Source: Myxococcales bacterium (GTDB taxonomy: Bacteria; Myxococcota_A; Polyangia; Haliangiales; Haliangiaceae). From it: a stretch of 64,000 nt of DNA. The DNA is taken from assembly GCA_016720595.1 (NCBI GenBank), contig JADKKI010000044.1:1-64000 (forward strand), in the 5' to 3' direction. Each line of letters opens with the position of its first letter. Position 1 is the first letter of the stretch. The notes under the pieces are model-generated. The model was not told the DNA's origin. It searched no databases and worked only from the letters and a program-made list of their open reading frames with translations. This document shows positions 1 to 64,000 of this stretch, one piece after another. The position numbers and the translations under genes were made by a program.

Positions 1-2
1 TG

Positions 3-608
3 TTCGCGGGCGTCGGGATCACGTGTGCAGATGGATCACCGTTGACCTGCGCGAAGGGCGGCGTCAGCGCCACGACAGCGAGCGGCGGATCTGGTGGGCA
101 AGCGATGGCCGGTATCGGTGACACGAGATGGGGCGGTGGCGCAGGCGGCGCTGTCACGGGCGGCGACATGGACTTCGGCGCAGGCGGTGGTGGTGCGGCG
201 GGACCGATGGGGCCGGGCGGCAACGGAGGCGACGCCCCGGGCACGGGCGCTTACAGCGCCGGAAGCGGCGGTGGTGGCAACGGCGGCGGTCGCAACGGCG
301 AGACGGGGACGGCGACTTCAGGCGGTTCGAATGCATCAGGCGCCGGCGCCGGTGCCGCGGGTGGTGGAGACGGTGTCGGTGGCGGCGGTGGGGGCGGTGG
401 GGTTCCCGATACCGACGGCGGTGCAGGCAGCACGGGCACGGAGTGGGGAACCCACGGATCCGGTGGTGGTGGTGGCGGCGCAGGCTTTGGCGGCAGCTTC
501 AACAACTCCGGCGGGCGAGGTGGGCTCTACGGCGGCGGCGGAGGAGGAGGCGTGATCGCTGGGGCGGGCGGGGCGGGGCTGATCGTGATCACGTACGCTC
601 CGCGCTGA
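3..608 (+). CDS. Gly-rich low-complexity protein, 5' truncated by the window edge
   Basis: The frame is open from the first bases of the window to the TGA at 606-608, so the gene starts outside. A TTG at 42 is only an internal candidate start. Most of the protein is runs of Gly with Ala, Ser, Thr and Asn, ending in a short hydrophobic tail (LIVITYAPR). The lipoprotein at 58,372 has the same Gly-rich style and a similar hydrophobic ending (GVISIRSPAF), so this is probably the C-terminal part of a related cell-surface lipoprotein. Such repeats are common in myxobacterial secreted proteins; no catalytic domain is visible. Its function is unknown. Confidence 0.6.
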   Translation, partial: FAGVGITCADGSPLTCAKGGVSATTASGGSGGQAMAGIGDTRWGGGAGGAVTGGDMDFGAGGGGAAGPMGPGGNGGDAPGTGAYSAGSGGGGNGGGRNGETGTATSGGSNASGAGAGAAGGGDGVGGGGGGGGVPDTDGGAGSTGTEWGTHGSGGGGGGAGFGGSFNNSGGRGGLYGGGGGGGVIAGAGGAGLIVITYAPR

Positions 609-620
609 CCGACCACGCCC

Positions 621-764
621 TCAGGCCGGCCGACTCGCCAGCAGCGTCCGGATCGCGACGGCGCTGCCACCGATGTTCGTGACGGTGAACGTCATCGGGG
701 CGCTCGGGCTACCGATCTGTGCCGGCTGCAAGAGCCTTTGCGACGACACTCCGGGGTTACACAT
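621..764 (-). pseudogene. ASH/choice-of-anchor-D domain fragment
   Basis: A 47-residue frame whose second half (IGSPSAPMTFTVTNIGG) matches the conserved strand pattern of ASPM-SPD-2-Hydin (ASH) repeats, which usually occur in tandem in secreted myxobacterial lipoproteins. An ATG at 764 overlaps the end of the upstream minus-strand gene by 8 nt. The frame stops at 621, convergent with the Gly-rich gene. One partial ASH repeat with no signal peptide suggests the 3' remnant of a longer gene rather than a working protein. The lipoprotein at 18,955-19,782 is the best comparison in this window. Confidence 0.4.
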
Positions 765-1008
765 CGGGAACGACCTGGACCGCGATCTCGTCCGTATCGT
801 CTCCGTCGACCTCGAGCTCGATCTCGAACTCCGCCTCGCCGTGCGCGAGATCGCAGCGCGAGCCACGGGCGCACATCCCGCCGCAAGCCATCGCCGTGGG
901 TGGACGGAACCGGGAGCAGGCCTGGACCAACGCTCCCAGCGGAGTCTCGGCGATGTCCACCAGCTCCAAGTCCTCGGTTGCCGGGCACACCACCAGTGAT
1001 CGCGACAT
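757..1008 (-). CDS. Small Cys-rich acidic protein, hypothetical
   Basis: An 83-residue protein. The start at 1008 is chosen over upstream ATGs because GGGAGG lies four bases before it. The sequence has six Cys (VVCP, QACS, then ACGGMCARGSRC) and a strongly acidic C-terminal half (EFEIELEVDGDDTDE). The tight Cys spacing in the middle could bind a metal, but I recognise no family. It has no signal peptide and no membrane segment. It is transcribed away from the small gene at 1150. Confidence 0.45.
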   Translation of the reverse strand: MSRSLVVCPATEDLELVDIAETPLGALVQACSRFRPPTAMACGGMCARGSRCDLAHGEAEFEIELEVDGDDTDEIAVQVVPDV

Positions 1009-1149
1009 GCAGCCTCCCATCGACATCGTGGATCCGTTCGGCTTCTCGGGTCCTGCGGCGTAACGTCGCTCGTGGCTCGATCGTGGGATCGCGCAGTTCC
1101 TGCCGTCACGGTGTCCGCGGTGCGGGACATGCGTTCTGGACGAGTCGAG

Positions 1150-1458
1150 ATGGTGCAGATGCGGTGCGACGGTGGCGCAGCGCATGCAACAAGCCGTGTC
1201 ATGTTCACCCACCCACTCGCCACGGCAAACGACATCGCGCGGATCCTCGGGGACGTCGATCCCCTGGTCACGGCACGTATCCTCGCCATCGCACCGTCAG
1301 TCGACGAGCTCGACGAGGCGGTGCGAGCTACCGAAGAGGAAGAAGGCTTCGGCGAGGAGCCACGCACCCCTTCCTCGGCTCGCGTGGCCAACCTTCGTGC
1401 GGCGCTTGCCGACCTGACACGCACCGAGTTCGAGACCCGTCCGTCCGACGATCGCTGA
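1150..1458 (+). CDS. Hypothetical protein upstream of zwf
   Basis: The frame opens at 1072; ATGs at 1150 and 1201 are both more plausible starts, and no strong ribosome-binding site decides between them. The part after 1201 looks coding, with two predicted helical segments: THPLATANDIARILGDVDP and a hydrophilic helix rich in Glu, Ala and Arg. It ends 54 bases before zwf on the same strand and may share its transcript. I do not recognise the family. A short DNA- or protein-binding helical domain is possible but unproven. Confidence 0.5.
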   Translation: MVQMRCDGGAAHATSRVMFTHPLATANDIARILGDVDPLVTARILAIAPSVDELDEAVRATEEEEGFGEEPRTPSSARVANLRAALADLTRTEFETRPSDDR

Positions 1459-1512
1459 TGACCCTTCCGTTCCGGCGCGGGGCGGCAGGCGGTTACTATC
1501 CACGGCGGCACC

Positions 1513-3471
1513 ATGGCCCAACGACCCACGACCAGCTCGCCGATCGTTCGAACGCCCGGCGTCGAGGCACCGGACTCCAGTCCACCGAGTGCGCCATGCG
1601 TGATGGTCATCTTCGGTGCTTCGGGAGACCTCACGAAGCGCCTCCTCGTGCCTGCGCTCTACAACCTCGCATGCGACGGCCTGCTCTCGGACAACTTCGC
1701 GGTGCTGGGCACGGCGATGGAGCCGTGGACCACCGAGCAGTTCCGCGAGCGGATGAGCACCGAGATCCCGAAGTATCAGACTCGCAAGGAGTTCGACCAG
1801 GCGGTCTGGGACAGGCTGGTGGCGCGGTTCCACTACGTGCCCGGCGGCTTCACCGACGCCGCGCTGTTCCCGGCGCTTCGGGCCGAAGTCCAGCGCCTGG
1901 ATGCGGCCTACGGCGCGTGCGGGAACGTCTTGTTCTACTTCGCCGTGGCGCCGCGGTTCTTCGGCCTGCTATGCGACCGCGTTCACGAGAGCGGCTTCAA
2001 GGACGGCCCCGGCTGGAAGCGGATCATCGTCGAGAAGCCGTTCGGCACCGACCTCGAATCGGCGCTGAAGCTGAACCGCGAGGTGCTCGCGAACTGGCAG
2101 GAGAACCAGATCTACCGGGTCGATCACTATCTCGGGAAGGAGACCGTCCAGAACTTGCTCGCCTTCCGGTTCGCCAACGGCATGTTCGAGCCATTGTGGA
2201 ACAAGCACCACATCGACAACATCCAGTTCAACGTCGCCGAGGCCGTGGATGTCGAAGCACGAGGCGGGTACTACGACTCGTCCGGAGTCGTCCGCGACAT
2301 GATGCAGAACCACATGTTCCAGATGCTGGCGTATCTGTGCATGGAGGTCCCGGGCTCGTTCGAGCCCGACGCCATCCGCAACGAGAAAGCGAAGCTCCTG
2401 CAGTCGGTGCGCCGCTACACGCCCGACGAGGTCGAGCGCAACGCGGTCCGCGGACAGTACGGACCGTCCGCCGACAAGCCAGGCTATCGGCAGGAGAAGG
2501 ACGTCAACCCGCAGTCGAACACCGAGACCTACGCCGCGGCCCGGCTCTACGTCGATAACTGGCGATGGGAGGGCGTGCCGATCTATCTGCGCTCGGGCAA
2601 GGCGCTGTGGAAGCGCGGGACGGAGATCGTCGTCGAATTCAAGCGAGCGCCCGCGGTGATCTTCCGCGGCACGCCGGTGAACGGCCTCGACGCGAACCGG
2701 CTCGTGTTCCACATCCAGCCGTATCAGGGCATCGAGATCCAGTTCCAGGCCAAGATCCCAGGCCCGCAGATGCAGTTGCAGCCCGTGCACATGAAGTTCG
2801 GGTACGGCGAGGCGTTCAAGGCGAACCGCTACACCGGCTACGAGGTCATGCTCTATGCATGCTCGCACGGCGATGCGACGCTGTTCTCGCGCGGTGATCT
2901 CGTCGAGGCCGCGTGGCGCATCGCGCAGCCGATCATCGATCACTGGGCCGCGACGCCGGCGGAGTTCCCGAACTACGTCCGCAGCACGTGGGGCCCGAAA
3001 GCCGCTGCCGATCTGATCGCCGCCGACGGGCGGCAGTGGCACGAGGTGGTCACCGAGGACGTGCTCAAACAATCCCCGCTGTTCCGCGACGGCGATGCGG
3101 TGTTCCTCGAGCAGGTGATCATGGCGCTCACGCCGAGGCAGCTCGCAGCCGGCGAGGTCGTGATCACCAAGGGCGAGCTCGGCCGGGAGATGTACCTGAT
3201 CGAGCAGGGCGAGATCGAAGTGCTCGATGACGAGGGAGCGGCGATCAAGGTCCTGACCGATGGGGACGTGTTCGGTGAGATTGGCGTGTTGATGTCGACG
3301 AAGCGCAACGCGACCTGCCGCGCCAAGAGCCCCACCGACATCTACGTCCTGTCGAAGGCCGACTTCCATCGCATCCTGCGCGACAACTCGAGCTTCGCCG
3401 ACGCGATCCGGACGGTCGCGAAGGAGCGCTACCGCGTCGAGATGACGGCCGACTCGCTGATGGCGGAGTAG
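1513..3471 (+). CDS. zwf: Glucose-6-phosphate dehydrogenase fused to a cyclic-nucleotide-binding domain
   Basis: A 652-residue protein. Residues about 28-500 are a full glucose-6-phosphate 1-dehydrogenase (oxidative pentose-phosphate pathway, NADP-dependent). The Rossmann motif GASGDLTK is at 35-42, the active-site/substrate motif RVDHYLGKE at 202-210, and the typical GVPIYLRSGKAL appears later. Ordinary family members end near 490-510 residues. Here residues about 517-645 form an extra Crp/PKA-type cNMP-binding fold, with the phosphate-binding cassette seen as VFGEIGVL (586-593) followed by KRNATC (597-602), which keeps the expected Arg. There is no DNA-binding domain after it. This suggests allosteric control of pentose-phosphate flux by a cyclic nucleotide; the ligand is unknown. 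The start is an ATG with a weak ribosome-binding site. Confidence 0.95.
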   Translation: MAQRPTTSSPIVRTPGVEAPDSSPPSAPCVMVIFGASGDLTKRLLVPALYNLACDGLLSDNFAVLGTAMEPWTTEQFRERMSTEIPKYQTRKEFDQAVWDRLVARFHYVPGGFTDAALFPALRAEVQRLDAAYGACGNVLFYFAVAPRFFGLLCDRVHESGFKDGPGWKRIIVEKPFGTDLESALKLNREVLANWQENQIYRVDHYLGKETVQNLLAFRFANGMFEPLWNKHHIDNIQFNVAEAVDVEARGGYYDSSGVVRDMMQNHMFQMLAYLCMEVPGSFEPDAIRNEKAKLLQSVRRYTPDEVERNAVRGQYGPSADKPGYRQEKDVNPQSNTETYAAARLYVDNWRWEGVPIYLRSGKALWKRGTEIVVEFKRAPAVIFRGTPVNGLDANRLVFHIQPYQGIEIQFQAKIPGPQMQLQPVHMKFGYGEAFKANRYTGYEVMLYACSHGDATLFSRGDLVEAAWRIAQPIIDHWAATPAEFPNYVRSTWGPKAAADLIAADGRQWHEVVTEDVLKQSPLFRDGDAVFLEQVIMALTPRQLAAGEVVITKGELGREMYLIEQGEIEVLDDEGAAIKVLTDGDVFGEIGVLMSTKRNATCRAKSPTDIYVLSKADFHRILRDNSSFADAIRTVAKERYRVEMTADSLMAE

Positions 3472-3687
3472 TCGCAGTGAGAACATCGCCGGGCTCACTT
3501 CGGGCCGCGAGGATCGCGAGCCCAGAGGGAACGCGGTGGGCGCATCCTTCCCCGCGGAAACGAACGGGAATCGGACCCTCCAGGCCGTCGGTCGCGCGAC
3601 CGTCCGCGGTTCCACGATCGGCCGGGAATGTTTTTCGCGCGCCATCGCTTTTGGGACCAGGTGGCCGACGAGCCACGTGAGGTTCCG

Positions 3688-3945
3688 ATGAGCAAGCAGA
3701 TGGAGCTCAGGCATCTCGCTCGCGAGGTGAAGACCAGCCTCGAGCTGGCCCTCGCGGCGCCCACTCCCAGTGACCTGGTCGATCGCCTCGCGATCGCGGC
3801 GGGGTTGCTCGACGCGATCACGGACATGGCGCTCGATGAGGCCGCGACGCTCCCGCTGGTCACGCGGACCGTGGAGCGGGCGAACGAAGCCCTCGCGGCC
3901 TGGCAGCGGTGGCGAGCCGACCATCCTCCGAAAGCGACCGCGTAG
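3688..3945 (+). CDS. Small helical protein, hypothetical
   Basis: An 85-residue protein. The start at 3688 (MSKQMELRHL) is chosen because GTGAGG precedes it; an in-frame ATG 60 bases upstream lacks a site. The sequence is almost entirely amphipathic helix, rich in Ala, Leu, Glu and Arg, with a Trp-Arg pair near the end (WQRWRADH). It has no signal peptide and no Cys. It lies 53 bases upstream of the PDZ protein on the same strand, so co-expression is possible. I do not recognise the family. Confidence 0.6.
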   Translation: MSKQMELRHLAREVKTSLELALAAPTPSDLVDRLAIAAGLLDAITDMALDEAATLPLVTRTVERANEALAAWQRWRADHPPKATA

Positions 3946-3998
3946 CCCCTTGCGTCCAGCGAGGTCCGGACTCATCCGAAAAATCAAAGGAGGTTCCC

Positions 3999-4574
3999 AT
4001 GCGACGTTTCCACGCCCTGCTGATTGTAGCTGGCCTGGCGGCGATGCCTGCGAGTGCAGCCGCCGGGCCCTCCAACGATTCCTGGTCGAATCCACAGGTT
4101 ATCGAGAAGTACGAGTTCTCCACGAGCCGGGGCCGGCTCGGCGTCACGGTCATGAGCCTGACGCCGGAGCTGCGAAAGCACCTCGGCGCTGCCGAAGACC
4201 GCGGCGTCCTGGTCGCCCACGTCGAGCCCGGCACACCCGCCGCGGCGGCGGGTATCGCGGTCGGCGACGTGATCGTGAACGTGCGAGGTCGCGCGATCGG
4301 CGGCGCGGTCGATGTCTTGACAGCCCTCGCGGACGTGACCAAAGGTCAGGTCGTCACGGTCGAGCTCGTACGCGACAAGAAGCCGGTGTCGCTCCAGGCC
4401 ACGCTTGCCAGCGACGCGGCTCCGCGGATGAAGACCCCGATCATGCCGGCGTGGCTGCGCGAGATGATGAAGCCGTTCGTGGCGCCCGACGAGACCGCGT
4501 CACCATTCGAGTCACGCTGGTTCCGCGAGCTGCTACATCCATCCAAGCCGAACGAATCGTCCATTCATTCCTGA
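3999..4574 (+). CDS. Exported single PDZ-domain protein
   Basis: A 191-residue protein with a textbook AAAGGAGG seven bases before the start. Residues 1-25 are a signal peptide (hydrophobic core, then ASAAAG). Residues about 40-130 form one PDZ domain, with the GRLGV carboxylate-loop region, VEPGTPAAAAGI and GDVIVNVRGR, as in the C-terminal PDZ of DegP/HtrA proteases. No protease domain is present, so it should act as a periplasmic binding or adaptor module and not as an enzyme. It is followed after 8 bases by the small Cys protein and then by hsp20, which hints at an envelope or protein-quality stress group (inference). Confidence 0.8.
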   Translation: MRRFHALLIVAGLAAMPASAAAGPSNDSWSNPQVIEKYEFSTSRGRLGVTVMSLTPELRKHLGAAEDRGVLVAHVEPGTPAAAAGIAVGDVIVNVRGRAIGGAVDVLTALADVTKGQVVTVELVRDKKPVSLQATLASDAAPRMKTPIMPAWLREMMKPFVAPDETASPFESRWFRELLHPSKPNESSIHS

Positions 4575-4582
4575 GGTGAGCC

Positions 4583-4777
4583 ATGGGCCAGTCCAACAAC
4601 CGCGAGCCGCGCAGGCTCTGGAAGTCGATGGAGAACAACCGTGCGCACGTCCCTTGCGCGTCGTGCGGCGCGAACGCACGTCTGCACGCGGCGAACCTTC
4701 CGTTCTGCAACGCGTGCCTCGACTGGTCACGTCAGAGCAACCTCGCCGAATGGGACGAGCTGGGCGCTGGCGACTGA
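4583..4777 (+). CDS. Small zinc-ribbon-like protein
   Basis: A 64-residue protein starting eight bases after the PDZ gene, with GAGGTGAG before the ATG. Two CxxC knuckles (C25/C28 and C42/C45) sit 13 residues apart, with aromatic and hydrophobic residues between them. This is the layout of a treble-clef or zinc-ribbon metal site. It is basic at the N-terminus and acidic at the end. Function is unknown; small ribbons of this kind often bind RNA, ribosomes or RNA polymerase. It sits between the PDZ gene and hsp20 on the same strand. Confidence 0.65.
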   Translation: MGQSNNREPRRLWKSMENNRAHVPCASCGANARLHAANLPFCNACLDWSRQSNLAEWDELGAGD

Positions 4778-4816
4778 ACGAGACAAGAATCCACGTCACA
4801 TCGAGGAGTAACCACC

Positions 4817-5272
4817 ATGCAGACCCAACTCTGGAATCCGTGGTCCATCTTCGACGAGCTCGAGCGCACGGTGTTCGCTGCGGCCGGCTCGCAGGAGTGG
4901 CCCGTCTTCGACATCGAAGACAACGACAGCGAGACGACGTTGACGGCTGACTTGCCGGGAATGACGGACAGCGACATCGAGCTGACGCTCGCGGGCTCGA
5001 CACTCACGGTGCACGGCGAGCGCAAGGTGAGGGACGGGCGCTATGTCAGCCGTCGTCGCTTCACGGGCGCGTTCGAGAAACAGTTCCGGATCGGCGATGG
5101 CTACGATCTTGACCGCGTCGAGGCTCGGATCTCGAACGGCGTCCTGACGATCACCTTGTCGAAGGCGGAGAAGGCGAAGCCACGCCGCATCAAGCTCGCG
5201 ACTGGTGTCGTCGAGAAGGTCAAGAGCCTGCTCTCCGGCGACAAGGAGAAGGACAAGCAACCCGCGGCGTGA
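4817..5272 (+). CDS. Small heat-shock protein, Hsp20/alpha-crystallin family
   Basis: A 151-residue protein with GAGGAG ten bases before its ATG. The alpha-crystallin domain spans about residues 27-120: DIEDNDSETTLTADLPGM, then the DIELTL and LTVHGER strands, then the diagnostic NGVLTITL near residue 108. A Lys-rich tail without the usual IxI motif follows. The protein is an ATP-independent holdase that keeps unfolding proteins soluble in the cytoplasm. No CIRCE or HAIR inverted repeat is visible upstream, so the usual HrcA-type control is not supported here. Confidence 0.9.
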   Translation: MQTQLWNPWSIFDELERTVFAAAGSQEWPVFDIEDNDSETTLTADLPGMTDSDIELTLAGSTLTVHGERKVRDGRYVSRRRFTGAFEKQFRIGDGYDLDRVEARISNGVLTITLSKAEKAKPRRIKLATGVVEKVKSLLSGDKEKDKQPAA

Positions 5273-5401
5273 GGCCGCTCTACATGCACCGCGGGAGGCG
5301 GTCGCCCGATACGGCAGGTCCCACACCCGATCAACCATCGAGAGACTCTGGCCGTCCACCGGGCGCCGCTTCCCGCGGTGCCGCTCCTATCGAGGCAGAC
5401 G

Positions 5402-5842
5402 ATGAGGAATCATGCTTCCACCGAACGGCGACCGGTCGCGCATGTCACCGTCGAAGACGCTGGATGTCGCGCCGCCATCATCGACGCGCTTCACCGTCGC
5501 GGATGGTCGGTCGTCGAACAGCCGACGGGGCTTCACTTGATCTACGCGATCTCCGGAATCATTCTCGGCGATCAGCCATGGCTGCGTCCGGGCCTGATCG
5601 TCGCCGACGCCGCGGCCCGTGGGTGTAGTGGCCTGAGCATCGCGCGCGGGCTGCGTGATCTCGGCTCGCGGATCCCCGTCGTCGTCGTCGCGCGTGCCGC
5701 GGATGAGCTGACATCCATGCGCGATGGCCCCTTGACGATCGTGGCCCCGGAGAACGCCGTGCGGACAGTCGAGCTGGTCGCTCGGCCGCGCAGTGGGTGG
5801 GGCGATAATCCGTCCTCATCACGGCAGAACGCCACCGCCTGA
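5402..5842 (+). CDS. Degenerate response-regulator receiver-like protein
   Basis: A 146-residue protein; the start at 5402 is preceded by GAGGCAG. The middle follows the CheY pattern: LIVADAAARGCSG with an Asp at about residue 69 in the phosphoacceptor position, then LRDLGSRIPVVVVAR, which matches the beta4 strand. The N-terminal acidic cluster is weak (VTVEDAG) and the conserved Lys of beta5 is not clear (LTIVAPENAV). It may be a pseudo-receiver that binds partners without normal phosphorylation. No output domain and no adjacent kinase are present. Confidence 0.55.
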   Translation: MRNHASTERRPVAHVTVEDAGCRAAIIDALHRRGWSVVEQPTGLHLIYAISGIILGDQPWLRPGLIVADAAARGCSGLSIARGLRDLGSRIPVVVVARAADELTSMRDGPLTIVAPENAVRTVELVARPRSGWGDNPSSSRQNATA

Positions 5843-5906
5843 GGGTCGCGCCAATCCCGACGGGCACTTGCCCTCGGATGCGGATCGCACGTCGCGAACT
5901 CGTCAC

Positions 5907-6146
5907 TCAGATCCCAGGTGCGGTGGCGACACCAGTCGCTCGAATCCCGAACCGTTCCGAGGCGACCAGACGATCGGGACGTGGGACGGCCGGACGAGCA
6001 ACCACGATCGGGAAGCGGAGGGGGATTGCTTGAATCGCGTCGACGACGGCTTCGACTTCGGCGCGGAACGTATCTCCGTGGTCGACCTGCGCGTACCCGT
6101 CTCGAGCCTTCTCGATCTCCGCCAGCGCGCGAGGGCGCAGGCTCAG
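5907..6146 (-). pseudogene. ParE/RelE-type toxin, truncated remnant
   Basis: A minus-strand frame overlapping the last bases of the antitoxin gene. It would start at a CTG at 6146 (no ATG, GTG or TTG is available) and reads LRPRALAEIEKARDGYAQ, then a helix FRAEVEAVVDAIQAIPLRFPIV. That is the N-terminal two thirds of a ParE/RelE-fold toxin. After RFPIV, where family members continue with an Arg-rich strand and a YxxxY-like core, this frame loses similarity and stops after 79 residues. The family is usually 90-105 residues. The best reading is a toxin broken by a small deletion or frame change. It overlaps the stop of the antitoxin by 4 bases, as intact pairs do. Confidence 0.55.
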
Positions 6147-6382
6147 CGAATCGCTCGTGGTTGGCGAAGGCGTGCCTTGGCTTCGGACCAGGGGATCGCA
6201 GCATCCGGATCCTCGTCGTCCTCACGAAGGCGTTGTTCGAGCAACTCGCGGTCTGCAGCGGACAATGGAAGGGTCGCCCCCTCGTTGGATTCGTCGACGA
6301 TGCTCTCCCGGAGCTCCTCGATCAACTCGAGCCGCTGAGCGATGTCCAGCTTGATCAGCTCGGTCTTCGAGATCGTCGCCAC
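6143..6382 (-). CDS. Addiction-module antitoxin (Unstab_antitox family)
   Basis: A 79-residue protein starting at a GTG preceded by GGTGGA. It has the standard pattern of this antitoxin family: an N-terminal helix DIAQRLELIEELRESI, a linker containing LPLSAADRELLEQRL, and an acidic C-terminal tail ending in the W-S-E-A toxin-wrapping segment. It would neutralise a ParE-type toxin by direct binding. The cognate toxin gene immediately downstream appears truncated, so this may now be an orphan or solitary antitoxin. Confidence 0.75.
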   Translation of the reverse strand: MATISKTELIKLDIAQRLELIEELRESIVDESNEGATLPLSAADRELLEQRLREDDEDPDAAIPWSEAKARLRQPRAIR

Positions 6383-6575
6383 GGATCCACCGTAGCACGC
6401 GGCGTTGATGCCCACGCCGAATCGCATGGGAGACGGTCCACAGCGAGAGCTAACACCGAAATGCTTGATTGGGAGTCGAACCCTGGATTCCGAGTGGTGT
6501 GGCCGTAGCGTGGCAGCAGCTCTGGTGCCTGATCACGTCGACTCGAAGGACGCAGTCGCCTGGTACGCTCACCGA

Positions 6576-6935
6576 GTGACGGCGTACGTGAGGTCAGGCC
6601 TCCAGCTGGTGAAGCGGCGACATGTGCTCGCCGCGGCGGAGGGGCGACTTCGCGCGGCGATCCAGCGTGCGGCGGTGGTGGTCCGCGACGTTGAGAGAGT
6701 GCGCAACGGGCACCTCGCCTATTTGAAGGCCCTGCGCTACGAGCTCCAGACTGGCACGGACGTCGACGACTCGAGTCAGGCACGCTTCGCCGCGGCCAAC
6801 GAGGCTGAGCGGGCGTGGCGGGTGGCGGCCGCCGCCGAGATCGTTGCCGCGTACTCCTCCGGGCCCGCCGTAGCTCCCGGCGACGTGCCGGTATCGTTCG
6901 CGGCGCAGCGGCTCCGTGTTCCTGAACGCTCGTAG
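6576..6935 (+). CDS. Hypothetical helical protein
   Basis: A 119-residue protein if translated from the GTG at 6576. The frame is open further upstream, but that part has no coding look. The body is mainly helical and basic (VKRRHVLAAAEGRLRAA; RNGHLAYLKALRYEL), followed by an Ala-rich stretch and a short Pro-Val-rich end. It has no Cys, signal peptide or membrane segment. It lies 84 bases before the PP2C gene on the same strand. I do not recognise the family. Confidence 0.4.
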   Translation: MTAYVRSGLQLVKRRHVLAAAEGRLRAAIQRAAVVVRDVERVRNGHLAYLKALRYELQTGTDVDDSSQARFAAANEAERAWRVAAAAEIVAAYSSGPAVAPGDVPVSFAAQRLRVPERS

Positions 6936-7019
6936 AACGGATCCGTTTGCTGAAGCCGCAGCCGTTTCGCCGCGGGCTCGGATTCCATGTGGCACGCGAC
7001 ATGAACACTGCCGCAGGAC

Positions 7020-7643
7020 ATGGTGGAAGGCCCGTTCAAATACGTCGTCGAGATCGCGTCGTCGAAGATCACGGGACAGGATCGTGCATGCGTGTTCGTC
7101 CGTTCTGGTGGGCTCGTGATCGCCTTGGCGGACGGGGCAGGGGGCACGAGTAACGGTGGACTTGCCGCACAGGCCTTCGTCGACGCGGTGGGGGCGATGT
7201 CGCGCGAGACCGATTGGAGTGGGGCGATCGAAGCGCTCGATCGCGACGTCACTCGACTGGGGCATGGCCAGACGACCGCGGTCGTCCTATCCGTCGATGC
7301 CCGAGGCATCACGGGCTGCAGCGTTGGTGATTCGGGGGCATGGCTCGTTCGTGACGAAGTCATCGACCTGACAGATGGCCAAGTCCGGAAGCCGCTCGTG
7401 GGCGGCGGGTGTTTGCCGTTCGCGTTCCGCGCCGGTCCGATCGGCAACGGAACCTTGCTCGTCGCCTCCGATGGCATCCTCCGCTACGCGAAGCAGCAGG
7501 ACATCGCCCGCATCTCTCGCGGTCCGGACCTGGCCACGGCGGCCCACACCCTGGTCGAGCTTGTTCGTCTTCCGTCGGGTGCGCTCCAGGACGATGTGGC
7601 CGTCGTCCTCTGTCGTGACCTCGGTGTTCGTGACCGCGGCTAA
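7020..7643 (+). CDS. PP2C-like protein phosphatase
   Basis: A 207-residue protein with the PP2C core motifs in order: ALADGAGG (metal-binding Asp-Gly at 38-39), CSVGDSGAWL (103-106 GDSG), LLVASDGI (SDG at 150-152) and the final Asp pair at 191-192 (DDVAVV). It should be a Mg/Mn-dependent Ser/Thr phosphatase. It is shorter than typical PP2C (about 240 residues) and lacks the flap region. It lies just upstream of an ADP-ribosylglycohydrolase gene, so two enzymes that erase protein modifications are side by side. Substrates are unknown; Hanks-type kinases such as the one at 55,679 are common partners in this type of organism. Confidence 0.8.
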   Translation: MVEGPFKYVVEIASSKITGQDRACVFVRSGGLVIALADGAGGTSNGGLAAQAFVDAVGAMSRETDWSGAIEALDRDVTRLGHGQTTAVVLSVDARGITGCSVGDSGAWLVRDEVIDLTDGQVRKPLVGGGCLPFAFRAGPIGNGTLLVASDGILRYAKQQDIARISRGPDLATAAHTLVELVRLPSGALQDDVAVVLCRDLGVRDRG

Positions 7644-7741
7644 GACTCGCCGGCGCGGCCCCGAGGATCGAAGGTGGTGCCAGAACGACACGAGATCGTG
7701 GAGCGCCTAGACAGCCCGTCAGGAGCTATCTCGTCCACCCA

Positions 7742-8809
7742 GTGGAATCCGCGATCTCGACGAGGCACGCATCGTGCTTCACCGGGACCGTGGATCGCAT
7801 CACCGGCCTCCTGCTCGGCACGGCAGTCGGCGACTCGCTCGGGCTGCCGCGGGAAGGCCTGAGTGGCCGGCGCGCTGCCCGTCTCTACCGTGGCCCACTT
7901 CGGCAGCGCCTCGTGCTCGGCCACGGAATGCTCAGCGATGACACGGAGCACGCATGCATGACGGCGCAGGCGCTCCTGACCGCCGGGGACGACCCCGTTC
8001 GCTTCGCGCGCGCGCTCGCGTGGAAGCTGCGCTGGTGGTTGCTCGCGCTGCCCGCCGCGGTGGGGTGGGGCACGCTTCGCGCGATCGCGCGGTCGTGGAT
8101 CGGGTTCTCGCCGGGTCGCAGCGGCGTGCAATCCGCCGGCAACGGTGCGGTGATGCGAGCGCCGATCATCGGTGCGTGGGTAGAGGACCCCGACCGAATC
8201 GCCGCGTTCGTCGACGCGTCGACCATGATCACGCACCGGGATCCGCGCGCCCGCGCTGGCTCGCTGGCGGTCGCGGTCGCGGCCCATCACGCGGTCCGAG
8301 CCGACAACCTGGATCCATCGGCCGTCCTGCGTGAGATCCGCGCCCGGGTCGTCGATCTCGAGCTGCTCGCCGCCCTCGATCTTGTCGAGGAGGCGTTGCA
8401 CCGTGACCACGCGCCCTCTTGGCTGGCGTCCGAGCTCGGGCTCTCGCGGGGCGTGACCGGCTACGTCCATCACACCGTCCCGATCTGCCTCCATGCGTGG
8501 CTCCGGTCCCCCTACGACTTTCGCCGCGTGGTCGGCGACGTCGTGTCGTTGGGCGGCGACGCCGATACGACGGGCGCGATCGCCGGCGCCCTCGCAGGTG
8601 CCACTGTCGGTGCATCGAGGATCCCCGCTGAATGGCTCGCCATCTCTGACTGGCCGCGCTCGCTGGCGTGGATTCGCGCGCTCGGGGAGCGAGTCACGCA
8701 GCGCGGGGCTCCGTTGAGAGTCTGGTGGCCGTTCATCCCGTTGCGCAACGTGGCGTTTGCCGCGATTGTGCTCGCGACCGGCGTGCGGCGGCTCCTCCCG
8801 CCCTACTGA
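7742..8809 (+). CDS. ADP-ribosylglycohydrolase family protein (DraG/ARH-like)
   Basis: A 355-residue protein. The fold's metal-site motifs are all present: GTAVGDSLG near residue 26, SDDTE at 65-69, GNGAVMRAP around 135, THRDPRA around 167, and GGDADTTGAIAGALAGA from 271. DraG/ARH enzymes use two Mg or Mn ions to remove ADP-ribose from Arg or other residues. A GTG at 7742 is the start used; a GTG at 7790 just before the conserved core is a possible alternative. A hydrophobic C-terminal segment (AFAAIVLATGVRRLL) may lie at the membrane. Confidence 0.85.
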   Translation: MESAISTRHASCFTGTVDRITGLLLGTAVGDSLGLPREGLSGRRAARLYRGPLRQRLVLGHGMLSDDTEHACMTAQALLTAGDDPVRFARALAWKLRWWLLALPAAVGWGTLRAIARSWIGFSPGRSGVQSAGNGAVMRAPIIGAWVEDPDRIAAFVDASTMITHRDPRARAGSLAVAVAAHHAVRADNLDPSAVLREIRARVVDLELLAALDLVEEALHRDHAPSWLASELGLSRGVTGYVHHTVPICLHAWLRSPYDFRRVVGDVVSLGGDADTTGAIAGALAGATVGASRIPAEWLAISDWPRSLAWIRALGERVTQRGAPLRVWWPFIPLRNVAFAAIVLATGVRRLLPPY

Positions 8810-8842
8810 GAACGACGACGAGGACAGAGGAGATGGATGACG

Positions 8843-9404
8843 TCAGGTGCCAGTCAGGCCGGGCGGCCCACTGATCCGGGGCTCGTGCGTCTCGATGACC
8901 CAGGTGCCGCCGTCGAGGATGAACCTCCTCGGTTGCGGTCAGCCAACTGCGCCGGAGTGGCTCGCGTCCGGTCCACATCGGCGGCCCATACCGGGTCGTG
9001 AGCTCCACGGCCACCGCGTCGACGGTCCTTCGCTGCATCGACGGCAGTGGGTCATCGGAGTGCTCGGCCCGTCGCCCGATCGCCGCGAGGCCGGTCCGCA
9101 GGCCTGCATGGTGGTCCACGAAGTCTCGCTCACGCAGCCCGGCGTCGTTCAGCATCGCATCGCACTTGCCGTACATCCGGCACCCGACAGGCACGAGGTC
9201 GGCGAGGCCGGTCGCCCGCTGGCTTGCGTCATAGCGGACGATCGTCCGCGTGGGCGATGACTTGTTGTCGGCGCCCACGCGGGACGACATCGGCCGAGTG
9301 TTCGTTGGTGCCAGAACGAGAGCCGATACCGGGTCTCCGAGCACGACATCGATCCTGGGGCGAATGGTTCGCCACTCCGGCGCAGGCTCGCGGGCGAACC
9401 CCAC
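8843..9404 (-). pseudogene. Hypothetical protein with a frame break
   Basis: On the minus strand a frame with strongly GC-biased third positions runs from about 9404 (GTG) through VVLGDPVSALVLAPTNTR and RYGPPMWTGREPLRRSWL. Coding character then shifts by one base near 8917 and continues as ILDGGTWVIETHEPRISG to a TGA at 8843. The two halves read as one protein only if a base is missing near GAGGAGGTTCATC. I do not recognise the family. It converges with the ADP-ribosylglycohydrolase gene without overlap. The break is either a real mutation or a sequencing error. Confidence 0.4.
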
Positions 9405-9437
9405 GTGTTCGATGTCTGGCTCGTGTAGAACGAGCGC

Positions 9438-10544
9438 ATGACCATGGCGGATGCGTGCGCACTTGTGGATTGGAGCTACGCCGCTGCGAGGCGCGAGTGC
9501 GAGGCGCGGGTCGTGCGTTGGGAGTGGGCGAGCTTCGCGCGCCATTCGCTGGAGCCGGGATACTTCGAGATCGGTCGCTACCGCAGGGGCGATCTTCTGG
9601 ACGAGGAGCCGGGTGCGACGCACCGCGCCTGGGGCCATGGGTTCGATGCCGACGGGCTCCTCGCGGTGGAGCGTCGGCACGTGGAGTTTCCGGGCCAGTA
9701 CTACGAGACGTTCTATGCGCTTCGCCCAGGCGGCATCGCGCGAAAGCACTTCAGCTACTCGAAGGACAAGCCCTTGATCAACAGCGCGTTCTTCGAGCTC
9801 GACGGAAGCCGTGTCACTCGGCTCGACACGGTCTACGCCGGCGGCCGGCAGATGTCGCAGCTCTACACATACGACGCGGAGGGCCGGCTCGTTCGCGACG
9901 AGCGCACCGGCCCCACTGACGATGCGTCGATCAAATACGACGTCGAGTGGATCGGTGACGCGATCTCCCTCGTACGGTTCCGCACCGCCGCCGGCCGTAC
10001 GGGCATCCAGTACGAGCGCATTGATCGCGATGGGCTCGCACAGCGCCGGGGCGAGATCGTTAGCACCGTCACGCGCGCGATCCTCGCGGCGATCGCTGCG
10101 GAGGTGGCCGACGCGCCGGTGTATGCGATCGCGCTCTGGTCGTGCGATGCCGAGTACCAGCACCGGTTCCCGCCGAACGTCGCGTTCGCGACCGAGATCC
10201 AGCGCGGTCGGTTCATCGCCGCCCATGGCGAGAAGGCACGTGAGTACCTGTGGAGTCCTCCGGAATGGGGACGCGACACGATGCTCGACCTCGAGCCCGC
10301 GTTCCTCAGGACCTGCGAGCTGGCGAATGCCGCTGTGTGGCAGCACGACCTTCATGGTGAAGCTGACGTCGTCGTCGCTGCGATCGCCGCAGCGGTCGGC
10401 GCGTCGGCGTACCCCTTCGCGGTGACGGAGGACGTCGTCGTGTTCGCGGTCCAGGTTGATCGCCGCGAGCCGCCGGATCAGCAACTCGCGCGTCAGCTCC
10501 CTGCAGAGCACCTCACGGCGTTCAAGCAGCGCGGCTGGTTGTAG
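9438..10544 (+). CDS. Hypothetical protein with YD/RHS-like strands
   Basis: A 368-residue cytoplasmic-looking protein without a signal peptide. Residues about 50-195 are rich in paired aromatic strands (YEIG-like, ETFYALRPGG, SQLYTYDAEGRLVRDE), like a single RHS/YD-repeat stretch. The C-terminal half is mixed alpha/beta with no recognised motif. Its stop codon lies only 3 bases before the 26-bp tRNA-derived repeat, so it marks the last gene outside the island. Function is unknown. Confidence 0.7.
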   Translation: MTMADACALVDWSYAAARRECEARVVRWEWASFARHSLEPGYFEIGRYRRGDLLDEEPGATHRAWGHGFDADGLLAVERRHVEFPGQYYETFYALRPGGIARKHFSYSKDKPLINSAFFELDGSRVTRLDTVYAGGRQMSQLYTYDAEGRLVRDERTGPTDDASIKYDVEWIGDAISLVRFRTAAGRTGIQYERIDRDGLAQRRGEIVSTVTRAILAAIAAEVADAPVYAIALWSCDAEYQHRFPPNVAFATEIQRGRFIAAHGEKAREYLWSPPEWGRDTMLDLEPAFLRTCELANAAVWQHDLHGEADVVVAAIAAAVGASAYPFAVTEDVVVFAVQVDRREPPDQQLARQLPAEHLTAFKQRGWL

Positions 10545-10547
10545 AGG

Positions 10548-10573
10548 TGGCGGAAGCGCATGGGAATCGAACC
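10548..10573 (-). repeat. Distal att-like copy of the tRNA-Sec 3' end
   Basis: These 26 bases are identical, in the same orientation, to 24,605-24,630, the 3' end of the tRNA-Sec gene from the T loop to CCA. Similarity stops abruptly on both sides. No other tRNA parts are present here, so it is a duplicated 3' end and not a decayed whole gene. This is the expected footprint of site-specific integration into a tRNA gene. Confidence 0.8.
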
Positions 10574-10616
10574 TGGGTGAGGTACCAGTCCATCAACACG
10601 GATGGTAAGCAGCGCC

Positions 10617-11078
10617 ATGAGCTCGAACGTTTGTTCGATTCGAACAGCCCGACCCGAGGACGCTCCCACTCTTGCGGAAGCCGAGCGGGAGATCGCGCGA
10701 ATTCCGGGAAGGCTTGCTTCGCGACCGGACGAGCTCCACGACGAGGCCTTTCGGGATGAGATCGTAAAGCTCAATGCACGCGGTGGTGGCATCTACCTCG
10801 TCGCCGAGAAGGATGGGGCGATCGTTGGCCATGCGCTGCTGGCGAGCTTGCGGTGACCTCGCATGTCGCGGCTCTCACAATCGCTGCGCGGGGGCTGCAG
10901 GGGCGGGAGGGCGTGGCGGCTGATCGTGGTCGGAAGTCGCCGCCGGGCCGGCGGGGCCGGGGCTCGGCTCTATCGCCTATTCGGTTTCGTGGAGGAGGGC
11001 AGGATGACGAAGCGCATCAAGATCGCTCCGGACAAATATCTGGATGACGTCTGCATGGGGCTGTGGGTCGGGCCGTAA
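10617..11078 (+). pseudogene. GNAT acetyltransferase, frame-broken
   Basis: The first part (10,617-10,856) encodes the N-terminus of a GNAT N-acetyltransferase (IRTARPEDAPTLAEAE, then YLVAEKDGAIVGHALL). The C-terminal acetyl-CoA-binding part appears in other frames: HVAALTIA near 10,860, then GARLYRLFGFVEEGRMTKRI and YLDDVCMGLW up to 11,078. At least two frame changes and loss of the central RxxGxG loop make this non-functional as read. It is the first gene inside the distal end of the island. Confidence 0.7.
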
Positions 11079-11134
11079 TGATCCAGGTCTACGACCTGCC
11101 CTGAAGACGGAACGATGTCCCGTGCCAGGTGCGG

Positions 11135-11854
11135 TCACATCGCCGGGCCAAACGCTGCGAGAAACTCCGCGTTCTCATCCACCGTGGTCAAGGTCGTCGG
11201 ACAGCTCGGCACTACCGAGACTGGCGTGCCCGGGCCACCGATCGTGCACGCCGAGCTCATCGTCATTTGCGCTTCGATGCATGGTGTCTCGCTGTAACAC
11301 ATACAGTCACCGGGTCTTGCAGTTGCTGGAATCGCGGCGAAGAGACCAAACATCGTGATCGCGTTCGACGACGCGAGATGAGTCGGAGTGAATTGGCCGC
11401 CACCGAATGCGCCACCGAACATGAACCCGACCGGCGACTTCTCGGTGTTGCACGCCTGCGGCGACAGCGAGATGCAGTTGGGACACCCGACCGCCGTGCC
11501 CAGATCGTCCGTGAACACGATCATGGCGTACGGGGCACTCGGCGGACGCACTCTCGTGACGACGATGTCACAAGGGAGCGAGGACGCTACTTACATCTGC
11601 CGTCACGTCGTCGAGGGGGCTGCTGCACGTTGCGGGTCGTTCTCGTCGTGCACCTTGAACGTTGCCGAGAGATCCGGACCAGCGACGACGAGTTGTGCGT
11701 CGCGTCGTCGGTGCCTGGGGATAATGTCGCTCCATCGAAGGCGAGAACCGGCGTGTGCGCCTTTGCGGCCCCCGGAGCCACCACCATTGAGGAAGTCTCG
11801 CTTCGGCTCGGCACACCTGAGCAACCCGAGGAGAACGAGCGTGCGGGCCTTCAT
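11135..11854 (-). pseudogene. Lipoprotein gene B, frame-broken
   Basis: It starts at an ATG at 11,854 that overlaps the stop of gene A (ATGA). The N-terminus, MKARTLVLLGLLRCAEP, is a lipoprotein signal. Coding then jumps frames at least twice: HTPVLAFDGATLSPGTDDA, then LVVAGPDLSATFKVHDEND, then an intact last third (11,135-11,551) with CPNCISLSPQACN and CMCYSETPCIEAQ. The last third is Cys-rich and probably disulfide-bonded outside the cell. No family is recognised. It forms a two-gene unit with gene A. Confidence 0.5.
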
Positions 11855-12604
11855 TTTGCAGTTGATGTCGCGGTTGGTGGGGCCAGATGTTCGGCTTGCA
11901 CTCTTCGACGGGCGGACCTTGCTTGATCGGGTCCGACGGATTGTAGTGCTCCCCAGAACGAAGCCCGTATTGCGGCGCCTGAAGACGGGGGATGAACCAG
12001 AACGAGTTGTGGACTTGAAGCCCAACGGAGGTCGCGTCGCCGACGAAGTCATTTGGCATGTACGTGACGTGGGGCCGATGCTGTACGAGATCTGGACCGT
12101 GCCCTTCCAGTTGTACTGCGCGCGATGCCCAGGTAGAAGCTGTGCACCTTCGAGCGGCCCGATGTACCGCATCGGATCGCCGGGCGACACGAAGTGGAGT
12201 TCGTCGTTGCGACTCTGACCGTAGTCGAGGACGAGCCGGGTCTGCCCGGTGATGCCGCGAAGCTTCTCGATGTCGCCGCCGGCGAGCAGACCGTGCCGCT
12301 TCATCAGCTCCTCGGCGGACATGCCCGAGGGCGCCGCAAGTCCAATATCGGCACGCGCGTGATAGCTGAATCCCTGCACGCCGAACTTTCCGTCGGACGC
12401 CTTCGTGTGGCTCATCGAAGCGTCGAAGCCAACGCCTGGACGCACCAGCTTCTGGATGTCCCACGCGACGCCGCCGGTCAACCCGATCTCCCAGCCGTAG
12501 CCCTGGACGCCACCGGCAGTGCGAGCCGCACCGGCCGACACGTCCATGTAGCAGCCACCGACGAGCAGGGCGAGAGCTACCGGAACGAAGGTCGCACGGG
12601 GCAT
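11851..12604 (-). pseudogene. Lipoprotein gene A, frame-broken
   Basis: The start at 12,604 has GGGAGGAATC before the ATG. Residues 1-18 form a lipoprotein signal with lipobox LVGGC. The next 170 residues look like a beta-barrel or beta-sandwich outer-membrane-type domain (VQGYGWEIGLTGGVAWDI, FSYHARADIGLAAPSG). After TVQISYSIGP coding continues in another frame (HVTYMPNDFVGDATSVGLQ, then FWFIPRLQAPQYGLRSGEHY). It probably ends at the TGA overlapping gene B. One or two single-base changes separate it from an intact gene. Function is unknown. Confidence 0.5.
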
Positions 12605-12761
12605 GATTCCTCCCATCGTACGCTCTAACCAGGGGCAGTTCTACAGCTAGGCGGAGTCCGTCATCAGAACAGCGCGAGGCTGTGGAGCTCGGACATGGCC
12701 AGGAATTGTCCGTCCGCCAAGAATGAACTCTTCGCGCACCGCGAATCGGGTCGCCTGACGG

Positions 12762-14693
12762 CTAGTTGCCGACGACAAAGGACACGAGCTGATGCTCGCG
12801 CGGCCTGGCGATCAGTGGCGACGCTGCCCAGACGACCTCGCGAACGCACTGCTCCACGCGGCGGCCTTCGGCCGGCGGCGGTCCGGACACGGTCACGTGA
12901 ACGTCGGCGATCTCGATCCCCGTCAACTCGAGCGCGACGGTCACGCTCTCCGTGCCGAGCGTGCATGCTTCGATCGCCGGCTCGAGCTGGTCGCGGAGGC
13001 TGGGTGGATCCGGCCGCGCCATCCCGGATCCGGTCCCACTGCCGTGTCCGTCGTGCCGATCCGCCCGCACCCGCAGATCGCACCGAATCCGGTTCCGCCA
13101 CCGAACGGGCCGTCATAGCCCGCGGTGCCTCCCATGCGCCGTAGAGCGACCACGTGGCGTTGACGGCCTGCGCGTGGGCCTCGGCGAGCGCATGCAGCTC
13201 GCTCGGGACGAGGCCCATCATCGACAGCTCGCGCGTCACGTCGCGCGCGCGCGATCGATCCGGCGTCAGCGTGCGGGAGCCAGGTGCCCCAGATCCAGCC
13301 CTCGACCGTGATCGGGGGTGCGTCCACGCCGTGATGCTGTCGCCACCACGTACATCCGTGGCCCTCGTGCACATCCATCTCGTCATCACACGGCGGTCCG
13401 TCGCGGTCCCGCGGCAGGCTGTCCCATCCCGGCGCCACGATGCTGAATCGATCGATGGAGATCGGGCGCACCAGCATCGTCGCGTCGGGGCCATCGTCGT
13501 CGGGGATGGTCCCGAGACGAACCGCGAAGCCCTCCGTGCTCCTGGCCAGGCTGGCGAGCTTTGCCTCGTCGTCGCGCTGGAGGCCGCTGCCCGACGACAG
13601 GACGACGACGTGGAGCAGGGTGCCAGGTGGCAGGATGCCGCGCAGCGCAGTGTCCGAGGCGTGCGCGAGCCGGGTCGCCATTCGCTCGTCGGTCACGAGC
13701 ACGACGCGTCGCGTGCCGTCGAGCCGCCTGAGCCACGTGGCGGCCTCCCGCGAGCCCGGCGTCGAAGTTGGAGCCGTTGCGCGGGACGAGGGATCGCAGC
13801 GCTGCGTCCACCGCGGCGTGCGCCTTCGAAGCCCCGTCCATGCCGGCAGCACGGCCTGCGCGGTTCGCGCGACCGCGACCACCTGGACGCGCGAACCGGG
13901 GGCCTTGTCCAGGTAGGACTCGACGAGCGCGCGCTGCGCCTCGCGGTCGTCGTCCGAGATCGAGCGCGAGCCATCGACGATCAGGACCGTCGCGAGATCG
14001 CGTGGCGCGTCGCCCAACATCGTCGCGACGTCGAGCTCGAAGCGGACGATCGAGTCTCCGGCGAGGTCCACGGTCCGCGGAGACGCCGAACCGGTCTCCC
14101 GACGCCCGGCGCGCGAGCTCGGGGCTCGCGAAGCCGAGCCACATCCCGGCCTCCTCGCCGTTCCGTGGGCAGACGTCCGCGAGCGTGTCGGCGGTCGCTC
14201 GGGCTCGGAGATCGCGGCCGGCAGCCTCGTACCAGCTCGTCGGGACCATCGCGTAGCGCAGGTCGCGATGAAAGCAGGTGGGCATCGAGATCTCGAGATC
14301 GATGACGAGCCGGCCTGGTCGCGGGGACGCGGTCGACACCGTGACTCCGCCGACCCCGCCCTCGATCATCACGGCGGAGGTCTTCGGCCCCGGGGCAGCC
14401 ACGTCGACCGCGAGAGCCTGGAACTTCGCGCCCGCCGCGTTCGCGGCCATCAGGTCGAGGCGGTGCACGCGGCCGTCCTGGGCGACGCGCGCACCGGTGA
14501 CCAGGGCCCCGGCAGGCAACGCCAACATCGAACCTCTCGTCCACTCGTTGGCTCCGACCGGGAGCTCGTAGCGTGCGGTCAGCCGGGCGGTCGTGCCGTC
14601 CAGCCTGCCGGTCACCCGGGTCGGAGCGTCCGGGTTGCCAGCCAGGGCGGGGCTGGCCGTTCCGAGCATCGAGACGAGACAGAGCCAGCGCAT
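12762..14693 (-). pseudogene. VIT/VWA exported protein with AgmX-like C-terminus, frame-broken
   Basis: The start at 14,693 opens a signal peptide (MRWLCLVSMLGTASPALAG). A vault/inter-alpha-trypsin (VIT) domain follows (TARYELPVGANEW, then RLVIDLEISMP). In a second frame comes a von Willebrand A domain with a DGSRSIS metal-site motif (VLIVDGSRSISDDDREAQRA). A third frame holds LSMMGLVPSELHALAEAHAQ. The C-terminus (12,762-13,070) carries VALELTGIEIADVHVTVSG and CVREVVWAASP, like the C-terminal domain of AgmX/PglI gliding proteins. Three or more frame changes break it. An intact gene of the same plan lies at 60,872-63,292. Confidence 0.65.
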
Positions 14694-14760
14694 GACCCTG
14701 GAGACAGCCCGATCGCCGGTGAGGTTTCCAAGGACTGAAGGCGCGCACCTAGATAGGACG

Positions 14761-14802
14761 CGGGCGGGCCGCAGGATGGGAACATTGGTTTGGGGAACCA
14801 AC
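14761..14802. repeat. 42-bp intergenic repeat, copy 1
   Basis: This block is 40/42 identical to 16,220-16,261 in the same orientation. It contains the short inverted repeat TTGGTT-tgggg-AACCAA. It lies between the VIT/VWA and DYPTD-repeat genes, outside clear coding sequence. The T-poor flanks make an ordinary intrinsic terminator unlikely; a REP-like dispersed element is a better guess. Confidence 0.6.
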
Positions 14803-14858
14803 GCTGACCTGCGAAGAGGAGGATCCACGCCGCGATCGGTGGCAATGGTTTCGGGTCT

Positions 14859-15388
14859 CTACTTGAGACGTGTGCGCTTGCCGGTCTTCCCGACGGCAAC
14901 ATAAAAGTCTCGGTCGAGCTTCGGCGGTCCGTCGGTCGGGAAGTCGGTTCCGGCGACGGCGTGCTCGATGCGGACGATGCCCGCGAGCGGCAGCCGCGTG
15001 GCGTTGCCGAACACCCAGACCAGGCTCTTCGGGGCGGGTGTCGGTCGGGTAGTCGACACCAGCCTTGGCCGGCTCGAGCGTGATCGCGACGCGCTGTTGG
15101 CGGTCGAGGACGATGATCTTCGCCGACTTCAGTCGTGCGGGGATCGGTGCGTCGCTCGGGTAGTCGAGACCGGCCTTGGGTTCGGCGAGCGCGGACTGCT
15201 TGCCGACGACGATCCGGCTGTTGTCGATCACCAGCACCTCTCGCGCTCGCGAGCTGCGGTGGAACCGCAACATCGGTCGGGTAATCGATCCCGGCCTTCG
15301 GCGCATCGAGCGTGATCGATGGAGTCGGGGCAGCAGTGGCCGTGATCGAGACGAGGGACAGGATCGTGAACAGCTGTAGGCGAGTCAT
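14859..15388 (-). pseudogene. Exported protein with tandem AGxDYPTD repeats, frame-broken
   Basis: The start at 15,388 gives a signal peptide (MTRLQLFTILSLVSITATAA). Three reading frames then join into one repetitive protein. Each unit of roughly 40 residues carries PKAGIDYPTD (variants PKAGLDYPSD, AKAGVDYPTD, AVAGTDFPTD), followed by a Pro-Leu-Ser-Ala linker and a strand such as KIIVLD or VLVIDN. It ends DRDFYVAVGKTGKRTRLK. Two single-base shifts would restore it. I know of no named domain with this motif. It is divergent from the TetR gene at 15,553. Confidence 0.5.
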
Positions 15389-15451
15389 GGAAGTCGCCGA
15401 TGGTTGGTGTTGCGGCGGCATCGTGCAGATGACGTGCCGCCCGCAAGCTAT

Positions 15452-15496
15452 CGAACGTTCGTTAGCGGCCTCAGATCTAACGTGACATCCTGTCAC
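15452..15496. promoter_or_regulatory. Candidate TetR operator palindromes
   Basis: Two perfect palindromes lie in the divergent spacer between the DYPTD-repeat gene and the TetR gene: CGAACGTTCG at 15,452-15,461, and GTGACA-TCC-TGTCAC at 15,482-15,496. TetR regulators usually bind such dyads in the spacer they share with their target. This is inference from position and symmetry only. Confidence 0.4.
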
Positions 15497-15552
15497 ATCG
15501 GCAGTTATTCTAGCCACTTGTGGTGGCAAACGAACGTATGTAAGGTTGCGAA

Positions 15553-16129
15553 ATGCCGAAGCCTGCGGCGTCGCGCGAGTACATCCTGGAGGTGGCCGAA
15601 CGCGTGTTCATCAGCCGCGGGTACGGCAACACCTCGCTCCGGAACCTGATCGCCGAGAGCGGCATGTCGCCGACCGCGTTCTATTCGCGGTTTCGCTCAA
15701 AGGAGGCGGTGCTCGAAGCGCTCGTGGGCTCCGTGCTCGGCGACCTCTTCGTGATCACGTCGTCCACCTTCGCGCGCACCGAGCCTGGATCGTGGCTTTC
15801 AGGAAAGTGCGCGCGCGATCGTCACGAGCCTCGCGAAGCACAAGGCCGTCATCCGCCTCATCATGACCGAGGCTCCGGCGAGCCCCGCTCTGCGTCGCAC
15901 GCTCGGCGACGCTTACACCGCGCTCGCGAGCCTCACGAGTTCGTACCTCGCGAAGCTCGCGTCGCGCGGCAAGGCGCGCGTCGAGGACGCCGACACCGCG
16001 GGCTGGGCCATGTTCGGAACCATCTATGTCCAGCTGATGCGCTGGGCGCTGTTCGAGCAGATCGACGATGCGCAGCTTGGCGAGCAGCTGCAGATCACTG
16101 CGCAGCTACTGCTCGCGACCATCGCCTGA
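15553..16129 (+). pseudogene. TetR/AcrR-family regulator, frame-broken
   Basis: The N-terminus is a clear TetR helix-turn-helix: REYILEVAERVFISRGY, then TSLRNLIAESGMSPTAFYSRF with the typical FYSRFRSKEAV ending. After about residue 75 the coding frame shifts (near 15,790-15,810) and the ligand-binding half continues in another frame as IRLIMTEAPASPALRRTLGD through WALFEQIDDAQLGEQL to a TGA at 16,127. One base change would rejoin them. The intact version would be about 190 residues, normal for the family. The divergent neighbour at 14,859 is its likely target. Confidence 0.7.
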
Positions 16130-16139
16130 GGCAGCTGCG

Positions 16140-16216
16140 GACTGGTTCCGGATCGGCGCGTCCCGCGACACGATGACATCGATCGCGGCTCGCTCGATCT
16201 CCGCCAGTGCGCGAGG
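16140..16216 (-). pseudogene. ParE-like toxin N-terminal fragment
   Basis: The minus strand here reads PRALAEIERAAIDVIVSRD, nearly the same first helix as the ParE-type remnant at 5,907-6,146 (PRALAEIEKARD). It directly abuts the 42-bp repeat copy 2 and has no start codon or C-terminal half. It is too short to function; it shows that a second toxin locus once stood, or was copied, inside the island. Confidence 0.35.
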
Positions 16217-16219
16217 GCA

Positions 16220-16261
16220 CGGGCGGGCCGCCAGATGGGAACATTGGTTTGGGGAACCAAC
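16220..16261. repeat. 42-bp intergenic repeat, copy 2
   Basis: The second copy of the block at 14,761-14,802, with two mismatches. It lies between the convergent TetR and oxidoreductase genes and directly beside a ParE fragment. The inverted core TTGGTT-tgggg-AACCAA is fully conserved between copies. Confidence 0.6.
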
Positions 16262-16326
16262 CGTCGCGTGCGGGGGAGGGCGCGCGCCTGCTCAACCAAG
16301 ACGTGTCGAACCACCCCGCGCCAGAA

Positions 16327-17328
16327 TCACGTGCCGCCGACGAGGACCACGCTTCCTCTCCGCTGCCCCGCCTCGACATAGCGGTGGGCTTCGGCCGCCT
16401 CTTCCAGCGGAAAGCACCGATCGACGATCGGGGTGAGCGTCCCTGCCTCGACGAGGACCTTGATGAGCCGCAGATCGTCCTGCGTTTCCGACGACATGGC
16501 GCAGATGAGTCTCTTGTCGCCGAACAACGACGTCCATAGCATCTGGAACACGTGCTTCGCCTTGAAACTGACCAGGAGGCAGCGGCCTTTCGGTCGGAGA
16601 GCGCGCTTGCTTCGCGCGAACGGCGTGCGTCCCAGTACATCGATGATGACGTCGTATGTCTGCCCGGACGCCGTGAAGTCTTCCTTGGTGTAATCGATGA
16701 CGGTGTCCGCGCCGAGAGCGCGAACGTAGCCCAACCTCGCCGTGCTGCACACGCCAGTCACGTCGGCATGGAAGTGCGACCTGGCGAGCTGGACGAGTGA
16801 CGGCCCGATGCCCCCGCTGGCACCGTTGACGAGGACTCTCTGGCCGGGCTGGAGATCGAGCTTCCGCAACATGCTGAGGGCCATCAAGGCTCCATACGGA
16901 ACCGCCGCCGCCTCCGCGAAGCTCAGGTTCGCAGGCTTCGCCGTGACAACTCCACGCTCGGGCATGCACAGGTACTCGGCGTAGGCACCCATGCGTGGAC
17001 CGCGATATCCGAACACCTGATCGCCTGGCTTGAACAACGTAACGCGGCTGCCGACGGACACGATCTCCCCGGCGAACTCGCTTCCGAGGACGTGGACGCG
17101 GGGCCGGCGGAGGCCGAAGGTCACGCGCCCGATCAGCCAGAACAACATGGGCATGTGGAACTTCGACGGCGTGATCGCCTTGAAGTTGCGCACCACCATG
17201 TCGCCGAAATTGACCGAGGTGGCGTGGATCCTGATCAAGACCTCCCGAGCTTTGGGGACCGGCGTTGCCACCTCTGCGACGTGGAGGACTTGCGGAGGTC
17301 CGTACTCCGAGAAGACGACTGCCTTCAT
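16327..17328 (-). CDS. NAD(P)H-dependent quinone oxidoreductase-like MDR protein
   Basis: A 333-residue medium-chain dehydrogenase/reductase; AGGTGCGAAG precedes the ATG at 17,328. The N-terminal GroES-like half has VLHVAEVATPVPKAREVLIR and HVLGSEFAGEIVSVG. The cofactor half has the nucleotide motif NGASGGIGPSLVQLA and YVRALGADTVIDYT. The catalytic-zinc Cys-His-Glu set of alcohol dehydrogenases is absent, as in QOR/zeta-crystallin enzymes, so it should be a zinc-independent NADPH reductase. It overlaps the end of the upstream hydrolase gene by 4 bases (ATGA), so the two are co-translated. It is one of the few intact genes in this part of the island. Confidence 0.85.
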   Translation of the reverse strand: MKAVVFSEYGPPQVLHVAEVATPVPKAREVLIRIHATSVNFGDMVVRNFKAITPSKFHMPMLFWLIGRVTFGLRRPRVHVLGSEFAGEIVSVGSRVTLFKPGDQVFGYRGPRMGAYAEYLCMPERGVVTAKPANLSFAEAAAVPYGALMALSMLRKLDLQPGQRVLVNGASGGIGPSLVQLARSHFHADVTGVCSTARLGYVRALGADTVIDYTKEDFTASGQTYDVIIDVLGRTPFARSKRALRPKGRCLLVSFKAKHVFQMLWTSLFGDKRLICAMSSETQDDLRLIKVLVEAGTLTPIVDRCFPLEEAAEAHRYVEAGQRRGSVVLVGGT

Positions 17329-18290
17329 CTTCGCACCTGCTTTGCGCTTGGCGAGCTCATCGTCGGAGTGCAAGGCGCTGGCCGCTTCAACTGGCCGGAG
17401 GCGAGGGTGCGCGTGAGGAAGGCCACCTGGTCTGCGACGAGTGCCTCGTGCTCGCCGAGGTAGGCGTCGAAGTGCTCGATCGGATAGGTGTGTAGCTCGC
17501 TCCGAGCCACAGCGGCGGCGACGCGGTGGGCGAGCTCGGGCGGCGCGTAGCGATCGCGCTCGGCGACACATAGCAGGAGCGGCATCGCGATCCGAGCTGC
17601 GATTTGGTGCGGCCGGTAGCGCACGAGCTGGAGCAGCGACCGGGCAGCGACCTCGTTGCGCCACGACGGCGCGCTGGCCGCGAACCGCTGCGCGAATGCC
17701 GCAGCATCGTCGCCGGTGAATACCGCGAGCTCGCCGGCCGGGCCGACAACTGGGATGAGCAGAGGCGGGCCCCCGCGACGCGTGCGCACGATGTCGCGGA
17801 CGGCGGCGACCATCAATGCGAGCAGCGTTCTCGCGCGCCACGGGCTCGCATGGCCACCCGCGACACCAAGCCACGGGCCCTGCGCGACGACCGCCGCGAT
17901 CGCCGGATCGCCGGCAGCGATCGCGATCACGTGACCGCCGGATAGCGAGGTTCCCCAGATCGCGATCCGATCCGGATCGAGCTCGGGGCGTTCGCGGGCG
18001 AATGCGATCGCCGCACGCCAGTCTTCGAGCTGGTCGGGTACCGATATCAGCTGGCGCGGCTCGCCCCCGCTGGTACCGAAATGACGATAGTCAAACACCA
18101 GCGCCGCGACGCCGGCTGCCGCGAACCGGGTCGCGTAGCTCCCGAGTCCGAGATCTCGGGTGCCGGTGAAGCCGTGGCCCATGACGACGCACGGCACGCG
18201 CTCGCTGACACCTGCGGGCAGGTACAGATCCGCCGCGCAGGTCGTGTTCCCGCAGGAAAATCGCAACTCGCGCCGCACCTCGACCGTCAT
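17325..18290 (-). CDS. Alpha/beta hydrolase, dienelactone hydrolase-like
   Basis: A 321-residue protein from the ATG at 18,290 (MTVEVRRELRF). The frame is open further upstream but without coding character. Motifs are VVMGHGFTGTRDL (oxyanion-hole HG), the nucleophile elbow GTSLSGG, and a C-terminal EHFDAYLGE segment that can supply the catalytic His. It has no signal peptide. The fold suits ester, lactone or peptide hydrolysis. It is the first gene of a two-gene unit with the quinone oxidoreductase, suggesting joint handling of a small carbonyl or quinone compound (inference). Confidence 0.85.
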   Translation of the reverse strand: MTVEVRRELRFSCGNTTCAADLYLPAGVSERVPCVVMGHGFTGTRDLGLGSYATRFAAAGVAALVFDYRHFGTSGGEPRQLISVPDQLEDWRAAIAFARERPELDPDRIAIWGTSLSGGHVIAIAAGDPAIAAVVAQGPWLGVAGGHASPWRARTLLALMVAAVRDIVRTRRGGPPLLIPVVGPAGELAVFTGDDAAAFAQRFAASAPSWRNEVAARSLLQLVRYRPHQIAARIAMPLLLCVAERDRYAPPELAHRVAAAVARSELHTYPIEHFDAYLGEHEALVADQVAFLTRTLASGQLKRPAPCTPTMSSPSAKQVRR

Positions 18291-18668
18291 CGCTGCGCTT
18301 TCGCGTTGTACGTCCGTACGGGGCTGCATGACAGAAACTGGAATTGCACGAACGATGCCTACCGTTTCGCGGTGAAGCGCGCAGCGATTGCACGACCCCA
18401 GACGGTCAGCGTCAGTGCAGGCCGCTACGGGCAGCTCGCGCCCGGATGGCATTGACCCTGCGGTCATCGATTCTCGCGCAGTATCCGGCGACCATTTCGG
18501 CGGTCAGGCTCGTGTCGTCGGTGGTTCGATCGCGACCTTCCACGCGTGCTTGTGGCAGCCGATAAGGCGGGCGGGGTGGTGGTCGTCGACGCCGACATCT
18601 GAACATTCCGCACGCAGCGCTTCCCGAGACGCGTCGGTAGGCATCGGTCGACGGCCAACTCAAGCGTC
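18291..18668. other. Gene-free stretch
   Basis: No reading frame here has convincing coding character on either strand, and no repeat or strong hairpin stands out. It presumably holds the promoter of the minus-strand hydrolase gene and decayed sequence. Confidence 0.4.
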
Positions 18669-18779
18669 TTGACTTGGAATGGCACGGATCTCCCCGACGA
18701 GTTTCGTGACCTGCCGGCTGGTCGCTGTGTCATCGAGTCCGCGGACGATGTTCCTCACCTCACGCACGGAGAACAATAA
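18669..18779 (+). CDS. Short acidic peptide, possible antitoxin-like remnant
   Basis: A 36-residue frame from a TTG, reading LTWNGTDLPDEFRDLPAGR and then an acidic tail. The LPDEFRDLPAG pattern with an acidic end looks like the N-terminal part of small antitoxin-type proteins. This is recalled resemblance, not a proven family. No toxin gene is next to it. It is more likely a fragment than a full gene. Confidence 0.3.
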   Translation: MTWNGTDLPDEFRDLPAGRCVIESADDVPHLTHGEQ

Positions 18780-18954
18780 GCGATGAAGTGGCGCGCGCCT
18801 GACGTCTCGATGAACTGCCGGATACATCAGCGGCATGCTCGTGAGCTGTCGTCTCGCAGCAGCCCTACTGCCCGATCGCGTGCGCTCGAAGGACGCGATC
18901 GCGGGTCGCGGCGATCACCGCCTGGCAAGAAAAGGCCTGGCGGTCGACCGCCGG

Positions 18955-19782
18955 CTACGGCGTGCCGGTGCCGGAGGCTGACATCATCACGAACGCGCCC
19001 GATGTCGACATCACGTAGACGCCCACTCCGCGGGCGCCTGTCGCGGTCGGACGAAAGCGGATGTCGATCGTGCACTGCGACATCGCCGGCAGCATCGCGC
19101 TGTTGCACGTGTCGGCGACGATCTCGAAGTCCCCCGACATCTGGCCGACCAACGACGTCGCCATCGGCCCCTCGCTCTTCGTCCACGCGCTGTTCGTGAT
19201 CGTGAACGTCTGCGCGGCGGTCGGATCGCCGATCGTCGCCGAGCCAAACGACAGCGCCAGCGGCTGAGGATGAAGTATTGTGCAGCTCCCGTCACTCGCC
19301 ACAAGGGACGTGGTGGCCGTCGATCCCGATGAGGTGCTTGCCGTGAGCGCGGCGGCCCTCACGCCCACGAGCGTGGGCGAGAAGCGCACGGTGGCGGTAC
19401 AAGATGCGCCCGGCGCCAGCGGCTGGCTCGTGCACGTCGTCTCGTGGACGCTGAACTCGCCGGCGTCCGATCCCGTGATCGCGAGAGTTATCGGTGTGGC
19501 CGTCGCTCCGGTGTTCGTGAACGTCGCGACGCAGTCCTTCGCATCGACGATGCAGATGAAGCCGAAATCGCAACCCGGCGGCGAGGCGACGAGTTGCCCG
19601 GTGCTCGCGTCGATCGCGGCGTCGATCGGTGCGTCGACGGCGCCATCGCTCGCGATGCTGTCGTCGATCGCAGCATCCCAATCCGATGCATCGGCTCGGA
19701 TCGACGCATCTGCGTGAAATAGCCGGTTGTCGCCGCATCCCGCGCACGCCAGCACGAGTCCGATGGCGAGCCCCCACCTCAT
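18955..19782 (-). CDS. Lipoprotein with two ASH/choice-of-anchor-D domains
   Basis: A 275-residue protein from the ATG at 19,782. The lipoprotein signal ends at LACAGC. A low-complexity Asp/Ala linker (SIRADASDWDAAIDDS and following) comes next, then two immunoglobulin-like ASH domains. The first has CVATFTNTGATATPITLAIT and CTATVRFSPT; the second has QTFTITNSA, then MSQCTIDIRFRPTATG. The conserved Cys pairs suggest disulfides outside the cell. Such proteins are surface-exposed adhesin- or scaffold-like lipoproteins in myxobacteria. It appears intact, unlike most neighbours. Confidence 0.75.
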   Translation of the reverse strand: MRWGLAIGLVLACAGCGDNRLFHADASIRADASDWDAAIDDSIASDGAVDAPIDAAIDASTGQLVASPPGCDFGFICIVDAKDCVATFTNTGATATPITLAITGSDAGEFSVHETTCTSQPLAPGASCTATVRFSPTLVGVRAAALTASTSSGSTATTSLVASDGSCTILHPQPLALSFGSATIGDPTAAQTFTITNSAWTKSEGPMATSLVGQMSGDFEIVADTCNSAMLPAMSQCTIDIRFRPTATGARGVGVYVMSTSGAFVMMSASGTGTP

Positions 19783-20212
19783 CACGAACATCCTACCGTC
19801 ACAGGCACAGGAGCGTGGCGAGAAATCGATCGCTCGGTGGGCGGCTCCGTTGTCAGCGTGCAACTCAGGTCGCTGACTGCCGTAGCGTCGGAAGCTCCAT
19901 GGCGTCCTCCGACAGCTTGCGTGCGCGCTCCGACATCGTCTCGATCCTACTACCCGGTCGTGCCCTCAGTACCCAATTCCGGCGAGGTCGGCCCTCAGCT
20001 CGGGAAGGGTGCGTTCGTCCTGACTGACCCGCTTCACGAGCCTCGCGTCGAGCTTCTTTTCCGAAGGCCCCGACCGAGGTTGATTCCCTGGTCACCAGCA
20101 GAGCGGACTGCGGGCAAGGTGCCGACTGGAGTCTGTCCGAGATTTGTCCGAGGGATGTCCGCACCCCGGACACGCGGGCCGATGTCACGGCTCCCATCAA
20201 CCCCGGTCGGGG
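19783..20212. other. Intergenic region with a possible antitoxin fragment
   Basis: No full gene is visible. On the minus strand, 19,865-19,936 encodes a 23-residue frame starting SERARKLSEDAMELP. This matches the first helix of addiction-module antitoxins such as the one at 6,143, then stops. The rest has no convincing frame. Just before the next gene lies a small dyad, ACCCC-GGTC-GGGGT. Confidence 0.35.
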
Positions 20213-20574
20213 TTGTCCAACTCGAAGTTCGCTACGCCACAGAAGTCGGTGCTCGTGCCCGTCGCCGCGCGGACATCTACGACGCCACGACCGGCGACCA
20301 TCGCAGAGAACAACGCGCTCGGTGCGAACGCCCGCCTCGGCACCATGGGCGCGGTCCACACCTTCCACCCGAGCCAGGACACGATCGTCAACTGACTCAT
20401 GGACAACCCCGACTCGGCCGCGGAGCTGGCCGCGGCAGGGATCGTGGTCGTCGGGGGCGCCATCGTCGTCGTCGGTGGTGCCTGCTGCTGCGCGACGGCG
20501 CCGACCACCGCGCGTTCTCGCACGACCTGTTCCGGCACGCGCTGTACAAGTCCGTCGTGCGCGTGCCGCTATGA
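20213..20574 (+). pseudogene. Small membrane protein with in-frame TGA and frame break
   Basis: From a TTG at 20,213 a 60-residue coding stretch ends HTFHPSQDTIVN at a TGA (20,393-20,395). In the same frame, coding continues at once as LMDNPDSAAELAAAG and a clear membrane helix (IVVVGGAIVVVGGACC). The tail then moves to another frame (SHDLFRHALYKSVVRVPL) ending at 20,574. The residue replaced by TGA is not next to a Cys or a redox motif. A nonsense change (for example CGA to TGA) plus a frameshift is therefore the simplest reading. Confidence 0.4.
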
Positions 20575-20578
20575 CGCG

Positions 20579-23329
20579 CTACTGGAGGCCGAGGAACTCG
20601 TCCATCTTGCGCGCGAAGTAGCGCGGCCGCTCAGCGTCCAGCGAGTGCCCGGTCCAGTAGAGGTACCGCGCCATGCCGGGCGTCAGACTCATGACGTCGC
20701 CGGTGATCCGGGTCGCATCGCAGATCTCGTTGCCGTTCACGTCGTCCTCGCGCCCGCACGACAGGAACATGCGCTTGTCGTTGCGCATGAACCGGCGCTG
20801 CCCGGTCGCGGGCTCGAACGTCTGGTGGCTGTAGAGCAGCTGCTCCGCAGCGAGCCGCCAGCGCCAGCTCAGGAACAGCGGGTTGTAGGTCTCCTGCCGG
20901 TCGAGCCGCGAACCGTAGATCGCCTGCTGCCGGCACTTGTACCCGACGCTGGTCCACACCTCCGGCTGCGACTGCGGAAGGAACGGCCACTTCATCGGAT
21001 GGTCCCAGCCCGCATCGAAGAACCGCTGCCGGCGCCCGAGCCGCTTGCCGAACAGATCATTCGGATCGGACGCATTGCGATCGTTCGCGTCCTCCCAGGC
21101 GGCGCGCGGTCCCGCGTGCTGATAGACGGCGGTTCCTTCGCCGAGCGAGGTCCAGATCGATGCGGGTGACCAGGTGACCACGTTGCGAACCCACGGGGTA
21201 TTCGGACGGCGCCCGAGACGGAACGTGAGGTTGCCGCCGAGGCTGCCGCCCATCACCGCCCTCATGCTGTTCGGTACGTCGAGCTGTCCGGGGAGCGTCT
21301 CGACGAACGTGACGACGAAGTCCTCGAGGAAGTCGAGCATGGGGGTGAGACCGGTCATCGTGAAGTCGCTGATCCCGGCGGGTACGCCGATCGCCGCGAG
21401 CTTCGAGATCCGATCGTAGTCGAGCGACTCGGTGTAGCCCGACGACGGGAGATCGACGGTGATCACGACGAGGTTCTTCTTGATCGGGTTCTCGCTGTTC
21501 GCCATCCGCATGAACAGGTGCTTCGTGATGTCGGTCGCTTCTTCGGCTCGCGAGTCCATGCCATGGATGAACAGGAGCACCTCCGAGCCCCGCGCGATGC
21601 TCGGCACCGGGTCGGGGTCGAGGAAGTAGGGATTCGTCTTCCAGTCGTACGCGAGGGGCCGGCTCGGCGGCGGTGCGATCGACTGCGCGATCGTGTAGCG
21701 CGCCGTCACCGGCACGGGCGCAGGAAATCTCGGCATCTCGACGCCGAGGTTCTGGTTCGGTGCGGGGACGTAGACCTGGATGTTGTATTGCGGGTAGTTG
21801 CTGGACGGTACGTTGACCGGGCGGTGCGGCGCATCATCCTCGCCGGAGACGGCGATCCAGCCGAGCACCAGGCGCTCGGTCTTCTTGCGGATCAGCTCCG
21901 CACTCGCGAGCAGCGTGTCGTTACCGCTGCCCTCGAACCACGGGCCTTCCGCACGAAGCGCCTGTCCATTGCGCAAGAAGTTGGCGACACGGTACGCGCG
22001 GCGCAGGGCGATGACGCAACCCGCGCGGACGTCAGCCACCGGGATGGGCGCGAACGCGAGGCACCCGGTCGGCTGGGTCCGCGTCTCGATCGCCGCGCAG
22101 AAGTCGGCGTCGTTCGGTTTGAGCTCGCTGAACTTCTCGAACGCCCGGGTGCCGGTGACGGCGAGGTCGCTGTAGGCCGTCGCGAGGGTGCGCAGCCGCT
22201 CCTTGTCGAGGACGTTCGGTGCCGCTTCCGCTTCCGCGAAGGTGTGTGCCGCGAGGGGCAGGGCGCAGCCGATCGGATCCGCGAGCTGTGCGATCCGACG
22301 AAGATCCGGCGCGAGCCGGCCTTCATCGGTGCCGAGGTGCTGACCCGGAGGCGTGTTGTAGTTGGCCGGTATGTAGGCGCTTCCACCTGCGAGGAGGAAG
22401 TAGGGGGCCGTGCCCACCGTGTAGTCCCACGGCATCGAGCCATCCGCGGGCCAGTCGCAGTCCTCGGAATCCTTGAACGGCTCGTCCGCCTGGTTGTCGC
22501 GCACCGCGAACTCGATGCCGTTGAACGCGCGCACCTCGAACACGCCCAGGTCGGTGACGGCGACCTTCGTCAGGTGATCCTTCAGGCACTGTTCCTGGTC
22601 TCCGGCCGGCAACGTCGCGAACGCCTTGTTGATGATCTCGTCGCGCGTCGACGGGCCACCACGTCCCGTCTTCTGGGTGCCGAGTGCCTGCCACCACAGG
22701 TTGTACTTCTTGTCCTTGTAGCGATCGATCAGCGGGTTGCACGTCCCGGGGGTGTTGAAGTCGACGACCTCCTGGATCGTCGCCGTGGTGAGTGCGCCGG
22801 CGCCCTGTGGGCTCTGGAACAGATCGCGCAGGCACTGCTGCTGGTCAGATTTCTGCAGCCGGTTGAACGCGAAGTTGAAGACGTCGATCGGGTTGGTGAG
22901 CCCGCGTGGGGCTCCGACCTTCGCCGCCAGGATGTTCTGCGTCCAGGTGCCGTAGTCGGCCCGGCTGTACAACGCGAACAGCCCGTCGCACGTCGGCTTG
23001 CCGTTGAACGCGGCGACGATGTTGACGCCCATCGCCGTGTTCGGCGCGCCACGGAGGTCCTTCTCGACGCAGTCGAGCCTGTACTGCGGCTCGACCTGCT
23101 TCCACGCGCACTGGAAGATCTGCTCGAAGGTCTGCGGCCCGCCCGGAAACTGCTTGCAGTTGCCGAGAGCGCCCCACCACCAGCCGTAGTTGTTCGACTG
23201 GAACCATGGGACCAGGTTGTCGCAATCGAGCTTGGTCGGTGCCCACGCGGCCGCGGGGCGGGGAGCGGCCACGATGGCCGCGAAGGCGAATGAAGCGACG
23301 AGCCCGAGGCGGGATGGAATGCTGAACAC
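20579..23329 (-). CDS. Exported alpha/beta hydrolase with three N-terminal Cys/Trp repeats
   Basis: A 916-residue protein. The GTG start at 23,329 is fixed by AGGAGG six bases before it. A signal peptide (1-29) is followed by three related repeats at about 36-92, 114-171 and 197-253. Each begins with Cys plus an acidic or polar residue, contains a YGWWW-, YGTWT- or YNLWW-like aromatic box, and ends QQCLRDL, EQCLKDHL or LDCVEKDL. The C-terminal third is an alpha/beta hydrolase with LLFIHGMDS near 590 and the nucleophile elbow GGSLGG (Ser696). The enzyme should act in the periplasm or outside, perhaps on an ester polymer. The repeats may bind substrate or surface. It is the largest intact gene of the island. 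Confidence 0.8.
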   Translation of the reverse strand: MFSIPSRLGLVASFAFAAIVAAPRPAAAWAPTKLDCDNLVPWFQSNNYGWWWGALGNCKQFPGGPQTFEQIFQCAWKQVEPQYRLDCVEKDLRGAPNTAMGVNIVAAFNGKPTCDGLFALYSRADYGTWTQNILAAKVGAPRGLTNPIDVFNFAFNRLQKSDQQQCLRDLFQSPQGAGALTTATIQEVVDFNTPGTCNPLIDRYKDKKYNLWWQALGTQKTGRGGPSTRDEIINKAFATLPAGDQEQCLKDHLTKVAVTDLGVFEVRAFNGIEFAVRDNQADEPFKDSEDCDWPADGSMPWDYTVGTAPYFLLAGGSAYIPANYNTPPGQHLGTDEGRLAPDLRRIAQLADPIGCALPLAAHTFAEAEAAPNVLDKERLRTLATAYSDLAVTGTRAFEKFSELKPNDADFCAAIETRTQPTGCLAFAPIPVADVRAGCVIALRRAYRVANFLRNGQALRAEGPWFEGSGNDTLLASAELIRKKTERLVLGWIAVSGEDDAPHRPVNVPSSNYPQYNIQVYVPAPNQNLGVEMPRFPAPVPVTARYTIAQSIAPPPSRPLAYDWKTNPYFLDPDPVPSIARGSEVLLFIHGMDSRAEEATDITKHLFMRMANSENPIKKNLVVITVDLPSSGYTESLDYDRISKLAAIGVPAGISDFTMTGLTPMLDFLEDFVVTFVETLPGQLDVPNSMRAVMGGSLGGNLTFRLGRRPNTPWVRNVVTWSPASIWTSLGEGTAVYQHAGPRAAWEDANDRNASDPNDLFGKRLGRRQRFFDAGWDHPMKWPFLPQSQPEVWTSVGYKCRQQAIYGSRLDRQETYNPLFLSWRWRLAAEQLLYSHQTFEPATGQRRFMRNDKRMFLSCGREDDVNGNEICDATRITGDVMSLTPGMARYLYWTGHSLDAERPRYFARKMDEFLGLQ

Positions 23330-23383
23330 GAGTCCTCCTGGGTAGGAAGGAGCCGGGTCCCGCGATCCGTCGCACGAAAATCG

Positions 23384-23516
23384 TCAGGCCCCGGGAGTGG
23401 GCCTCAGGACGCGCTCCAGGCTGACATCGAGCCGGCTGTGGTCCAGGCGGAGGATGCTGTCGACCTCCCCGGTCGATCGCCATCAGGACGAACGTGCCGC
23501 TGCCGTTCGCTAGCAC
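23384..23516 (-). pseudogene. Short gene remnant, frame-broken
   Basis: The minus strand reads VLANGSGTFVLMAIDR in one frame and then GEVDSILRLDHSRLDVSLE in another, ending at a TGA at 23,384. The amphipathic coding pattern suggests the end of a former gene. There is no recognised family and no start signal. It lies between the large hydrolase and the ribosome-associated protein gene. Confidence 0.3.
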
Positions 23517-23607
23517 ACCGTGGACGATGGTCGGCGCGCTCTCTGGGCGCGATCAATCCTGCCCTCGGAGGTTGGCACGCCGGGGATTCGTTCCTACGCT
23601 GGACGTG

Positions 23608-23931
23608 ATGCAGATCCAGTTGAACACGGACCACAACGTCGATCACACCGACGGACTCGCGTCCCACGTGCAGAAGGTCGTCGAGCACGAGCTCGCGCGC
23701 TTCAGTGCTCGGATCTCGCGCGTCGAGGTGCACATCACCGACGAGAACGGCGGCAAGGCCGGTCCGGACGACAAGCGCTGCGTGATGGAAGCGCGCATCG
23801 AGCACCACGAGCCCACCGCGGTCACCGAGCACGCGAGCTCGGTGCACCAAGCGATCGACGGGGCCGCTGGCAAGCTCGCCCGTGCCGTCGAGCACGTGCT
23901 CGCAAAGGCCGATAGCCGCAAGCCGCACTGA
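23608..23931 (+). CDS. HPF/RaiA-like ribosome-associated protein
   Basis: A 107-residue protein from the ATG at 23,608 (MQIQLNTDHNV). It matches the S30AE/HPF domain layout: a first strand, the helix GLASHVQKVVEHELARF, the strand RVEVHITDENGG, an Arg/Glu strand (VMEARIEHHEP), and a final helix (VHQAIDGAAGKLARAVEH). Short HPF-type proteins bind the 30S decoding region and silence or dimerise ribosomes under stress. It lacks the C-terminal dimerisation domain of long HPF. No neighbouring rpoN or pts genes are present, so its usual context is missing. Confidence 0.75.
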   Translation: MQIQLNTDHNVDHTDGLASHVQKVVEHELARFSARISRVEVHITDENGGKAGPDDKRCVMEARIEHHEPTAVTEHASSVHQAIDGAAGKLARAVEHVLAKADSRKPH

Positions 23932-24004
23932 TCGCCTCTTCCCTCCGTATTGAAGATGCGCCCCGTTCCGTCGAGCGCGGCCCCATCCGGTAGACTCGCG
24001 AGCG

Positions 24005-24571
24005 ATGAAGATGCTCGCGTTCGTGTTCCTGGTCTGGGGATGTGGCAATGGCGGCGCCCCGGCCTCGACGAGCTCGGCTCCCGCAGCGCCGCCCCCGCCG
24101 ACAGCCAAGGCATCGCCGCCTGCGCCGATACCGGCATCGACCACCGTGCTCGCGGCCCTCGAGAAGGACCGGGCGGCGATCGAGACCGAGCTTGCGCGAG
24201 TGCGGACCGCGGCGGCTACGAACAGCACGGCACTCGATGCCGCACAGGACGATGCCGCGCGCGCGACGGTCCGCGAAGCGCTGGGCAAGCTCCACGCTGA
24301 CCTGGCTACGATCGGAGCGCGCATCCAGGAGCTCTCCTCGCGTGCCGAGACGCAGCGACGCGACGAGGCCGCCGTCCAGGACGACCGCCGTCAAGCACTC
24401 GAGCAGGGCGAGATCCTCGCGGCACGGGCAGCCGAACGCAGCGAGCTCGACAAGTCGATCTCAGTCCTCGATGACAAGCTACAGGATGCGCAGAGCGACG
24501 CCGACCGCACCGCCGCAAAGGCCAAGCTGGAGAGCCTGAAGCGCGAGAACGCGGAGGCGAAGCGCCGGTAG
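24005..24571 (+). CDS. Coiled-coil lipoprotein
   Basis: A 188-residue protein with a short lipoprotein signal (lipobox VWGC, Cys at 13), a Pro/Ala/Ser-rich linker to about residue 45, and then a long hydrophilic coiled coil (ALEKDRAAIETELARVRTA, LDDKLQDAQSDADRTAAKAK). It is likely anchored in the outer membrane facing the periplasm, as a spacer. Its stop lies 33 bases from the 3' end of the convergent tRNA-Sec gene, so it is the last gene inside the island. Confidence 0.7.
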   Translation: MKMLAFVFLVWGCGNGGAPASTSSAPAAPPPPTAKASPPAPIPASTTVLAALEKDRAAIETELARVRTAAATNSTALDAAQDDAARATVREALGKLHADLATIGARIQELSSRAETQRRDEAAVQDDRRQALEQGEILAARAAERSELDKSISVLDDKLQDAQSDADRTAAKAKLESLKRENAEAKRR

Positions 24572-24604
24572 GCGACGGAGCTCAGGACGCCGCTTCGACC
24601 GAAA

Positions 24605-24630
24605 TGGCGGAAGCGCATGGGAATCGAACC
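24605..24630 (-). repeat. Proximal att-like repeat within the tRNA-Sec 3' end
   Basis: The tRNA-side copy of the 26-bp direct repeat shared with 10,548-10,573. It covers the T loop, the 3' acceptor strand and CCA, the segment most used by tyrosine integrases at tRNA genes. Keeping it intact preserves the tRNA. Confidence 0.8.
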
Positions 24631-24704
24631 CACCATGCCGCTGCTCGCGCAGAGCATCATCGGTTTTGAAGACCGAGGCCGGCACCAGTCCGGCACGCGC
24701 TTCC
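24605..24704 (-). tRNA. selC: tRNA-Sec (anticodon UCA), selenocysteine tRNA
   Basis: On the minus strand these 100 bases fold as a bacterial tRNA-Sec. The acceptor is 8 bp (GGAAGCGC with GCGCTTCC), followed by G and an encoded CCA. The D arm is GCCGG/CCGGC. The anticodon stem is TCGGT/ACCGA around the loop CTTCAAA (anticodon TCA). A long variable arm (TGCTC/GAGCA) and a T arm with TTCGATT complete it. The 8-bp acceptor and long extra arm are specific to Sec. It reads UGA when charged with selenocysteine, which requires SelA, SelB and SelD; none of these genes is in this window. Its 3' 26 bases are duplicated at 10,548. Confidence 0.95.
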
Positions 24705-24796
24705 TCGCGCGTTATCACACGACTCCTGGCGAGCGGCAAGGCACAACCCGGACGGGTCTGCGGCGAGGGAATCGCGGTCCGCTGCACACTCGGTGG

Positions 24797-24837
24797 TGCA
24801 CTGGGAAGGCCAGTCCCAGCACTTCGAGGGGAAGTGC
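24797..24837 (+). promoter_or_regulatory. Two adjacent hairpins upstream of the matrixin gene
   Basis: CTGGGA-aggccag-TCCCAG (24,801-24,819) is followed directly by GCACTTC-gaggg-GAAGTGC (24,819-24,837). The pair lies about 50 bases before the metalloprotease start on the same strand and could be a structured leader. GC-rich DNA forms hairpins easily, so support is weak. Confidence 0.25.
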
Positions 24838-24888
24838 ACGAGATCGTGCGCTCTCGAGTTGGTTGCATGCTTGCTGTTCCACTCGCCG

Positions 24889-25779
24889 ATGAGAGTTGTT
24901 GCTGTCGTCGTGCTGCTCGCGGGTTGCATGTCCCACGAGCCGATCGAGGTATCCGCGGACGATCCGCTGCCCGCGGGGCTGCGGACCGGCGACGTCGTCC
25001 ACCGGGGTGAGCTCGCGGTCGAGGTGCCGGAGGTCGGCGAGACGGTGACGATCACGGTGGACGGCGACGACGGTACGAGCTTCGCGCTGTCGATCAGCCA
25101 ATCGCCGGGAGGCGAGGTCTCGGTCGTCGACGCTGCACCCGACGACGAGCCGCTGGTGATCGCGGCGGCGGCCGCCGGGCCGTGCGAGGACGGAGCGTTT
25201 CACGTCGCCGGGCACGTGTGGACCACCGAGTACCAGTGGCGCTTCCAGGCGGGCAGTACCCCCACGGCCAACAGCAAAGACAACGTCGAGACCGGACTCC
25301 AGCGCGCGGCGAACGCGATCGAGACGTCGCGCAACGACTGCGGCCTGGCCGATCAAGTCTCGGCGACCGCGCGCTACCTGGGCCGCACCGCGAGCGCTCC
25401 GAACATCAAGGGCACGAGCACGAAGGTGACGTGCGGGGCCCGCGACAACGCCAACGTCGTCGGGTTCGGGAACCTGCCACCCTCCTATCTCGGCGTCGCG
25501 TGCAGTTGGGCCGACGGCGCCGGGCACGCGCTCGAAGGCGATGTCAGGCTCTCCGCGAAGCATCGCTGGTTCCCTCTGGAGGTGCCCACGGGTTGTTCGG
25601 GCGCGCGCTACGGCATCCAGGCGGTCGCCACGCACGAGCTCGGCCACGTGTTCGGCCTGGCGCACGTGTCCGAGTCCGCCCACCCGAACCTCACGATGAG
25701 CACGGCAGCGGCGAACTGCACGAACGCGCCGCTCACGCTCGGGCTCGGCGACGTCCGCGGCCTGCGCCAGCTGTACTGA
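24889..25779 (+). CDS. Matrixin-like zinc metalloprotease lipoprotein
   Basis: A 296-residue protein from the ATG at 24,889. The lipoprotein signal ends at LLAGC. The catalytic zinc motif is HELGHVFGLAH at 249-259 (three His and the base Glu250), followed by the Met-turn LTMST near 272, as in matrixins (M10) and related metzincins. The middle of the protein has four or more Cys likely paired in disulfides. It probably digests proteins at the cell surface or outside. The start was chosen because the upstream extension in the same frame lacks a signal peptide. It is the first protein gene beyond the tRNA-Sec side of the island. Confidence 0.8.
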   Translation: MRVVAVVVLLAGCMSHEPIEVSADDPLPAGLRTGDVVHRGELAVEVPEVGETVTITVDGDDGTSFALSISQSPGGEVSVVDAAPDDEPLVIAAAAAGPCEDGAFHVAGHVWTTEYQWRFQAGSTPTANSKDNVETGLQRAANAIETSRNDCGLADQVSATARYLGRTASAPNIKGTSTKVTCGARDNANVVGFGNLPPSYLGVACSWADGAGHALEGDVRLSAKHRWFPLEVPTGCSGARYGIQAVATHELGHVFGLAHVSESAHPNLTMSTAAANCTNAPLTLGLGDVRGLRQLY

Positions 25780-25790
25780 GCAATGTCGCC

Positions 25791-25823
25791 AGATCGGACC
25801 ACTGCGAACCCCGGTTCGCGGGC
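25791..25823. repeat. 33-bp intergenic repeat, copy 1
   Basis: 28/33 identical to 27,183-27,215 in the same orientation. Its core GCGAACC-cc-GGTTCGC is a near-perfect dyad. It lies just after the matrixin stop codon and may act as a terminator-like hairpin or belong to a dispersed element. Confidence 0.45.
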
Positions 25824-25950
25824 CGCGGGCGCATCGCGGTCATGAGGTCAGGCTTTGGCAGCATGGTCAGCGCTTCGACTTCTTCCGTTGGCGCGATCTC
25901 GCTGTCGAGGTCGAGGCCAGTCGGCGCTCGGCTGGCTATAGTCGCGGGCG

Positions 25951-27084
25951 ATGACTCGCTTTCTGGTGCTGGCGTTGATCCTCGGTGGGGCGTGCAAGAA
26001 GGAAGAGAAGATTCAGGCGCTCGCGGCGACCGCGAAGGTCGTTGGAACGGCTGTCGCGGTCACCGCGGTGTGCACGAACTTCGTGACGTTGAGTGGAGGT
26101 GAGCTCGGCGCCGCGAGCTGCAAGGACGGCAAGGCCACGCTCGAGATTCCGGTCGACAAGCTCGGCAAGGGAAAGCAGACGTTCCACGTCCGGGGAAGCA
26201 ACGAGAACGGTCGGACCATGGCCGAGACCGATCTGACCGTCGACATCTCGTTGACCGGTCAAGCTCCGTATCTGCGGGTGACTGGCTGTGAGAGCGACAA
26301 CACCGACAACAGCCCGACGTCTCTCGACCTGAAGATCGGCGACCGCACCGAGAGGTGCCGGACGTTCAACGGCGCCAACGCGAAGCTCGTCATCGAAGCG
26401 AATCCCAACGCGAAGCTGACAGTCGCAGGCAAGACCGAGACTCTCCCGGAGAGCGGCAAGCTTACCCTCCTCGTCGATCTGACCGAGCCGGTGCTTGCGC
26501 TGAAGCTCGCCGATGTCGCCGTCGAGCCGGAGAGCAGCTCGAGCACCATCAAGTCCGCCGTCTCCGTCTCCTACTCGCTCGGCAGCGACGGAAAGACGCT
26601 CGACGGCCGCATGGAGTTCTCCGAGGTCCCGGGCTCCGAGGGCGACCTTGGCAGTCACTTTCTCGCGCAGCTGGCCGCGGGCAAGGGGGAGCGCGGCGGG
26701 TTTACGCCGGCCAAACCCGGCGAGCGACGAAGCGCCGGATGGGTCTCCTACGACGGCAAGCTGAGGGTCACCGATCGCAGCGGCACGCTCCGCGACCTCG
26801 ACCTGATCGCGGCCGAGCGTGAGACCACGCGCACCGAGAGCGGGACGTGTACCTATGTCACGCCGGACCGCGCTCAGAAGATCAACGCGAAGCGAACCCT
26901 GGTCGACAGCGAGCTCGTCCTCATGAACCTCGCTGATGGAACGGTCGAGAAGCGGGCGTTCGCCGCCGATCCTGACAACTGCAGCCAGTTCGCGATGATG
27001 GATCGAAAAGATCCGAAGGCCGAAGCGCGTGTCGCGATCCCCGCGGTCACAGCTTGGATCGAGAGCCTCGTGGCGGCCCGCTGA
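25951..27084 (+). CDS. Lipoprotein, hypothetical
   Basis: A 377-residue protein with a lipoprotein signal (MTRFLVLALILGGAC, Cys15). The mature part is mostly beta-strand, with repeated Lys-Gly-Asp turns (FHVRGSNENGRTMAETD, LTVAGKTETLPESGKLTLL) and four Cys that could form two disulfides (CTNF, SCKD, GCES, RCRTF). It may contain two Ig-like sandwiches followed by a C-terminal domain with CTYV and NCSQF. I recognise no family. It is a single gene flanked by the two 33-bp repeats. Confidence 0.65.
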   Translation: MTRFLVLALILGGACKKEEKIQALAATAKVVGTAVAVTAVCTNFVTLSGGELGAASCKDGKATLEIPVDKLGKGKQTFHVRGSNENGRTMAETDLTVDISLTGQAPYLRVTGCESDNTDNSPTSLDLKIGDRTERCRTFNGANAKLVIEANPNAKLTVAGKTETLPESGKLTLLVDLTEPVLALKLADVAVEPESSSSTIKSAVSVSYSLGSDGKTLDGRMEFSEVPGSEGDLGSHFLAQLAAGKGERGGFTPAKPGERRSAGWVSYDGKLRVTDRSGTLRDLDLIAAERETTRTESGTCTYVTPDRAQKINAKRTLVDSELVLMNLADGTVEKRAFAADPDNCSQFAMMDRKDPKAEARVAIPAVTAWIESLVAAR

Positions 27085-27182
27085 CGCAGCTTCGAAGTCG
27101 GCAGCGCGCCGAGCCTGCGCTGCCGCCTGAACGTCGGTGAGTCGTTCGCGCTCGTCCGGCCAAGCCACCCGATCGTGGCGCC

Positions 27183-27215
27183 GGATCAGAACACTGCGAA
27201 CCCCCGTTCACGGGC
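27183..27215. repeat. 33-bp intergenic repeat, copy 2
   Basis: The partner of 25,791-25,823, with five differences, two of them inside the dyad. It lies upstream of the beta-propeller-like lipoprotein gene. The two copies bracket the lipoprotein gene at 25,951. Confidence 0.45.
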
Positions 27216-27293
27216 GGCCGGCGCTGGGAGCGCAGGATCCGCCCGATTCCACGGGGTCACGGCATGGCGTGGACCTTGCTGAGGACGCGCCGC

Positions 27294-28256
27294 ATGAACC
27301 GGCTCCTCGTGCTCTCCACCTTCAGTCTCGCAACCGCCGCCGCGTGCGGCTCCGATCCCTCGTCGATGTCTCCCGACGCCACGCCAGGTGGCTCGACCAT
27401 CGATGAGCAGTGGTACGCCTCGTCGAGTGGCATCAGCGCGCTCGCGGTCGATGGCGAGCAGCTGGTGTTCTTCGAAGGAGCAATGCTGCGCACGCGCTCG
27501 CTGACTGGTGGTGAGCCCACGACCCTGGCGACGCTCACGCCTCCCGCCAATCCCTCGAGCTTCGCCGACGTCGAGGAGCTGCGCGTGGGACCGACCAGCG
27601 TGGCCTTCGTCGAAGGAGTGCTCGATGCCGCGACGGGCGCGGTGACCAAGACGCTGTTCCTCGTGCCGCGGAGCGGCGGGGCACCGGTGGTGCTGTCCAC
27701 GTCGCAGGACTCCCGCGCTTTCCTCGGGCTGGCGTTCGATGGCGATGCGCTCGTGTTCTCGTCGAACACGTCGGTCTATCGGGTCGCGCTCGCGGGCGGC
27801 ACGCCGCAGTACGTCGGGCAGAGCGAGGGCTCGGTGCTGTACTGGATCTTCTCGCCCCTGGTCCAGGGCGATCAGATCCTGTGGGCGGCGGACGCGCACC
27901 TCTATCGCCTGGCGCGCACGTCGTCGAACAAGCGCGGCATGGCGTTCGCCACGCTCCCCGCGGAGTCGGCGCAGATCATCGCCGTCGATCGTGGGCTCGT
28001 GGTGGCGCTGTCACCGGAGATCGATTTCCAGGCGCCCGCGAATGCGATCGTCGAGGTCGACCCGGTGACGGGGGCGGCCGGCACGCCGGTCTCGCTCGGT
28101 GGCGATGCGCAGTCCCGCGGCCCGGGGGGGTGGCGGGTCCGTCGCGGCCGGCCACGCGGTGTTCGGGCCGCGACCGGATCACCGCGCGGTGGCTGCGGGC
28201 GGCTCGGCGCGTCGTGGCGGCACGCCGGGTCATCCCCCACTGAATGCCGCCCCTAG
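27294..28256 (+). CDS. Lipoprotein with beta-propeller-like repeats, frame-shifted 3' end
   Basis: From the ATG at 27,294: a lipoprotein signal (TAAACG) and a Ser/Pro/Asp linker. Repeated short blades of the type ALAVDGEQLVFFEGAML, LAFDGDALVFSSNTSVYRV and AVDRGLVVALSPEIDF follow, typical of serine/threonine-kinase-associated or LpqB/WD40-like propellers. Coding quality falls sharply after a run of seven G at about 28,120. There the frame probably shifts and the true C-terminus is lost. The end given here is the stop in the starting frame. Confidence 0.6.
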   Translation: MNRLLVLSTFSLATAAACGSDPSSMSPDATPGGSTIDEQWYASSSGISALAVDGEQLVFFEGAMLRTRSLTGGEPTTLATLTPPANPSSFADVEELRVGPTSVAFVEGVLDAATGAVTKTLFLVPRSGGAPVVLSTSQDSRAFLGLAFDGDALVFSSNTSVYRVALAGGTPQYVGQSEGSVLYWIFSPLVQGDQILWAADAHLYRLARTSSNKRGMAFATLPAESAQIIAVDRGLVVALSPEIDFQAPANAIVEVDPVTGAAGTPVSLGGDAQSRGPGGWRVRRGRPRGVRAATGSPRGGCGRLGASWRHAGSSPTECRP

Positions 28257-28392
28257 CGTCCGCCCCGGGGCATCCAGCGCCATCGCGGGTCCAGACTGCC
28301 GGGTGCCGGCGGTCGTTCACGCTTCTCTCGACGTCGACGTAGGGATCAGGCGCGGATCCAGGTCCGGCCGCGGTGGAGTCGCCAGCGGCCGA

Positions 28393-28962
28393 CTACGGCG
28401 CGATCGTGACGGTGGTGGTCTGCTGCGTGCCGTCCACGATCGCGTGGAGGGTGGTCGAGCCGGCGGCCATGCCGCGCACGCCGGCCTGATCGACGGTCGC
28501 GATCGACGGATCGTCGATCACCCAGACAGCGGTCGCGCTGACGTCGCGCGTGTCGCCCGTGGTGTAGGTGGCGAGGGCGCGGACCGGGACCATGGTGCCG
28601 ACCGGGGCGGCGACGATCGAGGGCTCGACCGAGAGGCCGACCACGGCGGGGGCCAAGATGGTCGCGGGGACGTCGATGACGGTGGTGCGATAGCCCAGGT
28701 GGAGCATCGTGTGGCCTTCGGCGCGGCCGATGACCCGCACATGGGCGTGGTCGCTGGTGAAAGCGATCGAGACCAGCTCGGGCCGATCGACCACCCAGCT
28801 GAAGGCATCGAGCCGGCCGAGCTCGTGGCCATCGACCCAGACGCCGATCTCGGCGCCGGCGCCCATGGGGAGGCGGACCTCGTCGACATCGACCTCGATG
28901 GTCCGGGTGTCGTCGAAGCAGGCGCCCAGCAAGAGTGCGAGAGCAGGAACGGCGAAACGCAT
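28393..28962 (-). CDS. Lipoprotein with bacterial Ig-like (BIG_2) domains
   Basis: A 189-residue protein from the ATG at 28,962, preceded by GGAGGCTCC. The lipobox is LLGAC. Two Ig-like repeats follow. The second is diagnostic of BIG_2 (VRALATYTTGDTRDVSATAVW, then PSIATVDQAGVRGMAAGSTTL), and the first is more diverged (VDRPELVSIAFTSDHAHVRV). This kind of protein is a surface-attached binding module. It is convergent with the propeller lipoprotein. Confidence 0.75.
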   Translation of the reverse strand: MRFAVPALALLLGACFDDTRTIEVDVDEVRLPMGAGAEIGVWVDGHELGRLDAFSWVVDRPELVSIAFTSDHAHVRVIGRAEGHTMLHLGYRTTVIDVPATILAPAVVGLSVEPSIVAAPVGTMVPVRALATYTTGDTRDVSATAVWVIDDPSIATVDQAGVRGMAAGSTTLHAIVDGTQQTTTVTIAP

Positions 28963-29206
28963 CGGAGCCTCCGAGATCACGAGTCGACCAAACTCGTAAC
29001 CGGTTCAGGATCACGGGGCGAGAAATCGGCAGTCGGACACCATCCGACATCCTGGCGGGAGCGAGGGGAGCGGCCTGGCCTGCCCCCGAACCGCGCGAAT
29101 CTCCGATGGGTTTGGCTGCGAACCGCTCGTAGGTCGGAGATCGCGAAAACGAAGTTCGGACCTGACGCTCGGGCCAAGCGTCTCTATACTTAGCGTGTCC
29201 CCCCGC

Positions 29207-30649
29207 ATGTCTCCCGCGCGCCGAGCTCGAAGGGTAAACCGGTCCACCGTGTGGGTCGCCGCCGGCGTGGCCGTGCTGGTCCACGCCACGTTGCTCGGGA
29301 GCGTGCAGGCGTTCGGGCTCTCGATCGTGGGCAAGGGGTTTGTGAGCTCGAGCGAGCACCAGATCGCGAAGGCGGTCGAGGAGCCTGAGCTGCACACCAC
29401 GTGTGCGAGCGACGTGATCCTCGCCACCGGTGCGCGCGCTGCGATGTGCCTCGCGCCGTGGAATGCCGACGTCGACGGCTGCGGCAGCGATACCGTGATG
29501 TCGATGTGGATGGATCTGTCGTCGTGCCAGGCGGGTGATTCGATCTCCACGTCGCCGATCGCGCTGCTCTCGCCGCGCCAGGCCGAGAAGCTCACGCCGA
29601 TCGATCCCGAGCGCTTGATCGACGAGGCGATGCAGCAGGAGCTCGCGAAGCAGCAGCCGCCGCCGCCACCCGTGCCGCAGCAGCAGCCGCAGACCGCGCC
29701 GCCGCCGCCGCCTCCGCCGCAGCGCCCCACGCAGGTGGTGGAGACGGCCAAGCCGAACACCGAGCAGGAGCCGGAGAACGCGCGGTTCGTCTCGGAGAAC
29801 AACGTCAAGGTCGATCAGCAGAAGGTCGCGCGCGGCTCGGTGCAGGAGCCGATGGTCGCGAAGTCCAAGCCCGCCGAGCTGACCCCGAAGGAGGATCCCA
29901 AGGAGGCCTCCGTCAAGGAGCTCAAGGAGGCCGACAAGGGCAAGAGCGAGAAGGCTCCCGACGCGCCCGGCGTCCTCGCGATGCGGCCGGCCGGCACGCC
30001 GCAGCCCGCCGAGGCACCGCAAGAGGCGAAGACGCGCGGCGCGACCTCGAGCGACAAGGGCCCGCTCGTGGCCGATGGCTTCGTGCCGCGGCACGGCGAT
30101 GGCGCGATCGAGCAGGCCAAGCGCGATCCAGGCGAGCTCTCGCGCGGGCAGAGCGGGGCAGGGGGCGGTGCGCCGCAGGTGCCGAACCTCAAGCCCACGC
30201 CGGAGACGCTCGAGCGGATCGCTGGCGGCGGCTCGGTCGATCACCTCGACGACGTCGAGAATGGGGACGAGACGGCGCTGTCGTCCAAGCGCTGGGTCTA
30301 TGCGAGCTTCTTCAATCGCCTCAAGCGCCAGGTCGCGCAGAACTGGGATCCGGCCACGGTGTGGCGCCGCAGCGATCCGCAGGGCACCGTGTACGGCTTC
30401 AAGACGCGCGTCACCGAGGTCCGCGTCAGCCTCGCGGGCAACGGCTCGCTCCAGAAGATCGTCGTGACTCAGCCCTCGGGAGTCAACGAGCTCGATGACG
30501 AGGCCGTCCGCGCATTCCATGCGTCGGCGCCGTTCCCGAACCCGCCCGATGGGCTGGTGGCCAAGGATGGCCTCATCACCTTCGCGTTCTCGTTCTATTT
30601 CGAGATCGGCGCTCCACGGTCGTCGTGGCGCGTGATCCGCTCGATGTAA
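29207..30649 (+). CDS. TonB-family energy-transducer-like protein
   Basis: About 480 residues. The ATG at 29,207 is preferred; a GTG at 29,195 is in frame. A single N-terminal membrane helix (VWVAAGVAVLVHATLLGSV) is followed by a Cys-bearing globular part. A Pro/Gln-rich linker with PPPPPPPQ runs and a charged Lys/Glu-rich stretch come next. The TonB-type C-terminal domain is near 370-475 (FFNRLKRQVAQNWDPATV, then GSLQKIVVTQPSGVNELDDEAVRAF). It should link the inner membrane to an outer-membrane partner. No ExbB/ExbD gene is nearby. Cys residues in the periplasmic part are unusual for TonB. Confidence 0.8.
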   Translation: MSPARRARRVNRSTVWVAAGVAVLVHATLLGSVQAFGLSIVGKGFVSSSEHQIAKAVEEPELHTTCASDVILATGARAAMCLAPWNADVDGCGSDTVMSMWMDLSSCQAGDSISTSPIALLSPRQAEKLTPIDPERLIDEAMQQELAKQQPPPPPVPQQQPQTAPPPPPPPQRPTQVVETAKPNTEQEPENARFVSENNVKVDQQKVARGSVQEPMVAKSKPAELTPKEDPKEASVKELKEADKGKSEKAPDAPGVLAMRPAGTPQPAEAPQEAKTRGATSSDKGPLVADGFVPRHGDGAIEQAKRDPGELSRGQSGAGGGAPQVPNLKPTPETLERIAGGGSVDHLDDVENGDETALSSKRWVYASFFNRLKRQVAQNWDPATVWRRSDPQGTVYGFKTRVTEVRVSLAGNGSLQKIVVTQPSGVNELDDEAVRAFHASAPFPNPPDGLVAKDGLITFAFSFYFEIGAPRSSWRVIRSM

Positions 30650-31098
30650 CCTCGCGGGCGGTGAAGCACCCGCGGCTGGTTCCGGCGCTCGTCTCGATCG
30701 CGCTCCTGGGCGCGACGCTCGAGCCGCTGATCCGCAAGCCGTGGGACGACAGCTTCCCGCTCTCGCCGTACGCGATGTTCGCGTTCAAGCGGCCGACCAC
30801 GCTGACGATGGAGTACGCGTTCGGCGTCACGGCCACGGGCGAGCGCCACGCGCTGACGCCGCACCTGATCGGCTCGAGCGAGGTGCTCCAGGCGCTCACC
30901 GTGCTCGCTCGCGCGCGCGGCGCGAACGAGCTGCCGCAGCTGTGCTCGCAGATCGCGGCGCGGGTCGCCGATCTGGATGACTACGCGGACGTCACCGAGA
31001 TCCGGATCGTCACGGGCACGCACGACGCTGTGGATTACCTGGTGCGGCACCAGCAGGGCACCGAGGTCCCACGCACGAGCTGCCGGGTGGCGCGATGA
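30625..31098 (+). CDS. Small membrane-anchored protein next to HTTM gene
   Basis: A 157-residue protein starting at a GTG inside the end of the TonB-like gene; a second GTG at 30,661 is also possible. One hydrophobic N-terminal segment (LVPALVSIALLGATLEPLI) is followed by a soluble domain with SPYAMFAFKRPTT and VTEIRIVTGTHDAVDY. It overlaps the HTTM gene by 4 bases (ATGA), so the two are co-translated. Small partners of this kind often accompany HTTM proteins. No enzymatic motif is visible. Confidence 0.65.
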   Translation: MARDPLDVTSRAVKHPRLVPALVSIALLGATLEPLIRKPWDDSFPLSPYAMFAFKRPTTLTMEYAFGVTATGERHALTPHLIGSSEVLQALTVLARARGANELPQLCSQIAARVADLDDYADVTEIRIVTGTHDAVDYLVRHQQGTEVPRTSCRVAR

Positions 31099-32015
31099 AG
31101 CGCGTCTCCGACTGGTGGTTTGCGCCCGCGCCGGCGGAGCGCCTCGCCGCGGTGCGGATCCTGATCGGCACGTTCGCGCTGTGCTGGGTGGGCGGTCGGC
31201 TGGTCGAGACCCATGCGGTGGCGCAGCTCGGCAAGACGCAGTTCCACCCCACGGGTGTGGTGCGTCTGCTCGATGCGCCGCTGCCCCCGGCGATGGTGCT
31301 CGTGATCGCGATCGTCACCTGCGCGCTCTTGCTCGCGTTCACGCTCGGTGTGCAGTACCGGTTCACGGCGCCGCTCGCGGCGCTCGGGGTGCTGTGGACG
31401 CTGACGTACCGCAACTCGTTCGGGATGATCTTCCACACCGAGAACCTGCTCGTGATGCACCTGCTCGCGCTCGCATGTGCCCCGGCGGCCGATGTCTGGG
31501 CGATCGATCGCAAGCCGCTCGTGCCGGCCGCGGCGGGCTATGGCTGGATCTTGAAGCTGCTCGCCGCGATCACGGCGGCGACCTACGTGCTCGCCGGGAT
31601 CGCGAAGCTGCGGATCGCGGGGTTCGCGTGGCTCGATGGGGAGCAGCTGCGCAATCAGATCGCCGTGGACAACCTGCGCAAGGCGTTGCTCGGCGATTCG
31701 ATCGCACCTCTCGCCACGCCGTTCCTCGATCATCCCTCCGGCTTCACGGTGTTCAGCGTGATGACGATCGTCCTCGAGCTGTCGGCGCCCATCGTGTTCC
31801 TGCATCCGCGGATCGGCCGCCTGTGGTCGCTGACGGCGTGGGGCTTCCACCTCGGGGTGGTGCTCCTCATGAACATCTGGTTCCCGTACCCGCTCCTCGG
31901 GCTCGCCTACCTGCCGCTGCTCCGTGCCGAGCGGCCGTTTGCCTGGCTGATCGGGTGGCGGCGGCGGCGGCGGAATGTGGGCGCCGCCACGCCGGTTGAG
32001 CCTCCAACCGATTAG
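31095..32015 (+). CDS. HTTM-domain membrane protein (gamma-carboxylase-like)
   Basis: A 306-residue protein with five or six membrane helices. It has the HTTM pattern: an N-terminal ERLAAVRILIGTFAL helix, FHPTGVVRLL, TYRNSFGMIFHTENLLVMHLLALA with the conserved polar/His segment, a helix with a Lys-Leu-Arg pair, and LWSLTAWGFHLGVVLLMNIWFPYPL at the end. HTTM proteins are related to vitamin-K-dependent gamma-glutamyl carboxylase; most bacterial members have no known substrate. It is translationally coupled to the preceding gene and lies 54 bases before the BlaI gene. Confidence 0.8.
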   Translation: MKRVSDWWFAPAPAERLAAVRILIGTFALCWVGGRLVETHAVAQLGKTQFHPTGVVRLLDAPLPPAMVLVIAIVTCALLLAFTLGVQYRFTAPLAALGVLWTLTYRNSFGMIFHTENLLVMHLLALACAPAADVWAIDRKPLVPAAAGYGWILKLLAAITAATYVLAGIAKLRIAGFAWLDGEQLRNQIAVDNLRKALLGDSIAPLATPFLDHPSGFTVFSVMTIVLELSAPIVFLHPRIGRLWSLTAWGFHLGVVLLMNIWFPYPLLGLAYLPLLRAERPFAWLIGWRRRRRNVGAATPVEPPTD

Positions 32016-32027
32016 CGCTTGCTCGCG

Positions 32028-32045
32028 TAACTACGTTTGTAGTAA
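32028..32045. promoter_or_regulatory. BlaI/MecI-type operator dyad
   Basis: TAACTAC-GTTT-GTAGTAA is an inverted repeat (6 of 7 pairs) 23 bases before the BlaI-family start codon. It resembles the TACTACA/TGTAGTA operators of BlaI-like repressors. It would give autoregulation of the repressor, the M56 gene and probably the thiol/selenol genes downstream. Confidence 0.6.
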
Positions 32046-32068
32046 TCCTACCACTGGCGTCGTAACCC

Positions 32069-32542
32069 ATGGCCCGCTCCACCCCCTCCGAGCTCACGCA
32101 TGCCGAGCTGCGCGTCCTGAAGGCGCTGTGGGAGGTCGAGCGTGGCTCTGTCGCCGAGGTTCGCGCGGAGCTGGGCAAGCGCGGGCAAGAGCTCGCGTAC
32201 ACCACGGTGATGACGCTGCTCGGCCGCCTCGCCGCCAAGGGCGCCGTGCTGGTCGACAAGGAGCGCGAGCCGTTCCTGTATCGCGCCGCGCAGCGCAAGG
32301 AATCGGTGCTGCGCGATCGCCTGCGCGAGTTCGTGCGCGAGGTGTTCGATGGCCAGGCCGATTCGCTGGTCCTGAACCTCGTCGAGGATGAATCGCTGAC
32401 GCGCGCGGAGCTCCGGGCGATCGAGCGCAAGATCGCCGATGCCGAGCGCGGCTCCAAGGATCCCGAAAATCCGCCGGATGCGCAGGGCCCGAGCACTGCG
32501 AGCGTTGCGAAGGTCGCGAAGGATCCGAAGGTGAAGCCGTGA
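32069..32542 (+). CDS. BlaI/MecI/CopY-family transcriptional repressor
   Basis: A 157-residue protein. The N-terminal winged helix is typical: THAELRVLKALWEVERGSVAEV, LAYTTVMTLLGRLAAKGAV with the recognition helix, and LYRAAQRKESVLRDRL leading into the dimerisation helices. Family members are freed from DNA when the partner M56 protease triggers their cleavage. The Lys/Pro-rich tail beyond residue 135 is longer than usual. It overlaps the M56 gene by 4 bases. A matching dyad lies in its promoter. The downstream redox genes are its likely targets (inference). Confidence 0.9.
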   Translation: MARSTPSELTHAELRVLKALWEVERGSVAEVRAELGKRGQELAYTTVMTLLGRLAAKGAVLVDKEREPFLYRAAQRKESVLRDRLREFVREVFDGQADSLVLNLVEDESLTRAELRAIERKIADAERGSKDPENPPDAQGPSTASVAKVAKDPKVKP

Positions 32543-33801
32543 GCGGCCTCGTCGCCGCCGGCGCCGCTGCCAAGGGCGCGGTCTCGATGCTCGCGATGCT
32601 GGCGGTGCAGGGCACCGTGCTCGCGATGATCGCCCTCGTGCTGCTTCGCGCCGCGCGGATGCGGCCGGCGTTCGCCGCCGCGGTGTGGCTGGTGGTGCTC
32701 GCGAAGTTCGCGGTGCCCTGGGGCCCGGCGATGCCGTGGTCGCTCTCCGATCTGATCGCGTACCTCCGTCACGACGAGGTGGCCGCGGCGCTCTCGGCCT
32801 CGCCGATCGGGTCCGGTCCCGATCCGGTGATCTCGATCTGGCCCTCGATCGGCTGGATCGCGCTGGCCAGCGCCTGGGCGCTCGGCACGCTGATCGTGCT
32901 CGGACGCGCGCTCCTGTCCTATCGCGCCACGCTCGCGGTCGCGCGCGCCGCCGAGCCCGCCCCCGAAGCTGCCCGCGCCACGCTCGCCGCGCTCGCCGGG
33001 ACCCTCAAGGTCCGCACGCCTCGTCTCGCGATCGGCGACGATGCGACCGGGCCATACGTCGTGGGCCTGCTCCGCCCGATCATCGTCGTGCCGCCTGCGC
33101 TGCTCGAGGATCCCACGCTGCTCCGCGCGGCGCTGCTCCACGAGCTCGCCCACGTGCGGCGCAAGGACGCGCTCGGCCGGTTCCTGCAGGTGTGGGCGAC
33201 CGCGATGTTCTTCTGGTGGCCGATCGTCCGGCTGATCGGGCGTCGCCTCGATCTCTCTCGCGAGGCCGCCTGCGATGCGTGGGCGCTCGAGGCGAGTGCG
33301 CTGCCGCGCCCGGCCTATGCGCGGCTGCTCGTCAAGATGGCCGCGCTGCGCACCGTGGCAGCCTCGGCGCTCGCGAGCCCGCGGTCGCTCGATGCGCGCG
33401 TGGCCGCCGTGCTGGGTCCGCCCGCGCGCGCGCGGATCGGCATCGTGGGCAAGGCCTGCATCGTGGTGTGGGCCGTGGTCGCGCTCGGCGGCGCGCGCAC
33501 CGCCTCCGCGCGCGGCGAGAAGAACGTGTGCGTGTTCACGCCGCAGCTGGCCGAGGCCCTCCGAGAGGCGCACCCCGAGGCCGATCTCGATGGGGATGGC
33601 ATGCTGTCCAAGGACGAGGCGTGCGAGTTCCAGGCGGAGGTCCGCCGACGCGCCGACCAGGTCTCGACGCTGGACGAGGCCCAGGAGCCCGAAATGGATC
33701 GGCTCCTGGACGAGCCGCTGTGTTGCAATTGTGACCCGGGTGGTGGCCTACTTCCGTCACCCGAAAGTCCTGCTCTCGGCGCGAGTTGCCAGGGCGAATA
33801 G
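32539..33801 (+). CDS. M56 (BlaR1/MecR1-like) membrane metallopeptidase with EF-hand and Cys tail
   Basis: A 420-residue protein. Several N-terminal membrane helices are followed by the zinc motif HELAH at 201-205 and the downstream REAACDAWAL that supplies the third ligand region. A last membrane helix near 315-330 leads outside. Where BlaR1 carries a penicillin-binding sensor, this protein has about 90 residues with a canonical EF-hand loop DLDGDGMLSKDE at 349-360 and a Cys-rich end (CCNCD). The sensor may therefore respond to calcium, or to thiol state or metal, and not to a beta-lactam (inference). It is co-translated with the BlaI gene and sits directly upstream of the Sec/Cys DsbA pair. 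Confidence 0.85.
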   Translation: MSGLVAAGAAAKGAVSMLAMLAVQGTVLAMIALVLLRAARMRPAFAAAVWLVVLAKFAVPWGPAMPWSLSDLIAYLRHDEVAAALSASPIGSGPDPVISIWPSIGWIALASAWALGTLIVLGRALLSYRATLAVARAAEPAPEAARATLAALAGTLKVRTPRLAIGDDATGPYVVGLLRPIIVVPPALLEDPTLLRAALLHELAHVRRKDALGRFLQVWATAMFFWWPIVRLIGRRLDLSREAACDAWALEASALPRPAYARLLVKMAALRTVAASALASPRSLDARVAAVLGPPARARIGIVGKACIVVWAVVALGGARTASARGEKNVCVFTPQLAEALREAHPEADLDGDGMLSKDEACEFQAEVRRRADQVSTLDEAQEPEMDRLLDEPLCCNCDPGGGLLPSPESPALGASCQGE

Positions 33802-33835
33802 ACGACCGAATCGACGACCGAATAGACGACCGAGT
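33795..33835 (+). repeat. 12-bp tandem repeat in leader of the selenoprotein gene
   Basis: Three copies of CGAATAGACGAC (the middle one has one change) plus a partial fourth. They span the stop codon of the M56 gene and the 5' leader of the next gene. The repeat ends 15 bases before the start codon. It may be a slippage repeat or a protein- or RNA-binding site. Confidence 0.7.
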
Positions 33836-33850
33836 ACAAGGAAACAACCC

Positions 33851-34714
33851 ATGAACAAGCTGTCCCTTACCGCACTCGTGTTGTCGCTGGCCGCGTGCCA
33901 GCCCGACACGAAGACCCTCGAGAAGAAGATCGACGACCAGGCCAAGGACATCCGCGAGATCAAGGCAATGATCGCGAAGGGTGGCGGCGGCGCTGGCGCG
34001 GCCCAGAAGGGCCAGCAGCAGGCGCGCGAGGAGGCGGCGCCGGATGCCGTGTTCGCGGTCGACATCAGCACGAACCTCAAGAAGGGGATGATCGAAGGCC
34101 CCTCGACTGCGCTCGTCACAATTGTCGAGGCCTGGGATTTTGCTTGACCGTACTGCCAGAGGGTCGGTTCGACCCTCCAGCAGCTCGTCAAGGACTACAA
34201 CGGGAAGGTGCGGGTCGTGTTCAAGAACCTGGTCGTTCACCCACAGAGCGTCGCGCGAGCTCACCTCGCGGGATGTGCTGCGGCCAACCAGGGCAAGTTT
34301 ACCGAGTACTACAACACGTTCTGGGAGAAGGCCTACAAGCCCTATCAGGAGTCGCGCGACGCATCGAAGCTGTCTGAAGAAGCGATCATGAGCTGGGCGC
34401 CGAGCATCGGGCTCGACGCTGCGAAGCTGAAGGCGGATATGGACGGCCAGGATTGTGCCGGCCTGATCTCGTCGGATGCGAACGAGCTCAGGAAGTACCG
34501 CGTCGGCTCGACGCCGAGCTTCTTCATCAACGGCCACTACGTCGCCGGCGCGATGGACATCAACGGGTTCAAGCAGCTCGTCGATCGCGAGCTGAAGATC
34601 GCCGAGGCCTCGGGGGTCTCGGCGGCCGACTACTACGACAAGGAAATCATCGGCAAGGGCGAGAAGGTGTTCCGCGCTGCGGGCACTCCGAAGCCTCAGG
34701 CCGAGAAGAACTAA
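33851..34714 (+). CDS. Selenocysteine-containing DsbA-like lipoprotein (UPYC active site)
   Basis: Reading through the TGA at 34,145-34,147 as Sec gives 287 residues. The lipobox is LAAC (Cys16). A coiled coil (TLEKKIDDQAKDIREIKAM) and a Gly/Gln linker follow, then a thioredoxin-fold DsbA domain (PF13462 type) with active site A-Sec99-P-Y-C and the cis-Pro region GSTPSFFINGHYV. The paralogue at 34,774 aligns without gaps and has Cys at position 99. Similarity runs equally strong before and after the TGA. A hairpin at SECIS distance follows the TGA. The product should be a periplasmic thiol-disulfide (selenol) oxidoreductase or reductase tethered to a membrane. AAGGA precedes the ATG. Standard gene finders would cut it in two. 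Confidence 0.87.
34145..34177 (+). promoter_or_regulatory. Candidate bacterial SECIS element at the Sec codon
   Basis: After UGA (34,145-34,147) the bases GAGGGTCG (34,159-34,166) pair perfectly with CGACCCTC (34,170-34,177), leaving a loop GTT. The loop begins 19 bases after the UGA with a G, which fits the bacterial SECIS rules (loop about 16-37 bases downstream, G near its start). The pairing uses codons, such as AGG, that are uncommon in this window. SelB would bind it. Confidence 0.7.
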
Positions 34715-34773
34715 CCGGGCTCGCCCGCCTCGGCATCGCCGAGGAGACGAGCTCACGCACGAAGGAAGTTACC

Positions 34774-35622
34774 GTGAACAAGCTCGTCTGTACCGCAATC
34801 GTTGCGGCGTTGGCCGCGTGCCAGGCCGACACCAAGAACATCGAGAAGAAGCTCGACGATCAGGCCAAGGACATCCGCGAGATCAAGGCGATGATCGCGA
34901 AGGGTGGCGGCGGTGCTGGCGCGGCCGCGAAGGGCCAGCAGCAGCAGCGCGAGGAGGCGGATCCGAACGCGGTGTTCGCCGTCGACATCAAGCCGAACAT
35001 CAAGAACGGCATGATCCACGGGCCCGAGGCCGCGCTCGTCACGATCATCGATGCGTGGGACGACGCGTGCCCGTACTGCGCCCGCGTGGTCCCCACGCTC
35101 GAGCAGCTCGTGAAGGACTACAACGGCAAGGTCCGCGTGATCTACAAGAACCTGGTCGTCCATCCGCAGCAGGTGCAGCGCGCGCACCTCGCGGGATGCG
35201 CCGCCGGGCTCCAGGGCAAGTTCCTCCAGTGGCAGACCGCCTGGTGGGACAAGGCGTACAAGCCGTACCAGGAGTCGCGTGACGGCTCGAAGCTGTCCGA
35301 GGAGGCCTTCATGTCGTGGGCGCCGACGATCGGTCTCGATGCGGCGAAGCTCAAGACCGACATGGACGGTCCCGAGTGCCAGGGGCTGATCAAGAACGAC
35401 GCCGACGAGCTGCGGAAGTTCCGCGTGGGCTCCACGCCGAGCTTCTTCATCAACGGCCACTACATGGCCGGTGCGATGGACATCAACGGGTTCAAGCAGA
35501 TCGTCGATCGCGAGCTGAAGATCGCCGAGGCCTCGGGGCTGTCGGCCGCCGAGTACTACGACAAGGCGGTCATGGGGAAGGGCGAGAAGACGTTCCGCGC
35601 TGCTGGCGCACCGAAGCAGTAA
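34774..35622 (+). CDS. DsbA-like lipoprotein, Cys paralogue (CPYC)
   Basis: A 282-residue protein from a GTG preceded by GGAAG. The plan is the same as the selenoprotein just upstream: lipobox LAAC, coiled coil NIEKKLDDQAKDIREIKAM, Gly/Gln linker, and thioredoxin fold with CPYC at 99-102, GSTPSFFINGHY near the cis-Pro, and a conserved second Cys pair (GCAAG, PECQG). It arose by tandem duplication. The Cys form presumably works when selenium is scarce, or acts as the exchange partner of the Sec form (inference). A weak hairpin with loop TCC lies where the SECIS would be. Confidence 0.9.
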   Translation: MNKLVCTAIVAALAACQADTKNIEKKLDDQAKDIREIKAMIAKGGGGAGAAAKGQQQQREEADPNAVFAVDIKPNIKNGMIHGPEAALVTIIDAWDDACPYCARVVPTLEQLVKDYNGKVRVIYKNLVVHPQQVQRAHLAGCAAGLQGKFLQWQTAWWDKAYKPYQESRDGSKLSEEAFMSWAPTIGLDAAKLKTDMDGPECQGLIKNDADELRKFRVGSTPSFFINGHYMAGAMDINGFKQIVDRELKIAEASGLSAAEYYDKAVMGKGEKTFRAAGAPKQ

Positions 35623-35689
35623 CCAGGCTTCGCGTCGACGAGCCGGTCCACGAGGATCGGCTTTCGTCGTTTCGGGGTAGGGTCAGGCG

Positions 35690-37027
35690 GTGGTGACCCC
35701 GCAGCCGATCCCCGAGGCCAACTGGGTCAACATCCAGTGGCTGACGCGCCTGCGCTGGGCGCAGATCGCGGGGCAGGCGGCCACCGTCGTCGTCGGGCAG
35801 TTCCTGCTCGATGGCGCGCTGCCGATCGCCGCGCTGCTCGGCGTGGTCGCGGTGGGCCTGGTCTCGAACCTCGGGCTCGAGCTGTACTTCTTCGGCGACC
35901 GGCGCCGCGAGACACCGTCGCGCTCGGTCTACGAGTGGCAGATCGCGTTCGTGATGATGCTCGACATCGCGATCCTCACCGGCCTCCTGTACCTCACCGG
36001 TGGGCCGCACAACCCGTTCGGGTTCCTCTACCTCGTGCAGATCGCGCTCGCGACGGTGCTGCTCCGGGCGCTGTGGACGTGGATGCTGGTCGCGCTGTCG
36101 TTCGTCGGGTTCGGCGTGCTGCTCGCCGCGCAGCGCGCCGTCTCGATCCCCGAGGACAGCCGCGCGATCGGGATGTGGGTGGCCCTCGGCGTGGCCTCGG
36201 CGTTCGTCGTGTACTTCCTGCGCCGCATCACCGGCGCGCTGGCCGAGCGCGAGCGCGAGCTGACCGAGGCGCGCGGGCTCGCAGCACGGCAGGAGCGCCT
36301 CGCGTCGCTCGCCACCATGGCCGCCGGTGCGGCACACGAGCTCTCCACGCCGCTCGGCACCGTGGCGCTCGCCGCCAAGGAGCTCGAGCGCGCGCTGACC
36401 AAGGCCGCAGATCCCGAGCTCGCCGCGGATGCGCGCTTGATCCGCGAGCAGGTGGGCCGGTGCCGCGCCATCCTCGAGCAGATGGCGCAGGGCGCGGGCA
36501 CGGTCGGCGAGACGGTGGCGCCGGTGACCGTCAGCGAGCTCCTCGAGGAATCGCAGGTCGGGATCCGGCCCACGCCCACGGTGCACGTCGACATGCCCAC
36601 CGACCTCGGCAAGTCGCCGCTGCGGATCCCGCCGCGCGCGGTCAGCCAGGCGCTGCGCTCGCTGATCACCAACGCCCAGGATGCGTCCCCGCCGAACTCC
36701 AGCGTCGTCGTCGTGGTGCGCCGAGATGGGGCGTCGCTGTCGATCTCGATCCGCGACCGCGGGCGAGGGATCCCCGCCGACGTCCAGGCCCGCATCGGTG
36801 AGCCGTTCTTCACGACCAAGGCGCCGGGGCGGGGCATGGGGCTCGGGCTGTTCCTGGCCCGGGCGGTGATCGAGGGTGTGGGTGGAACCCTGCAGATCGA
36901 CTCGATTGCGGGTGAGGGTACCGAGGTCCGGGCCCGGTTCCCGACGGACGTCTCACCGGCCCCATCACTTGGAACCGCCAGATCGGGCGAATCCCTGACC
37001 CCTCCAGTGGTATCCAAGCCTGCATGA
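35690..37027 (+). CDS. regB: RegB/PrrB-type redox sensor histidine kinase
   Basis: A 445-residue protein. Six membrane helices lie in residues 20-200. The quinone-site motif GGPHNPF at 104-110 is diagnostic of RegB/PrrB/ActS. The H-box AAHELSTPLGT carries the phosphorylated His216. Cys258, in GRCRAIL, lies at the place of the redox-active Cys of RegB. The ATPase part has NAQDASP, RDRGRGIP and GRGMGLGLFLARAV. It should sense quinone-pool and thiol redox state. The C-terminal 25 residues are a disordered extension. It overlaps the response-regulator gene by 4 bases. It lies 67 bases after the DsbA pair. The GTG start has only a weak binding site. Confidence 0.85.
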   Translation: MVTPQPIPEANWVNIQWLTRLRWAQIAGQAATVVVGQFLLDGALPIAALLGVVAVGLVSNLGLELYFFGDRRRETPSRSVYEWQIAFVMMLDIAILTGLLYLTGGPHNPFGFLYLVQIALATVLLRALWTWMLVALSFVGFGVLLAAQRAVSIPEDSRAIGMWVALGVASAFVVYFLRRITGALAERERELTEARGLAARQERLASLATMAAGAAHELSTPLGTVALAAKELERALTKAADPELAADARLIREQVGRCRAILEQMAQGAGTVGETVAPVTVSELLEESQVGIRPTPTVHVDMPTDLGKSPLRIPPRAVSQALRSLITNAQDASPPNSSVVVVVRRDGASLSISIRDRGRGIPADVQARIGEPFFTTKAPGRGMGLGLFLARAVIEGVGGTLQIDSIAGEGTEVRARFPTDVSPAPSLGTARSGESLTPPVVSKPA

Positions 37028-37599
37028 CTACCTCGGAGGCATCGTCCGGCGGGGACAAGACGTCGATCCTGATCGTCGATGACGACGAGGTGTATCGGAA
37101 CCGCCTGGCGCGGGCGTTCGTGGATCGCGGCTACGACGTCCGGATCGCCTCCGACTACGACAGCGCGGTGGCCTCGGCCACGCAGGACTCGCCCGAGCTT
37201 GCCGTCGTCGATCTCAAGATGCCCGGCAAGAGCGGCCTCGAGCTGATCAAGGCCCTGGTCGAGATCGATCCGTCGACGAAGTCGATCGTGCTCACCGGCT
37301 ACGGCAGCATCGCCACCGCGATCGATGCGGTCCGCCTCGGCGCCACGTACTACCTCTCCAAGCCCGCGGACGCCGACGACATCGTCCAGACCTTCGCCCG
37401 CGCCGAGGCGCCGCCGCTCGAGCCGCCGGCCAGCGAGTCCGGGGAGTACAAGGCGCCCTCGCTCGCCCGCGCCGAGTGGGAGCACATCAATCGGGTGCTC
37501 TCCGATGCGGGTGGCAATATCTCGGAGGCCGCGCGTCGCCTCGGCATCCACCGGCGCAGTCTCCAGCGCAAGCTGCAGAAGTACCCGCCGAGCAAGTAG
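37024..37599 (+). CDS. regA: RegA/PrrA-type response regulator
   Basis: A 191-residue protein. The receiver spans residues 14-125 with the acidic pair DDD at 19-21, phosphoacceptor Asp63 (VVDLKMPG), LTGYGS and the Lys of LSKPAD. A Pro-rich linker leads to a Fis-type helix-turn-helix (GGNISEAARRLGIHRRSLQRK), the strongly conserved DNA-binding signature of RegA/PrrA/ActR. It is co-translated with the kinase. In proteobacteria this pair controls respiration, photosynthesis and carbon or nitrogen genes by redox state. Its position beside Sec/Cys thiol enzymes suggests control of, or input from, them (inference). Confidence 0.88.
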   Translation: MTTSEASSGGDKTSILIVDDDEVYRNRLARAFVDRGYDVRIASDYDSAVASATQDSPELAVVDLKMPGKSGLELIKALVEIDPSTKSIVLTGYGSIATAIDAVRLGATYYLSKPADADDIVQTFARAEAPPLEPPASESGEYKAPSLARAEWEHINRVLSDAGGNISEAARRLGIHRRSLQRKLQKYPPSK

Positions 37600-37629
37600 C
37601 GCCGGGTCGCGCTGCGTGATGAGATCGGC

Positions 37630-39753
37630 GTGATGTTGTCGTCGCCCACGCGTGTGCCGATCGCGTGGATCATCCTCGCGCACGTGCTCGGTGCCGCGGC
37701 GATCGGCGCGCTCGATGCCGGCAAGCTCGGCAGCGCGCAGCTCGCGATGGTGCTGGTGCCGCTGTTCGCCGCCACCGGCGTGGTCGTCGGCCTCCTGATC
37801 GCGGGCACGGAGCGCCTCGCGGCCGGCCGCGCGTGGTGGGCGAGCGCGCTGCTTCGCGGTGCACCGAGCCTGATCGTGCTCGGGCCCGTGGCCTCGACGC
37901 TGTTCGACGGCGCCTATGCGCAGACGTTGCCCCTCGCACGGCTCCTGCCGTTCGCCGTGCCGCTCGTCGGCTGGGGGCTGGTCTCGCTCGCGATCGCAGG
38001 CGGGAAGCGGTTCGTCGGCGGCGCCGATCTGACCACCCGCGCGATCGTGATCCTCGGGTGTGCGGGTGCGATCGGAGCGATCACGTGGGTGGAGCGGCAC
38101 CTGCTCGCCACCGGCTATCCAGGTGCGCACGTCGGCGCCACGATCGTGCTGGTGGTGATCGCTGGCATCGCCGTGCGTGCCGTGGCTGCCCCGGCTGCCT
38201 CCCCGTACCTCGCCGCTGCGGTGGCGGCAGCCGCGCTCGGGACGGCAGCTGCCGCCTCGCTCGATGGGCTCGCCGATGCGAACCAGCGCCGGGTGCTTGC
38301 CACCTATGGCGATCAGGGCAGGGACCTCGTGCGGCTGGTCCGTCAGTTCGTGGACCGCGATCACGATGGCAGCTCGCCGCTCCTCGGCGGCGGCGATTGC
38401 GACGATGGCGATCCGGACCGGCATCCCGGTGCCGCAGATCCGCCGGGCGACGGGATCGATCAGGACTGCGATGGCGTGGATGCCTCGCCCCCTCCACCGC
38501 CCGCAGCGCCACCGAAGCCAGTGGATCTCGCCTCGTGGCGGGCGAGCGCGCCGGTGCAGCAGGTCCTCGAGCGCACCCATGGGATGAACGTGGTCCTGCT
38601 CACCGTCGACGCGCTGCGGTTCGACGTGCTCGCGCCCGACGCCGCCGATCGCGCGGAGTTCCCCGAGCTCGTGAAGCTGCTCGACGACTCCGTGTGGTTC
38701 ACGCACGCGATCGCACCCGCCTCCGGAACCGATGTCTCGCTCGGCACGCTGCTCACCGGGCGCTTCGATCCCTATCAGGCGATCGACACCACGCTCCCCG
38801 AGGCGATGCAGGCGCTCGGCCGGCGCACGTACAGCGCGCTCCCGGTGGAGGTCACGCGCTACGTCGGCGAGGTGTTACCCGCGCGCGGCGTGGATCGCGC
38901 GAAGCCCGTCCACACGGACTGGGGCACCGACGACATCGGCGATCACGTCAGCGCACCCGCCACCACGATCGAGGGCATCCGGGCTCTCGACGATGCAGGC
39001 GAGCGCCCTTCGTTCCTGTGGCTGCACTACTTCGACGTCCACGAACACCACCAGATCGATGTACCGCGCGCGCTGCTCAAGGGCGTGCACGAGGAGGCGT
39101 CGCGGAAGCGCCACGGCTACCGTGCACTCCTCCTCGCCATCGATCACGAGGTCGGCCGCGTGCGCGCCGAGCTCGCCAGGCGGAACCTCGCCGACAAGAC
39201 GATCATCGTGTTCGCGAGCGATCACGGCGAATCCCTCGGCGAGGATCCGCGCCTGCTCGAGACCCACGGCAAGGTCGCGTACCACGCGCTGGTCCGGATC
39301 CCGTTCGCCGTCCACGTGCCGGGCGTGGCGGGCGGGCGGCGCAGCGATCCGGTCTCGATCGTGGACATCGCCCCCACGCTGCTCTCGCTGCTCGGCGCCC
39401 CACAGGCGATCACGCCGATCGACGGCCTCGATCTGGTCCCGGCGATCCTCGATGCGCCCGTGGCGCTGCGTCGCACGAGCCGCGCCCTGGTCAGCCACGA
39501 GGAGCTGCAGTGGAGCGTGGTGGAGTGGCCGTATCAGCTGCTCGTGCGCCCGGCGGAGAACTTCGTCGAGCTCTACGATCTCGACAAGGATCCCGGCGAG
39601 CACGAGGATCTCGCGGCCCGCCTCCCCGAGGTGGTCACTCGGCTGCGGGCGCGGTACGCGGAGGTTCCGGTGGTCCACGTCGACCGAACGCCTGAAGGGC
39701 GACGCTTGCGAGAACAGCAAGCCCGACCGCCCCAGCACCGTGCGCCACCATGA
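37630..39753 (+). CDS. Membrane sulfatase-family protein with MopE-type metal motif
   Basis: A 707-residue protein. Seven or so N-terminal membrane helices (1-215) are followed by a MopE-like Asp/Cys motif at about 237-280 (DRDHDG, GGDCDDGDPDRHPGA, DGIDQDCDG), used for copper or calcium binding. An alkaline-phosphatase/sulfatase-fold domain then has VVLLTVDALRFD, TDVSLGTLLTGR and FASDHGESLGE. The catalytic Cys or Ser of classical sulfatases (C/S-x-P-x-R) is not evident, so it may be a phosphoglycerol- or phosphoethanolamine-transferase-like member. Its end overlaps the convergent gene by 119 bases. The start is a GTG, with an ATG one codon later. Confidence 0.8.
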   Translation: MMLSSPTRVPIAWIILAHVLGAAAIGALDAGKLGSAQLAMVLVPLFAATGVVVGLLIAGTERLAAGRAWWASALLRGAPSLIVLGPVASTLFDGAYAQTLPLARLLPFAVPLVGWGLVSLAIAGGKRFVGGADLTTRAIVILGCAGAIGAITWVERHLLATGYPGAHVGATIVLVVIAGIAVRAVAAPAASPYLAAAVAAAALGTAAAASLDGLADANQRRVLATYGDQGRDLVRLVRQFVDRDHDGSSPLLGGGDCDDGDPDRHPGAADPPGDGIDQDCDGVDASPPPPPAAPPKPVDLASWRASAPVQQVLERTHGMNVVLLTVDALRFDVLAPDAADRAEFPELVKLLDDSVWFTHAIAPASGTDVSLGTLLTGRFDPYQAIDTTLPEAMQALGRRTYSALPVEVTRYVGEVLPARGVDRAKPVHTDWGTDDIGDHVSAPATTIEGIRALDDAGERPSFLWLHYFDVHEHHQIDVPRALLKGVHEEASRKRHGYRALLLAIDHEVGRVRAELARRNLADKTIIVFASDHGESLGEDPRLLETHGKVAYHALVRIPFAVHVPGVAGGRRSDPVSIVDIAPTLLSLLGAPQAITPIDGLDLVPAILDAPVALRRTSRALVSHEELQWSVVEWPYQLLVRPAENFVELYDLDKDPGEHEDLAARLPEVVTRLRARYAEVPVVHVDRTPEGRRLREQQARPPQHRAPP

Positions 39754-41113
39754 GCACGATCGGCGACGTCCACGCGGAGAAGTGAGGCACGACGGGCGCG
39801 ACGTCGGCGCCGAACGCCGCGGACCAGGCCCCCGCGGTGGTGATCACGGCGGCCATCGCCGCCAGCGGGATCGCGAGCTGCCCCACGATCACCCGGAGGA
39901 GCGTGGTCTTGCGGAGCCCGAGCCAGGTCGCGAGCATCGCGAGGATCAGCGTCGGCGCCCACACCATCCACATGTCACGGCCCTCGGGCTTGTAGATCAT
40001 CGGCGTGGAGAGCGTGGGCACACCGCGGACGGCGAGCAGCGCGCCGCAGGCGGCAAGGAACCACCACGGCGCGAGCCACCAGCGACGAACGCCCCAGGTC
40101 ACCGCGCCGAGGCCGAGCACGAGGATGAGGATCGCGATCATCCCGGTGCCGATCGAGAGCGCGGGGACCGCCTGATCCTCGCCGAGGTTGGTGGCGAGGG
40201 CCACCGAGAACGGACGCGCATGCGAGGCAGGATCGAGCGTGGCGCCCACGGAGTCCGCGATCGCGCGAGAGACATCGACGATCGAGACGAGGCCGCTCTT
40301 CTCGCGCTGGATCCCGGCGCCCGTGACGCAGCCCTGGACGTGGCGCACCTCGCGCTCCTCGCCCCCGTGGCCACCACCCTCGATGTGACCATGGTCCGAG
40401 AGCAGGAACCACCGCGCACCGGGATCCGACTGGACCAGCCGATCGAGGAAGCCATCCGCGTCGCGTGCGGCGATGTTGTACTCGGCGTCCATCCCACCCT
40501 TGTGCCCCGCGACATCGACGCGAAGGATGTGGACGAACACCAGCGGCGCGCTGCTGCGCACGGCCTCGAGCGCGAGGGTGAGCCACTGCGTGTCCCACGC
40601 CTTCTCGTTGGCATCCTTCATCGGCTTGCCGGGCTCGGCCTCGGGCTCCGCCTTCGCGAAGCCGAGCGCGCGGACGATATATCCGTGGTTCTCCGCGATC
40701 GCGATGCTGCCGGGCACCTGCGACGGGATGCCCTTGATCGGCGTATCGAACGCGCGATTCGCGACCACGCCGGTCTGCTGCTGCGTGAGCCCCGTCCACA
40801 GCGCCACCTCGACGGGCAGCGACACGGTGGGGAACCCGACGTCGATCTCGAGCGTGGTGCCGGCGAAGCACAGCACCTTCCAGTTCGGCAGCTGGAGCGC
40901 GGTCTCGGTGGCGAGCCCATCGATCAGCACCACGCGCGTGCGCGGCGTCCGCGTGAGCCCGGGGCCGGTCCCGCCGGGCAGCGCCGGTGGCTCCGAGGTC
41001 ACCGCGTCATACGTCGTCATCGCGCGGATCAGCGTGCGGCGCATCGACGGCAGCCACCACGCGAGGGCGCAGAGCACCAGGGCGGCGACGAGGGCGGCGA
41101 TCTTCTGGCGCAT
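39635..41113 (-). CDS. Membrane-anchored alkaline-phosphatase-superfamily protein
   Basis: A 492-residue protein from the ATG at 41,113. It has an N-terminal membrane anchor, then a phosphodiesterase/phosphatase-like domain: RVVLIDGLATET, SLPVEVALWTGL, LVFVHILRVDVAGHKGG and the metal site WFLLSDHGHIEGGGHGG. Four or five membrane helices at the C-terminus follow. The fold is that of type I phosphodiesterases and PglZ-like hydrolases, with metal ligands outside the inner membrane. It may modify lipid head groups or surface glycans (inference). It starts close to the end of the next upstream minus-strand gene. Confidence 0.75.
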   Translation of the reverse strand: MRQKIAALVAALVLCALAWWLPSMRRTLIRAMTTYDAVTSEPPALPGGTGPGLTRTPRTRVVLIDGLATETALQLPNWKVLCFAGTTLEIDVGFPTVSLPVEVALWTGLTQQQTGVVANRAFDTPIKGIPSQVPGSIAIAENHGYIVRALGFAKAEPEAEPGKPMKDANEKAWDTQWLTLALEAVRSSAPLVFVHILRVDVAGHKGGMDAEYNIAARDADGFLDRLVQSDPGARWFLLSDHGHIEGGGHGGEEREVRHVQGCVTGAGIQREKSGLVSIVDVSRAIADSVGATLDPASHARPFSVALATNLGEDQAVPALSIGTGMIAILILVLGLGAVTWGVRRWWLAPWWFLAACGALLAVRGVPTLSTPMIYKPEGRDMWMVWAPTLILAMLATWLGLRKTTLLRVIVGQLAIPLAAMAAVITTAGAWSAAFGADVAPVVPHFSAWTSPIVLMVAHGAGAVGLAVLASVALQAFGRRGPPEPPRTAPAAE

Positions 41114-41118
41114 GGGGA

Positions 41119-42009
41119 TCAATCGGTCGAGGCGTCGTCAGGGCCGGCATCGGGCAGGGGCGGGAGCGAGCCGAGGGGGAGCTGCCACGGCTGCTCGGCG
41201 AGCCGCTCGACGGGCAGGATGCGCAGCAGGGAAGGCAGCACGATGCCTTCGTTGACGAGCGGCATGTGCGCGTACTGCGCGCGGACGTAGACGAGCTTCG
41301 CGGTCTTCGCGTCGGCCGGCCACAGCTCGTAGGTCGGCGGGAACCGATCGAGGATCTTCGCCTCGGGCAGCTTCGCGGCGACGGATTCGGTGGCGAGCAC
41401 GGTGTCCTCGCCCACCATGATCAGGCGGTGCCGGGGCGAGGCCTTGTACCAGGCGATCACTTGGTCCTCGTCGCCGTACATCGCGTCCACCATCACCAGC
41501 TGATCGAGCAGCGGCTCGTCGAACCACTCCTGGAGCGTGCGGAACGCGCCGCTGTGCCCCATCGCCACCGTGAGCGCCGCGCCGCGCGTGACGCCCGTAT
41601 CGTCCTCCACGATCCGCAGGAGCTCGCCGAGATCCGGATAGTTCACGGCCACGCGCTGGGCGACGGGCGCCTCGGGGACGATGAACACGGCGTTGAGCGC
41701 GGACATCGCGAACTGCTCCGGGAGCTGGTGCGCGCTCCAGGCGGTGTCGGCGTTATCGAAGTACCCATGGATGTAGATCACGGTCGCGCCGGAGTCCGCG
41801 TGATAGCCGCGCGGGATCCAGACGTGGATCGGTCCCCGCGGCCCCTCGATCCGCACGTGCCGCCCGGCGGCGACCGCCGACGCGATCGGACCGGGTGCGT
41901 CGATCGGTGCTGCCAGCGGATCTCCCGCGCGCGCCGCGCCGAACCACAACCCGGCCGCGACCACGGTCAGGCCGAGGCCGACCGCGAGGGCGAGGCGCGC
42001 GTGGTGCAC
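41119..42009 (-). CDS. Exported alpha/beta hydrolase-like protein
   Basis: A 296-residue protein from a GTG at 42,009 that gives a clean signal/anchor (LALAVGLGLTVVAAGLWFG). Motifs are VIYIHGYFDNADTAW (HG oxyanion region), the nucleophile elbow MGHSGAF, and a late acidic/His region with YAHMPLVNEGIVL. It is likely a periplasmic esterase or peptidase. It is transcribed in the same direction as the preceding and following minus-strand genes. The frame is open to 42,096, but the extra N-terminus is basic and non-hydrophobic. Confidence 0.7.
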   Translation of the reverse strand: MHHARLALAVGLGLTVVAAGLWFGAARAGDPLAAPIDAPGPIASAVAAGRHVRIEGPRGPIHVWIPRGYHADSGATVIYIHGYFDNADTAWSAHQLPEQFAMSALNAVFIVPEAPVAQRVAVNYPDLGELLRIVEDDTGVTRGAALTVAMGHSGAFRTLQEWFDEPLLDQLVMVDAMYGDEDQVIAWYKASPRHRLIMVGEDTVLATESVAAKLPEAKILDRFPPTYELWPADAKTAKLVYVRAQYAHMPLVNEGIVLPSLLRILPVERLAEQPWQLPLGSLPPLPDAGPDDASTD

Positions 42010-42141
42010 GCCGTGATGATAGCAAGCTCGCCGGGATCGCGCGCCTTTGCGCGGACTTGCCGGCAAACTCCGCCCCTCCAACATCCTCCGATTCACATCG
42101 AGGCGCAGCTGCTCAAGGGGCTACTGAACGTGTGCTCGGAG

Positions 42142-42223
42142 ATCAAACCCAGGAAGCAGGGAAGCAAGGCAGCGGACCTGTAGAAGATCCTCCGACCTTG
42201 GTTCCTGGCTTCCTGGGTTTGAT
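42142..42223. repeat. Long imperfect inverted repeat (28-bp arms)
   Basis: The arms at 42,142-42,169 and 42,196-42,223 match in 25 of 28 positions (outer 16 bases ATCAAACCCAGGAAGC perfect), around a 26-base loop. The element sits between two minus-strand genes and its outer arms are AT-richer than the surroundings. It lacks a T-run, so it is not a standard terminator. It may be a MITE/REP-like insertion or a structured RNA. Confidence 0.65.
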
Positions 42224-42283
42224 TTCCGCGAGCTGCCTGGCCCGTCCAGGCGAGACCAGAGGTGTATTGCTGCGGGAGAGTTC

Positions 42284-42829
42284 CTAGCCCGCGCCGCCGC
42301 GCAGGACCTTGAGCGAGCTGCGCACGCGCGCACGTTCTGCGGGGACCAGCGCGGCGCGGAGCAGCGGAGAGCCAGGGCAGCGGGCGAGGCCGAGCTCGCA
42401 GGTCGCGACCGCGGCCTCCGGCAGCCCGAGCGCCTCGAGCACCATGACTTTCTCGTAGAACAGATCTTCGAGCAGCCACTGATCCTCGGGCGCGAGCGCG
42501 TGGAAGGCGCTCTCGATCGCGCGCAGGGCCTCGCGATAGCGGCCGAGATCGCCCAGCACGGCGCCGCGCCAGTACAGGCACTCGGGCCGGCTCGGCGCAC
42601 GGGTGAAGGCCATCTCCGCGGCCGCGAGGGCGGCGAGGTCATCCCCGGTCGCGGAGGCGACCTGGCACTTGAGCAGCCAGCCATCCACGGAGTCGGGACG
42701 CAGGATCAACGCCTGGTTGACCGAGACGTTGGCCTCGATCAGGTGCTCGTCATCCCCGGCACCCAGCAGATCGCGCGCCTGCTCGAGCAGACGGTCGAAC
42801 TCGGTGTCGTACGCGCGCACTTCGTCCAC
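42284..42829 (-). CDS. TPR-repeat protein, hypothetical
   Basis: A 181-residue all-helical protein with three to four tetratricopeptide-like repeats (VDGWLLKCQVASATGDDLAAL, PECLYWRGAVLGDLGRYREAL, VLEALGLPEAAVATCELGL). There is no signal peptide, so it should be cytoplasmic. TPR proteins act as protein-protein adaptors. It is divergent from the small membrane protein at 42,874 with a 44-base spacer. Confidence 0.7.
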   Translation of the reverse strand: MDEVRAYDTEFDRLLEQARDLLGAGDDEHLIEANVSVNQALILRPDSVDGWLLKCQVASATGDDLAALAAAEMAFTRAPSRPECLYWRGAVLGDLGRYREALRAIESAFHALAPEDQWLLEDLFYEKVMVLEALGLPEAAVATCELGLARCPGSPLLRAALVPAERARVRSSLKVLRGGAG

Positions 42830-42873
42830 GCTAACACGGCGATCCGCGAGGTGCCCGTGGATATGATGCGGGC

Positions 42874-43272
42874 ATGGCTGCGAGCAAGCGTGGGTGGGGC
42901 GCGGTCTGGGCCCTGATCGGTGGTGCGATGCTGGCGGGGGCGGTCTGGTACTTGAAGCACGTCTCGCCGGTGCTCCCTGCCTCCGACCAGCACGAGTCCC
43001 ACTCCGACAGCGATGGCTTCGATCTCCAGAAGTTCCTCGAGATTCTGCCGTGGGCGGGCATCCTGGTCGGAACGTTCGCCGCGTACCACGGCCTCATCAT
43101 GCTCGCGTTCGGCGCAGGGGCGGACGTCGTCGAAAAGGACGACGACAAGACCAAGGTCCATCGCATCCTCTACTGGATCGGCTTCGTGGCCGTGCTCGCC
43201 GGCGTGGTGCTCGCCGGGATCTTCGTGCTGAAGCTCAAGCTGCTGTCGCTGAACCGCGACGACTATCGCTGA
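42874..43272 (+). CDS. Small membrane protein, hypothetical
   Basis: A 132-residue protein with three hydrophobic helices (AVWALIGGAMLAGAVWYL, ILPWAGILVGTFAAYHGLIMLAF, ILYWIGFVAVLAGVVLAGIF). A His/Ser/Asp-rich loop (DQHESHSDSDG) follows helix 1 and a charged loop (VEKDDDKTKVHR) follows helix 2. The His/Asp loop could bind a metal. No family is recognised. Its last 10 bases overlap the convergent VOC gene. Confidence 0.65.
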   Translation: MAASKRGWGAVWALIGGAMLAGAVWYLKHVSPVLPASDQHESHSDSDGFDLQKFLEILPWAGILVGTFAAYHGLIMLAFGAGADVVEKDDDKTKVHRILYWIGFVAVLAGVVLAGIFVLKLKLLSLNRDDYR

Positions 43273-43661
43273 GCGGTGCGCTCGTGAAGCTCGATCACGT
43301 TGCGGTCCGGATCGCGGATGAACGCTCCGCGCGCCGTGGGCAGGAACTGGATCGGACCTCCCGATAGCGCGATGCCCGCCGCGGCGAGCGTGGCGATCGC
43401 GGCATCGAGGTTCGGCACGAGGAGCGCGATGTGCGTGATCCCCGCGTGCTTGTCCGGAACGTCCATGAGGATGTTCGGCTCGCTCGCGATCGGCGCGTTC
43501 AGGATCAGGTTGATCTCGACGCCGGCGGGGTGCTCGAGGATCGCCACCGGCTCGTGGCCGATCGGCCCGGCGGTCTTGACGAAGCCGAGCAGCGCATAGA
43601 ACGCGGCGGAGCGATCGAGATCGTGGACGCGGATGCCGATGTGCGCGATGCCCGTGATCAT
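43263..43661 (-). CDS. VOC-superfamily (glyoxalase-like) protein
   Basis: A 132-residue protein from the ATG at 43,661. It has two beta-alpha-beta-beta-beta modules: ITGIAHIGIRVHDLDRSAAFY, then EINLILN; and GITHIALLVPNLDAAIATL, then FIRDPDRNVIELHE. The metal ligands His and Glu are kept at the usual places (AHIGI, THIAL, VIELHE). It could be a glyoxalase-, dioxygenase- or methylmalonyl-CoA-epimerase-like enzyme; the substrate is unknown. It starts two bases after the acyltransferase gene and shares its transcript. Confidence 0.8.
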   Translation of the reverse strand: MITGIAHIGIRVHDLDRSAAFYALLGFVKTAGPIGHEPVAILEHPAGVEINLILNAPIASEPNILMDVPDKHAGITHIALLVPNLDAAIATLAAAGIALSGGPIQFLPTARGAFIRDPDRNVIELHERTAQR

Positions 43662-43663
43662 GT

Positions 43664-44797
43664 TCAGCCGAGGAATGCCGACAGCACCGGCGAGCGACGC
43701 TGACCGAGCAGGCCATCGATCATCGTCTGGATCTGCGTGCGGATCTGCTCCGCGAGCTTGTTGACGAGGAGGCGATCCTCCGCCGCAGCGGGGCCGTGCG
43801 CGTTGCCGAGATCGATCGGCGCGCCGAACTGCACGAACCACTTGCTCGGCAGTGGCAGGAGGCCGGCCGGGCCGAGCCACGGGAACGTGGGGGTCACCGG
43901 GATCCACGGGATGCCGATGTTCTTGGCGAACCAGGTCACCTTGCCGAGCATCGGCGAGGCTTCCTCCGCGCCGACCACGGCGACCGGGATGATCGGCGCG
44001 CCGGTGCGCAGCGCGAGCTTGACGAACCCGCCGCGTCCGAACCGCTGGAGCCGATAGCGGTCCTTCCACAGCTTGCCCATGCCCTTCTCGCCCTCGGGGA
44101 ACACGGCGACCAGCTCGTCCTTCTTGAGCAGGCGCTCGGCGTTCTCCGGATCGGCGCGCACGCCGCCGATGCGGTTCATGATCGGGCCGAGGAACGGCAG
44201 GTGGAACACCGTGTCCTCCACGAGCGGCCGCACGTCGCGGCGGGCGGGGTGATCGCGACGGACCGCGTGCATCACCATCGCGCTGTCGTATGGCAGCGAG
44301 CCGGCGTGGTTGGCCACGAGGAGCGCACGGCCGCGCGCGGGGATGTTCTCGAGGCCGGTGGCCTGCACGCGGAACCAGCGCGAGTACAGGAACTCGAACA
44401 GCCACTCCCAGCGCGCGGTGGCGCGAGGATCGCGGCCGAAATCATCCACCACGTCGGAGCGGCCCCACATCGCGAGGGCACGCCACCGCCGCCACACGGC
44501 CTCGAGCGGGAGCCGGCGCCGCAGATCGATCGGGAACACTGGCGTGCGGTGCTGCTCCATACGCCGCTCGAGCTCGCGGAGCTCCGCGGCCTCGGACTCG
44601 GCGCGCGTGGGGACGTACGAGCCGCCGAGCTCGGCCGGGATGTTCGCTTCCTCGCCGAGATACACATCGTCGCCGAGGAACCCGAGATCGGGATCGCCGA
44701 GCGTGGGCGCGGCATCGGGGACGCGCGGGTCGGCGTCGCCGTACCAGTCGTCGTCATCGCGAACGTCGAGATCCTTGGGGTCGTCGTCGTCGGTCAT
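43664..44797 (-). CDS. PlsC-type lysophospholipid acyltransferase
   Basis: A 377-residue protein. A long acidic N-terminal region (about 90 residues rich in Asp/Glu/Pro) precedes the PlsC domain with NHAGSLPYD near residue 163 (the catalytic His-x4-Asp motif), GGVRADPENAERLL, and VFPEGEKGM (the acceptor-binding block). It transfers acyl chains to lyso-phosphatidic acid or another lysolipid at the inner membrane. It is the middle gene of a three-gene unit: SDR, acyltransferase, VOC. The acidic extension is longer than in housekeeping PlsC, which suggests a special acceptor. Confidence 0.85.
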   Translation of the reverse strand: MTDDDDPKDLDVRDDDDWYGDADPRVPDAAPTLGDPDLGFLGDDVYLGEEANIPAELGGSYVPTRAESEAAELRELERRMEQHRTPVFPIDLRRRLPLEAVWRRWRALAMWGRSDVVDDFGRDPRATARWEWLFEFLYSRWFRVQATGLENIPARGRALLVANHAGSLPYDSAMVMHAVRRDHPARRDVRPLVEDTVFHLPFLGPIMNRIGGVRADPENAERLLKKDELVAVFPEGEKGMGKLWKDRYRLQRFGRGGFVKLALRTGAPIIPVAVVGAEEASPMLGKVTWFAKNIGIPWIPVTPTFPWLGPAGLLPLPSKWFVQFGAPIDLGNAHGPAAAEDRLLVNKLAEQIRTQIQTMIDGLLGQRRSPVLSAFLG

Positions 44798-44800
44798 GGC

Positions 44801-45817
<1,017 letters not shown>

Positions 45818-45877
45818 GGAGGGCTTATAGCGCAAAAGGCCAGCAGATCAGAGGTGCGTGGTACCCCGTGAAGCGCG

Positions 45878-47785
<1,908 letters not shown>

Positions 47786-47803
47786 CGGCTACACTGCCCG
47801 TCC

Positions 47804-48739
47804 GTGCCTCCGCGCCTCCTCGTGATCGTCGGGCCGACCGGCGCGGGCAAGACCCGGCTGTCGCTCGAGCTCGCCGCGCGGACGAACGGCGAGGTGATCT
47901 CCGCCGATAGCCAGCAGGTCTACATCGGGATGGACATCGGCACCGGCAAGGTGACCGCCGATGAGCGCGCCCGAGTTCCGCACCACGTGCTCGATGTGCT
48001 CCAGCCCGATGAGGAGATGACCGCGGGCCGGTTCATCGAGCTCGCCGATCGCGCGATCGCGGATCTCACCGCGCGCGGCAAGGCCGTCATCGTGTGCGGT
48101 GGCACCGGCCTCTACGTGCGGGCGCTGCTGCTCGGCTTGTTCGAAGGCCCGCCGGCCTCGCCCGAGCTGCGCGCCGAGCTGACGGCGTTCGTCGAGCGCG
48201 AGGGCTCGGCGGCGCTCCACGCCGAGCTGGTGCGCGTGGATCCCCCGGCCGGCGCCAAGATCGATCCGAAGGACGTGAAGCGGACGATCCGCGCGATCGA
48301 GGTGTTCCGGCTGACCGGCGAGCCGATGTCCGCGCACCAGGCGCGCCACGATCACCGCGCGATGCCGAGCCGATACCCGGCACGCGTGGTGGGCCTGGCC
48401 CCCGAGCGCGAGGCGCTCTACGCGGCGATCGATGCGCGGGTCGAGGCCATGCTGGCCGCCGGGCTCGAGGCGGAGGTCCTGGCCTTGCGGGAGCGCGGGT
48501 TCCGGCCGCCGCTCCGATCCCAGCAGGCGATCGGCTATGCCGAGCTCCATGACGTCCTGGACGGCAAGGTCGACCGGAGCCGGGCGATCGAGCTGATCAA
48601 AAGGAATTCGCGGCATTACGCCCGCCGGCAGCTGTCCTGGTATCGCGGGTCGTCAGCAGGTGCGAGCGAGGTCTCGTGGTCCCCCCATCCCGCCGCCGTT
48701 GACCTCGCCGACCTGGAGCGGTACCTAGCAGGGCGCTAA
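47804..48739 (+). CDS. miaA: tRNA dimethylallyltransferase MiaA
   Basis: A 311-residue protein from a GTG. The P-loop is GPTGAGKT (10-17), followed by ISADSQQVYIGMDIGTGK, HHVLDV, VCGGTGLYVRAL and the C-terminal RQLSWYRG (usually RQLTWFR). It adds a dimethylallyl group to A37 of tRNAs that read UNN codons. That set can include tRNA-Sec, whose loop here has A at position 37 (UCA followed by AA). It starts 18 bases after mutL. Confidence 0.95.
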   Translation: MPPRLLVIVGPTGAGKTRLSLELAARTNGEVISADSQQVYIGMDIGTGKVTADERARVPHHVLDVLQPDEEMTAGRFIELADRAIADLTARGKAVIVCGGTGLYVRALLLGLFEGPPASPELRAELTAFVEREGSAALHAELVRVDPPAGAKIDPKDVKRTIRAIEVFRLTGEPMSAHQARHDHRAMPSRYPARVVGLAPEREALYAAIDARVEAMLAAGLEAEVLALRERGFRPPLRSQQAIGYAELHDVLDGKVDRSRAIELIKRNSRHYARRQLSWYRGSSAGASEVSWSPHPAAVDLADLERYLAGR

Positions 48740-48748
48740 GTCGCGCCC

Positions 48749-49735
<987 letters not shown>

Positions 49736-49736
49736 G

Positions 49737-51980
49737 ATGTACTACGAGCTTGCGCTGACCTCGGTCATCGTTGCCGGCGCGTACTGGGGCTGGTTCTTCG
49801 TCACGAAGCAGCCGCATGGCACGGCGACCTTTGGCCTCATGCAGTTCGCCGCGGCGGCGCTGTCGGGCCTCGGCCTCTACGCGCACCGCGCCGAGGAGCC
49901 CGCAGCCTGGATGGGGATCGCGGGCGCGATCGGCGTGGGAGCCGGGGCGTGTCTCCTCGTGATCGGCCCGCTCGTGCGCGGGCTCGGGCGCAGGTTCGCC
50001 GCGACGGAGCGGCTCGGCATCGCGCGCCGGTTGCTCGATATCGCCGAGGTCCTGGCGCCGGGCTCCGGCGTCGCGGACGAGAAGGCCCTGATCGGCGCGA
50101 TGCAGGAGATCCGCGACGGCCACATCGAGCAGACCGTCGATGCGCTGACGGCCGCCAAGGATCGCGCACCCGCGGAGGCGCGCCTCGCGATCGACGAACG
50201 GATCGCGATGCTCTACCTCGCGGCGTATCGCTGGAACGATGCGATCGCGCATGCCGAGGCGAACCTGTTCGGCGCGGTTTCCGACCTGCCACCCGAGCCG
50301 GCCAGCCCGGTGACCGAGGCGGCGGAGGTTCGCGAGGCGAGCGAGTCCGGCCAGCCCAAGGAAGCGGCCCCGCGCCCGCAGCCGCTGCGGCGCGTGCTGG
50401 GCGTCGCACCACCGGTGTGGGTCGAGCTCCTGGGCGCGTATGGCCGCACCGGTGATCTCGATCGCGCGGCGCAGATGCTCGCGCGGCTCGAGGACGCGTG
50501 CGAGGGCCGCGAGGAGGCCGGCGTGTGGATCCATCGCGCGCGGCTGATGTTCCTCGCGCTCGCCGGGCGAACGGCCGCCGTGCAGACGCTCGTGCAGCCG
50601 CGCCAGGCGCGACACATGAGCCCCGCGGCGCGGACCTACTGGCTCGCGGTAGCTCACGAGCAGAAGGGCGATCGCGCCGCGGCGACGGCGGCGTACCAGA
50701 AGGCGCGCGGACGTTCGCGAGGCCGCCCGCGCGATCTGATCGAGCAGGCGCTCGCGAACCTCGCGAAGGCCGACGGCGTGCCGGTGACGCTGTCCGACGA
50801 GGCGCACGCCGTGGTCGCGCGCGTCGAAGCGGCGCCGCTCCCCGCGCAGGTGCGCGCCCCGGCGGTGCCTCACTTCTATGCGACGTGGTCGCTCACCACC
50901 GCGATGCTCGCCGTCGCGGCAGCGATCACGCTCTCGGTCGGCGCGACCAACGATGTGGGCGTGCTGATGCGCTCGGGTGCGATGGTCCGCGGCCTCGTCG
51001 ATGGCGGCGAGTGGTGGCGGATCTTCTCGTGCGTGTTCGTCCACGTCGGTGGGCTGCACCTGCTGGTCAACGTGATCGTGATGGCGTTCGTCGGCAGGAT
51101 CGCCGAGGAGATGTTCGGCACCGCGCGCACGTTCGCGCTGTTCGCGGTGGCGGGCTTCGCCGGCGCCGTGGCGAGCTATCTCGCCTCGCCCGGTGGGATC
51201 TCGGCGGGCGCCTCGGGCGCGCTGTTCGGGCTGCTCGGCGCCGTGTTCGTCGAGCTGAGCTGGCATCGCCAGCGCTATCGCGCCGCGTGGAAGCGCGGGA
51301 TGTGGGGCCGGCTCGCGCTCGTGATCGGTGCGCAGCTCGGCTATGGCTTCTTCTATCCCGTCATCGATCAGTGGGCGCACGGCGCCGGCCTGATCGCCGG
51401 TGCGGTGTTCGCCGTGCTCCTCTCGCCGCACGCGCGATGGGCGAAGGCAGGGCTCCAGCTCGGGCGCGGCATCGCGGTGGTCTCGCTCGCGTTCCTCCTC
51501 CTCGCCGGTGTGCGGGTCGCCCGGACCTCGATCTACGACAGCTTCTGGCGGCTGCCGCGCTATGCGCAGGTCGTCGGCGGGGTGTCGATCACCGCCCCCG
51601 CGGCCTGGATCAACGATGGCGAGCTGTCGGAGCCCGATGGCCTGGTCGTGGTCACCACCAAGCGCGTGCCGCTCACCAACCTGGCGTCGCAGCTCGCGGC
51701 CTGGATCGGCACCGACGCACCCGCGATCGCGAAGGCGCGCTATGGCTCGGTCGTGGCTGCCACCGATCCCACGATGACGCTCCCCAAGAAGTGGGAGGGC
51801 GCCGAGCTGACCAGCTCGTTCGAAGATCCGGTGGGCTACGTCCAGCGCTATCGGCTGGTGGTCTGCGGTCGCGTGTTCGGCGACGAGCTGATCCTGATCA
51901 TGGTGTCCGCGCCTGAGACCATCGCCCGCAAGGCCTCGCCGTTCCTGGCGTTCCTCGTGGCCTCGATCCGCGCCTCCTGA
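49737..51980 (+). CDS. Rhomboid-family intramembrane protease with TPR-rich N-terminus
   Basis: A 747-residue protein from the ATG at 49,737, one base after accA. Two N-terminal membrane helices are followed by about 300 residues of helical TPR-like repeats (LGAYGRTGDLDRAAQML, AVAHEQKGDRAAATAAYQKA). The rhomboid core comes next: WWRIFSCVFVHVGGLHLLVNV, GASGALFGLLGA with nucleophile Ser493, and QWAHGAGLIAG with the partner His548. A soluble C-terminal domain follows. It cleaves membrane proteins inside the bilayer; the TPR part probably recruits substrates. This fusion is much longer than the common 200-300-residue rhomboids. Confidence 0.85.
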   Translation: MYYELALTSVIVAGAYWGWFFVTKQPHGTATFGLMQFAAAALSGLGLYAHRAEEPAAWMGIAGAIGVGAGACLLVIGPLVRGLGRRFAATERLGIARRLLDIAEVLAPGSGVADEKALIGAMQEIRDGHIEQTVDALTAAKDRAPAEARLAIDERIAMLYLAAYRWNDAIAHAEANLFGAVSDLPPEPASPVTEAAEVREASESGQPKEAAPRPQPLRRVLGVAPPVWVELLGAYGRTGDLDRAAQMLARLEDACEGREEAGVWIHRARLMFLALAGRTAAVQTLVQPRQARHMSPAARTYWLAVAHEQKGDRAAATAAYQKARGRSRGRPRDLIEQALANLAKADGVPVTLSDEAHAVVARVEAAPLPAQVRAPAVPHFYATWSLTTAMLAVAAAITLSVGATNDVGVLMRSGAMVRGLVDGGEWWRIFSCVFVHVGGLHLLVNVIVMAFVGRIAEEMFGTARTFALFAVAGFAGAVASYLASPGGISAGASGALFGLLGAVFVELSWHRQRYRAAWKRGMWGRLALVIGAQLGYGFFYPVIDQWAHGAGLIAGAVFAVLLSPHARWAKAGLQLGRGIAVVSLAFLLLAGVRVARTSIYDSFWRLPRYAQVVGGVSITAPAAWINDGELSEPDGLVVVTTKRVPLTNLASQLAAWIGTDAPAIAKARYGSVVAATDPTMTLPKKWEGAELTSSFEDPVGYVQRYRLVVCGRVFGDELILIMVSAPETIARKASPFLAFLVASIRAS

Positions 51981-52024
51981 GCGAGAACTTGCGCGTCGTC
52001 CGGGCAGGCGTAGGCTCGATCGCG

Positions 52025-52663
52025 ATGCGGCTCGTCGCACCCTACGTCTTCGCCAGCATCGCCACCCTCGGCGGCCTCGCTGCCGCCCACGCCGATCCGC
52101 TGGGCGAGTGCACCGCCGAGCTCGAGGCGCATGGCGTGACCTGGAAGAAGGCCTCGCGGCCGGGCATCGCGCACCCCGTGGAGGTGACGAGTGCGCTCGG
52201 TGGCCTGACGCTGACCTCGGCGGATCAGCCGCTCGTGATCGATTGCTCTCTCGCGGTCTCGCTGGCCGAGGCGGGGCACTACTTCCGAGCGCTCGGGATC
52301 GAGCGCGCCTCGTTCTCCTCCGCATACTCGCGGCGCAACGTGCGCGGCACCAACCGGCCGAGCAAGCACAGCTTCGGGCTGGCGATCGACGTCCACACGT
52401 TCACCGGGCCCGACCTCGGCACGCTGCGGGTGGACCGGGACTACGAGCAGGGGCTCGGCGACGACGTCGATTGCCTGGGCACACCGCTCACGCAGGGCGG
52501 CGCGGTGCTCAAGGTGCTGCAGTGTCAGCTGGTGCGCTCGGGCCTGTTTCATCTGGTGCTGTCGCCGGACTACGACGACGCGCATCACGATCACTTTCAT
52601 CTCGAGGCGACCCCGTGGGGTGATCGCTCGGCGCTGCGGGCGACGACGCAGGCGATCCACTGA
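52025..52663 (+). CDS. Exported extensin-like protein (Extensin_C family)
   Basis: A 212-residue protein from the ATG at 52,025, with a signal peptide (FASIATLGGLAAAHA). The mature part matches the extensin-like C-terminal family: CTAELEAHGVTW, then CSLAVSLAEAG, SKHSFGLAIDVHTF, and the ending DAHHDHFHLE. The His/Asp pattern HSFGxAID and HHDHFH resembles the zinc site of LAS/M15-type peptidoglycan peptidases, so a cell-wall role is likely. Its 3' end overlaps the convergent M50-like gene by 155 bases. Confidence 0.75.
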   Translation: MRLVAPYVFASIATLGGLAAAHADPLGECTAELEAHGVTWKKASRPGIAHPVEVTSALGGLTLTSADQPLVIDCSLAVSLAEAGHYFRALGIERASFSSAYSRRNVRGTNRPSKHSFGLAIDVHTFTGPDLGTLRVDRDYEQGLGDDVDCLGTPLTQGGAVLKVLQCQLVRSGLFHLVLSPDYDDAHHDHFHLEATPWGDRSALRATTQAIH

Positions 52664-53369
52664 AGCGCAGCGCGACGTAGAGCACGAGCAGCGACCACGC
52701 GAGCCAGATCCCGGCCCACGTCCACACCGCCCAGTCCGCGGTGGTGCCGAACGTGGAGGCCGCCATGTTCGAGGCGTCGGAGGACGCGGTCGTCGAGCCG
52801 CCGACGACCTGTGACGGGCGGAGCAGCACGCGGATGTCGAGCAGCGCGTTGATGCACGACTGCGCGGCGACGAAGTGGGCGAGGGCGCGCCGGTAGCGGC
52901 CCGGCACCGCGAACGCGGCGACCAGGAACGCCGCGCCCATCACGCCGATCGCCCATGGCCCGAACGCATCCTCGTCGATCGCGATCACGGTGAACGCGCT
53001 GATCACGAGCAGCACGCCGAGCACGGCGAACACGGTCCGCGCGCGCTCCGCCGTCGGCGTGATGCGGAGCATCAGCGCCCCCCACAGCGGCGTGCCCATG
53101 TAGCCGGCGGCGGCGATGAACGGCAGGCCCCAGCCGGCCATGCTGGTCTTCGAATACGCGAGCCCGCTGGTGTCGCGATAGATCAAGACGTAGTCGAACC
53201 CGCAGCCGGTCGCGATCATCACGAGCCCGTGGGACAGCTCGTGCAGCCAGGTCGCGAGCAGCTTGAACGGATAGAGCACGAGCCCGCCGAACGGCAGGTT
53301 CCACAGCAGCAAAGAGGCGAGGAGGGCGACCGCGAGCGAGCGCTGCTCGTGACGATCGACCCGCGTCAC
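52509..53369 (-). CDS. M50-like membrane metalloprotease
   Basis: A 286-residue protein. Its GTG start overlaps the stop of the upstream gene by 4 bases. Zinc motif HELSHGLVM at 43-51 sits in the first membrane helices, and five or six more helices follow (AGWGLPFIAAAGYMGTPLW, VFAVLGVLLVISAFTVIAI). This is the M50B plan of integral-membrane proteases without a PDZ domain. The C-terminal 45 residues are Pro/Ser/Asp-rich and overlap the extensin-like gene, so the true end is unsure. It is co-translated with the membrane protein at 53,366. Confidence 0.75.
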   Translation of the reverse strand: MTRVDRHEQRSLAVALLASLLLWNLPFGGLVLYPFKLLATWLHELSHGLVMIATGCGFDYVLIYRDTSGLAYSKTSMAGWGLPFIAAAGYMGTPLWGALMLRITPTAERARTVFAVLGVLLVISAFTVIAIDEDAFGPWAIGVMGAAFLVAAFAVPGRYRRALAHFVAAQSCINALLDIRVLLRPSQVVGGSTTASSDASNMAASTFGTTADWAVWTWAGIWLAWSLLVLYVALRFSGSPASSPAAPSDHPTGSPRDESDRDARRRSPATAPDETGPSAPADTAAP

Positions 53370-54205
53370 TCGGCCTTCGGCTTCGCCGACTCGGCGGACG
53401 GCGCCGCAGGCTCGGCCGGCTTGGCTGCCTCGGGTGGCTTGGTTGCCTCGGCAGACTTGGGTGCGTCTGCCGGTCTGGCTGCCTCGGTCTCCGGCGTGGC
53501 CGGCTCGGTGGGGCGCTTGGCCGCCGGCTCGAAGATGCCCTCGAACAGGTTGGTGGTGCGCGTCCGCAGCGACGAGCCGAGCTTGACGACATCCTCCGGG
53601 CTCAACAGCTGGCGCAGGACATCGGTGGGCTTCCGCACGAGTGACCACACATCCGCGAAGCCGACCGGCGCCGCTCCGCCGCACACCGCGCCGATCAGCG
53701 CGCCGCACAGCGCGCCGGCGAGCAGGCCCGCGATCACGATCGGGATGAAGCCGGTCGAGGTCTCCGGCATGTGCCCCAGGGGAATCGCGGCGATCACGAC
53801 GAGCCCACCGCTCGCGACGGCGTGTGCGCGTGCGGCCACGAACATCGCGCGTCGTCGCCCGCCAACGGCCGAGGCGTAGGCCGCGAGCCGGCCGATGCCG
53901 CCCGCCGTGAACAGCGCCGCGACGCCGGCGAACACGGTGGTGAGGCGCATGATGCGGATGAACCCCGCATCGGGGTTGCCGATCCCCTGGCGCGCGAGCA
54001 GCCAGACGGTCGCGGCCAGGACCGGGATCTCGATGGCCGCCCCGGTCAGAAACCCCTTGAAGAACCCCCACGGGGCGGGGGCCGCCGGGAGGCGCTCGGC
54101 CCTGGGCAGTGGCTCGGGGGGCCCGGGAGTGACCATGGGAGGGGCCGACTCCCCGATCTCCGGGGGAGGACGCGTACTTACGGAGGGTGGAGTGGGATCG
54201 GCCAT
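53366..54205 (-). CDS. Membrane protein with Pro/Ala-rich tails, hypothetical
   Basis: A 279-residue protein. A Pro-rich N-terminus (PPSVSTRPPPEIGESAPP) precedes three to four membrane helices (FLTGAAIEIPVLAATVWLL, TVFAGVAALFTAGGIGRLA, GGLVVIAAIPLG, IVIAGLLAGALCGALIGAV). A cytoplasmic segment and a long Glu/Ala/Pro/Lys tail (over 60 residues) follow. No enzymatic motif is seen. Stop/start overlap couples it to the M50-like protease, so it may be its regulator or substrate (inference). Confidence 0.65.
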   Translation of the reverse strand: MADPTPPSVSTRPPPEIGESAPPMVTPGPPEPLPRAERLPAAPAPWGFFKGFLTGAAIEIPVLAATVWLLARQGIGNPDAGFIRIMRLTTVFAGVAALFTAGGIGRLAAYASAVGGRRRAMFVAARAHAVASGGLVVIAAIPLGHMPETSTGFIPIVIAGLLAGALCGALIGAVCGGAAPVGFADVWSLVRKPTDVLRQLLSPEDVVKLGSSLRTRTTNLFEGIFEPAAKRPTEPATPETEAARPADAPKSAEATKPPEAAKPAEPAAPSAESAKPKAE

Positions 54206-54328
54206 GCCACGCGAAGCCACCGGAATGATTCGTCGCCTAGGAAGGCCCCGGGAGAGTCGAGCGTAGCATGCTCGACCTACGACCTTCGGGGCGGCCCAGG
54301 CCCCTGATGTACAATCGCCAAGGGACGC

Positions 54329-55270
54329 ATGCCCGAGAACAACACACAACCTCGGACCTACGCCGCAGCGCACTTCGCGCTCGAGCTCGACGGCAAGCAA
54401 GACGTCGGGCTTTTCCGCTCCATCGAGGGCGGTGGCATGAAGGTCGACGTGATGACGTACCAGAACGGGTCGAACTACGACCGCTGGCGTCAGCTCGGGA
54501 AGCAGAAGTACGAGGACTTCAAGGTCCAGGTCGGCATGGCGATGTCCAAGCCGTTCTACGACTGGATCGAGCACTTCTTCGAGGGCAACGCCGAGCGCAA
54601 GAACGGCGCGATCGTCGCCGCCGATTTCTATTACAAGGAGCGCGCGCGTCGCGAGTTCAAGGAGGCGATGATCAAGGAGCTCACGTTCCCGAAGCTCGAC
54701 GCCGCCGACAAGAACGCCGCGTACATGTCGATCGCGGTCGCGGTCGAGGACATCGTGTTCAAGCCCGGTGGCGGCAAGAAGCTCACCCAGCCCAAGGGCA
54801 TGGAAGGGCAGAAGCTGTGGACCTCCTGTAACTTCCGGTTCGTCCTCGACGGCTTCGAGCAGGCCTGCAAGCGGATCACAAAGGTCGATTCGTTCACCAT
54901 CAAGCAGAACGTCATCGAGTATCACTCGGGTGGCCGGCAGTCGCCGACCAAGACCCCGAGCCAGATCGAGTTCCCGCAGCTATCGTTCTACGTGCCCGAG
55001 GCGGACGCGCAGCCGTTCATGGATCACTTCAACGACTACGCGCTCAAGACCGAGCGCTCGCAGCGCGGCCACAGCGCGAAGCGGTCCGGCATGATCCAGA
55101 CCTACGACAACAGCCGTCGGCCGCTGTTCACGCTCGAGTTCTTCGAGGCCGAGATCATCGCGATCACGCCCGACAAGAGCGATGCAGGTAGCGAGGACAT
55201 CAAGCAGGTCAAGATCGACCTGTTCACCGAGAAGATGGCGTTCTCGTACGCAGCGATGGACGTCCTCTAA
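54329..55270 (+). CDS. Orphan tail-tube protein with two gp19-like domains
   Basis: A 313-residue protein. The first half (AAAHFALELDGKQDVGLF, SIEGGG, VTYQNGSN-like MTYQNGSNYDRW, VQVGMAMSKPFYDWIEHFF) matches the T4 gp19/contractile-tail tube family. The second half repeats the same plan in diverged form (NFRFVLDGFEQACKRI, PQLSFYVPEADAQPFMDHF, LTLEFFEAEI-like). Family members normally have one domain of about 145 residues. No sheath, baseplate, ATPase or other phage genes are nearby. It may be a domesticated tube or spike-linked protein of an extracellular injection system encoded elsewhere. Confidence 0.8.
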   Translation: MPENNTQPRTYAAAHFALELDGKQDVGLFRSIEGGGMKVDVMTYQNGSNYDRWRQLGKQKYEDFKVQVGMAMSKPFYDWIEHFFEGNAERKNGAIVAADFYYKERARREFKEAMIKELTFPKLDAADKNAAYMSIAVAVEDIVFKPGGGKKLTQPKGMEGQKLWTSCNFRFVLDGFEQACKRITKVDSFTIKQNVIEYHSGGRQSPTKTPSQIEFPQLSFYVPEADAQPFMDHFNDYALKTERSQRGHSAKRSGMIQTYDNSRRPLFTLEFFEAEIIAITPDKSDAGSEDIKQVKIDLFTEKMAFSYAAMDVL

Positions 55271-55325
55271 CTCGTTCGGGTCGTTCGGGTCGTCGAGCTC
55301 GCTCCAGGTCGATCCGGTGCTCAGC

Positions 55326-55526
55326 TCAGTCGCGGCGGGCTTCGGTGCGCATCGACTGCCAGCGCTCGATCGCCTCGGCCTTCGCGGCGCCAAGCAGCTC
55401 GGCCACGGCCTCTAGCTCGTCGGGATCGCTGGCAAACGCCTCGATGGGCGTCAGCACGAACGCCAGGACGTCCAGTGCACTCTTGGGGTCCGGGGTGTAG
55501 GTGCTCGTGAACAGCGTCTCGCCCAT
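55326..55526 (-). CDS. Small acidic protein, hypothetical
   Basis: A 66-residue protein from the ATG at 55,526. The N-terminus is polar (ETLFTSTYTPDPKSALD), followed by two helices (VLAFVLTPIEAFASDPDEL, AVAELLGAAKAEAIERW). No Cys, signal or family is recognised. It is divergent from the kinase gene, with a 152-base spacer that must hold both promoters. Confidence 0.5.
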   Translation of the reverse strand: MGETLFTSTYTPDPKSALDVLAFVLTPIEAFASDPDELEAVAELLGAAKAEAIERWQSMRTEARRD

Positions 55527-55678
55527 ATAGGCACCCTCACACCCACGGATCGGGTCTGCAAATTTTCGGCGGTCCCGGGTGCAGACTCCTGCACCATTCG
55601 CGCATAGCGCCCGAGACGGCGCCAAACGCGGACGAACGTCCGGAACCGCCCCGACGGTGTTGGTATGATCGGGGGGCA

Positions 55679-57526
55679 GTGCAGGAGGCCGAGCGGCACG
55701 GGGGGCCGACCCGTCTCGGGTCGTACGAGATCGTTCGCCCGCTCGCACGGGGCGGGATGGCGGAGCTGTTTCTCGCGCGCGTGGCCGGTCCGCAGACGTT
55801 CGAGAAGCTCGTCGTCGTCAAGAAGATCCTCCCCAAGTTCGCCGACAACCCCCGGTTCGTGCAGCTGTTCTTCGACGAGGCGAAGCTCGCGGCGAGCCTC
55901 TCCCACAAGAACATCGTGTCGGTCCACGACGTGGGCGGCAGTGGGGCCGAGAGCTTCTTCGCGATGGAGTACCTGCACGGGCAGGACGTCCGCTCGATCC
56001 TCCATCGCACCTGGAAGACCGGCGAGAAGCTGCCGATCACCCATGCGGTGCAGATCGGCAGTCAGGTCGCCGCGGCCCTGCACTACGCGCACGAGAAGCG
56101 GCGGCCGGACGGATCCCTGGTGGAGATCGTCCACCGCGATGTCTCACCGTCGAACGTGATCGTCTCCTATGACGGGGCGGTCAAGCTCGTCGATTTCGGG
56201 GTGGCGAAGGCGGCCACCCGCACGGTCAAGACCCGGACCGGCACGCTCAAGGGAAAGATCGCGTACATGTCCCCGGAGCAGGCCAAGGGGGCCGCGATCG
56301 ATCGCCGGAGCGATGTGTTCTCGCTCGGGATCGTCCTGTGGGAGATGGTGACGACGACGCGGCTGTTCCGCGGCGAGAACGATCTCGCCACGCTCCAGCT
56401 GATCATCAATAACCCGATCAAGCGGCCCTCCGAGGAGCGGCCGGATTGCCCACCCGAGCTCGAGCGGATCATCCTGAAGGCGCTCTCCCAGGACGCCAGC
56501 AGGCGCTATCAGAGCGCGAACGAGGTGGTGCAGGAGCTCGAGGACTTCGTCCGCACCGAGCAGCTGCAGCAATCAGCGGCGAGCTTGAGCGCGTACATGA
56601 GCGGGCTGTTCCGGGCCGAGCTCGAGTCCTGGGAGGTGGCGCGCGCGCAGGGCATGGCGCTCGGGGATCACCTCACCAACGTCGGCGAGCTGACCACGCC
56701 GGTGAGCGAGAGCGATTTCGTCGAGCCGATCGATTCGGTGGATCTCGAGGAGGACGAGGAGCTCGAGGAATCGCTCGGCGCGGTGTCGGGGCAGATCGAT
56801 CCATCCACCTCGTCGGCCACGATCCCCGGGCGCCGCGTGAACACGCCGCCCGCGGGTCAACCCGTGCGCCCGCCCGAGCACACGCCGCCGCCGCAGCTCA
56901 CGCGACCGAGCCGGCCGACGCTGCCGCCGGCCTCACCGCCGGCGAAGCCAAGGTCGCCCAATCCAGGCGATCAGACCCCGCCTCCGCAGCTGTTCCGGCA
57001 GAGCGGTCCGATCCCGTCGATCGTCGTCGCGCAACCGCGCGCCGATCTGACGCCGGTGCCGATCGCGGCCGCGGGTGGCCGTGGCGATGCGACCGAGCTC
57101 GTCAAGCCGCTGCCGCCTCCGGTGCGTCCGCCCCAGGACTCGTCGCCATGGCCCGCCTCCGTCACGCCGTCGGGCGGGATCGCGCAGGGCTCGCAGGGAT
57201 CGTGGCCGCAAGGCGTGGATCCGGTCTCGCTCGGTGCGCCCGGAGAGCAGCTGTTCTCTCCCGAGCAGGCCCATCGCCTGAGGAAGCAGTTCGTGTGGGG
57301 CGGCAGCATCCTGATCGGGCTGGTGCTGATCATCGCGATCGCCAAGGGCGGAGGCGAGGCCGAGACCCACGCCGATCCACGGAACGCGGGCAGCGCCGCG
57401 ATGCCGAGCGACGACGAAGCGCCGCCCCAGGACGAGCGCGCGAAGGCGGCGCCGAGCTCGCCAACCGCACCGACCACGCCACGCCGAACGCGGCAACCAC
57501 CCCGACCGATGCAGGTGTGCCGGTAG
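55679..57526 (+). CDS. Membrane Ser/Thr protein kinase (Hanks type)
   Basis: A 615-residue protein from a GTG. The kinase domain spans 14-290 with LARGGMAELF (Gly loop), Lys48, HRDVSPSN (152-159, the S-P-S-N form usual in myxobacteria), DFGVAK (172-177) and MSPEQAKG. A Pro-rich cytoplasmic linker (380-530) and one membrane helix (WGGSILIGLVLIIAIA) follow. In this frame the protein ends in an odd Arg-rich stretch. A clearly coding extracytoplasmic tail (TPTDAGVPVASPPDAAIAA, and then PPGKRPPGK repeats) continues in another frame to 57,684. A one-base change near 57,460-57,500 probably separates them. It is paired by function with phosphatases such as the PP2C at 7,020. Confidence 0.9.
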   Translation: MQEAERHGGPTRLGSYEIVRPLARGGMAELFLARVAGPQTFEKLVVVKKILPKFADNPRFVQLFFDEAKLAASLSHKNIVSVHDVGGSGAESFFAMEYLHGQDVRSILHRTWKTGEKLPITHAVQIGSQVAAALHYAHEKRRPDGSLVEIVHRDVSPSNVIVSYDGAVKLVDFGVAKAATRTVKTRTGTLKGKIAYMSPEQAKGAAIDRRSDVFSLGIVLWEMVTTTRLFRGENDLATLQLIINNPIKRPSEERPDCPPELERIILKALSQDASRRYQSANEVVQELEDFVRTEQLQQSAASLSAYMSGLFRAELESWEVARAQGMALGDHLTNVGELTTPVSESDFVEPIDSVDLEEDEELEESLGAVSGQIDPSTSSATIPGRRVNTPPAGQPVRPPEHTPPPQLTRPSRPTLPPASPPAKPRSPNPGDQTPPPQLFRQSGPIPSIVVAQPRADLTPVPIAAAGGRGDATELVKPLPPPVRPPQDSSPWPASVTPSGGIAQGSQGSWPQGVDPVSLGAPGEQLFSPEQAHRLRKQFVWGGSILIGLVLIIAIAKGGGEAETHADPRNAGSAAMPSDDEAPPQDERAKAAPSSPTAPTTPRRTRQPPRPMQVCR

Positions 57527-57688
57527 CCTCGCCGCCAGATGCGGCGATCGCCGCGGTGCCGCCCGATGCAGCGGTTCAGACCATCGCGAAGCCGCCGGCG
57601 AAGAAGCCGCCCGGGAAGCGCCCGCCGGGGAAGCGCCCGCCGGTGAAGAAGCTCGACCCCAACGCGCCGCTGCCCCCACGCTAGGACC

Positions 57689-58372
57689 ATGCGCGCACCG
57701 CTCGTGATCCTCACGCTCGTCGCTGCGCTCACCACGCCGGGCATCGCCCACGCCGAGCTCGCCGCGGGCGCGAAGGCCCGCCTCGACGCGGGCCTCGAGC
57801 ACTACAACGCCGGGCGCTACGAGGCCGCGATCGCGGAGTTCGAGGCCGCGTATGCGATCGATCCAGATCCGCAGCTGCTGTTCGCGTGGGCGCAGGCCGA
57901 GCGGCTGGCGAAGCGCTGCAGCGCTGCCGTCCCGCGCTATCGCAAGTACCTCGAGTCCAAGCCGAGCACCGATGCCGTCACGCTCGCGACCAACGGCATC
58001 TCGCTGTGCGAGGCGAGCGCGAAGCCGGCGTCGGTGGAGCCGTGCGCGAACGAGCGCAGCGTGCCCTGGTACAAGGATCCCGTCGGCGGCGCGGTGGTCG
58101 CGGGCGTCGTGGGGATCGGCGTGAGCATCGGGTTCTTCGTCGCCTCGAGTGGCAATCGCGATCGCGCGGACACGGCGCAGACCAGCGCGCAGTTCGAGGC
58201 GTACCTCGATCGCGCCACCACGCAGCGGCGGATCGGCGTGACCTTCCTCGTCGTCGGCGCGGGGCTCGTCGGCGGCGGCATCGGCTATCACTTCTGGAGC
58301 AAGCGTGGCCAGGCGCGTGGCCCGGTGGTCGGCACCACGGGCAGCTCGCTCTACGTCGCGGGGGAGTTCTGA
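57689..58372 (+). CDS. Exported TPR-like protein with membrane helix pair
   Basis: A 227-residue protein with a signal peptide (LVILTLVAALTTPGIAHA). A helical TPR unit (LDAGLEHYNAGRYEAAIAEFEAAYAI is its pattern, here described in part) and a Cys pair (KRCSAA, SLCEAS, PCANE) follow, then two membrane helices (AVVAGVVGIGVSIGFFVAS and IGVTFLVVGAGLVGGGIGYHF). This layout is very common beside myxobacterial Ser/Thr kinase genes. It overlaps the Gly-rich lipoprotein gene (ATGA), so the two are translated together. Confidence 0.75.
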   Translation: MRAPLVILTLVAALTTPGIAHAELAAGAKARLDAGLEHYNAGRYEAAIAEFEAAYAIDPDPQLLFAWAQAERLAKRCSAAVPRYRKYLESKPSTDAVTLATNGISLCEASAKPASVEPCANERSVPWYKDPVGGAVVAGVVGIGVSIGFFVASSGNRDRADTAQTSAQFEAYLDRATTQRRIGVTFLVVGAGLVGGGIGYHFWSKRGQARGPVVGTTGSSLYVAGEF

Positions 58373-59568
58373 TGCGCGTCACCGGGGGCTTCGTGTGCGC
58401 GCTCGTCGGGCTCGGGCTCGTGGCGGGATGCCGCGTCACCGGCGAGTTCCACTGCGAGACCAGCGATCAGTGCGTGGGGCAGGGTGCCGATCCGGGCGTG
58501 TGCGTGGCCGGCTCGTGCGCGTTCGACGACCAGGCGTGTAGCTCGGGCTGGCGGTTCGCGGACTCCGCGGCCGACGAGGTTTCGGGGGCCTGCCTCGAGA
58601 GCGTGCCGCCTGCGGACTGCGCGGCCTGGATGCCGAAGCACTTCTCGCCGTGCGCGTTGCCGGCGCCGCTCGGCGAGGTTCGTCTCTCCGAGGGCGGCTA
58701 CCTCTACGACACCGATCGCGGCGCGTTCGTGGGAGGGCCCGACATTCCGCACACCTCGATCGTGCTCCCGCAGACGGATGGCACGCAGCTGCGGATCATG
58801 TCGGTCGCGGCGTTCACGATCGACGCGCAGATCCGCCTGCGCGTGGTGGGCAGCCTGCCGCTCGTGATCGCCTCGTCGGGCAAGATCGATATCGCCGGCC
58901 AGCTCGAGGTCAGCAGCTCCGCCAACGATCTCCGTGGCGCGGGCGCGAACTTCGCCGGCTGCAAGGCCGCGATGCAGGGCGAGGCGGGCGTGGCGTCCAA
59001 GGGATCCGGTGGTGGCGGTGGTGGTGGGTTCACGGGCGCGGGAGGGACCGGCGGCGACGCGGATCGCGAGGCCGCCCCGGGTCGCGTCGGTGGCGCTGGT
59101 GCCGCGACGCTCGCGATGCCCACGACGATCGTCCACGGCGGCTGCCCGGGCGCGCCGGGTGGCGCGATCGGTCCCGCGGCCAAGCCTCCCTCGACGCCGA
59201 CCTCGGCCTCCTCACCCGGTGCCGGTGGTGGCGCGCTGCAGCTCACCGCGCGCGGCTCGATCACGATCTCGGGCATCGTCGATGCGGGTGGCGCGGGTGG
59301 CAGCGGCGGCGCGGGCACGGTCGAAGGTGGTGGTGCGGGTGGTGGCTCGGGCGGCTTCGTCGGGCTCGAGGCGCCGATCGTGACCGTGACCGGCGTGGTC
59401 GCAGCCAATGGAGGTGGTGGTGGCGGTGGTGCCAACGATGGCAACGCGGGCGTGGCCGGCTCCGATGGACGCGCGGCCGCGAGCGCGGCGCCGGGCGGAA
59501 ACTCGGGTGGGAACTGCGCCAGTGGCGGTGCGAACGGCTCTGCGGGCGCGACGCTCGCCAGGGGCTAG
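58372..59568 (+). CDS. Gly-rich surface lipoprotein, 3' frame break
   Basis: The lipoprotein signal ends at LVAGC. A Cys-rich N-terminal module (FHCETSDQCVGQG, VCVAGSCAFDDQACSS) and a beta-rich region follow. A long Gly/Ala/Ser low-complexity domain with parallel-beta-type inserts (LQLTARGSITISGIVDAGG, IVTVTGVVAANGG) comes next. In this frame it stops at 59,568. The natural ending (SIDPVQAPASCGGG, then VISIRSPAFTMTGG) continues in another frame to 59,704, so one base is probably missing or extra near 59,555. It is related in style to the truncated gene at the left edge. Likely a surface scaffold or adhesin; no enzyme motif. Confidence 0.75.
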   Translation: MRVTGGFVCALVGLGLVAGCRVTGEFHCETSDQCVGQGADPGVCVAGSCAFDDQACSSGWRFADSAADEVSGACLESVPPADCAAWMPKHFSPCALPAPLGEVRLSEGGYLYDTDRGAFVGGPDIPHTSIVLPQTDGTQLRIMSVAAFTIDAQIRLRVVGSLPLVIASSGKIDIAGQLEVSSSANDLRGAGANFAGCKAAMQGEAGVASKGSGGGGGGGFTGAGGTGGDADREAAPGRVGGAGAATLAMPTTIVHGGCPGAPGGAIGPAAKPPSTPTSASSPGAGGGALQLTARGSITISGIVDAGGAGGSGGAGTVEGGGAGGGSGGFVGLEAPIVTVTGVVAANGGGGGGGANDGNAGVAGSDGRAAASAAPGGNSGGNCASGGANGSAGATLARG

Positions 59569-59743
59569 CATCGATCCGGTGCAGGCGCCCGCGTCGTGTG
59601 GCGGTGGCGGCGGTGGCGGCGGTGCTGGCGTGATCTCGATCCGCTCGCCGGCCTTCACCATGACGGGCGGCACGTTGTCGCCACCCGTCACCATCGATCC
59701 CTGAGCGATACCCGTAGCTCTCCGAGCATGCCAGGATGCCCCC

Positions 59744-60880
59744 ATGGCTCGCTCCAAGGTCGCGGTGATCCGGGTCCGCCCCGATCACATCCTCGACGAT
59801 ATCGAACGGCTCCACGTGCTCGGCGACGTCGAGAAGGCGCTCCCCAAGGGGCACTCGACGATCCTCAAGGACAACATCTCCTGGCACTTCCCGTTCCCCG
59901 GCGCGAACACCACGCCGTGGCAGCTCGAAGGTGTGATCCGCAGCTTGCGCTCACGTGGCTACGACGATCTGGTCTGCGTGCAGAACAAGACCGTGGTCAC
60001 CGATGCGTTCAAGGGCGAGGACCTGAACGGGTACGTCCCGATCTTCAAGGCGTACGAGATTCCCGTTCGCTACAACTTCAAGCCCGAGGACATGACCTGG
60101 TCGGTGTATCGGCCGAAGGCGAAGATGAACGTGCTCGACACGATCTTCCCCGAGGGCATCCTGATCCCGGATGCGTTCCACGGCGCCAACATCGTTCAGC
60201 TCCCCACCCAGAAGTGCCACATCTACACGACGACCACCGGCGCGATGAAGAACGCGTTCGGTGGCCTGCTCAACACCAAGCGGCACTACACGCACTCGTG
60301 GATCCACGAGACGCTGGTGGATCTGCTCGCGATCCAGAAGGAGATCCACTCCGGGCTGTTCGCGGTGATGGATGGCACCACGGCCGGTGACGGGCCGGGG
60401 CCGCGCACGATGCGGCCGGTGATCAAGGACGTGATGCTCGCGTCCGAAGATCAGGTGGTGATCGATGCGGTCGCGGCGCAGATGATGGGCTTTGACCCGA
60501 TGTCGCTCAAGTACATCTCGATGGCCGACGAGCAGGGGCTCGGGAACGGCCGGCGCGAGAACATCGAGATCGTGGGCGACGTGGAGCTGGCCGACGAGCG
60601 GTGGGGCTTCTCGGTGGGCGACAACGGCGCCTCGATGATCGGCGACGTGATGTGGTTCGGGCCGCTCAAGCGGTTCCAGAAGCTGTTCTTCCACACGCCG
60701 CTGGTCAACCTGTTCGTGCTCGGCTCCGAGGCCTATCACGACTACTACCGGTGGCCGCTGCGTGACCGGAAGATCTTCGAGCAGTGGCGCGAGCAGACCC
60801 ACTGGGGCCAGCTGTTCGATCACTACCAGTCGCACGGCACGCTCGCCACGCCCGTGGGCGCGGCGAACAAGTCAGCGTAG
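59744..60880 (+). CDS. DUF362-family protein
   Basis: A 378-residue cytoplasmic protein. The DUF362 pattern is clear: LKDNISWHFPFPGANTTPW, VIRSLRSRGYDDLVCVQN, then NIVQLPTQKCHIYTTTTGAMKNAFGGLLN, and MDGTTAGDGPGPRTMRPV. It ends with VIDAVAAQMMGFDP. Many DUF362 proteins carry 4Fe-4S ferredoxin motifs; here only isolated Cys are seen, so it is a cluster-free member. Function is unknown. It overlaps the convergent VIT/VWA gene by 9 bases. Confidence 0.8.
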   Translation: MARSKVAVIRVRPDHILDDIERLHVLGDVEKALPKGHSTILKDNISWHFPFPGANTTPWQLEGVIRSLRSRGYDDLVCVQNKTVVTDAFKGEDLNGYVPIFKAYEIPVRYNFKPEDMTWSVYRPKAKMNVLDTIFPEGILIPDAFHGANIVQLPTQKCHIYTTTTGAMKNAFGGLLNTKRHYTHSWIHETLVDLLAIQKEIHSGLFAVMDGTTAGDGPGPRTMRPVIKDVMLASEDQVVIDAVAAQMMGFDPMSLKYISMADEQGLGNGRRENIEIVGDVELADERWGFSVGDNGASMIGDVMWFGPLKRFQKLFFHTPLVNLFVLGSEAYHDYYRWPLRDRKIFEQWREQTHWGQLFDHYQSHGTLATPVGAANKSA

Positions 60881-63292
60881 CTCCACCACGAACTGCTCGC
60901 GCGGCAGCGTGAACGCGCTCGCCTCGAGGCGCAGGCTCCACGCGGCCTCGACGAGGCAGGCGGCGAGCGGGCTGCCGTCCTTGGTGGTCACGTCCACGAC
61001 CTCCTCGTGTGTGGTCTCCACGCCCAGCGTCACGCGCCACGGGCCGGCCTGCGGGTGCGCGCGCAGGCAGGGGCGCGTGTCGATCAGGGTCGCGAGGTTC
61101 GGCTTGGGGCGGTTGGCACCAAACCCGAAGCCGCCGTTCATCTCGCCGGCCTCGTTGCCGAGCAGGCCGCCATAGAGGTTGGCGTCGGTGAGGCCATCCG
61201 TCGACGGGCGAACGCCGGGCTCCGCCGCCACGTACGAGGTCACCGGCGAGACGGCGCGGGCGAACAGCGCGATCCGCATCTGCTCGATCGGGGAGAGCTC
61301 CTGGTGCTTGTCCTCGCCGAACACGAACGCGGCCGAGGCACGCGAGAACGGCTCGGTGGCGAGCACCTCGCGGCGCACCGGATCGCTCCACAGCTTACCG
61401 GTGACGACGACGCGGGTGGGCGCCGTGGCCGCGAGGCGGAACAGGCGCAGCCCCTCGCCCTCGGCGAGCGTGGTGGATTCGAGCTCGAAGCCCTTCGCCG
61501 CGAGCTGCTCGATCCGTGTGGGGCGCACGAGCTCGAGGGCGAGCGGTGCGAGGGCCTTCTCGGTGTGCGCGGGGAAGCCGCCGAGCTTCGCCTCGATGCC
61601 GTGATGCCTCGTGGCCAGCTGCGCGAGCACGCCCTGGTCATCGCGCTCGAGGTGCGGGCGGTCATCGTGATCGATCACGGGCACCACCACGTGCACCACG
61701 GTCTCGCGGGCCAGGCCGGCGAGCGAGCCGACCGCGGCGTCGGGCGTCAGCGCACTGCGCGTGAGCTCGTCCGAGAGCACGACGACCCGGCGCGGGCCCT
61801 TGCGATCGGCGAGCGCGCTGGCGGCGAGCTTGCCGGCCGCATCGACGGCGCTGCCGTTGCCGAGCTGGAACGTGGGACCGCGCGCCAGGTCCCCGAGCTG
61901 ATCGAGCGCGGTGGCGGCGGGGACGAAGCGGCCGAACACCCGGGTGGCGAGGCGGTGGTACGCGATGATCTCCACCTCCGCATCGGGCACGTGGCCGAGG
62001 TACGCGCGGATCACCGCGAGCTGGGCGGTCAGCCCGTCATCGCCGACGGAGCGTGATCGATCGACGAGGAACACCACCTGTGCTCGCTTCGGCAGCTCGG
62101 AGACGTGCGGCGCCACATCGAGCTCGAGCCGCGCATACGCGTGCTCGGACGAGGCGAACACCCGGCCCAGGCGCGCGGTCCACGTGGTGATCGGCGGCGC
62201 GCCGACGCAGATCGAGGCCACGCCGGCATCGCTCGCACTCTCGGGCGCATCGGGGATGAACATCGGCACGTCGGTGGGCGTGGCGGTCGTGGCATCGGCA
62301 CCGGTACCGAACGCGAGCTGCCAGCCATCGAGCGAGCCGGCATCGAGCGCCGCGTGATCGCTGACCACCAGGCGCCAGGTCCCAGCCCCGGTGGTGCCCG
62401 GCGGCAGCGCGACGGTGCGGGTGCCCTTGAGGTCGTTGGTGCCGTCACCGGCCTGATCGCTGACCACCACGGCCTTGCCCTGAGGCGTGATCAGCTCGAC
62501 GCGGAGATCGCTCTGGTACGTGTGCGCGATGTCGAGCGTCAAGCTCGCCGTGGTGATCGGCTTGGTGGTGTGGCTCGAGCTGGGCACCACGAGCGTGCTC
62601 GCCACGTAGCTCGCGGGCTGGGTGTCCTCGGCGACCAGCTCCATCCAGGGCGGGTGTGCGGGGGCGAGGAGGAGCGTCGGCGTATCGATCGCGATCCGGT
62701 GGCCATCGAGCTCGATCGGCGTCTGCGCGCTGCCCCAGCTCGGATGCACGGTGAGCAGCGGAGAGGCGAGGGCGTGCTGCACCTGCGCGCTCGCATCCAC
62801 GCGTGGATAGGACAGCCAGTACCGGCCGCTCGCATAGCGCGTGGGCGCGGTCAGCGTGTACTCCACCATCGCCACCTGCCCGGGCATCACGGGGAACACC
62901 TGGAGGTACAGCTTGTCGGCCCACGCCCACGACAGGAGCGCCGGGTCCTTGGCCTTGTACGGGCCGAACTTGGTCATCTCCTGGTAGAGCGCCGCGGCCT
63001 TGTCGCGCTCCATCAACTCGCCCTGGTACCAGGTGTTCCGCGCCCGGATCCGCAGCCCGGTGGCGGCGGCGCCGTACGGCAGATCGAGCTCGAGCACGGC
63101 CTGATCGGCGCGCGTGCCCGGGTTCATGAACGTGCGCCGGACCCGGTACGTGGCCACGCCCTCGGCGACCCGCACGTCGACCGTGTGGCTGACCTCGTAG
63201 ATCGGCTGCTCGAGGGAGGTGGTGAGGGTATCCGCGCGGGCAGGCGCCGCCCAAAGCACGGCCACCACTCCGGCGAGGAGCGTGCGCTGCAT
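60872..63292 (-). CDS. Exported VIT / P-domain / VWA protein with AgmX-like C-terminus
   Basis: An 806-residue protein with a signal peptide (ending PARA). It has a VIT domain (about 25-180; VDVRVAEGVATYRVRRTFMN), then a proprotein-convertase P-like beta domain (about 240-325; YQSDLRVELITPQGKAVVVSD, GTWRLVVSDHA, LDGWQLAFG). The VWA domain begins near 400 (VVFLVDRSRSV), with Asp-x-Ser-x-Ser replaced by D-R-S-R-S, so metal binding may be weak. The end (CLVEAAWSLRLEASAFTL) resembles AgmX/PglI C-termini. Such proteins probably assemble at the cell surface for adhesion or gliding. It is the intact relative of the broken island gene at 12,762, which lacks the P-domain. Confidence 0.8.
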   Translation of the reverse strand: MQRTLLAGVVAVLWAAPARADTLTTSLEQPIYEVSHTVDVRVAEGVATYRVRRTFMNPGTRADQAVLELDLPYGAAATGLRIRARNTWYQGELMERDKAAALYQEMTKFGPYKAKDPALLSWAWADKLYLQVFPVMPGQVAMVEYTLTAPTRYASGRYWLSYPRVDASAQVQHALASPLLTVHPSWGSAQTPIELDGHRIAIDTPTLLLAPAHPPWMELVAEDTQPASYVASTLVVPSSSHTTKPITTASLTLDIAHTYQSDLRVELITPQGKAVVVSDQAGDGTNDLKGTRTVALPPGTTGAGTWRLVVSDHAALDAGSLDGWQLAFGTGADATTATPTDVPMFIPDAPESASDAGVASICVGAPPITTWTARLGRVFASSEHAYARLELDVAPHVSELPKRAQVVFLVDRSRSVGDDGLTAQLAVIRAYLGHVPDAEVEIIAYHRLATRVFGRFVPAATALDQLGDLARGPTFQLGNGSAVDAAGKLAASALADRKGPRRVVVLSDELTRSALTPDAAVGSLAGLARETVVHVVVPVIDHDDRPHLERDDQGVLAQLATRHHGIEAKLGGFPAHTEKALAPLALELVRPTRIEQLAAKGFELESTTLAEGEGLRLFRLAATAPTRVVVTGKLWSDPVRREVLATEPFSRASAAFVFGEDKHQELSPIEQMRIALFARAVSPVTSYVAAEPGVRPSTDGLTDANLYGGLLGNEAGEMNGGFGFGANRPKPNLATLIDTRPCLRAHPQAGPWRVTLGVETTHEEVVDVTTKDGSPLAACLVEAAWSLRLEASAFTLPREQFVVELR

Positions 63293-63368
63293 CCCCCGTG
63301 GACACCGTGGCGGCGCCGAGGTTTCGCGTTTCTGCCGCAGGAACTGTCCCGCAGGTGCGGGACCGCTC

Positions 63369-64000
63369 TCAGAACTGCCAGCGCGTGGACGCCATCGCGC
63401 CGCCCGAGGTGGGCGCGACCTCGATCTTCGGCAGGATCCGCTGCGGGCGATTGAGGATCGCCATCACCACGCCACCGACGGTGACTGCACCACCGGCGAC
63501 CATCATCGAGATGCCGATCGTGCCCTTCAGCTCCGCGCTGTCACGCTGATCGCGGAGCGCCGGCTGCGTGGACAGGCTCTTGTCGCACCCCATCGAGCAC
63601 ACGCCCGCGAAGTTGTTCTCGAAGTCCGTCATCTGGCTGCGGCCGGCGAGCCACACGCCGAGCCCGCCGAGGCCGACGGCGGCACCGGCGATCGTGATCG
63701 TGTACGGGATCCAGCGACGGTACGGGTACTTGAGGATCACCGCGCTCTCGAGCGGCACGAACGCGAGCTTCTCGGTGGCGGTGGTGCCGCCGACCACCAC
63801 GATCCGCTTCGAGCTGGTGAGGAAGTTGCGGAGCTCGCCGACCACGGCGTGCTCGCCGGCCATGACGCGGATCTTCTGGCTGCCGGGGCAGCTGAACCAC
63901 GGCTTGCCATCGAGCAGCACGCTCGCACCTGGCTGTTCGCACGAGGTCTCGATGTAGCCGACGCGGCCCTTCAGCAGCGCCTGGTAATCGAGGGCCTGCT
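63369..64000 (-). CDS. PEGA-type membrane protein, truncated by the window edge
   Basis: The minus-strand frame is open through the right edge, so the start lies outside. The visible part begins with a PEGA-like repeat (PGASVLLDGKPWF, then KIRVMAGEHAVVGEL, with the Cys-Pro-Gly turn). A strand-rich section and two membrane helices with a Cys-bearing loop follow (ITIAGAAVGLGGLGVWLAG; CSMGCDKS; IGISMMVAGGAVTVGGVVMAI). PEGA proteins with this tail are typical exported or surface proteins of myxobacteria, often next to VWA or kinase genes. It ends 76 bases downstream of the VIT/VWA start, on the same strand, so the two may form an operon. Confidence 0.7.
   Translation of the reverse strand, partial: QALDYQALLKGRVGYIETSCEQPGASVLLDGKPWFSCPGSQKIRVMAGEHAVVGELRNFLTSSKRIVVVGGTTATEKLAFVPLESAVILKYPYRRWIPYTITIAGAAVGLGGLGVWLAGRSQMTDFENNFAGVCSMGCDKSLSTQPALRDQRDSAELKGTIGISMMVAGGAVTVGGVVMAILNRPQRILPKIEVAPTSGGAMASTRWQF

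What the first reader, a model, noticed from the sequence alone, without database searches (positions are those of the whole stretch)
33851..34714. Unannotated selenoprotein: DsbA-like lipoprotein with Sec in the UxxC active site
Seen: an in-frame TGA at 34,145 replaces exactly the first Cys of the CPYC motif that the tandem paralogue has at the same residue number (99). The frame continues for 189 codons with gap-free similarity to the paralogue. The flanking residues A-(U)-P-Y-C are conserved, and a perfect 8-bp hairpin with a G-first loop follows 19 bases after the TGA. Established: bacterial SECIS placement rules; Sec-containing DsbA-like proteins exist in other bacteria. Inference: translation as Sec. 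The lipobox plus coiled coil and the M56/RegBA context may be a new setting for such selenoproteins. Ordinary annotation would split or drop this gene.
Basis: partly seen in the sequence, partly recalled or inferred. Interest (0 to 1): 0.95.

Follow-up and report, generated by a model that had tools for sequence, protein, structure and literature searches.

The report
Selenocysteine DsbA-like lipoprotein, tandem Sec/Cys pair
A gene that ordinary annotation would break at a stop codon likely makes a predicted lipid-anchored thiol-disulfide enzyme carrying selenocysteine: the same stop codon and a closely similar RNA hairpin after it recur in 14 related genes, a selenocysteine-tRNA gene lies 9 kb away, and the neighbouring cysteine copy likely descends from a selenocysteine ancestor.

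Summary
An in-frame TGA (34145-34147) sits at the first Cys of the CPYC site of a 287-residue DsbA-like, predicted lipoprotein that is 78% identical, without gaps, to its tandem Cys copy. A hairpin meeting the published bacterial SECIS rules follows. The window also holds a tRNA-Sec gene (24605-24704, minus strand). Fourteen further distinct homologues from 11 relatives have TGA at the same codon and a closely similar hairpin; 14 Cys copies tested do not keep it. In 35 genomes of the order the exact hairpin pattern occurs 11 times, each time inside these genes. Relatives have selA, selB and tRNA-Sec. DsbA-like UxxC selenoproteins are known, and so is a related (seleno)lipoprotein family (NF041057), but this protein scores far below that family's cut-off. 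New here: a Myxococcota-type subfamily often in tandem Sec/Cys arrays, with four or five inferred Sec-to-Cys replacements, a change that a 2026 review calls rare. The RegBA/M56 context was found only in close relatives. Sec insertion and enzyme activity are inferred, not shown.

The parts
33851..34714 (+). Selenoprotein gene: 287-residue DsbA-like (Thioredoxin_4/DSBA) predicted lipoprotein, read through TGA
33896..33898 (+). Predicted lipidated Cys16 of the lipobox LAAC
   Evidence: sequence; the lipobox rule is recalled
34145..34147 (+). In-frame TGA, predicted Sec99 of the UPYC active site
34154..34156 (+). TGC, Cys102, second active-site residue
34159..34177 (+). SECIS-like hairpin (8 bp, GUU loop)
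34774..35622 (+). Tandem Cys paralogue (GTG start, CPYC), inferred to descend from a Sec form
35068..35070 (+). TGC, Cys99 of the paralogue, the column matching the TGA
24605..24704 (-). tRNA-Sec gene, anticodon TCA
   Evidence: ARAGORN; Rfam RF01852, 74.7 bits
32069..32542 (+). BlaI/MecI/CopY-like repressor (PF03965), neighbour
32539..33801 (+). BlaR1-type M56 membrane peptidase (PF05569), neighbour
35690..37027 (+). RegB/PrrB-like histidine kinase, single Cys258 after the H-box; neighbour
37024..37599 (+). RegA/PrrA-like response regulator, neighbour

Best explanation
The gene at 33851-34714 likely makes a predicted lipid-anchored DsbA-like thiol-disulfide enzyme in which the in-frame UGA at 34145 is likely read as selenocysteine, a reading that the RNA hairpin at 34159-34177 would direct through SelB and that would use the tRNA-Sec encoded at 24605-24704. 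Shown by the calls: the conserved TGA, the hairpin kept in TGA copies and not in the Cys copies tested, the tRNA gene, the Cys/TGA column, the Sec machinery in relatives. Inferred: that Sec is inserted; that the protein is exported and lipidated at Cys16; that an N-terminal coiled coil (hydrophobic a/d positions L23, I27, I34, I37, I41) spaces or oligomerises the domain outside the inner membrane; that Sec99 is the attacking nucleophile and Cys102 resolves the Se-S bond, giving disulfide reduction or isomerisation of envelope proteins, as in coiled-coil ScsC-type enzymes. The Cys copy next door likely arose by duplication and Sec-to-Cys replacement and would supply the same activity when selenium is short.
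Against: No protein or 75Se evidence. The window's genome is not held, so its own selA, selB and selD are untested. One of 11 Sec-bearing genomes (G008) shows neither tRNA-Sec nor selA; an incomplete assembly is possible but unshown. Covariation is thin: the 3'-letter shuffle control is reached in 76 of 500, because the stem hardly varies. Fold energy alone does not part the groups: the 48 nt after the codon give -14.7 to -24.7 kcal/mol in 15 TGA copies and -7.2 to -26.4 in 28 Cys copies. One TGA copy (L119) has an A-C mismatch in the stem, and 3 of the 14 others miss the exact pattern. Rfam finds no known family at the hairpin. Direction of the redox reaction, oligomer state and substrates are not tested.
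Confidence: 0.9

Rival explanations
1. The TGA is a true stop (a pseudogene or a sequencing error) and the downstream frame is a relic or a separate reinitiated gene.
For: Databases hold post-TGA pieces: 20 of the 120 listed homologues are 159-176-residue proteins that start after this point.
Against: The same TGA at the same codon in 15 distinct genes, no other stop inside those matches, protein-level conservation on both sides, and a conserved hairpin that the Cys copies tested do not keep. A sequencing error at the TGA cannot produce the hairpin.
Confidence: 0.03
2. The UGA is read, but as another residue (Cys, Trp or a near-cognate) by readthrough or a suppressor tRNA rather than as Sec.
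For: Not excluded by sequence alone.
Against: ARAGORN finds only tRNA-Sec in the window; the hairpin meets the SECIS rules; the TGA stands at a catalytic Cys column; relatives hold selA and selB.
Confidence: 0.04
3. The Sec forms arose many times from Cys forms, and the Cys neighbour is the older state rather than a reversion.
For: Cys is the state of the outer groups in the trees, and Cys-to-Sec is described as the usual direction (PMC1794560, abstract passage and section 9). The short leftover hairpins in three Cys copies (6, 6 and 5 bp) are no longer than chance under synonymous resampling (443, 448 and 446 of 2000).
Against: A Sec ancestor for the 44-row clade is cheaper in 1000 of 1000 bootstrap trees; repeated gains would each need nearly the same hairpin at the same offset with the same rare AGG codon.
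Confidence: 0.12
4. The protein is an accessory of the adjacent RegB/RegA-like redox two-component pair, reporting envelope thiol state to it (compare the Sco/PrrC gene near prrBA, recalled).
For: RegB-like kinase with a single Cys258 in the stretch GRCRAIL; the order M56 / DsbA / HK / RR is kept at L001, and DsbA / HK / RR at L002.
Against: L001 and L002 are syntenic over the whole region, so the link is uninformative; L003, L004 and L005 show no HK/RR/M56 match.
Confidence: 0.12

Closest known systems
DsbA-like selenoprotein (Sargasso Sea set, PMC1088965; 'DsbA-like protein form 1', PF01323, UxxC, in review PMC13188914)
   Same: DsbA-type thioredoxin fold, UxxC active site, Cys homologues, SECIS just downstream of the UGA
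   Different: This subfamily is a predicted lipoprotein with an N-terminal coiled coil, found here in Myxococcota-type genomes and often in tandem with Cys copies; no Myxococcota case turned up in the listings
NCBIfam NF041057, Rcas_1661 family thioredoxin-like (seleno)lipoprotein
   Same: Best NCBIfam match of the Sec and Cys copies, aligned over nearly the whole model; lipoprotein, Sec or Cys (by its name)
   Different: 72.3 bits against a cut-off of 190. The TGA genes in Chloroflexi/Acidobacteria loci L013, L031, L036, L079 match it better (121-162 bits, partial reads, also under the cut-off)
ScsC (Proteus, Caulobacter) and BdbD/DsbA structures
   Different: About 19-27% identity in these rows; their titles name no selenoprotein or lipoprotein
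RegB/RegA (PrrB/PrrA, ActS/ActR) for the neighbouring pair
   Same: Best NCBIfam matches (257 and 174 bits)
   Different: Both below the equivalog cut-offs 350 and 250

Membership tests
Bacterial SECIS element (model in PMC13188914, section 5) | Upper stem 4-16 bp, apical loop 3-9 nt | tested here: met
   8 bp with a 3-nt loop, or 7 bp with a 5-nt loop
Bacterial SECIS element (model in PMC13188914, section 5) | G in the first two loop positions | tested here: met
   Loop GUU, or GGUUC; in the 15-copy alignment columns 23-24 are invariant GT
Bacterial SECIS element (model in PMC13188914, section 5) | 16-37 nt between UGA and loop; MFE at most -7.5 kcal/mol | tested here: met
   19 nt (18 for the 5-nt loop); -28.9 kcal/mol for the 58-nt stretch
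Bacterial SECIS element (model in PMC13188914, section 5) | Binding by SelB and function in vivo | not testable with these tools
   needs experiment
Sec-decoding organism | tRNA-Sec | tested here: met
Sec-decoding organism | selA, selB, selD in the same genome | not testable with these tools
   genome not held; relatives: selA 5 of 5, selB 4 of 5 over cut-off; selD not searched
DsbA-like UxxC selenoprotein | DSBA/Thioredoxin_4 domain over the Pfam cut-off | tested here: met
   PF13462 89.7 (cut-off 23.2), PF01323 54.5 (25.6), read with C for U
DsbA-like UxxC selenoprotein | UGA at the first position of the CxxC column, Cys in homologues | tested here: met
DsbA-like UxxC selenoprotein | Selenium in the protein | not testable with these tools
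   needs experiment
NF041057 Rcas_1661 (seleno)lipoprotein | Score at or over 190 bits | tested here: not met
   72.3 bits
Lipoprotein | Signal peptide with lipobox Cys | tested here: inconclusive
   MNKLSLTALVLSLAAC fits by eye; no signal-peptide predictor available, rule recalled
ScsC-type oligomeric isomerase | Trimer through an N-terminal stalk | not testable with these tools
   Only a monomer was modelled; helix 20-42 has pLDDT about 67-70
RegB (NF033792) / RegA (NF033791) | Score at or over the equivalog cut-off | tested here: not met
   257 of 350 and 173.7 of 250

The most novel reading that the evidence does not exclude
In this Myxococcota order a tethered Sec-DsbA works as the founding half of a selenium-tuned pair: tandem duplication repeatedly spins off Cys copies by Sec-to-Cys replacement (four to five times), so cells carry a fast Sec enzyme and a selenium-independent backup side by side, and near this window the pair may feed thiol state to a RegBA-type redox regulator. 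It would make Sec-to-Cys conversion, thought rare in bacteria and documented mainly in FdhA and SelD, a recurrent process that can be watched next to its Sec parent.
Probability: 0.35. Interest if true: 0.72.

Novelty: new variant of a known kind. Interest (0 to 1): 0.56.

Why it matters
Annotation pipelines appear to cut these genes at the TGA: 20 of the 120 listed homologues begin just after it, so much of a selenoprotein subfamily seems to be filed as short thioredoxin-like pieces, some named protein-disulfide isomerase. The recurrent Sec/Cys tandem arrays give natural side-by-side pairs in one genome for asking what selenium buys in an envelope thiol enzyme, and a family in which Sec-to-Cys replacement, described as rare and mostly limited to FdhA and SelD (PMC13188914, section 10, passage read), appears to have happened four or five times.

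Tried and rejected
Rfam at the hairpin with a loose threshold: no family. Own-genome search: not held. Functional link from gene context: no M56/RegBA match at L003, L004 or L005 (L004 is only 5.6 kb); at paralogous loci the neighbours that Pfam named include DUF3108 and 2-oxoacid:ferredoxin oxidoreductase genes, so no general partner emerged. Gene conversion between tandem copies as the cause of the tree pattern: an N-terminal tree (residues before codon 99, 48 rows) gives the same pairing of L134 Sec/Cys (99/80) and of P0014 with L105 and L106 (98/83), and puts both window copies in one 16-row set (100/100); it does not resolve the order inside that set, places P0007 loosely and P0008 on a long branch. 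Remnant SECIS in Cys copies: the three inferred Sec-derived Cys copies with DNA (window, L114, L134) have the three longest leftover stems in that register among 28 Cys rows (6, 6, 5 bp against at most 4), but synonymous resampling reaches them in 443, 448 and 446 of 2000, so this is at best suggestive. Covariation as stand-alone proof of the hairpin: too little variation (76 of 500 shuffles). Fold energy as a discriminator: overlaps between TGA and Cys copies. Promoter and terminator scan: nothing used. Controls of the machinery searches: RF01852 was over cut-off in 5 of 14 control genomes and in 3 of 14, selB in 2 of 14, selA in 1 of 14. Literature: no myxobacterial DsbA selenoprotein in the listings. 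Seen of the papers: PMC1794560, passages and section 9; PMC13188914, passages and section 5; PMC1088965, passages; the rest listings only. The library lacks most subscription papers. A selB search over the whole order did not complete and was not repeated. Rows dropped before the SECIS counts: duplicates; rows weaker than E 1e-25 (these include TGA rows L013, L031 twice, L036, L079 seen); 5 rows that do not cover codon 99; for the Cys alignment 14 of 28 Cys rows, chosen by hand as nearer kin (not strictly by E-value), and the single TCG row. Trees: of the 120 listed proteins all 20 truncated ones and 20 of the 100 Cys ones were used; 13 of 84 rows were left out of the second tree as distant or long. 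The 44-row clade and the 14 Cys rows of the second AU test were named after seeing the tree.

Full report
Observation. The frame 33851-34714 reads MNKLSLTALVLSLAAC... to TAA with one in-frame TGA at codon 99. With the TGA read as a residue it is 78% identical over 281 residues, without gaps, to the product of the next gene, 34774-35622, which has TGC at codon 99. Both carry a lipobox-like stretch ending in Cys16. The Sec copy matches Pfam Thioredoxin_4 (89.7 bits) and DSBA (54.5 bits), over both cut-offs. The 58-nt stretch folds at -28.9 kcal/mol, z -4.34, with 0 of 200 shuffles as stable. It meets each sequence rule of the bacterial SECIS model quoted in PMC13188914, section 5.

Is it constrained at the RNA level? 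When the codons after the TGA are resampled by the codon usage of 16 window genes, 29 of 5000 sequences give a rule-obeying stem of 8 bp or more, 31 of 5000 are as stable, and 1 of 5000 does both. The stem uses AGG for Arg, which is 8 of 442 Arg codons in those genes.

Sec machinery. ARAGORN and Rfam both find a tRNA-Sec with anticodon TCA at 24605-24704 on the minus strand. The genome of the window is not held. Five relatives reached through homologous loci all have tRNA-Sec and selA over cut-off; selB is over cut-off in 4 of 5 and in the fifth is a 169.6-bit fragment at a contig end. Of 35 genomes of that order, 29 have tRNA-Sec and 30 have selA over cut-off. Of the 11 genomes with a Sec copy, 10 have both; G008 shows neither. 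In the 14 control genomes the tRNA family was over cut-off in 5 or, at a stricter E-value, 3, selB in 2 and selA in 1.

Homologues. A protein search scored 7993 candidates and gave 706 homologues at E <= 0.001, of which 120 are listed. Of those 120, 100 have Cys at the column and 20 are pieces that begin after it: the mark of genes cut at the TGA, presumed Sec but not shown. One of them, P0012, is 99% identical to the post-TGA part of the window gene. DNA was obtained for 80 loci in named genomes and for further loci in the order. Among 44 non-duplicate rows that cover codon 99 at E <= 1e-25, 15 have TGA (the window and 14 others from 11 genomes), 28 have TGC or TGT, and 1 has TCG. In the 15, the helix is 99% paired, with one double change (U-A to C-G in L124), one G-U and one U-G, and one A-C mismatch in L119; in 14 of the 28 Cys rows the same columns are 53% paired and that alignment folds to only -0.7 kcal/mol, against -12.8. 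Shuffling does not single out the pairing (76 of 500), because the stem hardly varies; the contrast with Cys copies and with slid partners (30-56% paired) carries the weight. The longest unbroken stem in this register is 7-9 bp in 14 of 15 TGA rows (5 in L119) and at most 6 in 28 Cys rows; fold energy alone overlaps between the groups. The arginine codon is AGG in 14 of 15 TGA copies (AAG in the other) and AGG in 0 of 14 Cys copies. The exact hairpin pattern, searched in 35 genomes, gives 11 hits in 9 genomes, all within DsbA-like genes, and 0 hits for the pattern read backwards; three of the 14 TGA relatives (L119, L124, L134) differ from the pattern. In the window it occurs once, its minus-strand near-match being the same place.

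Tandem pairs and Sec-to-Cys replacement. Sec and Cys copies lie side by side in the window and in six relatives (L108, L109, L125/L136, L134, L135, L137). A tree built on residues after the hairpin-coded stretch (71 rows, 172 columns) puts the Cys copy of the window in a 10-row Cys clade (100/99) inside a 35-row set (100/100) otherwise made of Sec rows, presumed Sec rows, two other Cys rows and one row of unknown state. In the 44-row clade holding it (97/98), Sec as the ancestral state is cheaper in 1000 of 1000 bootstrap trees; five Sec-to-Cys replacements are needed if truncated rows count as Sec (957 of 1000 trees), four if only rows with a seen TGA count as Sec (685 of 1000; five in 289). 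That clade was named after the tree was seen. Holding all 34 Sec and truncated rows (L119 left out) as one clade is rejected (p-AU 2.6e-5); so is holding the 14 Cys rows together, a group also named after the tree was seen. An N-terminal tree gives the same L134 pair and the P0014/L105/L106 group, which speaks against gene conversion of the C-terminal half alone. The three Sec-derived Cys copies with DNA keep the longest leftover stems of 28 Cys rows (6, 6, 5 bp), but about 22% of synonymous resamplings do as well, so remnants are not proven. PMC1794560 (section 9 read) reports 15 Sec-to-Cys events in four families, two thirds of them in FdhA and SelD; PMC13188914 (passage read) still calls such changes rare.

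Context. Upstream are a BlaI-like repressor and an M56 peptidase; downstream a histidine kinase and regulator closest to RegB/RegA but below their cut-offs. The kinase has a single Cys, Cys258, in a stretch that recalls the redox Cys of RegB (recollection). L001 and L002 keep the downstream order but are syntenic over the whole region; L003, L004 and L005 show no match to these neighbours. The context is therefore a lead, not evidence.

Standing. DsbA-like UxxC selenoproteins have been known since 2005 (PMC1088965, passages read), and NCBIfam holds a related (seleno)lipoprotein family, NF041057; the window protein is its relative but scores 72 of the 190 bits required. What is new is this coiled-coil subfamily of Myxococcota-type genomes, its tandem Sec/Cys arrays, and the repeated Sec-to-Cys replacement. 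No experiment shows Sec in the protein.

Noticed in passing
L119:1486-2289 (genome G001): A more distant homologue with TGA in the motif U-G-Y-C in place of U-P-Y-C, and a hairpin with one A-C mismatch; a second Sec lineage in the same genome.
   Followed up: partly
L031:9983-11161, L036, L079, L013: TGA at the same catalytic column in Chloroflexi/Anaerolineae and Acidobacteria loci, in two neighbouring genes of L031 (one with the motif U-I-Y-C); one gene of each locus was scored and matches NF041057 at 121-162 bits as partial reads, under its cut-off.
   Followed up: partly
window 35084-35098: The Cys copy carries a 6-bp hairpin with a TCC loop in the register of the SECIS stem; the Cys copy L114 has a 6-bp one and L134 a 5-bp one. 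Possibly a SECIS remnant, but within chance under synonymous resampling.
   Followed up: yes
L120:823-1476 (genome G005): A homologue with TCG (Ser) at the catalytic Cys column (SPYC), beside a CPYC copy.
   Followed up: no
genome G012, contig C163: 3030-3125 and 10027-10122: Two tRNA-Sec genes with equal scores 7 kb apart on one contig.
   Followed up: no
genome G008, contig C1320: Two adjacent Sec copies plus a Cys copy, yet no tRNA-Sec or selA found in the assembly; incomplete genome or lost machinery.
   Followed up: no
L003, L005, L149, L151: The paralogous Sec/Cys locus lies near a DUF3108 gene (all four) and 2-oxoacid:ferredoxin oxidoreductase or thiamine-diphosphate enzyme genes.
   Followed up: partly
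window 34774-35622: The Cys copy starts with GTG after a good ribosome-binding site (GAAGGAAG), while the longest ATG/GTG/TTG frame listed for it starts 321 bases earlier inside the Sec gene (34453), so callers may mis-start it.
   Followed up: no
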